A stretch of 35,523 nt of DNA from Nitrospirota bacterium (GTDB taxonomy: Bacteria > Nitrospirota > Thermodesulfovibrionia > Thermodesulfovibrionales > UBA6898). The DNA is taken from contig JAKAKQ010000270.1 of NCBI GenBank assembly GCA_021813425.1, positions 1-35,523 on the forward strand. The letters are read 5' to 3'. The notes under the pieces were generated by a model. The model saw only the letters and a list, made by a program, of their open reading frames with translations. It was not told the DNA's origin and searched no databases. Position numbers and translations under genes: made by a program. This document shows, piece by piece, positions 1 through 35,523 of the stretch; positions within the stretch are counted from its first letter, which is position 1; each line of letters begins with the position of its first letter.

Positions 1-2
1 CA

Positions 3-995
3 ATCAAGGCAGAGGTTGACCGAAATCGTAAGCCGGGTCGCTTTCTACTTACCGGATCTGCAAATGTAATGCTTCTGCCGAAGCTCTCCGAATCCCTGGC
101 CGGACGGATGGAGATACTGACCTTGTGGCCTTTATCACAGGGAGAAATAGAAGGGGTGAGGGAAGGCTTTATTGACGCAGTGTTTGGTGATAAGCTGCTT
201 TCTTCTTCAAAAGCCGCTGAAGACAGGACTCAGACTATAAAAAGAATATTGCTTGGCGGATATCCAGAAGTTATCGAGAGGGCAACTCTCTCGCGGAGAA
301 AGGCGTGGTTCGGCTCATATATAACCACTATCCTCCAGAGGGACGTGCGGGACCTTGCACATATCGAGGGACTTACCATTTTGCCAAGGGTATTATCTCT
401 TATAGCAGCCAGGGCTGCCTCTCTTCTTAATTTTTCAGAACTTTCAAGAAGCATCGGAATACCTCAAACTACCCTGAAGCGGTATATGAGCCTTCTTGAG
501 ACGACCTTTCTTTTGCAGCCTTTACCCGCGTGGTCAGGCAACCTTGGCAAGAGACTTGTAAAGGCCCCTAAGATCATGCTCGGCGACACAGGACTTGCAT
601 CAAATCTTATTGGTTTATATGAGGATGGTGTGGAAGCTCATCAGGGTGGCATCGGTGCGGTTCTTGAAAACTTTGTCACAATGGAGTTAAGGAAGCAGGA
701 GGCCTGGTCTCAAATTCAGCCTCAGGTTTTTCATTTCCGGACCCAGACCGGACAGGAAGTCGATATCGCACTTGAAAGCACCGCGGGGAAAGTCGTAGGT
801 ATCGAGACCAAGGCCGGAAAGACAGTGAATGCCCAGGACTTCAAGGGGCTTCAGGCTATGTCAGAATCACTGGGCCGGCGTTTTCACAGAGGCATAGTCC
901 TTTATACAGGCAGTGAATGCCTCCCCTTCGGCAAAAACATGCAAGCCTTGCCTGTCAGCGCGCTTTGGACCCTTGGCGCCTTGAAAAATACTTAA
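3..995 (+). CDS. AAA-type ATPase with DUF4143 domain, 5' end outside window
   Basis: The frame is open from base 3, before the first ATG at 69, and the upstream residues (RFLLTGSANV) continue the family's AAA core, so this is the C-terminal part of a longer protein. What is visible is the sensor-like region of the ATPase followed by the DUF4143 region at about residues 110-230. Near the end EVDIAL and, about 16 residues later, GIETKAG resemble the D and ExK parts of a PD-(D/E)XK-like fold, common in this family. Such ATPases are widespread in accessory regions and their cellular role is not well defined. The Walker A/B part lies outside the window. Next to it lies a decayed helicase gene, which fits an accessory or defence-like segment. 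The stop at 993-995 is intact. Confidence 0.85.
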   Translation: MKAEVDRNRKPGRFLLTGSANVMLLPKLSESLAGRMEILTLWPLSQGEIEGVREGFIDAVFGDKLLSSSKAAEDRTQTIKRILLGGYPEVIERATLSRRKAWFGSYITTILQRDVRDLAHIEGLTILPRVLSLIAARAASLLNFSELSRSIGIPQTTLKRYMSLLETTFLLQPLPAWSGNLGKRLVKAPKIMLGDTGLASNLIGLYEDGVEAHQGGIGAVLENFVTMELRKQEAWSQIQPQVFHFRTQTGQEVDIALESTAGKVVGIETKAGKTVNAQDFKGLQAMSESLGRRFHRGIVLYTGSECLPFGKNMQALPVSALWTLGALKNT

Positions 996-1121
996 TGCAA
1001 TGATCTTTGATGCAAAGATGAAGGTGCTGATTGATTGAAACTCCGGACCCCTTAGCACAATATCCTCTATTGATTCTATTTTCCTGCTGCGCTAAACTTC
1101 TTTTGTGGAGAGAATTAAAAC

Positions 1122-2048
1122 ATGAACATAAATTGGTATCCTTCTCAAATGCAATAACTGGCAGGATTTCAAGGTTCAGTTACAATCATTAAATGAAAAT
1201 CAAAAAGGCAACTGTTTTGAATCTCTGACAAAATACTTCCTTCAGTTACACCCAGAATATGTCACTCTGCTCAAAAATGTATGGCTTTTACGGGATGTTC
1301 CGTATTCTATAAAGAAAAAGCTTAACCTGCCGGAACCTGATGAAGGCATAGACCTTATTGCAGAAACTAAGGACGGCGGGTTTTGGGCAATTCAGTGTAA
1401 ATACCGTGATGATGAAAATATATCACTTAACCGCAAAGAACTAAGCACCTTTACAGATCTCTCTTTTAATATATGCAGACATATTGAGTTCGGGCTAATC
1501 TGTACAAACACAGACCGTTTCAGCCGCAAGCTCTCCCTCTATGGCAACAGGGTAAGTTTCTGTAGCGGCGATGTTTGGCGTGCCCTTGATAGAGAATTCT
1601 TTAGCCGTTTCCATAAGCAGCTTGAAGGCAAAGCTGTTCCTCCGAAACCGCTAAAACCCCTTCCTCATCAAAAAAAGGCCATCCAAAATGCGTTTAGACA
1701 TTTTATAGAAGAGAAAAACTGTAGGGAAAGTTAAAAAGGGAAGGAAGAAAGCCTGATGATATTCCATATAAACCAGAAAGAACTTATAAGAATAAAGGGT
1801 GGATTAGCTTTAGCGATTGGCTTGGTTCTGCAAATGTTGCAAATCAATTCAAAAAGTTCCGTAAGTATACGGTAGCGCAGAAATTTGTTCATAACTTAAA
1901 ATTGAAAAATGTAGAACATTGGAGAAAATATTGTAAGAGTGAATTACTCGGAATAGGAATGAAACCAGCAGATATTCCTTCTGCACCGAACCAGACTTAC
2001 AAGAACAAGGGCTGGGTTTCGTGGAAGGATTGGTTAGGGACAGGTTAA
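1122..2048 (+). pseudogene. Remnant of Mrr-nuclease/helicase gene with integrase-type repeats
   Basis: No long ORF is listed here, but two adjacent frames read as protein. From about 1141 to 1734 one frame gives NWQDFK, then CFESLTKYFLQLHP, DEGIDLIAE and WAIQCKYR. This is an Mrr-like restriction endonuclease domain (D...E/QxK type) running up to the helicase Q-motif-like PLPHQKKAIQNAF. There it hits a TAA. Shifting frame at about 1725 continues to 2048 with two copies of a motif, YKNKGWISFSDWLGS and YKNKGWVSWKDWLGTG, typical of phage-integrase repeat units. The whole DEAD/DEAH helicase core expected between these parts is missing. The 5' end is also out of frame: an ATG at 1122 opens a frame that stops after 11 codons. 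I infer a gene inactivated by at least two frameshifts and an internal deletion. The original may have been a type I/ISP-like restriction or defence helicase. Confidence 0.75.
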
Positions 2049-2187
2049 AAATCAATGATGAGAGAAAAGTGCGCCATGACTAATAGACATATGAACCAAC
2101 TCATCCTTTGGTGGCAGGTCTTTAATTTTGCTATTGCCATTTCTCATTTCTTGCCATATTTTCGCTCAAGCTAAATTTTCATTATGA

Positions 2188-2193
2188 TATAAT
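2188..2193 (+). promoter_or_regulatory. Extended -10 promoter for the PBECR-like/DUF2283 pair
   Basis: TGATATAAT contains a perfect TATAAT with an upstream TGn, an extended -10. No good -35 is seen 17 bases upstream, which extended -10 promoters tolerate. Predicted transcription would begin about 2200, leaving a leader of about 26 nt before the ATG at 2226. Confidence 0.5.
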
Positions 2194-2225
2194 GTCTTAC
2201 CATAGGCTAAAAATCAAAAAAGATA

Positions 2226-2531
2226 ATGATAATAACTGATATTTTTAACAACTCAATTGAACTTACTGATGAGAGATGGGCGCACATTATCAGGGAACAT
2301 CCTGAAGTCGAGTTTTACAAAGAGAAAATACAGGAAGTTTTGTCGTTGCCTGACTATGTAAAGAAAAGCAAGAGAGATGCTGAGGTTTTGCTTTACTATA
2401 AACATTACGGTGATATTTTTGACGGAAAATATTTGCTTGTGGTAGCAAAGAAGGGATTGCGTTCATTTGTTCTTACCTGCTATATTACTGATATAATAAA
2501 GATAGGAGAGACCTTATGGGAAAAGAAATAA
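2226..2531 (+). CDS. Putative PBECR-like nuclease-fold protein (toxin-like)
   Basis: A 101-aa protein beginning MIITDIFNN. It has a pattern I associate with small phage/TA nuclease-fold (PBECR-type) proteins: LTDERWAHIIREHPEV, a middle stretch VKKSKRDAEVLLYYK, and GKYLLVVAKK followed by a hydrophobic strand and TDIIKIGETLW. The conserved His near residue 20, the Arg/Lys of KSKRD and the YK are plausible active-site residues, but this is inference. It overlaps the following DUF2283 gene by 16 bases, a layout typical of toxin-antitoxin pairs. No strong Shine-Dalgarno precedes the ATG. An extended -10 promoter lies just upstream. The family call comes from pattern memory, and a non-toxin role is possible. 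Confidence 0.6.
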   Translation: MIITDIFNNSIELTDERWAHIIREHPEVEFYKEKIQEVLSLPDYVKKSKRDAEVLLYYKHYGDIFDGKYLLVVAKKGLRSFVLTCYITDIIKIGETLWEKK

Positions 2532-2746
2532 AGATGGCTTATGACGACGAGGGTGACATTCTTGACATTTCGATAGGTGATCCTGAAAAAGCTATTTCTA
2601 AAGAAGTAGAAGATGACTTCTTTCTGAGGGTTAATCCTGACAGCGGTGAAGTGGTTGGATTTTCAGTTTTAAATTTCAGGAAATGGTTTAGGGATGCAAA
2701 AGACATCAAAACTCTTCCTATCAAAGCTGAACTGGCTGTTTCCTAA
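2516..2746 (+). CDS. DUF2283 family protein (putative antitoxin)
   Basis: A 76-aa protein matching the DUF2283 pattern: YDDEGDILDISIGDP, then FFLRVNPDSGEVVGFSVLNFRKW. The start ATG at 2516 is preceded by GGAGAG at a suitable distance and lies inside the upstream gene, so translation is probably coupled. A second ATG at 2534 (MAYDDE) is possible. DUF2283 proteins are small and acidic, and often sit beside a small toxin-like gene, so an antitoxin role here is inferred from position. Biochemical function is not established to my knowledge. The region after the stop (2747-2895) holds no gene I can support; the gene beyond converges on this one. Confidence 0.75.
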   Translation: MGKEIKMAYDDEGDILDISIGDPEKAISKEVEDDFFLRVNPDSGEVVGFSVLNFRKWFRDAKDIKTLPIKAELAVS

Positions 2747-2895
2747 CCTCATTATCTTTTCCCTTCACCCGCCTCAATTTCTCTGCCTGCTTCAAAAAAC
2801 TTCCAATCCCTCTCCCACAGTTTAAGAGCAGAAGCACCATAACTCTATTGCCAAAAGTTCCAATGTCAGTAGTGAAAAAGCGGGTCAGTTTATTT

Positions 2896-3246
2896 TTATG
2901 ATTGAGCTGAAACAATCGCCTTCAATTTTTTCTTTAACTCAGGCAGGTCTTCCCTAACCACATCCCAGACAGTTTCAAAATCCACAGTATCATACGCATG
3001 AATGATACGATTTCTCATTCCAATTATCTTTCGCCATTCTATTTCCTTATGTCTTTCTCTGAAAGAGGCCGTAAGTTTTGATGATGCCTCGCCTATTATC
3101 TCCAAATTTCTGACAACTGCATCCATCAGTAATTCATTCTTCATGAAATCTTCTCTTTCAATGCCTTTGCAGAATTTGTTTATTTTCTTTATTGCCGATA
3201 GTATATCATCAACATAAACCAGATTATCTTTCCTGATTTTTTTCAC
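2896..3246 (-). CDS. hepT: HepT-like RNase toxin (DUF86)
   Basis: A 116-aa helical protein with the HEPN/DUF86 signature R-x4-H-x-Y at residues 78-85 (RNRIIHAY), the metal-independent RNase motif of HepT toxins. The preceding IEWRKIIGMRN is also typical. Length matches the family. Its start overlaps the end of the nucleotidyltransferase gene by ATGA (3243-3246), so the two are translationally coupled. In characterised systems the MntA partner AMPylates the motif Tyr, here Tyr85, to silence the RNase. The motif is complete, so the toxin looks functional. Toxin-second order (antitoxin gene first on the minus strand) is normal for this pair. Confidence 0.9.
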   Translation of the reverse strand: MKKIRKDNLVYVDDILSAIKKINKFCKGIEREDFMKNELLMDAVVRNLEIIGEASSKLTASFRERHKEIEWRKIIGMRNRIIHAYDTVDFETVWDVVREDLPELKKKLKAIVSAQS

Positions 3247-3521
3247 AATATTGCAGTGAGGTCTTTTTCGATATATGGTTTAAGTCGTGGTTTAATTGAA
3301 CGGTATATTACAACATCTACGTTTTTACCGGTTTCATCTTCCAGTTCCTGCTCGACGCCAACCAAATCAAGCAGTGAAAATTTCCCCTTCGGAGGCTCAA
3401 TAGCTATATCTATATCGCGGTATCTTTCTTTTCTTGCAAAGCTGCCGAATAGATAAGCTTCCCTTATCCCATGCTCGCTTAATACTTCTTTTATTGTTCT
3501 AATAATCTGCTCGCGCTTCAT
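3243..3521 (-). CDS. mntA: MntA-type nucleotidyltransferase antitoxin
   Basis: A 92-aa minimal nucleotidyltransferase. The fold signature is LFGSFARKERYRDIDIAIE (residues about 24-42), with the GS of the nucleotide loop and the DID metal-binding acidic pair. In known HepT/MntA systems this enzyme transfers AMP from ATP to a Tyr of HepT, neutralising it. The catalytic residues appear intact. It is the first gene of the pair and overlaps hepT by 4 bases. A candidate promoter lies just upstream. Confidence 0.88.
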   Translation of the reverse strand: MKREQIIRTIKEVLSEHGIREAYLFGSFARKERYRDIDIAIEPPKGKFSLLDLVGVEQELEDETGKNVDVVIYRSIKPRLKPYIEKDLTAIL

Positions 3522-3548
3522 AGTCTGCCCTATCCTTATACACCTAAA

Positions 3549-3576
3549 ATTATCATAAAAAAACTTAATTTAGCAA
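3549..3576 (-). promoter_or_regulatory. Candidate promoter for mntA-hepT
   Basis: On the minus strand TTGCTA (3576-3571) and GATAAT (3554-3549) are separated by 16 bases, about 28 bases upstream of the mntA ATG. This is a plausible vegetative promoter; the sequence around it is T-rich and nothing else is recognisable in 3522-3646. Confidence 0.4.
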
Positions 3577-3646
3577 GAAATTATCTGAGGGCATTACCTC
3601 AAGGACCGCCTTCCATCCTCTCCCTTTTTCCATATCCCCAACAATC

Positions 3647-4738
3647 TTAATATTCCCTGTACTTCATCGCCTCAAGCACACGTTCCTTGGCAATTTCTAC
3701 AGCGGCCTGTCTGGGGAGAATATTTTCGTTTTTCGACTTCTCAAGTATCAGTTTTGTATTTGTCTTTATCCTTGTCGATATGGCATCAAAGGCCTCTTTT
3801 TCTATCTTCTTTGCATATTCCATCGCCGCCATAATAACGCCGCCTGCGTTTGCTATGAAATCAGGGATCGAAAGGATTCCCTTGCTATGCAATATTTCTT
3901 CCGCATCCTGTGTCGCCGGGATATTTGCCCCCTGGAGTATCAATCCTGCTTTTATTAAATGGACATTATCCTTGTTAATGACATCAGGGGTTGCTGCAGG
4001 GATCAGTATGTTGCAGTCAGATGAAAAAACATCTTCAACTTTTTGTCTTGCACCGTCCTTATAATTTATCACGCTGCCGGTGGCGGACTTCGCCTCAATA
4101 AGTGATTTAATATCGATTCCATCCGCATTATAAATTGTACCTCCTGTATCACTTGCAGCAACTATCACAGCGCCTTTTTCTGACAGAAACCTTGCTGCTG
4201 CCTTTCCGACGCTTCCGAACCCCTGAATTGCTACCTTCGCACCTTTTAGTGTGATCCCTGCAAAAGGACATGCTACTTCAGCGCATTCAGCCAGGCCGAA
4301 CCCTGTTGCACCGACCTTATCGAGCGGTAGACCGCCTATTTCCTGAGGTAGGCCGACTGCCCTTCCTATTTCATCATGAATCCATGCCATGCATGCTTCA
4401 TCGCTTCCCATATCAGGTCCTGGTATATATTCATTCAATCCCCTGATCTGTCCGGCAAATATCCTGAAATGCCGTTCTTTGTTCCGGTCTGTTGGATCGG
4501 CTATTATCCCGGCCTTGCCGCCGCCGTGCGGAATGCCTGCAATAGAGTTTTTCATGGTCATTGTCCTTGCAAGCCGCATCACTTCTTCAACAGTTACTGA
4601 CAGCGAGACCCTCACGCCTCCAATGGATGGACCGAGGGCGGTATTGTCGACAACCACAAATGCCTTGAGACCTGTCTTCTGGGAATAAAGATACATGACT
4701 TTTTGAGGTCCGAGTTCATCAAATCTTATCTCACACAT
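3647..4738 (-). CDS. Glu/Leu/Phe/Val dehydrogenase
   Basis: A 363-aa NAD(P)-dependent amino acid dehydrogenase that interconverts an L-amino acid and its 2-oxo acid plus ammonium. The N-terminal substrate domain has GPSIGGVRV, the glycine-rich IPHGGGKAGI with its substrate Lys, and PGPDMGSDE. The C-terminal Rossmann domain has VAIQGFGSVGKAAARFL with ASDTGG at the end of the second strand. I chose MCEIRFDELGPQ (start 4738) rather than the listed 396-aa ORF. The extra 33 residues are AT-rich intergenic sequence plus the edge of a repeat element. Length fits the short Leu/Phe/Val/Glu dehydrogenase branch better than hexameric GDH; I cannot tell which amino acid is preferred. It stands alone, convergent with nothing and upstream of the hepT pair. 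Confidence 0.88.
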   Translation of the reverse strand: MCEIRFDELGPQKVMYLYSQKTGLKAFVVVDNTALGPSIGGVRVSLSVTVEEVMRLARTMTMKNSIAGIPHGGGKAGIIADPTDRNKERHFRIFAGQIRGLNEYIPGPDMGSDEACMAWIHDEIGRAVGLPQEIGGLPLDKVGATGFGLAECAEVACPFAGITLKGAKVAIQGFGSVGKAAARFLSEKGAVIVAASDTGGTIYNADGIDIKSLIEAKSATGSVINYKDGARQKVEDVFSSDCNILIPAATPDVINKDNVHLIKAGLILQGANIPATQDAEEILHSKGILSIPDFIANAGGVIMAAMEYAKKIEKEAFDAISTRIKTNTKLILEKSKNENILPRQAAVEIAKERVLEAMKYREY

Positions 4739-4780
4739 AATAAATACCCCGTTTTTGAAATTTAAAAAAATGAAACTAAT

Positions 4781-4903
4781 GTGCTGTCTGTAACACTTCT
4801 CTACACTGTCATTGCGAGGAATGAAGTGACGAAGCAATCTAAAGACGAGATTCTTCGCTTCGCTCGGAATGACAGAATGAGTAAGGTTATTTTAAGACAG
4901 CAC
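4781..4903. repeat. MITE-like element, copy 1, with 6-bp flanking duplication
   Basis: A 123-bp element bounded by the inverted repeat GTGCTGTCT / AGACAGCAC and flanked on both sides by ACTAAT (4775-4780 and 4904-4909), which looks like a target duplication. The core has a second inverted pair CTGTCATTGCGAG...CTCGGAATGACAG containing the familiar genome-repeat text (gaagcaatct, gattcttcgcttcgctcgg). It shares its architecture and core with 19240-19364. It encodes no protein; short ORFs reading through it (VIARNEVTKQS and similar) are spurious. Confidence 0.75.
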
Positions 4904-4943
4904 ACTAATAGTATTCCGGCTTTAACAAACTTGCATACCGTTG

Positions 4944-5483
4944 TTACTTCTTCCCGAATATGCTGCATATTGACCGTCCCAATTCCTTGTCAACAATAAA
5001 GGCGCTGTCAAGGTGCAATTCAACTATAATGTCTATTTTATCAATCAGATTTCCCATGTTCTTCATACATCCAACTATCTGGATGATCCGGATATTTCCC
5101 ATATCAAACAGTCTGCTTATCTGTTCCATGTGTGCATTGCTTCGGCCGTATATTTCATCGATTATAAGTATAATATCATCCTTTGTGATCAGCAGTTCAT
5201 TCAGATCCTCAACTATCCTGATATCTTTTTTCAATGACAGAATATATTTGAGATATTTCTACTAGCTGCCTGGCCGCAGTTTCCCTTCATAATCAAGAGG
5301 GTTCCCTGAATAGCAAACGTTGGTGTTGTCTTTGACCGCCATGACAGTGTTTGTTATTTTCCCGACCCCCTCGATGCCGCAGATGAGCACATTTTTGCAG
5401 CAGTCAATAGCCTTCCTTATATTCTCAGCATTATCTTTTGTGAAGATAATGTTTACGCAACCTTCTTTAGAATTGTTTTTCAT
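4944..5483 (-). pseudogene. Small P-loop NTPase-like gene interrupted by tandem TAG TAG
   Basis: Two listed ORFs, 5262-5483 (73 aa) and 4944-5234 (96 aa), lie in the same frame. They are separated by two consecutive amber codons at 5264-5262 and 5261-5259; the frame then stays open through KYLKYILSL into the second ORF. Joined, this is 179 codons. The first half has a Walker A-like LICGIEGVGKIT, degenerate because the residue after GK is Ile. The second half has a Walker B-like DDIILIIDEIYG. I do not recognise the family; a small P-loop ATPase is all that can be said. An extended -10 (TGGTACAAT, -10 at 5507-5502) precedes the ATG at 5483. It sits between two repeat elements of different families, suggesting decay. 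Readthrough of the ambers is possible but less likely. Confidence 0.55.
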
Positions 5484-5551
5484 AGTGAAATTTTCAAATA
5501 CATTGTACCATATCCTCTTAAAAACGGACTTTCAGAAATATCCTTGTCTAA

Positions 5552-5741
5552 TACACTTAATTCATAAATTTTACTGAATGCCGAAAGGATATAGTATTTG
5601 AGCGGTTTTATTTGGCCGATATTCAGACAGTATATATTTTGATAAATAAAGAGGGCAAATTCCTCGGAGGTCGAAGACCGAGAATGAGCGAGGATACTAT
5701 GTCCTTTCGTTATTATCATAGTTTATGAATTATCCGGGCTA
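5552..5741 (-). repeat. Nested-palindrome repeat element, copy B
   Basis: Read on the minus strand, this runs from TAGCCCGGATAATTCATAAAC (shared end) to about TTTATGAATTAAGTGTATTA. Internally it has a second inverted pair, CGAAAGGATATAGTAT (5582-5597) with ATACTATGTCCTTTCG (5694-5709). It also has a small hairpin around CTCGGTCTTCGACC and a conserved core (actgtctgaatatcggc). It aligns along its whole length with the copy at 14056-14252. The listed ORF 5480-5719 lies mostly inside it and is not a gene. Its terminal TAG forms the stop codon of the ubiB-like gene. Confidence 0.75.
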
Positions 5742-7358
5742 ATCCCTCATCAGCCTGAATACAGACAACAAGCCCAAAATTACTGCAGCAGCGGCTGCAA
5801 CAAGTGCAAGCGTTTTATTCCCGATCAATATAAAAAAGAGTGAAGACGCAGCGGTTGTCACAGTCAGGATCACGAGCATCATGACATTTGTCATGGACTT
5901 GAACTGGCCTGTGATCTTCTGCATCTCTGATTTTGAAAGCCTGAAAGACAGTTCACCCCTGTTTGCCTTTGAGAGAAATTCATTTATTTGTAAAGGCAAA
6001 CCCCATAGACTCCCTATTTTATCTCTCAGGTCCGTAAAAATCTGCTCTCTCTGCTCCCTGTGGCTTCCCCTGAGGAACTCTTTTATATAGGGCTTTCCGA
6101 TTTCGATGATATTTATTTCGGGGTTAAGATTGAAAGCGATCCCGTTCAGTATCCCTATAGTCCTTCCAAGGAGTATGAAGTTGTTTGGTATCTGTATGTA
6201 TTTAATAATGCTGATGATATTCTCTATCTCTTCGGAGATGTCATCAACAGAAAGGGCCTTAAGTTCCGCCGGGGTGATATCCCTGTATTTGTCTATCAGG
6301 GATTGTGCAACATTGGTTAATGCACCATAATCAGCTCCCTCTATAATAAAACCCATTTTTTCCATCGATTCTATTATCCTAGATGTATTCCTTTCAACCA
6401 GGGAATTGGCAAACCTTCGCAGTTCTCTTTTTATAGTGTCAGGTATGGCCTGCACCATGCCGAAGTCGACAAATACCAGCTTCGGACCTTCCATCACAAA
6501 TATATTCCCCGGGTGTGGGTCGCCGTGGAAGAAGCCGTGGATAAAGATCATCTTTGAATATGCCTCTGCAACGAGATTTACGGTCTCCTTGCAGTTAATG
6601 CCCGCTGCCTTAACAGCAACACAGTCTGTTATCTTGATGCCTCCGACGAATTCAAGTGTTAAAACCTTCGGTCTTGTGTAATCCCATTTTACAAGTGGTA
6701 TTATTATCCTTTCATCTTCCCTGAAATTCTCCCCGAACCTTTCGGCATTTTTACCCTCCTGAATATAATCAAGCTCAGTCCTGATTATCTTCGAAAACTC
6801 TTCATGGAGTATCTTGAGGTTTATATTCCCATGCCTGCCCCGCATTATCTTTACAAGTACATAGAACATCTTTATGTCGGTCTCTATGATCTTCTCTATA
6901 TCAGGGTACTGGATTTTAACGGCGACTTCCTGGCCATTTTTAAGGACTGCCTTGTGGACCTGCCCGAGTGATGCGGCTGCAACCGGCTCTTCATCAAATT
7001 TCGAAAAAATATCTTCAGGGGCTGAACCAAATGCATCGATAAGCTGTCTTTTTATCTCAGGGTAATCATGGGGCGGGACCTGATCCTGAAGTTGAGAGAG
7101 CTCGGATATATATTCATCCGGAAGAAAATCTATCCTCGAACTCAGAAACTGCCCGACCTTGATCATAACGCCTTTCATCTCAATGGCCTTTTTCCTTATA
7201 AGAGAGGCGTTTCTTTTATGGAGCTTTTTAAGGTAGGCAGATTGTGTCCCGGAAGACATAAAGATCATAAATATCTTTGCAGCTTTATAGGAAAGCAATA
7301 TCCTTAGCGCTACAAAGAGCCCTTTTAAAAATCTTCTCCGATAATATATTTTTGTCAT
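5739..7358 (-). CDS. ABC1/AarF/UbiB-family atypical kinase
   Basis: A 539-aa protein-kinase-like protein of the UbiB/ADCK type, a family tied to isoprenoid-quinone synthesis or lipid homeostasis at the membrane. Visible motifs are KxGQ at residues 67-70 (KVGQFLSSR), the Ala-rich nucleotide loop AAASLGQVH (about 127-135) replacing a Gly-rich loop, VAVKIQ with the conserved Lys at 148, HGDPHPGNI (278-286) and DFG (298-300). Two hydrophobic helices close the C-terminus (about 490-535), as usual for bacterial members. It lies 37 bases downstream of trmJ on the same strand, probably one transcript. Its stop codon TAG is the first triplet of the adjacent repeat element, so the native 3' end may have been altered by that insertion. 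Confidence 0.92.
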   Translation of the reverse strand: MTKIYYRRRFLKGLFVALRILLSYKAAKIFMIFMSSGTQSAYLKKLHKRNASLIRKKAIEMKGVMIKVGQFLSSRIDFLPDEYISELSQLQDQVPPHDYPEIKRQLIDAFGSAPEDIFSKFDEEPVAAASLGQVHKAVLKNGQEVAVKIQYPDIEKIIETDIKMFYVLVKIMRGRHGNINLKILHEEFSKIIRTELDYIQEGKNAERFGENFREDERIIIPLVKWDYTRPKVLTLEFVGGIKITDCVAVKAAGINCKETVNLVAEAYSKMIFIHGFFHGDPHPGNIFVMEGPKLVFVDFGMVQAIPDTIKRELRRFANSLVERNTSRIIESMEKMGFIIEGADYGALTNVAQSLIDKYRDITPAELKALSVDDISEEIENIISIIKYIQIPNNFILLGRTIGILNGIAFNLNPEINIIEIGKPYIKEFLRGSHREQREQIFTDLRDKIGSLWGLPLQINEFLSKANRGELSFRLSKSEMQKITGQFKSMTNVMMLVILTVTTAASSLFFILIGNKTLALVAAAAAVILGLLSVFRLMRD

Positions 7359-7395
7359 AGGCCAAATATCCTATATCTGTCAGTTATGCCAAAGA

Positions 7396-8166
7396 TCAGC
7401 CCTTACCCTTCATCTTCTTCTCTATCTGCCGGCATATACCGTACAGCATCTGTAATTCCCATTCGGTAAGTCCTGCCCTGCCGATAAAATGCCTCAGGTT
7501 ATTAATGATCTTTTTCTTGAGGTTCCTGTCGCCCATCGGGATATACTCAAGCAGTTCCAGAATGCCTGAAATCCTTTCGTATAAGGGCGATATATCTCCA
7601 TGATCCAGTAAAGACCGGCGTTTGAGGACTGGAGGTCCTTCACCTTTATCTTCGTCACCCGCAATTTCCGGATAGAAGCCTGATTTCGAGAGCTCGTAGG
7701 CAATAATCAGGACCGCCTGGGAAAGGTTCAGGGAAGGCTGGATCTTGCTGCTGGGGATCGTCAGCATGAAACCGCACTCCTCCACTTCGTCATTAAAAAG
7801 CCCCCTTGCCTCTCTTCCAAAAAGGATCGCTGTTTTATTATTTCCGGCTATATCAAAAATCCTCCTGGCGCCACGTTCCACCGGAAAAATCATGCCGCGC
7901 CTTTTGCCCATCCTCCTCGTTGTTCCGACAACTATTGCTTTGTCTTTTATTGCATCCTGAACCGTAGTAAATATCTCCGCAGAATCTAAAACATCGTGGG
8001 CATTACGGGCAAACCATCTCCCCTCACCGGTCATCGAAGGAGGAGGTTTTACAAGGCAAAGGTTCCTGAAGCCCATATTTTTTATCGCCCTTGCCGAGGC
8101 GCCGATATTGCCTGGCTCCTTCGGCTCCACAAGGACAAAATATATATTATCCTTCCAGTCTTTCAT
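7396..8166 (-). CDS. trmJ: tRNA (cytidine/uridine-2'-O-)-methyltransferase, TrmJ-like
   Basis: A 256-aa SPOUT-family methyltransferase. N-terminal VLVEPKEPGNIGASARAIKNMG is the classic TrmH/TrmJ opening with the catalytic Arg. AILFGREARGL and the C-terminal knot SLNLSQAVLIIAYEL form the SAM-binding trefoil. In characterised homologues TrmJ 2'-O-methylates tRNA position 32. A C-terminal extension of about 90 residues (ending in a helix-rich IGRAGLTEWELQML segment) is typical of TrmJ rather than TrmH or TrmL. It is divergent from nadE across a 98-base gap and is followed by the ubiB-like gene. Substrate is assigned from family and not proven here. Confidence 0.88.
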   Translation of the reverse strand: MKDWKDNIYFVLVEPKEPGNIGASARAIKNMGFRNLCLVKPPPSMTGEGRWFARNAHDVLDSAEIFTTVQDAIKDKAIVVGTTRRMGKRRGMIFPVERGARRIFDIAGNNKTAILFGREARGLFNDEVEECGFMLTIPSSKIQPSLNLSQAVLIIAYELSKSGFYPEIAGDEDKGEGPPVLKRRSLLDHGDISPLYERISGILELLEYIPMGDRNLKKKIINNLRHFIGRAGLTEWELQMLYGICRQIEKKMKGKG

Positions 8167-8216
8167 GCCATAGTTTATCAGGTATCAAAGGCTTTTTGCA
8201 GTTTAAACATTGATGC

Positions 8217-8245
8217 TTTACAAACAAAGCTCTTTTTCTTATTAT
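8217..8245 (+). promoter_or_regulatory. Promoter of the nadE operon
   Basis: TTTACA (8217-8222) and TATTAT (8240-8245) are spaced by 17 bases, giving a start about 8252 and a short leader before the nadE ATG at 8265, which has AAAAGGA in front of it. It is in the divergent trmJ/nadE gap. Confidence 0.55.
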
Positions 8246-8264
8246 TGTTAAAAGGACAAAACAG

Positions 8265-10001
8265 ATGAAGATCTTACGTATAGCACTTGCACAGATAAAC
8301 TCTACGGTCGGGGACCTCCCCGGCAATTCCAAAAAAATCGTGGAATATATCAAGAAGGCGAAAAGGCATAAGGCCGACATAGTGGCCTTTCCGGAACTCG
8401 CTGTTACAGGCTATCCCCCTGAGGACCTTATCCTTAAGCCCCAGTTTATAAGGGATAATATTGCAGAGATAAAGAAGATTGGCGGTAAGGTTTCCGGCAT
8501 AACAGCCATAATAGGGTTTGTTGATCTGAAACAGGATAAAAGCATATGCAATGCAGCAGCAGTAATTGCTGAAGGAAGGATAATCGATGTGTATCACAAG
8601 ATTTTTCTGCCGAATTATGGAGTGTTTGATGAATTCAGATATTTCAGGTCAGGAAAGAGGTTTCCTGTATATAGCCTGAACAATATAAAGATCGGGATTA
8701 ACATATGTGAAGATATTTGGCACAGTGACGGCCCGGCCCGTATTCAGTCGCTTGCAGGCGCCGAAGTGATAATAAACATCAACTCTTCACCGTACGAGAG
8801 AGGCAAGCACTTGAGAAGGGAGAAAATTTTAGGTGAAAGGTCTTCACAGAACAAGGTTATGATCGCATACCTTAATTCTGTAGGCGGCCAGGACGAGCTG
8901 GTGTTTGACGGCTTCAGCATGGTTTATGACCACAGGGGTTGTTTGATGGCAAGGGGGAAGCAGTTTAAGGAAGATATGATGATCATAGACCTTGATATCG
9001 AACAGGTCAGGAGATTCAGAAAGGTCAAAATATCATCAGAAAAACATAAAATGACAAGATTGGCAGGTAAAGTCGAAAAGATTAAAATCCCTGCATTTGA
9101 GCGTACCGAAAGAAAATCACCTGGGCATTTTTATATAGAGCCCGTGTTGCAGTGCGAAGAAGAGATATACAGGGCGCTTGTGCTCGGGACATCTGATTAT
9201 ATCAGGAAGAACGGGTTCAAGGGCGTTGTTATCGGCCTTAGCGGTGGGATTGATTCGTCCCTTGTTGCCTCGATCGCAGTCGATGCGATCGGAAGGGAGA
9301 ATGTGACCGGACTGTTCATGCCGTCAGGATTTACTTCAAAAGAGAGCAGGGAAGATGCGTTTGAGCTTGCTCAGAATCTCGGCATTAATATAATAGAAAT
9401 ATCTATCGAAGATATTATGAAGGGATACATTAGAGTGCTTTCAAGCAAGTTCAGCGGCAGGGGAGAGGACACAACAGAGGAAAACCTGCAGGCCAGAATT
9501 CGGGGCAACCTCCTGATGGCGTTTTCCAATAAATTCGGCTGGCTCGTACTTACAACAGGAAATAAGTCTGAAATGAGTGTTGGGTATGCTACACTTTATG
9601 GAGATATGGCCGGAGGTTTCGCGGTCATAAAGGATGTGCCCAAGACACTCGTGTATGAGATATGCAGGTGGAGAAATTCGGAAGGGAAAGACAGGGTAAT
9701 CCCTGAAAGGGTATTATGGAAAGAACCTACTGCTGAGCTTAAGCCTGATCAAAAAGACAGCGATACCCTCCCTCCTTATCCAGTGCTTGACCCGATACTC
9801 AAGGCATATATCGAGGACGAAATGAGCTTTGAGGAGATCCTGAAACTCGGATGCGAACCTGAATGTGCTAAAAAGGTTATAGACATGATAGACAAAAGCG
9901 AGTATAAAAGGAGACAGGCGCCGCCAGGGATAAAAATAACTGCCAGGGCCTTTGGCAGGGACAGGCGGTTTCCAATAACAAACAAGTACAGGAGTTACTG
10001 A
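8265..10001 (+). CDS. nadE: Glutamine-dependent NAD+ synthetase
   Basis: A 578-aa two-domain enzyme making NAD+ from deamido-NAD+, ATP and glutamine. The N-terminal nitrilase-type glutaminase carries the catalytic triad: Glu44 in AFPELAVTGY, Lys112 in YHKIFLPNYG and Cys148 in NICEDIWH. The C-terminal synthetase has the PP-loop SGGIDSS at residues 326-332 and TTGNKSEMSVGY further on. Length matches the bacterial glutamine-dependent type. It is the first gene of a compact operon; its TGA overlaps the ATG of the next gene by one base. Confidence 0.97.
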   Translation: MKILRIALAQINSTVGDLPGNSKKIVEYIKKAKRHKADIVAFPELAVTGYPPEDLILKPQFIRDNIAEIKKIGGKVSGITAIIGFVDLKQDKSICNAAAVIAEGRIIDVYHKIFLPNYGVFDEFRYFRSGKRFPVYSLNNIKIGINICEDIWHSDGPARIQSLAGAEVIININSSPYERGKHLRREKILGERSSQNKVMIAYLNSVGGQDELVFDGFSMVYDHRGCLMARGKQFKEDMMIIDLDIEQVRRFRKVKISSEKHKMTRLAGKVEKIKIPAFERTERKSPGHFYIEPVLQCEEEIYRALVLGTSDYIRKNGFKGVVIGLSGGIDSSLVASIAVDAIGRENVTGLFMPSGFTSKESREDAFELAQNLGINIIEISIEDIMKGYIRVLSSKFSGRGEDTTEENLQARIRGNLLMAFSNKFGWLVLTTGNKSEMSVGYATLYGDMAGGFAVIKDVPKTLVYEICRWRNSEGKDRVIPERVLWKEPTAELKPDQKDSDTLPPYPVLDPILKAYIEDEMSFEEILKLGCEPECAKKVIDMIDKSEYKRRQAPPGIKITARAFGRDRRFPITNKYRSY

Positions 10002-10192
10002 TGGAAGAATTAAGGGTTTGTTTAAACTGCAGGCATGAAAAGGGATTCAACATTTTTTTTAAAAAAAGCAAGGATGGTAAAGGCAAGGTCAAGATATGCC
10101 TGATATGTCCTAACTGCGGACAGTCCTCTGACATCGGCTGGACTACATCCAGCATTAAGTCGTTCAAGGCAGAGAAGGGCCTAATTTATTGA
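10001..10192 (+). CDS. Small zinc-ribbon-like protein
   Basis: A 63-aa protein with two Cys pairs, C7-x2-C10 and C36-x2-C39, plus an extra Cys33 (CLICPNCG), consistent with one structural zinc site. The residues between are basic (FKKSKDGKGKVK). It starts one base inside the nadE stop (TGATG) and ends overlapping the next ATG in the same way, so it is translated within the operon. I do not recognise a named family. It could be a nucleic-acid-binding or protein-interaction module; no function is supported by the sequence. Confidence 0.7.
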   Translation: MEELRVCLNCRHEKGFNIFFKKSKDGKGKVKICLICPNCGQSSDIGWTTSSIKSFKAEKGLIY

Positions 10193-10443
10193 TGGGATAT
10201 TTGAGGATTATCCTGGTCGCCATATCAATATTGATTTTTATCTCTTCAGCATATCCGGAGAATAAGGAAGGTTTCCAATTCTCAAAGCAGCCCGAGTTGC
10301 AGCAGATAAAACCAAAGAAGCCGGTAAAGATCAAGCTCAGGCGAACTCAAAAAGACGGATACATATGGGAACTTACAGGCGATGACGCTGATGAGATTAT
10401 AAAGACCGATAGAAAACTAAGAAAGATGCTGAATGTGCAGTGA
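10192..10443 (+). CDS. Small exported protein of unknown function
   Basis: I start this at ATG 10192, which shares one base with the preceding TGA, rather than the TTG at 10189 in the track. The product is 83 aa. Residues about 5-20 are a hydrophobic signal segment (ILVAISILIFISSAYP), followed by a short basic mature part with KPVKIKLRRTQKDGYIWELTGDDADEI. That resembles a small beta-rich periplasmic domain. No Cys follows the signal, so it is not a lipoprotein. The family is unknown to me. It is translationally linked to its neighbours, since the next gene starts inside its stop. Confidence 0.65.
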   Translation: MGYLRIILVAISILIFISSAYPENKEGFQFSKQPELQQIKPKKPVKIKLRRTQKDGYIWELTGDDADEIIKTDRKLRKMLNVQ

Positions 10444-11264
10444 AGGGAATTCTCTATATCGTATCAACTCCGATAGGGAATCTTGAGGATATTAGTCTTC
10501 GGGCTTTAAGGGTTTTGAAAGAGGTTGATGTTATTGCTGCAGAGGATACAAGACATTCGCTTAAGCTCCTTAATCATTATGGCATCTCCAGACCTTTGAT
10601 AAGCTACTGTGGAGAGAAGGAAAAGGCAAGGTCTGAAGAGGTGATCAAGAGGCTTAATTCAGGACAATCAGTAGCATTGATATCTGATGCAGGAACCCCG
10701 GGCATATCAGACCCGGGCAGTGTCTTGATAAAAAAGGCTATTGAAGAGGGGATCGATATAATCCCGGTCCCCGGACCTGCGGCTTTTGTTGCAGCACTTT
10801 CGATATCAGGTTTTTCGACTGAGGAGTTTATCTTCTGCGGATTCCTTCCTGCAAAGAAATCCCAAAGGCAAAAGGCATTAAAGGAGCTGAGTCTTGAAAA
10901 AAGGACTATTGTCATATATGAGGCCCCGCACAGGATACTGGAGTCTGTTGCCGATATAAATGAAATATTCGGAGAAAGAAATGCGGTCCTTGTAAAGGAG
11001 ATAACAAAGCTCTATGAGGAAGTGATAAGAGGGAAGATACCGGAAATACTTAAACGTTTGAACAGCTCAAAGATAGCAGGGGAGTATGTCATAGTGGTTG
11101 AAGGCAAACCTGAAGAGATAAAAGCGAATATTGAGGATGCTATGATGGAGATAAAGTCACTCATAAGAAAAGGACTTGGCAGAAAAGATGCGGTTAAACG
11201 GATTGCTGAGGAATACGGCCTCAGCAAGAAAGAACTTTACGACAAAAGTCTTGCAGGAGGTTGA
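10440..11264 (+). CDS. rsmI: 16S rRNA (cytidine1402-2'-O)-methyltransferase RsmI
   Basis: A 274-aa tetrapyrrole-methylase-fold enzyme that 2'-O-methylates C1402 of 16S rRNA. Evidence is the opening LYIVSTPIGNLEDISLRAL, the AEDTRHS stretch, the SAM-binding SDAGTPGISDPG, PVPGPAAFVAALSISG and FCGFLPAK. The start is GTG at 10440, overlapping the previous stop as GTGA. Length is normal. The C-terminal helix-turn region (GLGRKDAVKRIAEEYGL) is also typical of RsmI. Confidence 0.95.
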   Translation: MKGILYIVSTPIGNLEDISLRALRVLKEVDVIAAEDTRHSLKLLNHYGISRPLISYCGEKEKARSEEVIKRLNSGQSVALISDAGTPGISDPGSVLIKKAIEEGIDIIPVPGPAAFVAALSISGFSTEEFIFCGFLPAKKSQRQKALKELSLEKRTIVIYEAPHRILESVADINEIFGERNAVLVKEITKLYEEVIRGKIPEILKRLNSSKIAGEYVIVVEGKPEEIKANIEDAMMEIKSLIRKGLGRKDAVKRIAEEYGLSKKELYDKSLAGG

Positions 11265-11268
11265 GGCT

Positions 11269-11544
11269 ATGGTTAAACTTAAACCTTTAGCGTTGGGCAT
11301 AGCCCTTGGCACAGTATGGGGTGTATCTATTTTTGTAACTACCTGGATTTCTTACTATACCCACTATGGCAGGTTGTTTCTCGAGGTGCTCGCACAGTCT
11401 ATATATCCGGGATATACGATAACACGGCTCGGGAGCTTCTTAGGATTAATATACGGATTCCTTGACGGTCTGGTCAGCGGGACAGTGATAGGGTGGATAT
11501 ATAACAAGATTGCCGGCTTGTCGGCCAAACAGCTTGCGAGCTGA
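11269..11544 (+). CDS. Small membrane protein, two to three TM segments (holin-like annotation)
   Basis: The listed ORF begins inside rsmI, but ATG 11269 has GCAGGAGG at a proper distance, so I take a 91-aa product (MVKLKPLALG). It has a hydrophobic glycine-rich helix (ALGIALGTVWGVSIFVTTWI), the motif IYPGYTITRLGSFLGLIYGFLDG, and a second/third helix (SGTVIGWIYNKI). Similar short proteins in anaerobes are often labelled bacteriophage holin, but nothing here suggests a phage; it is more likely a housekeeping membrane protein of unknown role. It sits 4 bases after rsmI and 21 bases before the DUF362 gene. Confidence 0.75.
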   Translation: MVKLKPLALGIALGTVWGVSIFVTTWISYYTHYGRLFLEVLAQSIYPGYTITRLGSFLGLIYGFLDGLVSGTVIGWIYNKIAGLSAKQLAS

Positions 11545-11565
11545 ATTGCTGTTTAAGGAGGTCTA

Positions 11566-12687
11566 ATGTCAAAGGTCTACTTCGCATCTTCACGTACAAA
11601 AAAATGGAGTTACGACGACAGCATGCCGGGTAAACTGGAAAGGCTTTTGAAGGAAATAGGCATGATGAATTATTTCAGCCCTGATGAATGGGTTGCAGTA
11701 AAGACCCATTTTGGCTCTGAAGGCGCACACAGGATAGTAAGACCGGTCTTCTTAAGGAAGGTTGTGGATGCCCTGAAAAGAATAGGGGCCAGGCCATTTG
11801 TTACAGATACTGTAAGGATAAAGGGCCTTGATTATCTTGAGGTTGCAAACCAAAACGGGATAAATCATCTTTCAGTAGGCTCTCCGGTTGTCCTTGCAGA
11901 CGGTCTTTACGGTAATGATAATTTGATGGTCAAGGCAGGGGAGATTCTTGGTGAGATTGCGATAGCCTCAGTTATTTATGATGTCCCGGCCATGGTTGTC
12001 TGTTCTCATGTGAAGGGGCATATTAATTCGGGGTACGCTGGGGCGATCAAGAACCTTGCAATGGGAGGGGTGAGCGGATATCACCGCACATACGGATGGA
12101 AATGCGGGAGAGGTTCAATGCATACAATAGGGGAAGGAGAGCTTGTCTGGGATGCTGAAAAATGCGAATTGTGCTATCAGTGCAGGGATGTATGTCCGCT
12201 GGATGCCATTCAATTTAAGGATGATGAACTGGTTTGGGAAGATAATGTATGCTGGAGGTGTGGAAGGTGCGAGCGGGTCTGCCAGTCCGAGTCCCTGACA
12301 CTTCCCGGGGACAGCGAGAGATTCATACGTTCACTTGCTGAGGCTGCACGTGCTGTAATAAGTACCTTTGAGCCAAATAAAATAATCTATATTAATTTTA
12401 TGGCAGAGATCCAGCCTGAATGTGACTGTATGCCTGCCGCAGATGTCCCTGTAATTCAGGATATAGGAATCCTTATATCTGAAGATATCGTATCTATAGA
12501 GCAAGCGAGCATTGATATGCTTCTCGGATCGCTTCCCCTGCCGGGTTCTCTTGCAAATGACAGGGATATAAAAGATGGAGAAGACATTATAATGAAATTA
12601 CACAATAAGCCCTATATCTTACAGATAGAAGAAGCTGAAAGGCTTGGTCTTGGTTTAAGAAAATATGAACTTATTGAAATAAAATAA
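11566..12687 (+). CDS. DUF362 domain protein with two [4Fe-4S] ferredoxin motifs
   Basis: A 373-aa protein. The first ~190 residues are a DUF362 domain (VAVKTHFGSEGAHRIVRP, SHVKGHINSGYAGAIKNLAMG). A bacterial ferredoxin insert follows at about 196-240 with CELCYQCRDVCP and CWRCGRCERVC, each giving the Cys spacing for a [4Fe-4S] cluster. A C-terminal part has ECDCMPAADVPVIQDIG. DUF362 proteins are common in anaerobes and presumed redox or metal-handling; their reaction is not established. GGAGG lies 6-10 bases before ATG. It closes the nadE operon; no plus-strand terminator with a T-tract follows. Confidence 0.9.
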   Translation: MSKVYFASSRTKKWSYDDSMPGKLERLLKEIGMMNYFSPDEWVAVKTHFGSEGAHRIVRPVFLRKVVDALKRIGARPFVTDTVRIKGLDYLEVANQNGINHLSVGSPVVLADGLYGNDNLMVKAGEILGEIAIASVIYDVPAMVVCSHVKGHINSGYAGAIKNLAMGGVSGYHRTYGWKCGRGSMHTIGEGELVWDAEKCELCYQCRDVCPLDAIQFKDDELVWEDNVCWRCGRCERVCQSESLTLPGDSERFIRSLAEAARAVISTFEPNKIIYINFMAEIQPECDCMPAADVPVIQDIGILISEDIVSIEQASIDMLLGSLPLPGSLANDRDIKDGEDIIMKLHNKPYILQIEEAERLGLGLRKYELIEIK

Positions 12688-12724
12688 AAAAAAGTGCTGC
12701 TGTCCGTGGGATGTGGACAGCAGC
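12685..12724 (-). terminator. Strong hairpin terminator oriented for the minus strand
   Basis: Perfect 10-bp stem GCTGCTGTCC (12696-12705) / GGACAGCAGC (12715-12724) with a 9-base loop. Read on the minus strand it is followed by an uninterrupted T run (the A-run at 12685-12693), a textbook intrinsic terminator. On the plus strand no T-tract follows, so it would not stop the upstream operon by itself. Confidence 0.65.
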
Positions 12725-12793
12725 TTAGGGGAGGTAACGAGGCGCTTAATGATTATATAAAAACAGACTTTTAGAGAATTGTCAAGGAAAATA

Positions 12794-12808
12794 TATAGGT
12801 AACCTATA
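12794..12808. promoter_or_regulatory. Palindrome TATAGGT-A-ACCTATA upstream of the Crp/Fnr gene
   Basis: A perfect 7-bp inverted repeat around one base, 73 bases before the regulator's ATG. Its half-site differs from the TATGAY sites near 14.0-14.3 kb, so another regulator may bind here. Nothing else is recognisable in 12725-12880 apart from AT-rich sequence and a T-run just before the gene. Confidence 0.35.
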
Positions 12809-12880
12809 AATTCTAATTTTAGAAACTCTATTAAATTTTATTAGTTTGTAATTTGTCCTTTTTTTTATTATTCTACTTCT

Positions 12881-13549
12881 ATGTTTGACATCAGGCAGGT
12901 ATCGATATTCAGCACATTAATCCCACAGGAAGCCAGAGAGATAATTCCGTATCTTATGCCTGACAAATTCGTAAAAAAAGAGACCATTTTTTCCGAGGGC
13001 GACCAGTCTGAATGGTTCTATATTGTTACAAAAGGGAAGGTTAAGATAACAAAGATATCCCAGGAAGGCAAAGAGATAATTTTAGAGATCATTTCACCAA
13101 AAGATTTTTTTGGCGGTATAGCTGTTGTAAGGGGATTCCCTTATCCTGCCAATGCCGTTGCTATGGATGATACAGAGGTCCTGAAAATCTCGAGAAATAA
13201 TCTCATGAAGATAATGGACAGATTCCCGAACCTTATGTATTGTATGGCAACTAATATAGGGGACAGGATAAAAGACTCTCACGAGATGATCAAGAGTATA
13301 GCTCTCGAAAAGGTGGAATCAAGGATTGCATCACTGCTTATAAAACTGTCGGACAAGGCCGGGGAAAAGACTGCTGACGGTATGATGATAAACATCAAGC
13401 TTACAAAGCAGGACATAGCAGAAATGGTCGGGACAACAGTAGAGACATCCATCAGGACCATGAGCAAGTTTTCAAAGCAGGGGCTGATAGCATCAAAGTC
13501 CGGAAGGATTGTTATCAGGGACCTCGAAAAGCTGAAGTCCCTGACATAA
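12881..13549 (+). CDS. Crp/Fnr-family transcription regulator
   Basis: A 222-aa regulator. Residues about 10-115 form the cyclic-nucleotide-like sensor barrel (FVKKETIFSEGDQSEWFYIVTKGKVKI), followed by the dimer helix (SRIASLLIKL) and a winged helix (LTKQDIAEMVGTTVETSIRTMSKF, about 171-194). It lacks the N-terminal Cys cluster of Fnr, so it is not an oxygen-sensing Fe-S protein. It resembles the Dnr/HcpR/NnrR side of the family, which can bind heme or respond to NO, but the ligand cannot be read from sequence. The recognition helix keeps Glu and Arg (VETSIR), suited to a TGA half-site, as found upstream of the two neighbouring genes. No Shine-Dalgarno precedes the ATG (ttctacttct). Confidence 0.9.
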   Translation: MFDIRQVSIFSTLIPQEAREIIPYLMPDKFVKKETIFSEGDQSEWFYIVTKGKVKITKISQEGKEIILEIISPKDFFGGIAVVRGFPYPANAVAMDDTEVLKISRNNLMKIMDRFPNLMYCMATNIGDRIKDSHEMIKSIALEKVESRIASLLIKLSDKAGEKTADGMMINIKLTKQDIAEMVGTTVETSIRTMSKFSKQGLIASKSGRIVIRDLEKLKSLT

Positions 13550-13555
13550 ACGGTT

Positions 13556-13957
13556 TTATGCTTTGGGCAGAAGGGTCGCAAGCATATTGTAAAAAAACAA
13601 ACCGATCGAGACCACCTGTAGCGCTCCGAAAACTGCTGCAAATCCTTCAAAAGTCTTCAAAGGCATAAACACATTCAGCGTGTAAAATAAAAGCATGCCG
13701 ATGAGGCTGATGTTTGCTGCAAGGAAATGCAATTCTCCAAGTTGTGGATATCTAAGCGGTCTTCCGGAAAACCGTGGCAGAACATGGTATCCGACCCCGT
13801 AGATCATCATCGAGACCCATCCGAGCATATTAAGATGGGAATGCACAAACTTTAGCGACATTAGAGAGGGATACCTCAGCATGCATACGCCCAGTATTGA
13901 TGAGATTCCAAGATAGATTATGCTTGAGATAATAAAATTTTTGACAAACCTGTCCAT
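13556..13957 (-). CDS. Small heme-copper-oxidase subunit I-like membrane protein
   Basis: A 133-aa protein with about four TM helices. The stretch KFVHSHLNMLGWVSMMIYGVGYHVLPRFSGRPL looks like TM helix II of CcoN/NorB-type subunit I, where the first His is a low-spin heme ligand. Three His residues (HSH and YHV) lie in or beside it. The full 12-helix subunit is absent; such short stand-alone versions occur in anaerobe NO/oxygen-stress loci. Likely role (inference): heme-binding membrane protein in NO or O2 response. AAGGAGG precedes ATG. A Crp/Fnr-type palindrome (14022-14037) sits at -41.5 from its predicted start. It converges with the regulator gene, 6 bases apart. Confidence 0.75.
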   Translation of the reverse strand: MDRFVKNFIISSIIYLGISSILGVCMLRYPSLMSLKFVHSHLNMLGWVSMMIYGVGYHVLPRFSGRPLRYPQLGELHFLAANISLIGMLLFYTLNVFMPLKTFEGFAAVFGALQVVSIGLFFYNMLATLLPKA

Positions 13958-13994
13958 ATTTCCTCCTTAAAATATTTACATGATTTCTGCATTA

Positions 13995-14037
13995 ATCATA
14001 TAACAGAAAATTCAAGCCGTCTATGATAAATGTCATA
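13995..14037 (-). promoter_or_regulatory. Class II Crp/Fnr-type operator and -10 for the oxidase-like gene
   Basis: Palindrome TATGAT-AAAT-GTCATA (14022-14037) has its centre at 14029.5. On the minus strand the -10 box TATGAT (14000-13995) predicts a start at 13988, putting the operator centre at exactly -41.5, the classic class II activation position. No -35 is needed in that arrangement. Confidence 0.6.
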
Positions 14038-14055
14038 AAGCATCTTTATTATTCA

Positions 14056-14252
14056 TAGCCCGGATTATTCATAAACTGTTGCAGGTGGAAGGCGGGATAT
14101 AGTACTCTCGCTCATTCTCGCTGCGCTCCGAGGCTTTTGCCTCTTGATCTAACAGAAACATACTGTCGGAATATCGGCAAAAGAAACCGCTCGAATACTA
14201 TATCCCGCCTCATTCTGGCTTGCTTTGTTTGAAATTCATGAATAATGTGAGA
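14056..14252 (+). repeat. Nested-palindrome repeat element, copy A
   Basis: Starts TAGCCCGGATTATTCATAAAC and ends near TTCATGAATAATGTGAGA, with the outer pair ATTATTCAT (14064-14072) / ATGAATAAT (14238-14246). The inner pair is a perfect 14-bp inverted repeat GGCGGGATATAGTA (14091-14104) / TACTATATCCCGCC (14196-14209), with a small hairpin CTCGCTGCGCTCCGAG inside. It aligns with 5741-5552. It encodes no protein and lies between the two Crp/Fnr-type operators of the divergent genes. It and the operators account for the 419-base gap 13958-14376. Confidence 0.75.
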
Positions 14253-14301
14253 TAGAAAAGGCTGGGAGTTTATCAGATGCTGACAATTCAACTCCTACAA
14301 G

Positions 14302-14344
14302 TATGACAAAGGTCATATCATTCATTTTTCTCATCGGCTAAAAT
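14302..14344 (+). promoter_or_regulatory. Class II Crp/Fnr-type operator and -10 for the DUF1858 gene
   Basis: Perfect palindrome TATGAC-AAAG-GTCATA (14302-14317), centre 14309.5. The -10 TAAAAT at 14339-14344 gives a start at 14351, again placing the centre at -41.5. It is nearly identical to the site at 14022-14037. Confidence 0.65.
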
Positions 14345-14376
14345 GAAGATATAAAAAATTAAATAAGGAGGATAAG

Positions 14377-14586
14377 ATGAACGCAACAAAAAAACTCGTG
14401 ACAAAGGATTCCATAATCGGAGATGTTATCAGGGAACAGCCGGGTGCAAAAGACGTCATACAGAAGTATTTCGGTGGCGGATGTTTTACCTGTCCGGGAA
14501 TAAATATGGAGTCAATAGCTTTTGGGTCCATGATGCATAACCTTGACCCTGACAAGATTGTGAAAGAAATAAACGAACTGGCATAA
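14377..14586 (+). CDS. DUF1858 / hybrid-cluster-associated redox disulfide protein
   Basis: A 69-aa protein of the DUF1858 type (TIGR03980-like). It has DSIIGDVIREQPGAKDVIQKYFGGGCFTCPG with the redox-type CxxC, then a second short helix. The N-terminal domain of ScdA/RIC-type iron-sulfur repair proteins has the same fold, and stand-alone forms are found with hybrid cluster protein genes. A role in nitrosative or redox stress is inferred from family and from the operator upstream. AAGGAGG lies at the right distance from ATG. The small zinc-knuckle gene follows after 33 bases. Confidence 0.88.
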   Translation: MNATKKLVTKDSIIGDVIREQPGAKDVIQKYFGGGCFTCPGINMESIAFGSMMHNLDPDKIVKEINELA

Positions 14587-14619
14587 TAGTCAGGCCTGAG
14601 AAACCGAGGAGGAATAAAA

Positions 14620-14748
14620 ATGGCATTAAAATGTTTTATCTGTGGAATATCGGACAAAGAAAGGGTTTTGCTCAAGTGTGTGCATGAAGGCGACGAAAAG
14701 TATGTATGTGTAAGATGCCTGCCTGTTCTCATTCACGGCGGCCATTAA
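14620..14748 (+). CDS. 42-aa zinc-knuckle protein, below the ORF-track cutoff
   Basis: ATG 14620 is preceded by GAGGAGG and opens a 42-codon frame with two Cys pairs: CFIC near the start and CVRC near residue 31 (VCVRCLPVLIHGGH), plus extra Cys20 and the terminal His. The Shine-Dalgarno and paired CxxC make this a real small gene. It lies directly after the DUF1858 gene and probably shares its transcript and its Crp/Fnr control. Function is unknown; a zinc- or redox-binding partner is plausible. Confidence 0.7.
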   Translation: MALKCFICGISDKERVLLKCVHEGDEKYVCVRCLPVLIHGGH

Positions 14749-14765
14749 TATGTTAATATCTTTCA

Positions 14766-15608
14766 ATGCGCAGGATAGGAGTACATACCTCTATTGCAGG
14801 AGGGCTGCATTGCAGCTTAGAAAGGGCAAGAGAACTCGGATGCAATACACTTCAGATCTTTTCGCACAATCCGAGGGGATGGTCTGTAAAGGGCAGAGGC
14901 CCGGATGAAATAAGGTCATTCAGAGAATTAAGAAAGACATATGACATTGCACCTGTATTTATCCATACGTCATATCTGATCAATTTAGCTTCGAGGGACC
15001 GGGATCTGATAGGAAAATCTATAGATATGGTTATCTTCGAGATGAATATAGCAGATGAGATAGGAGCTGATTATATTGTTTTGCATACAGGGAGCGCAGT
15101 AGGTGAAGACCCAAAAACCGCAAGGAAAAGGGCTATAGACTGTCTTTCCCAGGTTTCAGAAAAGGGAAAATGGAATGCAGGGCTTTTGCTTGAGAATACA
15201 GCGGGGGAAAAGGGGGATATCACATCAAAGATCCGGGAGATTTCTGAAATATCAGATAAAACCCCTGCCGGTCTGATCTCAGGCATATGCGTAGATACAT
15301 GCCATGCTTTTTCTGCAGGATATGATTTCAGATCAATTAAAAGCATAAAATTGATCTCAGACGAGATTGATCAATATATCGGCAGAGAGAAAATAAAGCT
15401 TCTGCATCTTAATGACTCAAAAGGTGTGCTCGGCTGCGGAGTTGACAGGCATGAACATATTGGTAAGGGGAAGATAGGCATGAAAGGCTTCAGGGATTTA
15501 TTGAACTATCCTTTTTTTATTGATATCCCCATAATCCTTGAGACACCCAAAAAATCAGAAGATGATGACAAAAGAAATTTAAAGGCTGTAAGAAAGTTAA
15601 TCAATTAA
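14766..15608 (+). CDS. nfo: Endonuclease IV (AP endonuclease)
   Basis: A 280-aa TIM-barrel nuclease that cuts at abasic sites in base excision repair. Family signatures are IGVHTSIAGGLHCSLERA, LQIFSHNPRGW, PVFIHTSYLINLAS, YIVLHTGSAVG, LLLENTAGE, CVDTCHAFSAGYD, LLHLNDSK, DRHEHIGKGKIG and ILETP. These carry the His, Glu and Asp ligands of the three-zinc site. Full family length. It begins 17 bases after the zinc-knuckle gene with no clear Shine-Dalgarno of its own, so it may be read from that transcript. Confidence 0.95.
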   Translation: MRRIGVHTSIAGGLHCSLERARELGCNTLQIFSHNPRGWSVKGRGPDEIRSFRELRKTYDIAPVFIHTSYLINLASRDRDLIGKSIDMVIFEMNIADEIGADYIVLHTGSAVGEDPKTARKRAIDCLSQVSEKGKWNAGLLLENTAGEKGDITSKIREISEISDKTPAGLISGICVDTCHAFSAGYDFRSIKSIKLISDEIDQYIGREKIKLLHLNDSKGVLGCGVDRHEHIGKGKIGMKGFRDLLNYPFFIDIPIILETPKKSEDDDKRNLKAVRKLIN

Positions 15609-15729
15609 TCGAATATCTTCTAATAATCCCGCATATAATTCTCAGTTCATCGTCTATTTCATAAAAAACCTGATTAATAAATCCCTTTATATTTCAAATT
15701 TGCAGGAATAAATCATATATGTAAATGAC

Positions 15730-15840
15730 TGTTTATTCGATGAAACGATTGTATTCTGCAGGTATTCTGTCCATTCAGCATATTGAATGATTTGTATTAA
15801 ATTAAAAATGGGTTGTTTATTAAAAATAAAACGATTGTAT
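15730..15840. repeat. Imperfect direct repeat upstream of the winged-helix gene
   Basis: The gap 15609-15921 is very AT-rich. It holds two imperfect copies of TGTTTATT...AAACGATTGTAT (15730-15754 and 15814-15840), about 85 bases apart, upstream of the promoter at 15880. Nothing else is recognisable there. Confidence 0.45.
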
Positions 15841-15879
15841 ATCAAAAAATAAAAAATGTTATGAATTGTAATTTTTTTG

Positions 15880-15909
15880 TTGACAAACCTAAAAACTCTG
15901 TTATATATT
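15880..15909 (+). promoter_or_regulatory. Promoter of the winged-helix gene, short leader
   Basis: TTGACA (15880-15885) and TATATT (15904-15909) with an 18-base spacer (or TATATA at 16 bases). The predicted start near 15916 is only about 6 bases before ATG 15922. The location of this promoter inside the listed ORF argues against the listed TTG start at 15877. Confidence 0.6.
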
Positions 15910-15921
15910 TATAAACAGAAA

Positions 15922-16488
15922 ATGTCAAAACAGGTACGAGATACATTAAAAAGTTTGTTCTCCTCCTCAGTAAGGGCTGATCTGCTGGCCCTTCTTCTTA
16001 ATAATCCCGAAGAAAAGTTCTATGTCAGAGAGATAGCAACCCTTTTAAGAAAGAACCCCTCAGGCGTAAAAAGAGAGCTGGACAATCTTGAGAAAATGGG
16101 TATACTCACAAGCAAAAGAGTTGCAAATCTTAAATATTTTCAGGCAGAGAAAAAATCACCACTATTCTCAGAACTCAAAAGTCTTATAGCAAAATCACTA
16201 GGTATCCCTGGCGCTCTTAAGGCTTTATTGAAAACATCGGGTGCTAAAATCGCATTCATTTATGGTCCTTTTGCTGAAAATGAGGATTCTGATACTGTTA
16301 ACCTTTTTATTGTAGGGCCTTCATCCCTGGTTAATGAAGGTTTCAAAGATATTGAAGAAAAATTTAACAAGAAAATCATTGCAAGCACAATGGATGAAAG
16401 CGAGTTTAAGAGCAAAAAGGAAGTCAGCGATGCCGATTTAGAAAAGCTCCTGTCAGGTGATAAGATAATGCTGATGGGGAAGCTTTAA
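15922..16488 (+). CDS. Winged-helix regulator with degenerate nucleotidyltransferase domain
   Basis: I take ATG 15922 (MSKQVRDTLKSLF, 188 aa) because a good promoter overlaps the upstream extension. Residues about 1-75 form an ArsR-like winged helix (RADLLALLLNNPEEKFYVREIATLLRKNPSGVKRELDNLEKMG). The rest resembles a MNT-type nucleotidyltransferase fold, but the nucleotide loop reads IYGPFAENEDSDTVNLFIVG in place of GSFARG...DIDL, with the catalytic acidic pair lost. It is therefore probably a DNA-binding protein with an inactive or ligand-binding C-domain. It is followed by a tiny Lys/Ala-rich gene and a strong terminator, making a two-gene unit. Confidence 0.75.
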   Translation: MSKQVRDTLKSLFSSSVRADLLALLLNNPEEKFYVREIATLLRKNPSGVKRELDNLEKMGILTSKRVANLKYFQAEKKSPLFSELKSLIAKSLGIPGALKALLKTSGAKIAFIYGPFAENEDSDTVNLFIVGPSSLVNEGFKDIEEKFNKKIIASTMDESEFKSKKEVSDADLEKLLSGDKIMLMGKL

Positions 16489-16532
16489 TTCAAACTTCCC
16501 CGGTTTTCGGGGATGGAAAGGTGGTGAAGAAA

Positions 16533-16619
16533 ATGGCAGTTAAAAAGAAAGCAGCAGCAAAGAAACCGGCTGCAAAGAAGCCGGCAGCAAAGAAGTCAGC
16601 AGCGAAGAAGAAAAAATAG
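16533..16619 (+). CDS. 28-aa Lys/Ala-rich histone-H1-like peptide
   Basis: ATG 16533, preceded by GGTGGTGA, encodes a 28-residue peptide made almost entirely of Ala, Lys and Pro in KPAAKK/KKAAAKK repeats. It ends in KKKK and closes before a strong terminator. Free-standing peptides of this composition resemble the C-terminal tails of bacterial H1-like proteins and would bind DNA or RNA non-specifically. The downstream position after a DNA-binding gene supports a nucleoid or regulatory role, as inference. It is too short for the ORF track; the low-complexity code could also be a fragment. Confidence 0.6.
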   Translation: MAVKKKAAAKKPAAKKPAAKKSAAKKKK

Positions 16620-16642
16620 TTTATAAGATCTGTTTTTTCTAT

Positions 16643-16675
16643 GGCTGGAGAATGGCAGTTCTCCAGCCTTTTTTT
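16643..16675 (+). terminator. Intrinsic terminator
   Basis: Perfect 10-bp stem GGCTGGAGAA (16643-16652) / TTCTCCAGCC (16659-16668) with a 6-base loop, followed by seven T's. It ends the winged-helix/Lys-rich unit and faces the 3' end of lpxC from the other side. Confidence 0.9.
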
Positions 16676-16754
16676 GTTGTGTTAGCATGATTATAGTAGC
16701 ATAATTGACAGAAATTTTGGAGAAAAAATTATAAAAGCCTTAACCCTTTGATTT

Positions 16755-17642
16755 TTAAGTATTTATATGTAAAACAGGGCTTGTGGGTATTTGTTGTTCT
16801 GTCAATATGTCCCAAGCATCAGGTGTTGAAAGCAATTTTTTCAAGAACCTGATATTTGCCGAATGTCCTGATTTGTTTGCGATAATATGACCGTATATCG
16901 GAAAACCTATAAGTGAAAAATCTCCAATAGAATCAAGTACTTTATGGCGCACAAATTCATCTTTAAACCTTAGCCCGGAGGAGTTCAGTATGCCGTTTTC
17001 TCCGAGTATTATTGCATTGTCAAGTGAGCCGCCTTTTGCAAGGCCGTTTGTACGGAGATATTCGATATCTTTCAGGAACCCAAAAGTCCTTGCAGGAGCT
17101 ATCTCTCTGGCAAAGTTTTCTTCAGTAATATCAAGACTGAGTCTCTGTTCGCCGAAACTATAATGACTAAAGAATATACTGTATGTTATGCGAGTGCCAT
17201 TATATGGAAGAGCGGCTATTTTTGCATGACCATCTTCAAAGATAAAAGGTCTCTTTATCCTGAGAAAGGGTCTTTTTTTGCCCTGCTTTGCAATGCCGGC
17301 CTTAAGAATTATACTGATCAATTCTGTTGCGCTTCCATCTAAGATAGGAACCTCAGGGCCGTTTATTTCTATGATTATATTGTCTATACCCAGTCCGGCG
17401 AGTGCAGACAGCAGATGCTCAACGGTCCTTATCTTGACCCCGTCATAACCTATTGTTGTTGCAAAGGCAGTGTCGATCACAGAACCGGTATGTGCCTTTA
17501 TAACAGTATGTTTATCAGTTCTGACGAACGTTACGCCAGCATCTCTTGATGCTGGTTTGATGGTTACTTTTGAGTGTCTGCCGGTGTGAAGGCCTATACC
17601 CTCAAAACTTACCTCATTTTTTATAGTTCTCTGTAATCGCAT
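16755..17642 (-). CDS. lpxC: UDP-3-O-acyl-N-acetylglucosamine deacetylase
   Basis: A 295-aa zinc deacetylase performing the committed step of lipid A synthesis. Zinc ligands are visible: His76 in TVEHLLSALAG, His233 and Asp237 in FVRHKVLDSIGD. Catalytic His260 lies in NKSGHSA. Other signatures are GIGLHTG, GPEVPILDGSA and PARTFGF. Length is normal. Its presence indicates an outer membrane with lipopolysaccharide. It is not in a cell-wall cluster here; tldD lies upstream on the same strand after a gap of about 110 bases in which I see no gene. Confidence 0.97.
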   Translation of the reverse strand: MRLQRTIKNEVSFEGIGLHTGRHSKVTIKPASRDAGVTFVRTDKHTVIKAHTGSVIDTAFATTIGYDGVKIRTVEHLLSALAGLGIDNIIIEINGPEVPILDGSATELISIILKAGIAKQGKKRPFLRIKRPFIFEDGHAKIAALPYNGTRITYSIFFSHYSFGEQRLSLDITEENFAREIAPARTFGFLKDIEYLRTNGLAKGGSLDNAIILGENGILNSSGLRFKDEFVRHKVLDSIGDFSLIGFPIYGHIIANKSGHSANIRFLKKLLSTPDAWDILTEQQIPTSPVLHINT

Positions 17643-17755
17643 AATTATAATTTTAGATAAGCAAATATGGTGCCAGATATTATTTGCTTTTATATCAAAG
17701 GGTGAGAATGACTGAAGTGTTGATAAATATCCTCATATGTATAATGTTCGATACA

Positions 17756-19189
17756 CTACTCTTCTTTTTTGCAGGTACCGCCGACAACAATCTCAGGTAT
17801 CCTGATTGTCGGTATTGCATCAGAAACAGGAACTCCCTGTGAGTCTTTCCCGCATGTACCGATTGAAAATCCAAGGTCATTCCCGACCATGTCTATGGAT
17901 TTCAGGATTTGAGGGCCGTTTCCTGTTAATGTAGCCCCTCTTACCGGATCCCCCTTTTCCCCTTTTTCTATAAGATAACCTTCCTGGACATCAAAGACAA
18001 AGTCACCTGTCACGGTGTTCACCTGCCCGCCACCCATTTTTTCAACGAGAAGTCCTTTCTCCAAAGAGCACAGGATCTGCTCAGGGGGAGTATACCCTTC
18101 TGCAATGAAGGTGTTTGACATCCTTGGTATTGGGCGGTGCTGATATGATTCGCGTCTGCCATTACCTGTTGACTGAACACGATCTTTCATTGACGAAAGT
18201 CTGTCATACATGTAATTTCTCAGGATACCGTTCTCCACAAGAACGGTCCTCTGTGAATGTGTGCCTTCATCGTCAAACCTGAATGATCCCCTTTTTTGTG
18301 CAAGCGTAGCATCATCTATAACTGTTATGAGTTTCGACGCCACCTGGCTTCCTGTCTTGCCTGAAAACACTGAAAGCCCCTGTTGTGCAAGGTCTGCCTC
18401 GAGTCCGTGACCTATAGCTTCATGTATCATGGTCCCCCCTGCGCTCGATGATATTACAACAGGCATTCTTCCGCCGGGAGCTCTCTTTGCCGTCAGCATC
18501 ATTATTGCACGTCCTGTTGCCCTTAGGCTTAACTCTTCAATGTCATTTTTTTCAAAAAGTTCAAAACCTGTCAACCCGCCAACGGATTCATATCCTGTCT
18601 GGATAATATTGCCCTGGACCGCAATTATCTGAATAATTGCAGATGTATATATTCTTTCATCTACGGCAACAAAACCATCCGATGTAGCAATCTGAACCTT
18701 CTGGACTGAATCCCTGTATACAGCTGTAACCTGTTTTATCCTGCTGTCGGATGCTCTTGAAATGCTGTCAGCCTTTCGGATGACGGATATTTTATTGTGT
18801 AAAGGTATATCCCATGGGAACAATTTTATATCAAAATTCATAGATGGTCTCTTGACAGTAAGATCAACCATGGAATCGACAGGTTCTTCTCTGGCAGCCC
18901 TGCTTGCATATGATGCAGCCTGCATCAAGGCTTCTTCAGAGAAGTCATTGCTGAATGCATATGCTGTTTTGCCTTTGTATATAAGCCGTATGCCTGCACC
19001 TGCCTTTGTACCGGTTATGATTTTCTCGAGTTTGCCGTCTTCGATCACGAGTGAAGTCAGTTTTTGATGTTCCATGAAAACATCTGCATATTCCCCGCCG
19101 TGTGAAAGGGCTTTATTAATCAATCTTAGCTGAAATTCTTTGTCGAGCAAAGGTTCCTCACTACTGCCAATAGAATTATTTATCTTCAC
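17756..19189 (-). CDS. tldD: TldD metalloprotease subunit
   Basis: A 477-aa subunit of the TldD/TldE protease, a heterodimer involved in peptide maturation and degradation. The zinc motif HEAIGHGLEAD (HExxxH at 256-261) marks the catalytic D subunit rather than PmbA/TldE. Other family signatures are GAGIRLIYKGKTAYAFSND, GGRMPVVISSSAGGTMIHEA, FRFDDEGTHSQRTVLVENGIL and VRGATLTGNGPQILKSIDMVGNDL. No TldE partner is in this window. Full length, with a normal start preceded by AATTTGTG. Confidence 0.95.
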   Translation of the reverse strand: MKINNSIGSSEEPLLDKEFQLRLINKALSHGGEYADVFMEHQKLTSLVIEDGKLEKIITGTKAGAGIRLIYKGKTAYAFSNDFSEEALMQAASYASRAAREEPVDSMVDLTVKRPSMNFDIKLFPWDIPLHNKISVIRKADSISRASDSRIKQVTAVYRDSVQKVQIATSDGFVAVDERIYTSAIIQIIAVQGNIIQTGYESVGGLTGFELFEKNDIEELSLRATGRAIMMLTAKRAPGGRMPVVISSSAGGTMIHEAIGHGLEADLAQQGLSVFSGKTGSQVASKLITVIDDATLAQKRGSFRFDDEGTHSQRTVLVENGILRNYMYDRLSSMKDRVQSTGNGRRESYQHRPIPRMSNTFIAEGYTPPEQILCSLEKGLLVEKMGGGQVNTVTGDFVFDVQEGYLIEKGEKGDPVRGATLTGNGPQILKSIDMVGNDLGFSIGTCGKDSQGVPVSDAIPTIRIPEIVVGGTCKKEE

Positions 19190-19239
19190 AAATTAATTAC
19201 CGGGAAATATAATGTAAGCTATTATAACACTAAATAGTT

Positions 19240-19364
19240 TCTGTTGCGGATAACACTGAAAACACTAAATGTCATTCTGAGCAAAGCGAAGAATCTCATG
19301 AACTCAACGAGTTGCGAGACCCTTCACTTTGTTCAGGGTGACAAATAACAGCTTCCGCAACAGA
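19240..19364. repeat. MITE-like element, copy 2, with flanking duplication
   Basis: A 125-bp element with ends TCTGTTGCGGA (19240-19250) and TCCGCAACAGA (19354-19364), flanked by the direct repeat ACACTAAATA (19227-19236 and 19364-19373). The core (GTCATTCTGAG...AGGGTGACA) matches the structure of 4781-4903. No coding content. With the heptamer repeat at 19401-19442 it fills most of the gap 19190-19455. Confidence 0.65.
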
Positions 19365-19400
19365 CACTAAATAAGTTAGCCGCTCATAGCGCCAGAATGT

Positions 19401-19442
19401 AACCTATAACCTATGAGCCGTGAGCTGAGAACCATGAGCTGT
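19401..19442. repeat. Period-7 tandem repeat upstream of mtnP
   Basis: Six heptamers in phase: aacctat, aacctat, gagccgt, gagctga, gaaccat, gagctgt, ending just before the mtnP ribosome site (ACAGGAGG). The period is exact although the units have diverged. Confidence 0.6.
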
Positions 19443-19455
19443 ACAGGAGGTATTT

Positions 19456-20241
19456 ATGCCGATATTCGGTATAATCAGCGGAAGCGGGTTTTATGACATA
19501 CCAGGGCTGGAAATTACAGATTCAGTAAAATTAAGCACTCCATACGGAGAACCATCAGATGTTTACAGGATAGGGTCATTATCAGGAAAGGAGATGGCTT
19601 TTCTGCCGAGGCACGGTACAATGCACCATATCCAGCCGCATAAAATAAATTACAGGGCAAATATATGGGGTTTCAGGGAGTTAGGCGTTAAGAGGATTAT
19701 TTCAATAAGCGCCTCGGGCGGAATAAATATTGAGATGAACCCCGGCATGATTACAGTGCCTGATCAATTGATTGATATGACAGAAGGAAGGCAGTCAACT
19801 TTTTATGATGAAGACGAAGTTGTCCATATTGACCTTACCGAACCATTTTGTCCTGACATGAGGAGTTATATTCTTAAGGCATCACAGAAATCCGGTGTCG
19901 CCTTAACCGGAACAGGCGTCTATATATGTACTAACGGTCCAAGGCTTGAGACAGCAGCCGAGATTAAGGCATTTTCAATGCTGGGGGCTGACATGGTTGG
20001 AATGACAGCTATGCAAGAGGCTGTGCTTGCAAGGGAGTTGGAGATATGTTTTGCCGGCATATCCGTCATAACCAATTATGCTGCGGGAATAGCCGGAAAA
20101 AGGCTTTCAGCAGCCGAGGTTGTTGAGACGATGCAGGGATCTTCCGAAAAAGTCTCGTTATTATTAAAAGACTTTTTTGCTCTGGATTTCCCAGAACCTG
20201 CCTGCTCATGCTGGAAGGCTCTGAAAGACGCAAGAATATAG
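19456..20241 (+). CDS. mtnP: Purine nucleoside / methylthioadenosine phosphorylase
   Basis: A 261-aa phosphorylase cleaving 5'-methylthioadenosine (or 5'-methylthioinosine) with phosphate. Signatures are the phosphate loop IIGSGSGFY-like start (ISGSGFYDI), LPRHGTMHHIQPHKINYRANIWG, ASGGINIEMNPG and MVGMTAMQEAVLARELE. The MTAP-type length and the NYRAN motif favour MTA over general PNP, but the exact base is not certain; the GMTAMQEA loop differs from GMTGMPEA. GGAGG at the proper distance fixes the start. A NtrC-type regulator follows after 48 bases. Confidence 0.88.
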   Translation: MPIFGIISGSGFYDIPGLEITDSVKLSTPYGEPSDVYRIGSLSGKEMAFLPRHGTMHHIQPHKINYRANIWGFRELGVKRIISISASGGINIEMNPGMITVPDQLIDMTEGRQSTFYDEDEVVHIDLTEPFCPDMRSYILKASQKSGVALTGTGVYICTNGPRLETAAEIKAFSMLGADMVGMTAMQEAVLARELEICFAGISVITNYAAGIAGKRLSAAEVVETMQGSSEKVSLLLKDFFALDFPEPACSCWKALKDARI

Positions 20242-20289
20242 GTGTTCAATAACAGATTATTAAAACAGTATTTGAGGTAAAATAGGGAT

Positions 20290-21660
20290 ATGCAGACAAT
20301 CCTTTTGGTGGAAGACAAGGAATCAATGGCCCAGATGCTTAAGGAAACCCTTGAATCAGAAGGATACAGGGTTGTTGTTGCAGGCGACGGACAGGAAGGC
20401 ATGAGGCAGATAAAAGAGAGTCATTTTGATCTTGTTCTTTCTGATCTGAAACTGCCGAAGAAAGACGGGATTGAAATTCTCAGGATAACAAAGGCTGAGA
20501 GTCCTTTAACGCCTGTTATAGTGATGACGGCATTCGGCACTATAGAGACTGCTGTGACAGCCATGAAAGAGGGTGCATTCGATTTTATAACAAAACCTTT
20601 TGATACAGACCACTTGCTGTTGTTGATAAGACGGGCTCTCGAGGCGCAAAGACTGCATACCGAAAATATACTCCTTAAGGATGAACTGGCCTCAAGGTAT
20701 GGAATGCCTATGATAATAGGCAAGAGCAGGGGCATAAGTGAAGTTGCCCAGAATGTCCAGAAAGTCGCTCCCGGAAAGACGACGGTTTTACTCCTTGGTG
20801 AAAGCGGGACGGGCAAGGAACTCTTTGCAAGGGCGATACATAACCTCAGTCCAAGAAGCCCTTATCCTTTTGTCCCGATAAACTGTGCGGCAATTCCCAG
20901 GGAACTGCTTGAATCAGAATTGTTTGGTCATGAGAAGGGCTCTTTTACAGGTGCAGACGCAAAAAAACTCGGCAAGTTCGAACTTGCAGATAAAGGGACG
21001 ATATTCCTTGATGAAATAGCCGAGATGGCTCTGTCGCTTCAGGCGAAGATCCTGAGGGTGATACAGGAAGGAGAGATCGAGCGCGTTGGCGGCGTAAAAT
21101 CCATTAAAATTGATGTGAGAATAGTTGCTGCCAGCAATAAGGACATTGAAAAGGCGGTAGAAGACAAGATGTTCAGGGAAGACCTGTATTACCGGTTAAA
21201 TGTATTCCCGATAGTAATACCGCCGTTACGTGAAAGGAAGGATGATATCCCGCTTCTTGCAGAATATTTTATAAATAAATATTGTGTTGAGCTGAAAACA
21301 GGTCATAAAAATATTTCGAAGGATGCGCTTGACCTGCTTTTGAATTATCCGTGGAAGGGCAATGTCAGGGAACTCGAAAACTGCATAGAAAGGGCTATAA
21401 TCCTTTGTGAAAATGATGTAATCAGCCCCGACCATATTGCGCTTAATCAGCAGGTGTCAGTCGAGAGTTCTTTCAGGACTCTTCCTATGGGTGGGACCCT
21501 TGAGGACGTTGCTAAAGTAGCAACGAGAATTGTGGAGACGCAACGGATAATACGCGCCCTGAAAGAGACAAAGGGAAATAAAAGCAGAGCTGCGGAGACA
21601 CTGCAGGTCAGCTATAAGACGCTCCTGACAAAGATAAAGGAATACGGCATTGAGTCCTGA
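20290..21660 (+). CDS. NtrC-family sigma-54-dependent response regulator
   Basis: A 456-aa regulator with receiver (phosphoacceptor Asp52 in VLSDLKLP), AAA+ core (Walker A GESGTGKE at 170-177, GSFTGA at 217-222 in the sigma-54 contact loop, Walker B IFLDEIAEM) and a Fis-type HTH at the C-terminus (NKSRAAETLQVSYKTLLTKIKEYG). GSFTGA replaces the usual GAFTGA, a known tolerated variant. Its cognate kinase is probably the hybrid kinase 20 bases downstream on the same strand, though that kinase has its own receiver. Target promoters are not identifiable in this window. Confidence 0.95.
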   Translation: MQTILLVEDKESMAQMLKETLESEGYRVVVAGDGQEGMRQIKESHFDLVLSDLKLPKKDGIEILRITKAESPLTPVIVMTAFGTIETAVTAMKEGAFDFITKPFDTDHLLLLIRRALEAQRLHTENILLKDELASRYGMPMIIGKSRGISEVAQNVQKVAPGKTTVLLLGESGTGKELFARAIHNLSPRSPYPFVPINCAAIPRELLESELFGHEKGSFTGADAKKLGKFELADKGTIFLDEIAEMALSLQAKILRVIQEGEIERVGGVKSIKIDVRIVAASNKDIEKAVEDKMFREDLYYRLNVFPIVIPPLRERKDDIPLLAEYFINKYCVELKTGHKNISKDALDLLLNYPWKGNVRELENCIERAIILCENDVISPDHIALNQQVSVESSFRTLPMGGTLEDVAKVATRIVETQRIIRALKETKGNKSRAAETLQVSYKTLLTKIKEYGIES

Positions 21661-21680
21661 TACGATGTAATGAGGAACGC

Positions 21681-24326
21681 ATGAACTTGTTAGATGACAA
21701 AAAACGGCTGCAAGCGATAATTGATGCCATGGGGGATGGTGTCAGCATTCAGGACACTGATTTTAGAATTTTATATCAGAACCAAAACCATAAAAAGCTC
21801 ATCGGGGAGCATATAGGAGAGTATTGTTACAAGGCATATGAATATCAGGATAAAGTCTGTGAAGGGTGCCCTGTTGCAATGTCTTTTAAAGACAACAAGG
21901 TTCATATGGTGGAAAGAAGTGCCGCCACTGAAAAGGGGATATTTCACGTTGAAATTACAGCATCGCCTTTACTGGATGAAGAAGGTAACATCATAGCAGG
22001 CATAGAAATCGTCAGGGATATTACCAACCGCAAAAAGATAGAGGGCGAGCTTAATGAGAGCGAAAAACGTTACAAGAAGCTCACAGATTCGGTAACAGAC
22101 TATATTTATACTGTAAAGGTCGAAAATGGACATGCTGTGAAGACATATCACGGCCCGGGTTGTGTCGCAGTAACTGGTTATACATCCGGGGAATATGAAA
22201 CAGACCGCTTTCTCTGGTTCAACATGGTACATGACGAAGACAAAGATAAGGTAAGAGAACATGCAGAAAAGGTTATTTCAGGACAGGCAGTATCATCTAT
22301 AGAACACAGGATAATCTACAAGAACGGTCATGTCCGGTGGGTGAAAAATACCCCTGTACAGCATTTCGATGAAAAGGGATTTGTTACGGCCTATGACGCA
22401 CTTATCAGCGACATCACAGAGCGTAAAATAACCGAGGATGCGCTGAAAGCATCAGAGAAAAAATACCGGGACCTTGTAGACAATGCCTCTGTAGGGGTAT
22501 ATCAGACCAACCTGAAGGGTGACATTCTGTATGTAAACCAGGCCTTGTTGAGCATCTTTGAATTCGAATCCCCTGAAGAGATGATGTCTTTTGGTGTTCT
22601 GGCAAGATATAAAAACCCCAAGGATAGAGAGGGCTTTATTGAAATGCTTAAAAAAGCAGGCAATGTAAAGGATTTTGAGTCCGAAGTTTTTACAAGGTCA
22701 GGCAAGATAAGGACAGTCATCCTGAGCGCATCTCTTGACAGGGAATTTATATCAGGGATGCTTATTGATATCACAGAGCGTAAAAAAGCGGATGATGAAC
22801 TGAGAGAAAGTGAAGCCAGGTTCCGCAGACTTTCAAATGAATTCCAGGCGCTTCTGGACGCTATCCCTGATATCCTGACACTGCTCTCCCCCGAGCTAAA
22901 AGTAATATGGTCAAATCGTTCTTATTCTGCTGCATTGGGCAAGGAGACCGATTATGTGATTAATAGATACTGCTATGAATTATGGCATAACCGAACCGAA
23001 CCATGTGATCCGTGCCCGGTTCAAAGGAGTTTTCGTACCGGTAATGCAGAGATTGAAGTGGTCCCAACCCCTGACGGCAGACTGTGGGACCTCAGGACAT
23101 TCCCTTTGAAAGATGAAGACGGGATTGTAAACAGTGTTATTGAGGTCGGCAGGGATATTACAGAGCACCGGAAGTTAGAAGAGCAGCTCAGACAGTCCCA
23201 GAAGATGGAGGCTGTCGGGCAATTGGCCGGGGGCGTTGCCCATGATTTCAACAATATCCTCACAGCAATAATCGGGTATGGAAACCTGATGCAGATGAAG
23301 ATAAAAGAAGATGACCCCTTAAGGGTCCATATAGAGCAGATACTCTCATCCTCGGAGAGGGCTGCTAATCTGATCAGGAGTCTCCTTGCCTTCAGCAGAA
23401 AACAGATAATGAACCCCAAGCCTTTGAACCTTAACGAGATAGTCGAAAGAGTAACGAAGCTCCTGTCAAGACTGATCGGCGAGGATATTGAACTAAAGAT
23501 TGTTCTGACTGACAGGGCTCTTACAGTAATGGCCGATTCAAGCCATATAGAGCAGGTCCTGATGAACCTTGCAACAAATGCCAGGGATGCGATGCCTAAT
23601 GGAGGGTCGTTGACCATAGAGACTGAAGCAGTAAATATAGATGAGGAATTTATAAAGGCGCATGCATACGGTAAGCCCGGAGAATATGCCCTCATCTCCA
23701 TTTCAGATACCGGAGCAGGAATGGACGAAAAGACGAAGGACAAGATATTCGAACCGTTTTTTACCACCAAGGAAGTTGGGAAGGGGACAGGTCTCGGGCT
23801 TGCAATGGTATACGGCATAATAAAGCAGCATGATGGATATATCCATGTATATAGTGAACCGAATGAGGGCACGACATTCAGGATATATCTGCCTGTGATC
23901 GAGTCAGAGGTCGAAGAGATAAAACAGAAAGACCTTCAATCTGTTGAAGGAGGCACAGAGACCGTGCTTGTAGCAGAGGATGATGCGTCAGTAAGGGGAC
24001 TTATAAAAGATATGCTTGGAAGGTACGGATACAATGTCATAACTGCGGAAGACGGAGAGGATGCCGTGAAAAAATTTTCGGAGAACAGGGGAATGGTTCA
24101 GCTTCTTCTTTTTGATGTAATAATGCCCAGGAAGAATGGAAAAGAAGCATATACAGAGATCAAAAAAATAAAATCCGACATAAAGGTTATATTCATCAGC
24201 GGATATACGGCAGATATTATACACAAGAAAGGGATACTCGAAGAGGGATTGAATTTTATCCTTAAACCTATCTCGAAAAATAATCTGTTAAGGAAGGTGA
24301 GAGAAGTCCTGGATAAAGACAGATAA
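21681..24326 (+). CDS. Hybrid histidine kinase with four PAS domains and receiver
   Basis: An 881-aa soluble kinase without TM helices. Order: PAS (about 8-118), PAS (about 130-248), PAS (about 258-368), PAS (about 388-495), HisKA with H521 in GGVAHDFNNILTAI, HATPase with N, G1 and G2 boxes (TNARDAMPNGG, DTGAGMDE, GTGLGL) and a C-terminal receiver with Asp812 (LLLFDVIMPRKNG). PAS1 and PAS4 share a Cys pattern C-x10-C-x2-CP (C49/C60/C63 and C431/C442/C445), which suggests a metal or redox switch. It is 20 bases after the NtrC regulator, so a two-component system for an intracellular redox or ligand signal is inferred. Confidence 0.93.
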   Translation: MNLLDDKKRLQAIIDAMGDGVSIQDTDFRILYQNQNHKKLIGEHIGEYCYKAYEYQDKVCEGCPVAMSFKDNKVHMVERSAATEKGIFHVEITASPLLDEEGNIIAGIEIVRDITNRKKIEGELNESEKRYKKLTDSVTDYIYTVKVENGHAVKTYHGPGCVAVTGYTSGEYETDRFLWFNMVHDEDKDKVREHAEKVISGQAVSSIEHRIIYKNGHVRWVKNTPVQHFDEKGFVTAYDALISDITERKITEDALKASEKKYRDLVDNASVGVYQTNLKGDILYVNQALLSIFEFESPEEMMSFGVLARYKNPKDREGFIEMLKKAGNVKDFESEVFTRSGKIRTVILSASLDREFISGMLIDITERKKADDELRESEARFRRLSNEFQALLDAIPDILTLLSPELKVIWSNRSYSAALGKETDYVINRYCYELWHNRTEPCDPCPVQRSFRTGNAEIEVVPTPDGRLWDLRTFPLKDEDGIVNSVIEVGRDITEHRKLEEQLRQSQKMEAVGQLAGGVAHDFNNILTAIIGYGNLMQMKIKEDDPLRVHIEQILSSSERAANLIRSLLAFSRKQIMNPKPLNLNEIVERVTKLLSRLIGEDIELKIVLTDRALTVMADSSHIEQVLMNLATNARDAMPNGGSLTIETEAVNIDEEFIKAHAYGKPGEYALISISDTGAGMDEKTKDKIFEPFFTTKEVGKGTGLGLAMVYGIIKQHDGYIHVYSEPNEGTTFRIYLPVIESEVEEIKQKDLQSVEGGTETVLVAEDDASVRGLIKDMLGRYGYNVITAEDGEDAVKKFSENRGMVQLLLFDVIMPRKNGKEAYTEIKKIKSDIKVIFISGYTADIIHKKGILEEGLNFILKPISKNNLLRKVREVLDKDR

Positions 24327-24342
24327 TGGTTTCACTGTAACC

Positions 24343-24372
24343 TTGACAGTATTAAGCCCCTGGAATTAATAT
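24343..24372 (+). promoter_or_regulatory. Promoter giving an almost leaderless transcript
   Basis: TTGACA (24343-24348) and TAATAT (24367-24372), 18-base spacer. The predicted start (about 24379) falls on the ATG at 24380, and no Shine-Dalgarno precedes that ATG. Confidence 0.55.
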
Positions 24373-24379
24373 AAAAATC

Positions 24380-25066
24380 ATGATTAAACCCAAACTTTTC
24401 CCGATGCTGTTTCTGTGCCTGCTTTTGGTCCCTGTTTTTTCAAGCAGGGTTGCAGCAGAAGAGGCTAAAAAAGATACAGATGAGCCGGGTGTTGAAGAAC
24501 AGGAGAAAAAGGCGTTTGAGATTTTCCAGAAGATCCTTGAGCTTGCTGAAAATACCGACAGGATGACTGTTCTGCCAAAGATCGAGGCTGCATACGGAGA
24601 TATTATTGAAAAATATCCGAAGGCCTCAATACACCAGGAATCTTACTGGAGGCTTATGTCAGTCTACCTTAATGATTATAACCCTCCTGTTTTCGGAAAG
24701 GCCGAAAGTCTGTACAGTGAATTTTTAAAAAATTATCCGAATTCAACCCTGAAAAACATGATCGATGATAATCTCTCAAACAGCTATTACAGCAATGCAA
24801 AATGGGAAAAACTGCTCAAGTTCCATACACCTGTCGTCAAGAAATTCATTGAATTATCGTCAGAGAAGCAGTCTCTTGAAAAAGAGAACCTCTCAAGGCC
24901 CCAGGAAATGTTTATGTATTCAGAGGCAAAATTTAACCTTGGCGACCTTACAGAGGCAGAAAAAGGTTATAGGATCGTTATCGCACTTTTCCCCGGTTCA
25001 AAAGAGAGCGCGGTCTCGAAAGAGAGATTAGAAGAAATAAACAAGAGAAAGCCCCAAAATAAATAA
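24380..25066 (+). CDS. Exported TPR-like (BamD/YbgF-type) protein
   Basis: A 228-aa protein with a Sec signal (LFLCLLLVPVFSSRVAAEEA, cleavage likely after VAA). The mature part has helical repeats of the kind seen in outer-membrane assembly TPR proteins: YGDIIEKYPKASIHQESYWRL, AESLYSEFLKNYPNSTLKN, AEKGYRIVIALFPGSKES. There is no lipobox Cys, so it is probably periplasmic. Not BamD by length or lipidation. It is separated from the kinase by a promoter-containing gap and precedes yebC by 15 bases. Confidence 0.75.
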   Translation: MIKPKLFPMLFLCLLLVPVFSSRVAAEEAKKDTDEPGVEEQEKKAFEIFQKILELAENTDRMTVLPKIEAAYGDIIEKYPKASIHQESYWRLMSVYLNDYNPPVFGKAESLYSEFLKNYPNSTLKNMIDDNLSNSYYSNAKWEKLLKFHTPVVKKFIELSSEKQSLEKENLSRPQEMFMYSEAKFNLGDLTEAEKGYRIVIALFPGSKESAVSKERLEEINKRKPQNK

Positions 25067-25081
25067 TCCCGGAGGAATTTT

Positions 25082-25837
25082 GTGTCAGGACATTCAAAGT
25101 GGTCTCAGATAAAACATAAAAAGGCGCATACAGACGCAAAGAGGGGAAAGGCATTCACAAAAATCGTTAAAGAGATCTCGATAGCTGCGAGACAGGGCGG
25201 CGGCGATCCTGCCGGCAATCCGAGATTGCGCACAGCTATAGAAAAGGCCAAGGAAGTAAACATGCCTGGTGACAACGTGAAGAAGGCGATCATGAAGGGG
25301 ACGGGCGAACTCCCGGGTGTTTCATACGAAGAAATTGTATATGAGGGATACGGGCCTTCAGGCGTTGCGGTAATGATCGAGGTGTTGACAGATAACAAAA
25401 ACAGGACCATTCCCGAGATAAGGCATATTCTGTCCAGAAACGGCGGAAGCCTTGGTGAGACAGGGTGTGTTTCATGGATGTTCGATAAAAGAGGATATAT
25501 ACTGGTCAGTAAATCAAAGGCGTCTGAAGACTCTGTTATGACGGCTGCTCTGGATGCAGGGGCCGAGGATATGAAAAACGATCCCGGGGAAGGCAATTAT
25601 GAAATAATCACAGCTCCTGAGGATTTAAATACTGTTAAAGCGGCACTTGAAAAGGCGAATATACCAATCGAATCTGCCGAAGTGACAATGCTCCCCAAAA
25701 ACTATGTGGTTCTGGATGCAAAGCCTGCGGAACAGATGATAAGGCTTATGGATGCCCTCGAAGACAATGACGATGTCCAGAACGTGTATGCCAATTTTGA
25801 TATACCTGACGATGTGGCTGAGAAGGCCGGCAGATAA
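25082..25837 (+). CDS. yebC: YebC/TACO1-family translation/regulation factor
   Basis: A 251-aa protein with the full family signature: [57 protein letters not shown], the EGYGP motif, and [21 protein letters not shown]. The start is GTG at 25082 behind CCCGGAGG. Members assist translation of difficult sequences or act as transcriptional regulators. In many bacteria it neighbours ruvC; here it starts a housekeeping run. Confidence 0.95.
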
Positions 25838-25908
25838 ACAGTGCGAATATCAGATAATCCGGACATTGAAATAATGATGTCCATGGATTTATTATAAACA
25901 TACAAACG

Positions 25909-26529
25909 ATGGGCAATTCTATTCGGGCTACCCTCAAGAGAAAATTTATCGCAGGGCTTTTTGTCTCGATACCTGCGATCATAACCGTTCTGGTGATCGG
26001 CAAGTTCATCAGTTTTGTCGACGACCTGCTTGAACCAGTATATTTCAAGATACTCGGATATCACACCAGGGGTCTGGGTTTTATTTCAGCATTAGTCCTC
26101 ATTTTCCTGGTCGGCATAATATCAACGAATGTATTCGGGAAGAAAATTATAGGGTATCTTGAAAACATCTTTTTGAGACTGCCTGTATTTAAAGGTTTTT
26201 ATACAGCTGTGAAACAGCTTGTCGATGCGTTCTCACCCGACAACCAGACATCATCTTTTAAGAAGTTCGTTGTTATCGAATATCCGCGGAGAGGTTCATA
26301 TGCGTTCGGTTTCCTTACAAAAGAGTGCACGATAAAGGCGGAAAATTCCGGAAAGGAATCCTGCCTCAGGGTTGTTTACGTCCCGACAAACAACCTTTAT
26401 CTCGGTGAGATTGTAATGGTGCATGAGGACGCTGTTTTTTATACGGATATACCTATCGATGAAGGTATAAAGATCATCCTTTCAGGAGGGATCGCGGCTC
26501 CGATCAGGATTGGAGAGGCTAAAGAATGA
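25909..26529 (+). CDS. DUF502 family membrane protein
   Basis: A 206-aa protein with two TM helices: FIAGLFVSIPAIITVLVIGKFI and LGFISALVLIFLVGIISTNVFG. A soluble DUF502 domain follows, with RLPVFKGFYTAVKQLVDAFSP, SFKKFVVIEYPRRGSYAFGFLT and VPTNNLYLGEIVMV. The function of DUF502 is not established. Its stop overlaps the glmU start (ATGA), so it is cotranslated with cell-wall precursor synthesis, which may be chance. Confidence 0.9.
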   Translation: MGNSIRATLKRKFIAGLFVSIPAIITVLVIGKFISFVDDLLEPVYFKILGYHTRGLGFISALVLIFLVGIISTNVFGKKIIGYLENIFLRLPVFKGFYTAVKQLVDAFSPDNQTSSFKKFVVIEYPRRGSYAFGFLTKECTIKAENSGKESCLRVVYVPTNNLYLGEIVMVHEDAVFYTDIPIDEGIKIILSGGIAAPIRIGEAKE

Positions 26530-27944
26530 AGACCGCATGTGTCATACTTGCTGCAGGGCTTGGCAAGAGGATGAACTCTGCTGTTCCAAAGGTATTGCAC
26601 AATGTCGCGGGTATTCCCATGATTCAGAGTGTTGTGAATACGGCCCTGAGGTTAAGACCTGATAAGGTTATCGTAGTCGCAGGACAGCATATTGACCTGA
26701 TAAGAAAATCATTGGCGGCAAAAGGTGTTGTCTTTGCGTTGCAGAAAGAGGCAAAAGGCACAGGTCATGCCCTGTTGTGTGCCCGGCCCGCCTTAGGAAA
26801 TCTCAAGGGGCTTGTTGTTGTGATGAACGGCGATACCCCTCTTTTAGATCCTGATACAATAAAAAGGTTTATCAACCTCCATAAGAAAAACAAAAATGAT
26901 ATTTCGGTAATCTCCTTTATAGCAAAAAACCCCGGCAGTTACGGAAGGGTCGTGAGGGATAAGTCAGGGAAGGGGTTGTCGATTATTGAAGATAAAGATG
27001 CTGATCAGGTACAGAAAAAGATACACGAGGTGAACAGCGGAGTATATGTCATAAACAGTGATGCAATGTCCATTCTTAAAGATATAAGGGAAAACAGCTT
27101 AAAAGGGGAATACTATCTTACCGACATAGTTGCACTGGCTTATCAAAAAGGATTGAAGACATCTGCTTACTGCATAGGGTCAGAAGAAGAATTTATGGGA
27201 GTGAATACAAGGGAAGAGCTTTATAAGGCGTCATACCTGATGAAGAAAAATATTATAGATAAATGGACCGGGAAAGGGGTAAATTTCCTTGATGCCGGTT
27301 CGGTCTTTATCCATCCTGATGCGCATATTGGAAGAGGCACAACAGTGTATCCCAATGTCTATATCGAAGGACATACTGAAATAGGCAGGGATTCAACAAT
27401 ATACCCGAATGTAAGGATCCTCAACAGCAGGATAGGCAATAAGGTTACAATCAAGGATTCAACGGTGATAGAAGACTCCGACATAAAAGACAGGGCTTCA
27501 GTCGGGCCTTTCGCTCACATAAGGCCGGGCTCTGAAATAGGCAGCGAGGCCAGGATAGGCAACTTTGTAGAATTGAAGAAGGCGATCGTCGGAAGCGGCA
27601 CAAAGGCATCACATCTGAGCTATCTCGGCGATACAAAGATCGGCAGGGGCGCCAATATAGGAGCCGGAACAATAACCTGCAATTATGACGGCAAAAAGAA
27701 GCACGTTACCATTATTGAAGACGGCGTCTTTGTCGGGAGTGATTCCCAGCTTGTTGCTCCTGTGAGGGTTGGGAAAGGCGCTTATATAGGCGCAGGTTCT
27801 ACAGTGACAAAGGACATCCCGCCAGGGGCCCTTGCCATAAGCAGGGTCGAGCAGCGCAATATATTGAAATGGGCCAGAAGAAAATCAGCAGTAAGCAGTC
27901 AGAAATCAGAAGCAAGAAAAGGGAAGGGGAAAAAGAAGGTGTAA
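26526..27944 (+). CDS. glmU: Bifunctional GlcNAc-1-P uridyltransferase / GlcN-1-P acetyltransferase
   Basis: A 472-aa enzyme making UDP-GlcNAc. The N-terminal pyrophosphorylase has LAAGLGKRMNS, and the middle/late part is a left-handed beta-helix with hexapeptide repeats (IGRGTTVYPNVYIEG, IGSEARIGNFVELKK). The acetyltransferase site has IGAGTITCNYDG and the end has IRVGKG-like elements. The C-terminus carries an unusual basic tail (KKSAVSSQKSEARKGKGKKKV) encoded by a period-7 DNA repeat. One base separates it from glmS: the two enzymes act consecutively in the same pathway and are co-expressed. Confidence 0.97.
   Translation: MKTACVILAAGLGKRMNSAVPKVLHNVAGIPMIQSVVNTALRLRPDKVIVVAGQHIDLIRKSLAAKGVVFALQKEAKGTGHALLCARPALGNLKGLVVVMNGDTPLLDPDTIKRFINLHKKNKNDISVISFIAKNPGSYGRVVRDKSGKGLSIIEDKDADQVQKKIHEVNSGVYVINSDAMSILKDIRENSLKGEYYLTDIVALAYQKGLKTSAYCIGSEEEFMGVNTREELYKASYLMKKNIIDKWTGKGVNFLDAGSVFIHPDAHIGRGTTVYPNVYIEGHTEIGRDSTIYPNVRILNSRIGNKVTIKDSTVIEDSDIKDRASVGPFAHIRPGSEIGSEARIGNFVELKKAIVGSGTKASHLSYLGDTKIGRGANIGAGTITCNYDGKKKHVTIIEDGVFVGSDSQLVAPVRVGKGAYIGAGSTVTKDIPPGALAISRVEQRNILKWARRKSAVSSQKSEARKGKGKKKV
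27888..27922. repeat. Period-7 tandem repeat inside the glmU 3' end
   Basis: Five in-phase heptamers gcagtaa, gcagtca, gaaatca, gaagcaa, gaaaagg encode the extra Ser/Lys-rich tail of GlmU. Seven is not a multiple of three, so each unit would be read in a new codon phase; the repeat has grown at the end of the gene and is not selected as protein. Confidence 0.5.
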
Positions 27945-27945
27945 T

Positions 27946-29772
27946 ATGTGCGGGATAATAGGATATATAGGGAATAAGAATGCGGTCACGGTCATACTTG
28001 AAGGTCTGAAGCGCCTCGAATACAGGGGCTACGATTCTGCCGGGATAGCTTTTTTCCTTGATAGAAAGATAGATGTGAGGAGATGCAAGGGCAAGATCAA
28101 GGATTTAGTGTCCATGATCGAGACTGAAAATCTGGCAAGCAATACCGCTATCGGACATACAAGATGGGCTACACACGGCAAACCCTCTGAAGAGAACGCC
28201 CACCCTCACAGGTCAGGGGGGATCGTTTTAGTCCATAACGGCATCATCGAGAATTACCTCCAGCTAAAGAAAAAACTGGTCGAAAAAGGATACAGCTTCG
28301 AATCAGAGACGGATACGGAAGCGCTCTGCCACCTTATTAAAGATCATGCTGAAAACCTTCCGCTTGAAGAAGCCGTCAGAGAGGCGCTGAAAGAAGTGAA
28401 GGGCGCATATGCGATCGCTGTCATTAATGAAAAGGAACCCAACAAGATCGTCGGTGTCAGGAAGGACAGCCCCCTTGTGGTCGGGATAGGCGACGGCGAA
28501 TATTTCATAGCATCGGATGTGCCGGCATTCCTGCATTATTCAAGAGAGGTTATATTCCTTAATGAAGAAGAGATGGTCGTGCTTACAAATGACGGCGTGG
28601 TCGTTACAACCCTTGACGGCTCTGGTGTGCAAAAGGAGATTAAATCCATAACATGGAGCCCTTCCATGGCTGAAAAGGGCGGCTACAGGCATTTTATGCT
28701 CAAGGAGATATTTGAGCAGCCGCGCGCTGTCAGCGATACGCTGAGGGGAAGGTTCTCTATCGAAAGCGGTGAGGTGAACCTCGATGAATTCGGACTTACT
28801 CCGGATATTTTAAGGGATATAAAGAAGGTATTTATTGTAGCCTGCGGAACTTCATGGCATGCGGCGCTTACCGGCAAATATATGATAGAGGAACTCGCAA
28901 GGGTCCCTGTTGAAGTCGATATAGCGTCGGAGTTCAGATACAGGAACCCGCTGATCAGTTCCGACAACCTGATGGTAGTAATCACCCAGTCGGGTGAAAC
29001 TGCCGATACGCTTGCTGCACAGAGGGAGGCAAAGAAACTGGGGGCCAGAATACTCACCATATGCAATGTAGTGGGGAGCACGTCGGCAAGAGAGGCGGAT
29101 GCGGTTTTTTATACTCATTCCGGACCTGAGATCGGCGTTGCATCAACCAAGGCATTTATAACGCAGGTTACTGCTGTCTACCTGCTGGCTATAGCGATGG
29201 GACAGGTTGCAGGCAGGATAAATCAGGGGGTTTCGAAAGAATTATTGAATGAACTCCTCCTGATGCCGCTGAAGATAGAAAAGTCTCTGGCTTCCGAAGA
29301 TATGGTAAAGGAGATCGCCAAAAACTACTTTAAGGCAAGAGGATTTATATATCTAGGAAGGAACATTAATTATCCGATAGCGCTCGAAGGGGCGCTGAAA
29401 CTTAAAGAGATATCATATATACACGCAGAAGGGTATCCGGCAGGAGAGATGAAACACGGGCCTATAGCGCTGATCGACGAAGACCTCCCTGTAGTTATCC
29501 TTGCCCCAAAGGACAATCTCTTTGACAAGATGATTACCGGCATGCAGGAGGTAAACAGCAGGGGCGGAAACATCATCGCCATCTCAAACGAAAGTAACGG
29601 TGAAGTCTGTGAAATTTCGAAAAACTGCGTTCTTGTCCCGGATTCAAATGCTTATTTGTCCCCTATGCTTTTAGCAGTGCCCCTGCAATTGCTCGCTTAT
29701 CATATAGGCGTCTTGAGGGGGTGCGATGTCGACCAGCCGAGGAATCTTGCCAAGAGTGTCACTGTTGAATAA
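27946..29772 (+). CDS. glmS: Glutamine:fructose-6-phosphate aminotransferase
   Basis: A 608-aa enzyme that makes glucosamine-6-phosphate from Fru-6-P and glutamine. MCGIIGYIG at the N-terminus exposes the nucleophile Cys1; GHTRWATHGKPSEENAHPH and NGIIENY form the glutaminase site. The isomerase domains have CGTSWHAAL, TQSGETADTLAA and the C-terminal DQPRNLAKSVTVE, with the catalytic Lys near the end. Normal length. No glmS ribozyme-like leader is visible in the one-base gap after glmU, so regulation is probably transcriptional with glmU. Confidence 0.98.
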   Translation: MCGIIGYIGNKNAVTVILEGLKRLEYRGYDSAGIAFFLDRKIDVRRCKGKIKDLVSMIETENLASNTAIGHTRWATHGKPSEENAHPHRSGGIVLVHNGIIENYLQLKKKLVEKGYSFESETDTEALCHLIKDHAENLPLEEAVREALKEVKGAYAIAVINEKEPNKIVGVRKDSPLVVGIGDGEYFIASDVPAFLHYSREVIFLNEEEMVVLTNDGVVVTTLDGSGVQKEIKSITWSPSMAEKGGYRHFMLKEIFEQPRAVSDTLRGRFSIESGEVNLDEFGLTPDILRDIKKVFIVACGTSWHAALTGKYMIEELARVPVEVDIASEFRYRNPLISSDNLMVVITQSGETADTLAAQREAKKLGARILTICNVVGSTSAREADAVFYTHSGPEIGVASTKAFITQVTAVYLLAIAMGQVAGRINQGVSKELLNELLLMPLKIEKSLASEDMVKEIAKNYFKARGFIYLGRNINYPIALEGALKLKEISYIHAEGYPAGEMKHGPIALIDEDLPVVILAPKDNLFDKMITGMQEVNSRGGNIIAISNESNGEVCEISKNCVLVPDSNAYLSPMLLAVPLQLLAYHIGVLRGCDVDQPRNLAKSVTVE

Positions 29773-29864
29773 CAGAGGAATTATTAAAAAGCCCAGTAGA
29801 TTTAAAGTGCCCATATTTGTTATTCTATTACGTCTGGAACAAATAGATGTCAAAAGGAAGTCTA

Positions 29865-31958
29865 ATGCAAGATCTAAACCCCCAACAGCTTGAAGCCTTA
29901 AAATACGTTGAAGGTCCTTTGCTGGTATTGGCAGGCGCGGGCAGCGGGAAGACAAGGGTGGTTACCCACAAATTTGCCTATCTTGTAAAAAAACAGAAAT
30001 TCTCTTCTGATTCCCTGCTCGCGGTTACTTTTACAAACAAGGCCGCAAATGAGATGAAAGGCAGGATCCGGGATCTGGTCAACGGAGAAATAACATCTTC
30101 ATGGATCGGCACATTACATTCCCAGTGCGGCAGGATCCTTCGCAAAGAGATAAAAAGCCTCGGTTATGATACGGATTTCTCGATATACGATGAAGATGAC
30201 AGATGTAATCTCATCAGACATATATTAAAAGAGATCAGGATTTATGAGGCCCTGTATAAAGGTGTCTCATCAAGGATTAACTACCTGAAGGCATCTTTGA
30301 TCGGACCGGAAGAATTTCTGTCCGCAGGCGATGGATTCGGCTTTGATGAAAAACTGGCAAAGGTCTATGTCAGATACCAGGATGAACTCAAGAGAAGCAA
30401 TGCGCTTGATTTCGATGATCTGATCATGATGAGCGTCAAGCTGTTCCAGGAACACCCCAAAATACTCAGGAAATACCAGGACCAGTTTTCATATCTGCTG
30501 GTTGATGAATTCCAGGATCTGAACTTTGCCCAGTACCAGCTCATCAGACTTCTGTCAAAACACCATAAGAATATCTGTGCAGTAGGGGACGATGACCAGA
30601 GTATATATAAGTTCAGAGGGGCTGATGTCAGGCATATCCTGAATTTCGAAAAGGATTTTCCCGGCACAAAGATCGTCAGGCTCGAAAGGAACTACCGCTC
30701 TACACAGAATATACTCGATGTTTCCAATGCAGTAATCTCTCTTAATTACAACAGGAAAGAGAAAAAGCTCTGGACTGAAAGGGGCACCGGTGAAAAGGTG
30801 CATTTCTGCTGGCTCGACAGCGAAGAAGAAGAAGCCAAACATATTGCAAAGATCGTTAAGGAACTCTTCTTAAAGGGCGCTTATTCCTACAGAGACATAG
30901 GTATACTTTACAGGGTTAATCTTCAGTCCCGGGCGGTGGAGGATGCACTGCGCGAAGCAGGACTGCCTTATAACATAGTGGGCGGGATCGGCTTTTATCA
31001 GCGGAAGGAGATCAAGGACATGATCGCCTATGCACGTCTTGTGGTGAACCATGGAGATAATGTCAGCCTCAGGAGGATAATAAACACACCTTCCCGCGGT
31101 ATAGGCGCTGCAACGCTTTCGAAGATCGAGAACGAGGCCAGGAAGAAATCCATATGCCTTTTCGACTCATTGAAATTATGTGTGCGCGGTAACGGGATAG
31201 TTACGTCGACAAAAGACAAGCTGGGCAATTTTGTGAAGCTGATAGAAAAGTTGTCCTCTGTAACATACAAGAGCGCAGCAGAGCTGTTAAGCAGCGCAGC
31301 AGAAAAATCAGGGTACCTTGAGACGCTTGACGAAGAGAGAAGACAGAATATTGATGAACTTATATCTTCGGCTGAAGGCAGGAATATTCAGGAGTTCATC
31401 GATAGGGCGTCATTGATGACAAACATTGACGAGTCTGCCGAAGGCGACCGTATTTCACTGATGACCCTTCATAATGCAAAGGGACTCGAATTCCCTGTTG
31501 TTTTTGTTACAGGTCTTGAGGAAGGAATACTCCCGTATTTCAAGGCCTCTGACAATGATGATGAAATAGCCGAGGAGAGGAGGCTCTTTTATGTGGGTAT
31601 GACAAGGGCAAAAGACCTCCTGCTTCTGACCGGCGCCCGCAAGAGGAGACTGTATTCAAGGGTGCAGGACCAGGAACCATCAAGATTCCTGAAAGACCTG
31701 CCGAAGAATTGCTGCTGCTGGATCGAGAAGATTACAGCCCCCAAGACATTTAAAAACTTAAACGGCAAAAAGAGGGTTCTGCCCAAAAAGATCAGGCCTC
31801 TTTTTTCATCAGGCTGCAGGGTTAAACATCCCGTTTGGGGGGTCGGCGTTGTACGGGACTCTTACGGCGATGGCGATGACCAGAAGGTCATGGTTAATTT
31901 CCCGAATATAGGGTTGAAAAGGCTTTCCCTGAAACTTGCCAATCTCACAAAGATATAA
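29865..31958 (+). CDS. UvrD/PcrA-type superfamily 1 DNA helicase
   Basis: A 697-aa 3'-5' helicase taken from ATG 29865, which has AAAAGGAAG a proper distance upstream; the listed start (29847) adds six residues. Motifs: LNPQQLEALKYVEGP (Q motif), GAGSGKTRVV (I), AVTFTNKAANEMKGR, LLVDEFQDLN (II), VGDDDQSIYKFRGAD (III), LERNYRST (IV), and GLEFPVVFVTGLEEG with RRLFYVGMTRAKD (V-VI). The C-terminus has a short Tudor-like segment (GCRVKHPVWGVGVVRDSYGDG) as in PcrA. It is probably the PcrA/UvrD of this cell, but could be a paralogue; the window cannot tell. A gap of 92 bases after glmS holds no recognisable gene. Confidence 0.93.
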   Translation: MQDLNPQQLEALKYVEGPLLVLAGAGSGKTRVVTHKFAYLVKKQKFSSDSLLAVTFTNKAANEMKGRIRDLVNGEITSSWIGTLHSQCGRILRKEIKSLGYDTDFSIYDEDDRCNLIRHILKEIRIYEALYKGVSSRINYLKASLIGPEEFLSAGDGFGFDEKLAKVYVRYQDELKRSNALDFDDLIMMSVKLFQEHPKILRKYQDQFSYLLVDEFQDLNFAQYQLIRLLSKHHKNICAVGDDDQSIYKFRGADVRHILNFEKDFPGTKIVRLERNYRSTQNILDVSNAVISLNYNRKEKKLWTERGTGEKVHFCWLDSEEEEAKHIAKIVKELFLKGAYSYRDIGILYRVNLQSRAVEDALREAGLPYNIVGGIGFYQRKEIKDMIAYARLVVNHGDNVSLRRIINTPSRGIGAATLSKIENEARKKSICLFDSLKLCVRGNGIVTSTKDKLGNFVKLIEKLSSVTYKSAAELLSSAAEKSGYLETLDEERRQNIDELISSAEGRNIQEFIDRASLMTNIDESAEGDRISLMTLHNAKGLEFPVVFVTGLEEGILPYFKASDNDDEIAEERRLFYVGMTRAKDLLLLTGARKRRLYSRVQDQEPSRFLKDLPKNCCCWIEKITAPKTFKNLNGKKRVLPKKIRPLFSSGCRVKHPVWGVGVVRDSYGDGDDQKVMVNFPNIGLKRLSLKLANLTKI

Positions 31959-31968
31959 ATTTGACAGA

Positions 31969-32247
31969 ATGAACATTTCTATAGATCATCTGGCCAGGCT
32001 TGCAAGATTGTCTCTTTCTGATGACGAGAAGAAGCTCTTCGAAAATCAGATAAACAGCATACTTAGTTATGTCGACAAACTCAATGAACTCGATACTTCA
32101 AATGTAGAACCGACTTCACATGTGATTTCACTAAGCAATGTTGTGCGGGATGATCTGCCCGGGACCTCCCTTGGCAGGGAAGAAGCCCTGATGAATGCGC
32201 CGGACCGCACGGATAAATTCTACAGAGTCCCGAAGATAATAGAATGA
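31969..32247 (+). CDS. gatC: Asp/Glu-tRNA amidotransferase subunit C
   Basis: A 92-aa subunit of GatCAB, which converts misacylated Glu-tRNA(Gln)/Asp-tRNA(Asn) to the amide. The start ATG 31969 (MNISIDHLARLARLSLSDDE) is chosen over the longer ORF because homologues begin with this motif. FENQINSILSYVDKLNELDTSNVEPTSHV and DRTDKFYRVPKIIE are family hallmarks. gatA and gatB are not in the window. It follows the helicase by 10 bases. Confidence 0.93.
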   Translation: MNISIDHLARLARLSLSDDEKKLFENQINSILSYVDKLNELDTSNVEPTSHVISLSNVVRDDLPGTSLGREEALMNAPDRTDKFYRVPKIIE

Positions 32248-32277
32248 AGAAAAAACAGCTATCAGCATTTTTAAGAA

Positions 32278-32312
32278 CTATTCACTATTCACTATTCACT
32301 TTTCACTTTTCG
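32278..32312. repeat. Period-7 tandem repeat immediately before the panD ribosome site
   Basis: Heptamers ctattca, ctattca, ctattca, cttttca, cttttcg run into GGAGG. Three units are identical and the last two share a changed centre. Confidence 0.65.
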
Positions 32313-32320
32313 GAGGCGGT

Positions 32321-32677
32321 ATGTTGAGGTGCATGCTCCGCGCAAAGATCCACATGGCAACGGTCACGGAATCCAATCTCGAATATGAAGGCAGCATCAC
32401 AATCGATGAAGCTATATTGAAGGAGTCCGGCATACTTCCTTATGAACAGGTGATGATCAGCAACCTCAATAACGGAGAGAGGTTTGAGACATACGTAATT
32501 GCCGGCAAGAAAGGCTCAGGCATGTTCTGCCTCAACGGCCCTACGGCAAGAAAGGGCGCTGTCGGAGACAAGATAATCATATTCTGCTACGGTTATTTCG
32601 AAGACCGCAGGATAGGGAAAAACAAGCCAAGGATAGTTATCCTCGATTCAAAGAACAGGATAAGCAAAAAGAAGTAG
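32321..32677 (+). CDS. panD: Aspartate 1-decarboxylase proenzyme
   Basis: A 118-aa pyruvoyl enzyme making beta-alanine for pantothenate/CoA. The self-cleavage site Gly24-Ser25 lies in YEGSITID. Catalytic Lys9 (MLRAKIHMATVT), Arg and Tyr residues and NGPTARKGAVGDKIIIFCYG are all present. GGAGG is 6 bases before ATG. It ends the rightward run and converges on the REC-PilZ gene, with 33 bases between them. Confidence 0.97.
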   Translation: MLRCMLRAKIHMATVTESNLEYEGSITIDEAILKESGILPYEQVMISNLNNGERFETYVIAGKKGSGMFCLNGPTARKGAVGDKIIIFCYGYFEDRRIGKNKPRIVILDSKNRISKKK

Positions 32678-32710
32678 CCGGATCGGGCATCAGGCCTGGT
32701 CTGCACTTGA

Positions 32711-33469
32711 TCAAACTTTTTTCTTGATAACAATTTCTTCCTGGCTTTCCAGAATATCTCCTGCCAGAAGGTCTATTACATAGTCGGTTAATCTGATCGA
32801 ATCGTCTCTGGAAATATCCTTGAATTCTATTGCTATGCCAGGGGGTATTTTGAACAGAGCGCCAAAAATCCCTTTTACATATATGACAATGCCTTTCAGA
32901 TCAAGGGAGTGCCCGTCTTTTAATGGTAATTGAACTTCCAATTCCGAGCCGACAGGGAAAGGATCTTTCTTCCTAAGATATATTCCACCTTCAGAGAGAG
33001 TCTCTGCATATAAATCATGCTGTATTCCGTTAAAAAATACGGATACCTTTTTATTGAATTGGGAGCGAAGATGTTTCCTTTTTATTCCCATCCGGGAGAA
33101 TATGCAGTCCTGCAGGATATCATGCAGTGAATCTATATCTACCGGTTTCACCAGATATCCCATGCATCCGAGTTCTTCACATTTTTTTATCGTTTTTTCG
33201 TTTGAATCGACAGATACCATAACAACCGGTATTCTGAATGTCTGTTTGTCGTTTTTTATATGTTTCAAAAGCGTAATGCCGTCCATTAAAGGCATATTTA
33301 CATCTATCATTATTAAATCAGGGCCGACCAATTGCAGGAGTTTTAATGCCCCTATCCCGTTTTCAGTGGGTATTATCTGAAACCCCATTCTCTTAAGAAG
33401 CATGGAGATATACATTAAAAAAGTCTTGTTATCATCTGCGATAAGGATCGTCTTTTTTCTGAATTCCAT
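32711..33469 (-). CDS. Response regulator with PilZ domain
   Basis: A 252-aa protein with an N-terminal receiver (phosphoacceptor Asp56 in LIMIDVNMP, Lys109 in YLVKPVDIDS) and a C-terminal PilZ domain. The PilZ part has R131-x3-R135 (RKHLR) and LSEGGIYLR, where Thr replaces the usual Asp/Asn of the DxSxxG motif. c-di-GMP binding is plausible because both Arg and the Ser/Gly are kept. Function is likely control of motility, biofilm or polysaccharide by phosphorylation and c-di-GMP. No histidine kinase is adjacent, so it is an orphan. Divergent from the kinase-like gene. Confidence 0.85.
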   Translation of the reverse strand: MEFRKKTILIADDNKTFLMYISMLLKRMGFQIIPTENGIGALKLLQLVGPDLIMIDVNMPLMDGITLLKHIKNDKQTFRIPVVMVSVDSNEKTIKKCEELGCMGYLVKPVDIDSLHDILQDCIFSRMGIKRKHLRSQFNKKVSVFFNGIQHDLYAETLSEGGIYLRKKDPFPVGSELEVQLPLKDGHSLDLKGIVIYVKGIFGALFKIPPGIAIEFKDISRDDSIRLTDYVIDLLAGDILESQEEIVIKKKV

Positions 33470-33517
33470 TCTCTATAACCTTTCTCCGAAACTTTTTAAA
33501 ATTTATTCAAAAGTAAC

Positions 33518-33588
33518 ATCCATGGCTAACCGGGTATAATTTTTATCCGGTTTTAATGCAAATAATATTACTTTATAATACCATGGAT
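33518..33588. promoter_or_regulatory. Nested inverted repeats in the divergent gap
   Basis: Outer pair ATCCATGG (33518-33525) / CCATGGAT (33581-33588), inner pair AACCGG (33528-33533) / CCGGTT (33547-33552). Two TATAAT hexamers (33535-33540 and 33574-33579) lie within. A regulatory region for the kinase-like gene is likely. Confidence 0.35.
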
Positions 33589-33653
33589 TGAAGTCGAGCA
33601 GGGGTCAAAAAATATCTAATGCGCTTTGCCTGTCCACCTGCTACAATTCCTTT

Positions 33654-34655
33654 ATGAATACCACATACCTTGGGAAACTGGATTGCGCCGACCCGCTTTA
33701 TGAGATACTTCTGTCAAAGGCATGTCCTGATGTTAAGGGGCCTCTTTTCCATGTCAACAGGATGGCCTCCGGCAGGGTGTATAAATATACAGAGGAAAAG
33801 AGCAGGGTCGCCATTATCGGGAAATTCTTTAAGACCGATGACATAAAACAGGACAGGATTTCGAGGATAAAGGGCGAATATAATAACCTCAGGATAATCA
33901 GGGGATATGGATTCGATTCCTTTCCCAATTATGTTGTCCGCCCGATCAGCAGGGACGAGAGGATCGGGCTTGCGCTGATAGAGGAATTCATTCAGGGAAA
34001 AGACCTTGACCATTATTTCAGAAAGGCGATATATAATGATAACGGTGATGTTTTAAAGGACAGGCTTTCGAGACTTGCATCATTTCTATATGCCTTCCAT
34101 AAAAGAACAGAAAACGGAGATTATGTCGGGCTTGATTTTGTGAGCGCCTATTTCCGGAAGGTGCTGAACAAGCTGTATAAACAGACTGTGATATCTGATT
34201 CAGACAGGAAAGAATATCTTAAACTGATGGACAGATGGCTTAACAGGACAATAATACAGAAGGCAAAAAACGTTATCGTGCACGGCGATGCAACCCCGAC
34301 CAATTTTATATTTACGGACAACGGCGGAGTGGTCGCAATAGACCTCGAGAGGATGAAGAACAGCGATAAGATATTTGATGTCGGTATGGTCTGCGGAGAG
34401 ATTAAACATGCATTCTTATGGAGGATAGGTAATCCATTCAGGGCAGAATCCTTTATACGGCATTTTCTTAAAAGTTATTCGAGCCATTTTGATGATTATA
34501 AAACAGCATTCAGAAAGATCACATCGAGAAACCCTTTTTATATGGCGTTGACAGAGCTCAGGATAGCGAGGAATTCCTACCTCGACTGGAACTACAGGAA
34601 AAGACTTGCGCGCGAGGCGATGGAATGTCTCAGGTGGGGACTGAAACTCGAATGA
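33654..34655 (+). CDS. APH-family kinase-like protein
   Basis: A 333-aa aminoglycoside-phosphotransferase-fold enzyme. The listed ORF starts at a TTG; ATG 33654 (MNTTYLGKLDCAD) is a better start, though no Shine-Dalgarno is visible. The Brenner motif VIVHGDATPTNFIF and the metal-binding VVAIDLERM are complete. The family phosphorylates small molecules such as sugars or choline-like alcohols; antibiotic resistance is not implied. Its stop overlaps the next gene's ATG (ATGA), so the two are translationally coupled and probably act on a shared phosphorylated intermediate. Confidence 0.8.
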   Translation: MNTTYLGKLDCADPLYEILLSKACPDVKGPLFHVNRMASGRVYKYTEEKSRVAIIGKFFKTDDIKQDRISRIKGEYNNLRIIRGYGFDSFPNYVVRPISRDERIGLALIEEFIQGKDLDHYFRKAIYNDNGDVLKDRLSRLASFLYAFHKRTENGDYVGLDFVSAYFRKVLNKLYKQTVISDSDRKEYLKLMDRWLNRTIIQKAKNVIVHGDATPTNFIFTDNGGVVAIDLERMKNSDKIFDVGMVCGEIKHAFLWRIGNPFRAESFIRHFLKSYSSHFDDYKTAFRKITSRNPFYMALTELRIARNSYLDWNYRKRLAREAMECLRWGLKLE

Positions 34656-35362
34656 AAAGGGCGGTCTTTTTTGACCTCTACGGCACATTGATCGAGATAA
34701 GGACGGACGAGTACGACCCCTGGGTGTATTCCGTGCTTTCGCAGTATCTTTCATACCATTCTGTCAACATAGACGCAGAGGAATTGAAAAGGGGTTATTT
34801 CGACGGCATCAGGCAGCATCTGGAACAGAGCACGGAGCCCTATCCCGAAGTCGACATCTATAAGGTCTTTCACAACATCATGCACAAATACGGGAGTAAA
34901 AAATATTCAGAGACTATAGTCCTCGATACTATAATGCTTTTCAGGTCATTGACCATCAGGCAATTCGGTGTATTCCCCGGGCTTTACGAAGCGCTGGTTT
35001 CAATCGGCAAAAGATATAAAACAGCGATAATCTCTGATGCGCAATGGTCATTTTCTGAATCCGAGATCAAAAAGCTCGGGCTTGACCGTTTCTTCAGGCT
35101 CAGGATACTGTCTTCCCGGTTCGGGTTTAAGAAACCCGATACGAGAATGTTTACCATGGCAATGGGAAAAATGAAGGTCACTCCGGATGAATCCGTATAT
35201 ATAGGCGACAACCCTCCTAAAGACATCGTAGGCGCCAAGAAGGCAGGGATGAAGTTCATACTCTTCAGGTCTGAATGCAGGTCTTACAATGGTTTCCAGC
35301 CTGATAAATGTTTTAACGACTACTCCGAACTGGAAGATATATTAGAGAGAGTCTGGTTATAA
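34652..35362 (+). CDS. HAD-superfamily hydrolase
   Basis: A 236-aa HAD hydrolase starting at ATG 34652 in the overlap with the kinase gene. Motif I reads FFDLYGTLI (Asp8; Tyr replaces the second Asp of DxD), motif II IISDAQWS, motif III FKKPD and motif IV YIGDNPPKDIVGAKKAG. Tyr in place of the second Asp is found in haloacid dehalogenases and some phosphatases, so the reaction is uncertain. With the upstream kinase it suggests a small phosphorylation/dephosphorylation couple. Confidence 0.85.
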   Translation: MKRAVFFDLYGTLIEIRTDEYDPWVYSVLSQYLSYHSVNIDAEELKRGYFDGIRQHLEQSTEPYPEVDIYKVFHNIMHKYGSKKYSETIVLDTIMLFRSLTIRQFGVFPGLYEALVSIGKRYKTAIISDAQWSFSESEIKKLGLDRFFRLRILSSRFGFKKPDTRMFTMAMGKMKVTPDESVYIGDNPPKDIVGAKKAGMKFILFRSECRSYNGFQPDKCFNDYSELEDILERVWL

Positions 35363-35401
35363 ATTGCCTTTGCTTTGTCTTGTCGAATTATCCAGATCCT
35401 C

Positions 35402-35430
35402 TTGACAGGTAATTACTGTTAATCTATACT
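35402..35430 (+). promoter_or_regulatory. Consensus-like promoter of the TetR gene
   Basis: TTGACA (35402-35407), 17-base spacer and TATACT (35425-35430). The predicted start near 35437 falls inside the first palindrome below and only 8 bases before the ATG. Confidence 0.75.
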
Positions 35431-35459
35431 GAACAATAGTTCACATGAACAAGCGTTCA
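35430..35459. promoter_or_regulatory. Tandem palindromic operators TGAAC-N4-GTTCA
   Basis: Two copies: TGAAC-AATA-GTTCA (35430-35443), beginning on the last base of the -10, and TGAAC-AAGC-GTTCA (35446-35459), which includes the start codon of the TetR gene. Centres are 16 bases apart. This is a typical autorepression layout. Confidence 0.75.
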
Positions 35460-35523
35460 GGTATAGAATCAAAAAAGAAGATCCTCGGGGCGGCCGTAAA
35501 GGTTTTCTCCAGATACGGCTATG
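35445..35523 (+). CDS. TetR/AcrR-family regulator, N-terminal fragment
   Basis: The first 26 codons only: MNKRSGIESKKKILGAAVKVFSRYGY, the start of a TetR winged/HTH domain (KKKILGAAVKVFSRYGY is the usual entry to helix 1). The gene runs off the end of the window. It is preceded by a strong promoter overlapped by paired palindromes, arguing for autorepression. The effector and targets are unknown; the genes beyond the window probably include its regulon. Confidence 0.8.
   Translation, partial: MNKRSGIESKKKILGAAVKVFSRYGY

Follow-up and report, generated by a model that had tools for sequence, protein, structure and literature searches.

The source genome is a fragmented assembly of 3.51 Mb in 398 contigs, 97.65% complete, and the window analysed here spans bases 1–35,523 of a contig of 43,369 bases. 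On the minus strand of the window, a frame of 179 codons plus a terminal TAA runs from the ATG at 5483 to the TAA at 4944 (positions 4944–5483). Frame reading, together with intact full-length homologues of 54–69% identity in genomes of the same family, identifies this frame as an interrupted P-loop NTPase-like gene. The sole internal stops are two consecutive TAG codons at 5264–5259, corresponding to codon 74 (5262–5264) and codon 75 (5259–5261). The N-terminal half (5265–5483, 73 amino acids), as delimited by frame reading and the family alignment, contains the P-loop motif GIEGVGKITNT, and the C-terminal half (4947–5258) contains the Walker B-like sequence IILIIDE; the first common in-frame start of the latter is the TTG at 5234, and the codon usage downstream of the ambers is coding-like. 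The minus-strand reading bears out the coordinates and description given in the first-pass annotation, namely a TAG TAG in frame between two open reading frames, with the remainder of the frame free of stops until the TAA at 4944. In a survey of about 604 kb of this genome that included the window, stops with at least 50 open codons on either side were found at 731 sites, 48 of them tandem, and the TAG TAG described here is the only one of these 48 that clearly scores as coding on both sides. The interrupted frame is one gene, its two parts being the halves of one protein.

The gene is flanked by two elements with inverted ends. About 70 bases separate the ATG from an upstream dispersed repeat of roughly 185 bases (5556–5742), the inverted ends of which are imperfect (AATTCATAAA and TTTATGAATT); the part that was searched matches the genome at more than 40 places, with identities of up to 97%. 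This repeat is possibly MITE-like and may have influenced the promoter of the gene. Just downstream is a 125-base element (4780–4904) with perfect 10-base inverted ends (TGTGCTGTCT and AGACAGCACA), flanked on each side by a CTAA direct repeat, for which the 604 kb contained partial matches only. Scanning the locus for promoters and terminators gave results at chance level. Further along the minus strand (2896–3521), a HepT-like gene overlaps a small nucleotidyltransferase gene in the layout of an MNT-HEPN toxin-antitoxin pair. Synteny was informative in part: among the neighbouring genes listed for the homologues, the ABC1-kinase gene is found near the homologue in G008, and the neighbours differ otherwise. 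The homologues in L093 (another genus of the same family) and L095 (another family of the same order) are situated near HPPK (folK)-like and aminotransferase-like genes, as judged by eye from the translations.

The protein was found in 28 of 100 relatives searched, comprising 22 of the 26 genomes of the same family and six others of the order, with 34–73% identity over the matched part. None of the homologues in these 28 genomes has an internal stop besides its natural end. The named relatives that carry the protein are Nitrospirae metagenome assemblies. Four genomes of the same family, including two with a completeness of 96% or more, do not have the gene, which can therefore be lost. A phylum-wide search found the family in 24 of 296 genomes, all within the order to which the window belongs. 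The first-pass annotation noted Walker A-like and Walker B-like text on either side of the stops, and both are present, although the Walker A sequence, GIEGVGKI, departs from GK[ST] by having isoleucine in place of serine or threonine after the lysine. The isoleucine of this GxxGxGKI P-loop (5355–5378, minus strand) is invariant across the family and is thus not a mark of decay. The window protein retains all family-invariant residues, among them GxxGxGKI and the DE pair in the Walker B-like strand. As a Walker A this motif is unusual; the family is conserved in other respects and has no curated model.

Sequence searches of Pfam, NCBIfam, PHROGs and the PDB returned no family above cut-off; the weak matches to AAA_14, AAA_22 and VirB11/TrbB were all far below the curated cut-offs. 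A structure model of the intact homologue L039, built from an alignment of four sequences, has a predicted P-loop fold (mean pLDDT 80, pTM 0.80), and Foldseek matched it weakly to PhoH2, CobU and a VirB11 homologue, corresponding to P-loop NTPases in general with TM scores of about 0.4–0.5. The family resembles the AAA/VirB11/CobU-like P-loop NTPases in its modelled fold and in these weak matches, but it differs from them in the sub-cut-off sequence scores, the modest structural overlap and the isoleucine after the P-loop lysine. The gene is best explained as an ordinary representative of a small, uncharacterised P-loop NTPase-like family of this bacterial order.

The codons at the stop site were read in 26 of the 28 homologues. 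At codon 74 the relatives have TAT or TAC, with TTC in one genome, and at codon 75 they have GAN, so that tyrosine (phenylalanine in one case) followed by glutamate or aspartate occupies the positions of the two ambers; the codon pair is mostly TAY GAR. The homologues in G019 and G022 fall outside this count. Contig ends cut the homologues in G003, G005 and G019, the last of which ends short of the site, and the homologue in G022 has no internal stop. In the nearest relatives codon 75 is GAA, not GAG; other members of the family commonly have GAG. The genus is represented by no other genome among those found, and the allele is therefore seen once.

A single substitution of the adjacent doublet that spans the two codons, with GT replacing TG or CG, turns TAT GAG or TAC GAG into TAG TAG. 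When all adjacent doublets were enumerated in 12 family genes, just 2–9 per gene would produce two stops, and the pair at codons 74–75 was among such sites in most of these genes. In prokaryotes, most substitutions of two adjacent bases occur as one event; for adjacent synonymous double substitutions, used as controls, about 70% were estimated to be simultaneous across 37 prokaryote groups (PMC6916188). Both ambers therefore probably arose from one two-base change, although the GAA of the nearest relatives means that either an earlier synonymous change of GAA to GAG or a third change must be assumed as well. The earlier view that two adjacent ambers would be odd for random decay fails on this point, because one adjacent change is sufficient to generate both, and the most likely reading of the locus is an ordinary gene that broke recently, as opposed to a novel way of decoding.

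Comparison with the nearest relative (L010, 69% identical) gives 39 differences at first, 26 at second and 94 at third codon positions. The excess at third positions is alike in both halves, for which dN is about 0.20 and 0.21; dN/dS itself is not reliable since synonymous sites are near saturation in this comparison. Lineage-unique changes number 10 in the window gene and 11 in the nearest relative, so the relative rate is even, with no excess. Apart from the ambers, the frame shows no faster evolution than the closest intact relative, and the break therefore appears to be recent. The rate pattern argues against long neutral decay, but it fits a very recent break, an error and continued function alike.

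The evidence says that TAG works as a stop in this organism. RF1 is encoded intact (533 bits against a cut-off of 423). Among the papers listed by a literature search on pyrrolysine or TAG in Nitrospirae, none refers to Nitrospirae. The genome has no PylS above cut-off, the best match scoring 26.5 bits against 178. At a loose threshold PylS matches occur in all 14 control genomes, one of them above cut-off, so that 26.5 bits is background-like. The first-pass annotation had suggested looking for an amber-suppressor or pylT-like tRNA and for many other in-frame TAGs. No CUA anticodon was seen in the 37 of 38 above-cut-off tRNA matches to which ARAGORN gave an anticodon, the other being a weak match at C379. 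The set of tRNAs found is visibly incomplete, tRNA-Asp and tRNA-Ile being among those not called, and absence of a suppressor tRNA is therefore likely, short of proven. Within the 604 kb, TAG terminates 50 of 241 long open reading frames and accounts for four of the 15 stops that have a coding-like stretch on either side, which amounts to no excess of in-frame TAG; these 15 stops are probably mostly neighbouring genes that share one frame.

Taken together, the best reading, which we consider quite probable, is that the interrupted frame is a real, ordinary and recent nonsense pseudogene of a P-loop NTPase-like gene. The gene would have been inactivated recently in this lineage by the adjacent two-base change of TAY GAG to TAG TAG. 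Translation would stop after 73 residues, with RF1 reading the double amber, and the downstream half would be untranslated or made just incidentally, with presumed loss of function. The locus resembles recent bacterial nonsense pseudogenes in having intact homologues, an in-frame stop, an undecayed frame and a gene absent from some relatives. It differs from them in that two adjacent stops are present, not one, for which a single doublet change accounts. A very recent pseudogene was one of three options raised at first pass, and it is supported by the sense codons of the intact homologues and by the lack of excess changes on the branch; of the other two, amber recoding is contradicted by the RF1, PylS, tRNA and TAG results, and split genes with a TTG restart have no positive support.

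An intact remainder of the frame would also be seen with a sequencing error, or with a split gene that still functions. In the former case the cell would have Tyr-Glu codons and an intact gene, as the fragmentation of the assembly and the lack of decay elsewhere in the frame could suggest, but a length-preserving two-base difference is atypical of short-read consensus errors. We regard an error as unlikely, and the TAG TAG is presumed to be present in the DNA of the cell.

It is highly improbable that the locus makes two working polypeptides, with the N-terminal half ending at the ambers and the C-terminal half restarting at the TTG at 5234 or elsewhere, and the halves then reassembling. In favour of this, both halves are equally conserved, and a start codon, this TTG, lies 24 bases past the second stop. 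Against it, the TTG is not preceded by a Shine-Dalgarno sequence, although several homologues likewise lack one at their own starts, and a restart there would drop eight mostly conserved residues (KYLKYILS). In the L039 model a helix of residues 73–84 sits between P-loop and Walker B strand, which places the break inside the predicted core, where this helix begins. No split relative was found among the 100 relatives or the 296 phylum genomes. That the double amber itself created a two-gene NTPase, whose C-terminal half restarted just past the stops and joins the N-terminal half, is highly improbable.

Amber recoding is not supported: read-through by a suppressor tRNA or pyrrolysine to yield the full protein would suit the in-frame TAG, the intact frame beyond it and a tRNA set incomplete enough to miss a suppressor, but it would need two consecutive read-throughs at a site where homologues carry sense codons, in a genome that has RF1 and in which the searches found neither PylS above cut-off nor a CUA tRNA, nor any surplus of TAG within coding frames, and it appears extremely remote.

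The locus serves mostly as a caution: two adjacent in-frame stops may pass for design or recoding when a single doublet mutation in a Tyr-Glu codon pair is enough to create them. It further draws attention to an uncharacterised P-loop family that, within the phylum, was found in this order only and is kept in most genomes of the bacterial family, although it can be lost.

Follow-up and report, generated by a model that had tools for sequence, protein, structure and literature searches.

E. coli FNR carries a V-E-x-x-x-R recognition helix, reads a TGA core and activates as a class II regulator from sites centred at -41.5, and in CRP the residue that reads TGA is Glu181. Resembling the system described here in function are the HcpR (HcpR1/HcpR2) regulons of delta-proteobacteria, Clostridia, Thermotogales and Bacteroidetes, in which a Crp/Fnr protein is predicted to control hcp and nitrogen-oxide/redox genes through an N4-centred palindrome (PMC1274295); heme-based sensing has been reported for HcpR (PMC12750200). 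DNR and NnrR of Proteobacteria are likewise Crp/Fnr proteins and regulate nor and nitrite reductase genes, with DNR reading CTTGAT-N4-ATCAAG and NnrR ctTTGcg-N4-cgCAAag, and the base that precedes TGA has been tied to the residue at CRP position 180 (PMC1274295).

We analyzed one stretch of 35,523 nucleotides, called the window throughout, from the Thermodesulfovibrionales. This order is widespread in groundwater, sediment and wetlands and mostly uncultured, and how it regulates its genes has hardly been studied. Two palindromes in the window are very probably class II operators of a Crp/Fnr activator that serves a nitrogen-oxide regulon and is most likely encoded by the gene next door. This regulon resembles those of HcpR and DNR in function but is set apart from HcpR, DNR, NnrR, FNR and CRP by its operator. 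For nitrogen-oxide metabolism throughout the order it would supply a regulator together with its operator and a list of its targets.

Results

The two near-identical palindromes of the preliminary description were recovered at exactly the positions in Table 1, between the divergent COX1-like and DUF1858 genes and 280 bp from each other, and they are the only zero-mismatch matches in the window to TATGAYNNNNRTCATA (TATGAY-N4-RTCATA). In both promoters the distance from the palindrome centre to the first base of the -10 box is 29.5 bp, which places both operators at -41.5 from their predicted starts, as had been claimed. Elsewhere in the window, at 5880-5895, lies the palindrome CATGACATTTGTCATG, which departs from the motif at two positions.

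Table 1. Coordinates of the regulator gene, the predicted operators and promoters, the intervening repeat and the predicted target genes in the window
Feature	Position	Strand	Basis
Crp/Fnr-family regulator, 222 aa	12881-13549	+	PF00027, PF13545
COX1-like 133-aa membrane protein, predicted target 1	13556-13957	-	PF00115, TIGR00780, conserved His
Predicted start, COX1-like gene	13988	-	Centre 14029.5 minus 41.5
-10 box TATGAT, COX1-like gene side	14000-13995	-	Script extraction
Predicted operator 1, TATGATAAATGTCATA	14022-14037		Sequence and motif search
Multi-copy palindromic repeat, separating the two promoters, outside the regulon	14078-14222		43 genome matches
Predicted operator 2, TATGACAAAGGTCATA	14302-14317		Sequence and motif search
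-10 box TAAAAT, DUF1858 gene side	14339-14344	+	Script extraction
Predicted start, DUF1858 gene	14351	+	Centre 14309.5 plus 41.5
DUF1858 69-aa protein, predicted target 2	14377-14586	+	PF08984, TIGR03980
42-aa Cys-rich protein, second gene of DUF1858 operon	14620-14748	+	Conserved downstream of sites

The preliminary description had made its reading depend on enrichment of the motif at other promoters, and this enrichment was found when genomes were scanned with the reversed pattern as control. The source genome (3.51 Mb, 398 contigs) holds 9 exact sites against 1 for the control, and 61 related genomes of the family and order hold 306 against 37; requiring a TAnnnT box at the fixed distance leaves 183 sites in those same genomes against 2. 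Sites with one mismatch (66 against 29 for the control) were too noisy for assignment.

Spacing was analyzed in 50 loci that had been fetched with the regulator protein as the sole criterion, promoters playing no part in the choice. Of 51 sites, 44 had TAnnnT exactly 29.5 bp away on one side or both, as compared with an average of 2 in 102 oriented sites when other offsets were taken, so that the class II geometry first proposed from the window is upheld across relatives. Among 45 aligned promoters from these loci the base 41.5 bp from the centre, i.e. the predicted start, was A in 37, and no -35 hexamer was conserved. The centre at -41.5, the -10 box and the lack of a conserved -35 are together the features of class II Crp/Fnr promoters. 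A larger promoter set gave the same peak at 29.5 bp (70 of 100), although that set is not independent because part of it was selected by the spaced box. Loci of relatives, six of them and others besides, often have two operators 44-77 bp apart, mostly in register with their own promoters. At two further loci, L140 (palindrome at 2328) and L146 (2817), the divergon has moved elsewhere in the genome and one palindrome has been retained; this lone palindrome is flanked on either side, at 29.5 bp, by TATACT, which suggests that a single operator serves two class II promoters facing away from each other.

About half of the 280 bp between the operators of the window is made up by an imperfect palindrome of about 115-145 bp that is REP- or MITE-like, with inverted arms at 14090-14118 and 14182-14210 and near-complete copies elsewhere in the genome at 73-96% identity. 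On the same contig there are copies at 5587-5704 (minus strand) and at 36066-36183, past the end of the window. A structured RNA between the operators was considered and rejected, since the intergenic region had no Rfam match and the strong hairpin (RNA fold z -6.1) is a copy of the repeat.

The preliminary description had also pointed to a neighbouring Crp/Fnr gene with a VETSIR helix, and the gene at 12881-13549 does encode such a protein. Its matches to PF00027 (E 3.2e-24) and PF13545 (E 5.5e-20) are far over cut-off and supply the cNMP-type sensor domain and Crp-type winged helix that define the superfamily, and an AlphaFold model (mean pLDDT 88.5, pTM 0.59) confirmed the Crp fold; neither the model nor the fold matches identified a ligand. 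Orthologs at 60-83% identity occur throughout the family and in much of the order, and the named matches are nearly all from Nitrospirota, many of them labelled Thermodesulfovibrionales. The recognition helix, TTVETSIR, is nearly invariant among orthologs, with V187, E188, I191 and R192 invariant in 14 diverse ones. An FNR-type oxygen sensor was rejected because the N-terminal cysteines of the FNR-type 4Fe-4S set are absent; the single cysteine, C121, is Ser in 3 of 30 close orthologs. Both candidate heme ligands, H134 and C121, vary among orthologs, and heme sensing as in HcpR cannot therefore be claimed. In the ortholog alignment the pocket motif is YPANAVAM rather than the RS pair that marks cAMP binders in CRP, so cAMP binding is not expected; in this the protein differs from GlxR and mycobacterial CRP (4byy, 3r6s, 3h3u), which at about 25% identity are among its best PDB fold and sequence matches. 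The regulator and COX1-like genes converge. Autoregulation was not seen: in none of the 50 loci do the 300 bp ahead of the regulator gene hold an exact site.

The first predicted target matches PF00115 (E 7.5e-6, under the Pfam cut-off) and TIGR00780 (E 1.4e-4), and appears as a fragment-like relative of heme-copper oxidase subunit I (CcoN/COX1 helix with HxH) in which the HxH pair H39 and H41 as well as H58 are kept in 30 relatives. Because the match is real but below cut-off, "heme-copper-like" is a fair description of this protein and "oxidase" is not. The second exceeds the cut-offs of both PF08984 (E 2.8e-12) and TIGR03980 prismane_assoc (E 9.3e-14), the hybrid-cluster-protein-associated redox disulfide domain. 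While these two targets are as first described, the zinc-knuckle peptide that had been placed within the DUF1858 protein is in fact a separate downstream ORF. Its 42-aa product has two CxxC-type pairs (CFICG...CVRCLP), is a probable zinc ribbon and had no match among Pfam and NCBIfam profiles; it is conserved downstream of sites in four relatives' loci, and its family, with the pattern CFxCG...CVRCLPxLIHGxH, is repeatedly linked to DUF1858 or to motif operators.

Other sites in the source genome precede norC and its NorB/CcoN-like partner (norCB), nrfH-nrfA-napA, a CBS-domain gene, and a cupin gene followed by a ferredoxin gene; a NapH-like gene has two sites ahead of it. The nrfH and cupin sites have no TAnnnT box at 29.5 bp. 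One further site lies inside a response-regulator ORF and is probably a chance occurrence. We rejected hcp as a target in the source genome, which has no clear hcp, whereas in relatives hcp is preceded by the motif and spaced box at 8 loci, with one such product scoring 816 bits to the hydroxylamine reductase model. Also found behind the motif and spacing in relatives are genes for a flavorubredoxin-type protein (flavodiiron NO reductase), NrfH-like and multiheme cytochromes, a sulfite/nitrite reductase-type protein, and NapH-like, HPP-membrane and DUF2249 proteins. These comparative data bear out the redox/NO regulon of the preliminary description, but it is not the small, self-contained unit envisaged there, since it extends to norCB and nrfHA-nap in the source genome and, order-wide, to hcp and further genes.

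Base preference was assessed in 33 palindromes of the source genome that match TNTGAY-N4-RTCANA, of which 9 are A/A, 2 C/C, 1 T/T and none G/G, the rest being mixed. CRP and FNR have the same TGA-N6-TCA core. A CRP or FNR preference was nonetheless rejected, with no enrichment at G/G or T/T: the CRP operator TGTGA-N6-TCACA would call for G/G, found in 0 of 33, and the FNR/DNR operator TTGAT-N4-ATCAA for T/T, found in 1 of 33 as compared with 9 of 33 for A/A.

Discussion

The patterns detected in motif, spacing, promoter boxes, target genes and conservation suggest that a dimer of the regulator would bind each operator at -41.5 and act as a class II activator through contact with RNA polymerase, switching on the COX1-like and the DUF1858/zinc-peptide transcripts, which diverge. 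Control by this operator at this spacing would extend to norCB and further respiratory nitrogen-oxide genes of the source genome and, in relatives, to hcp, flavodiiron NO reductase and multiheme cytochromes, and the regulon seems to switch on nitrate, nitrite and nitric-oxide genes across the order Thermodesulfovibrionales. As the targets are nitrogen-oxide genes, the regulon probably responds to NO or to some other nitrogen oxide.

Chance, or membership in the adjacent repeat, could in principle have produced the twin palindromes, as AT-rich palindromes do occur and one copy of the 43-match repeat lies between the operators, but the repeat stops short of both, and the enrichment within and across genomes at fixed spacing makes this a negligible prospect; a chance origin was rejected by the reversed-pattern controls together with that spacing. 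Regulator loci that include the COX1-like gene have a site in 32 of 35 cases and those without the gene in 1 of 15 (Fisher p 1e-8); sites thus track the target genes and not the regulator. In a rival reading, the operators would be real but bound by a different Crp/Fnr protein, with the neighbouring regulator adjacent by chance or history. The many Crp/Fnr paralogs of relatives would be consistent with this, as would two exceptions: genome G016, with 8 sites (7 with the spaced box) and no regulator ortholog detected, perhaps due to an assembly gap, and family f3, four genomes that keep the regulator and its helix without any excess of sites (10 against 10 for the control). A different binder is nevertheless unlikely. 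The source genome encodes only two HTH_Crp_2 proteins, and the other one has Ala at the position of Glu181, the residue with which CRP reads TGA, while the helix of the window regulator is nearly invariant where the motif is constant. Moreover, genomes with an ortholog average 5.3 sites and those without 2.3, or 1.2 if G016 is left aside, with few or no sites in 5 of the 6 that have no ortholog. Given the exceptions, the link between regulator and motif is strong but indirect, and on these comparisons the neighbouring regulator most likely binds the predicted operators.

Two further alternatives accept the operators and concern what the regulator does. Repression rather than activation might be proposed from the location of the sites within the promoter, just upstream of the expected -35 position, and some Crp/Fnr proteins do repress. 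Repressors are not known to need a fixed helical phase, and the centre at -41.5 in 44 of 51 sites, which is the class II activation rule in CRP and FNR, along with aligned promoters that conserve no -35 hexamer, makes repression quite improbable. An FNR-like anaerobiosis switch, by which the regulon would sense low oxygen or the general redox state instead of nitrogen oxides, is the less easily dismissed of the two, with napA, nrfHA, CBS/HPP and cupin targets that would suit it as well, and we regard it as a doubtful but reasonable possibility. Against it are a regulator that has no FNR-type Cys cluster and whose single Cys is not invariant, and a set of targets that includes norCB, hcp, flavodiiron NO reductase and the Hcp-associated DUF1858 domain. 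Activation in response to a nitrogen oxide thus is the reading we favor.

If HcpR is defined by control of hcp and nitrogen-oxide/redox genes, the relatives of the source genome show that function. None of the published HcpR operator types (TGTGA-N6-TCACA, TTGAC-N4-GTCAA, GTAAC-N4-GTTAC) equals TATGAY-N4-RTCATA, the nearest in form being the Geobacter-type TTGAC-N4-GTCAA, which is off by one core position per half-site. No NCBIfam HcpR model matched the regulator and no entry for P. gingivalis HcpR was among its best 60 PDB sequence matches. The Nitrospirota regulon also differs from those of HcpR in its phylum and in having the COX1-like/DUF1858 divergon, norCB and nrfHA at its centre. DNR shares a TGAT-N4-ATCA core with the Nitrospirota motif, but the lineage and targets of DNR and NnrR differ (PMC1274295). 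The base before TGA is A in the operator described here, T in FNR, DNR and Geobacter-type HcpR, and G in CRP and Desulfovibrio HcpR.

With E. coli FNR the regulator shares the V-E-x-x-x-R helix, TGA core, spacing and -41.5 geometry, and it differs in having Ile191 at the position of FNR Ser212, no Fe-S cysteines, and A for T in the operator. At CRP position 180 both the regulator and FNR have Val, and yet the base is A here and not T. Judging from sequence comparison, the case is about evenly balanced that the regulator represents a Crp/Fnr subfamily of its own, limited to Nitrospirota, whose operators form a new class and in which Ile191 (FNR position 212) is an added determinant of the base; if this is true, the published residue-180 rule (PMC1274295) is incomplete. 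In the literature found, with partial coverage, there was no earlier description of the TATGAY-N4-RTCATA motif. The system offers a clean test of how the Crp/Fnr recognition helix chooses the base before TGA.

The association with these operators flags several proteins for NO or nitrite handling, namely the HxH COX1-like protein, the DUF1858 protein, the 42-aa zinc-ribbon-like peptide and the CBS-HPP pair. Separately, a conserved Cys-containing protein (CPSCS...HWPIQIKLMGTV...CPKLD), the L106 copy of which had no Pfam or NCBIfam match, was observed behind the operator at four relatives' loci (L106, L044, L048 and L118) and is possibly a new redox protein of the regulon.
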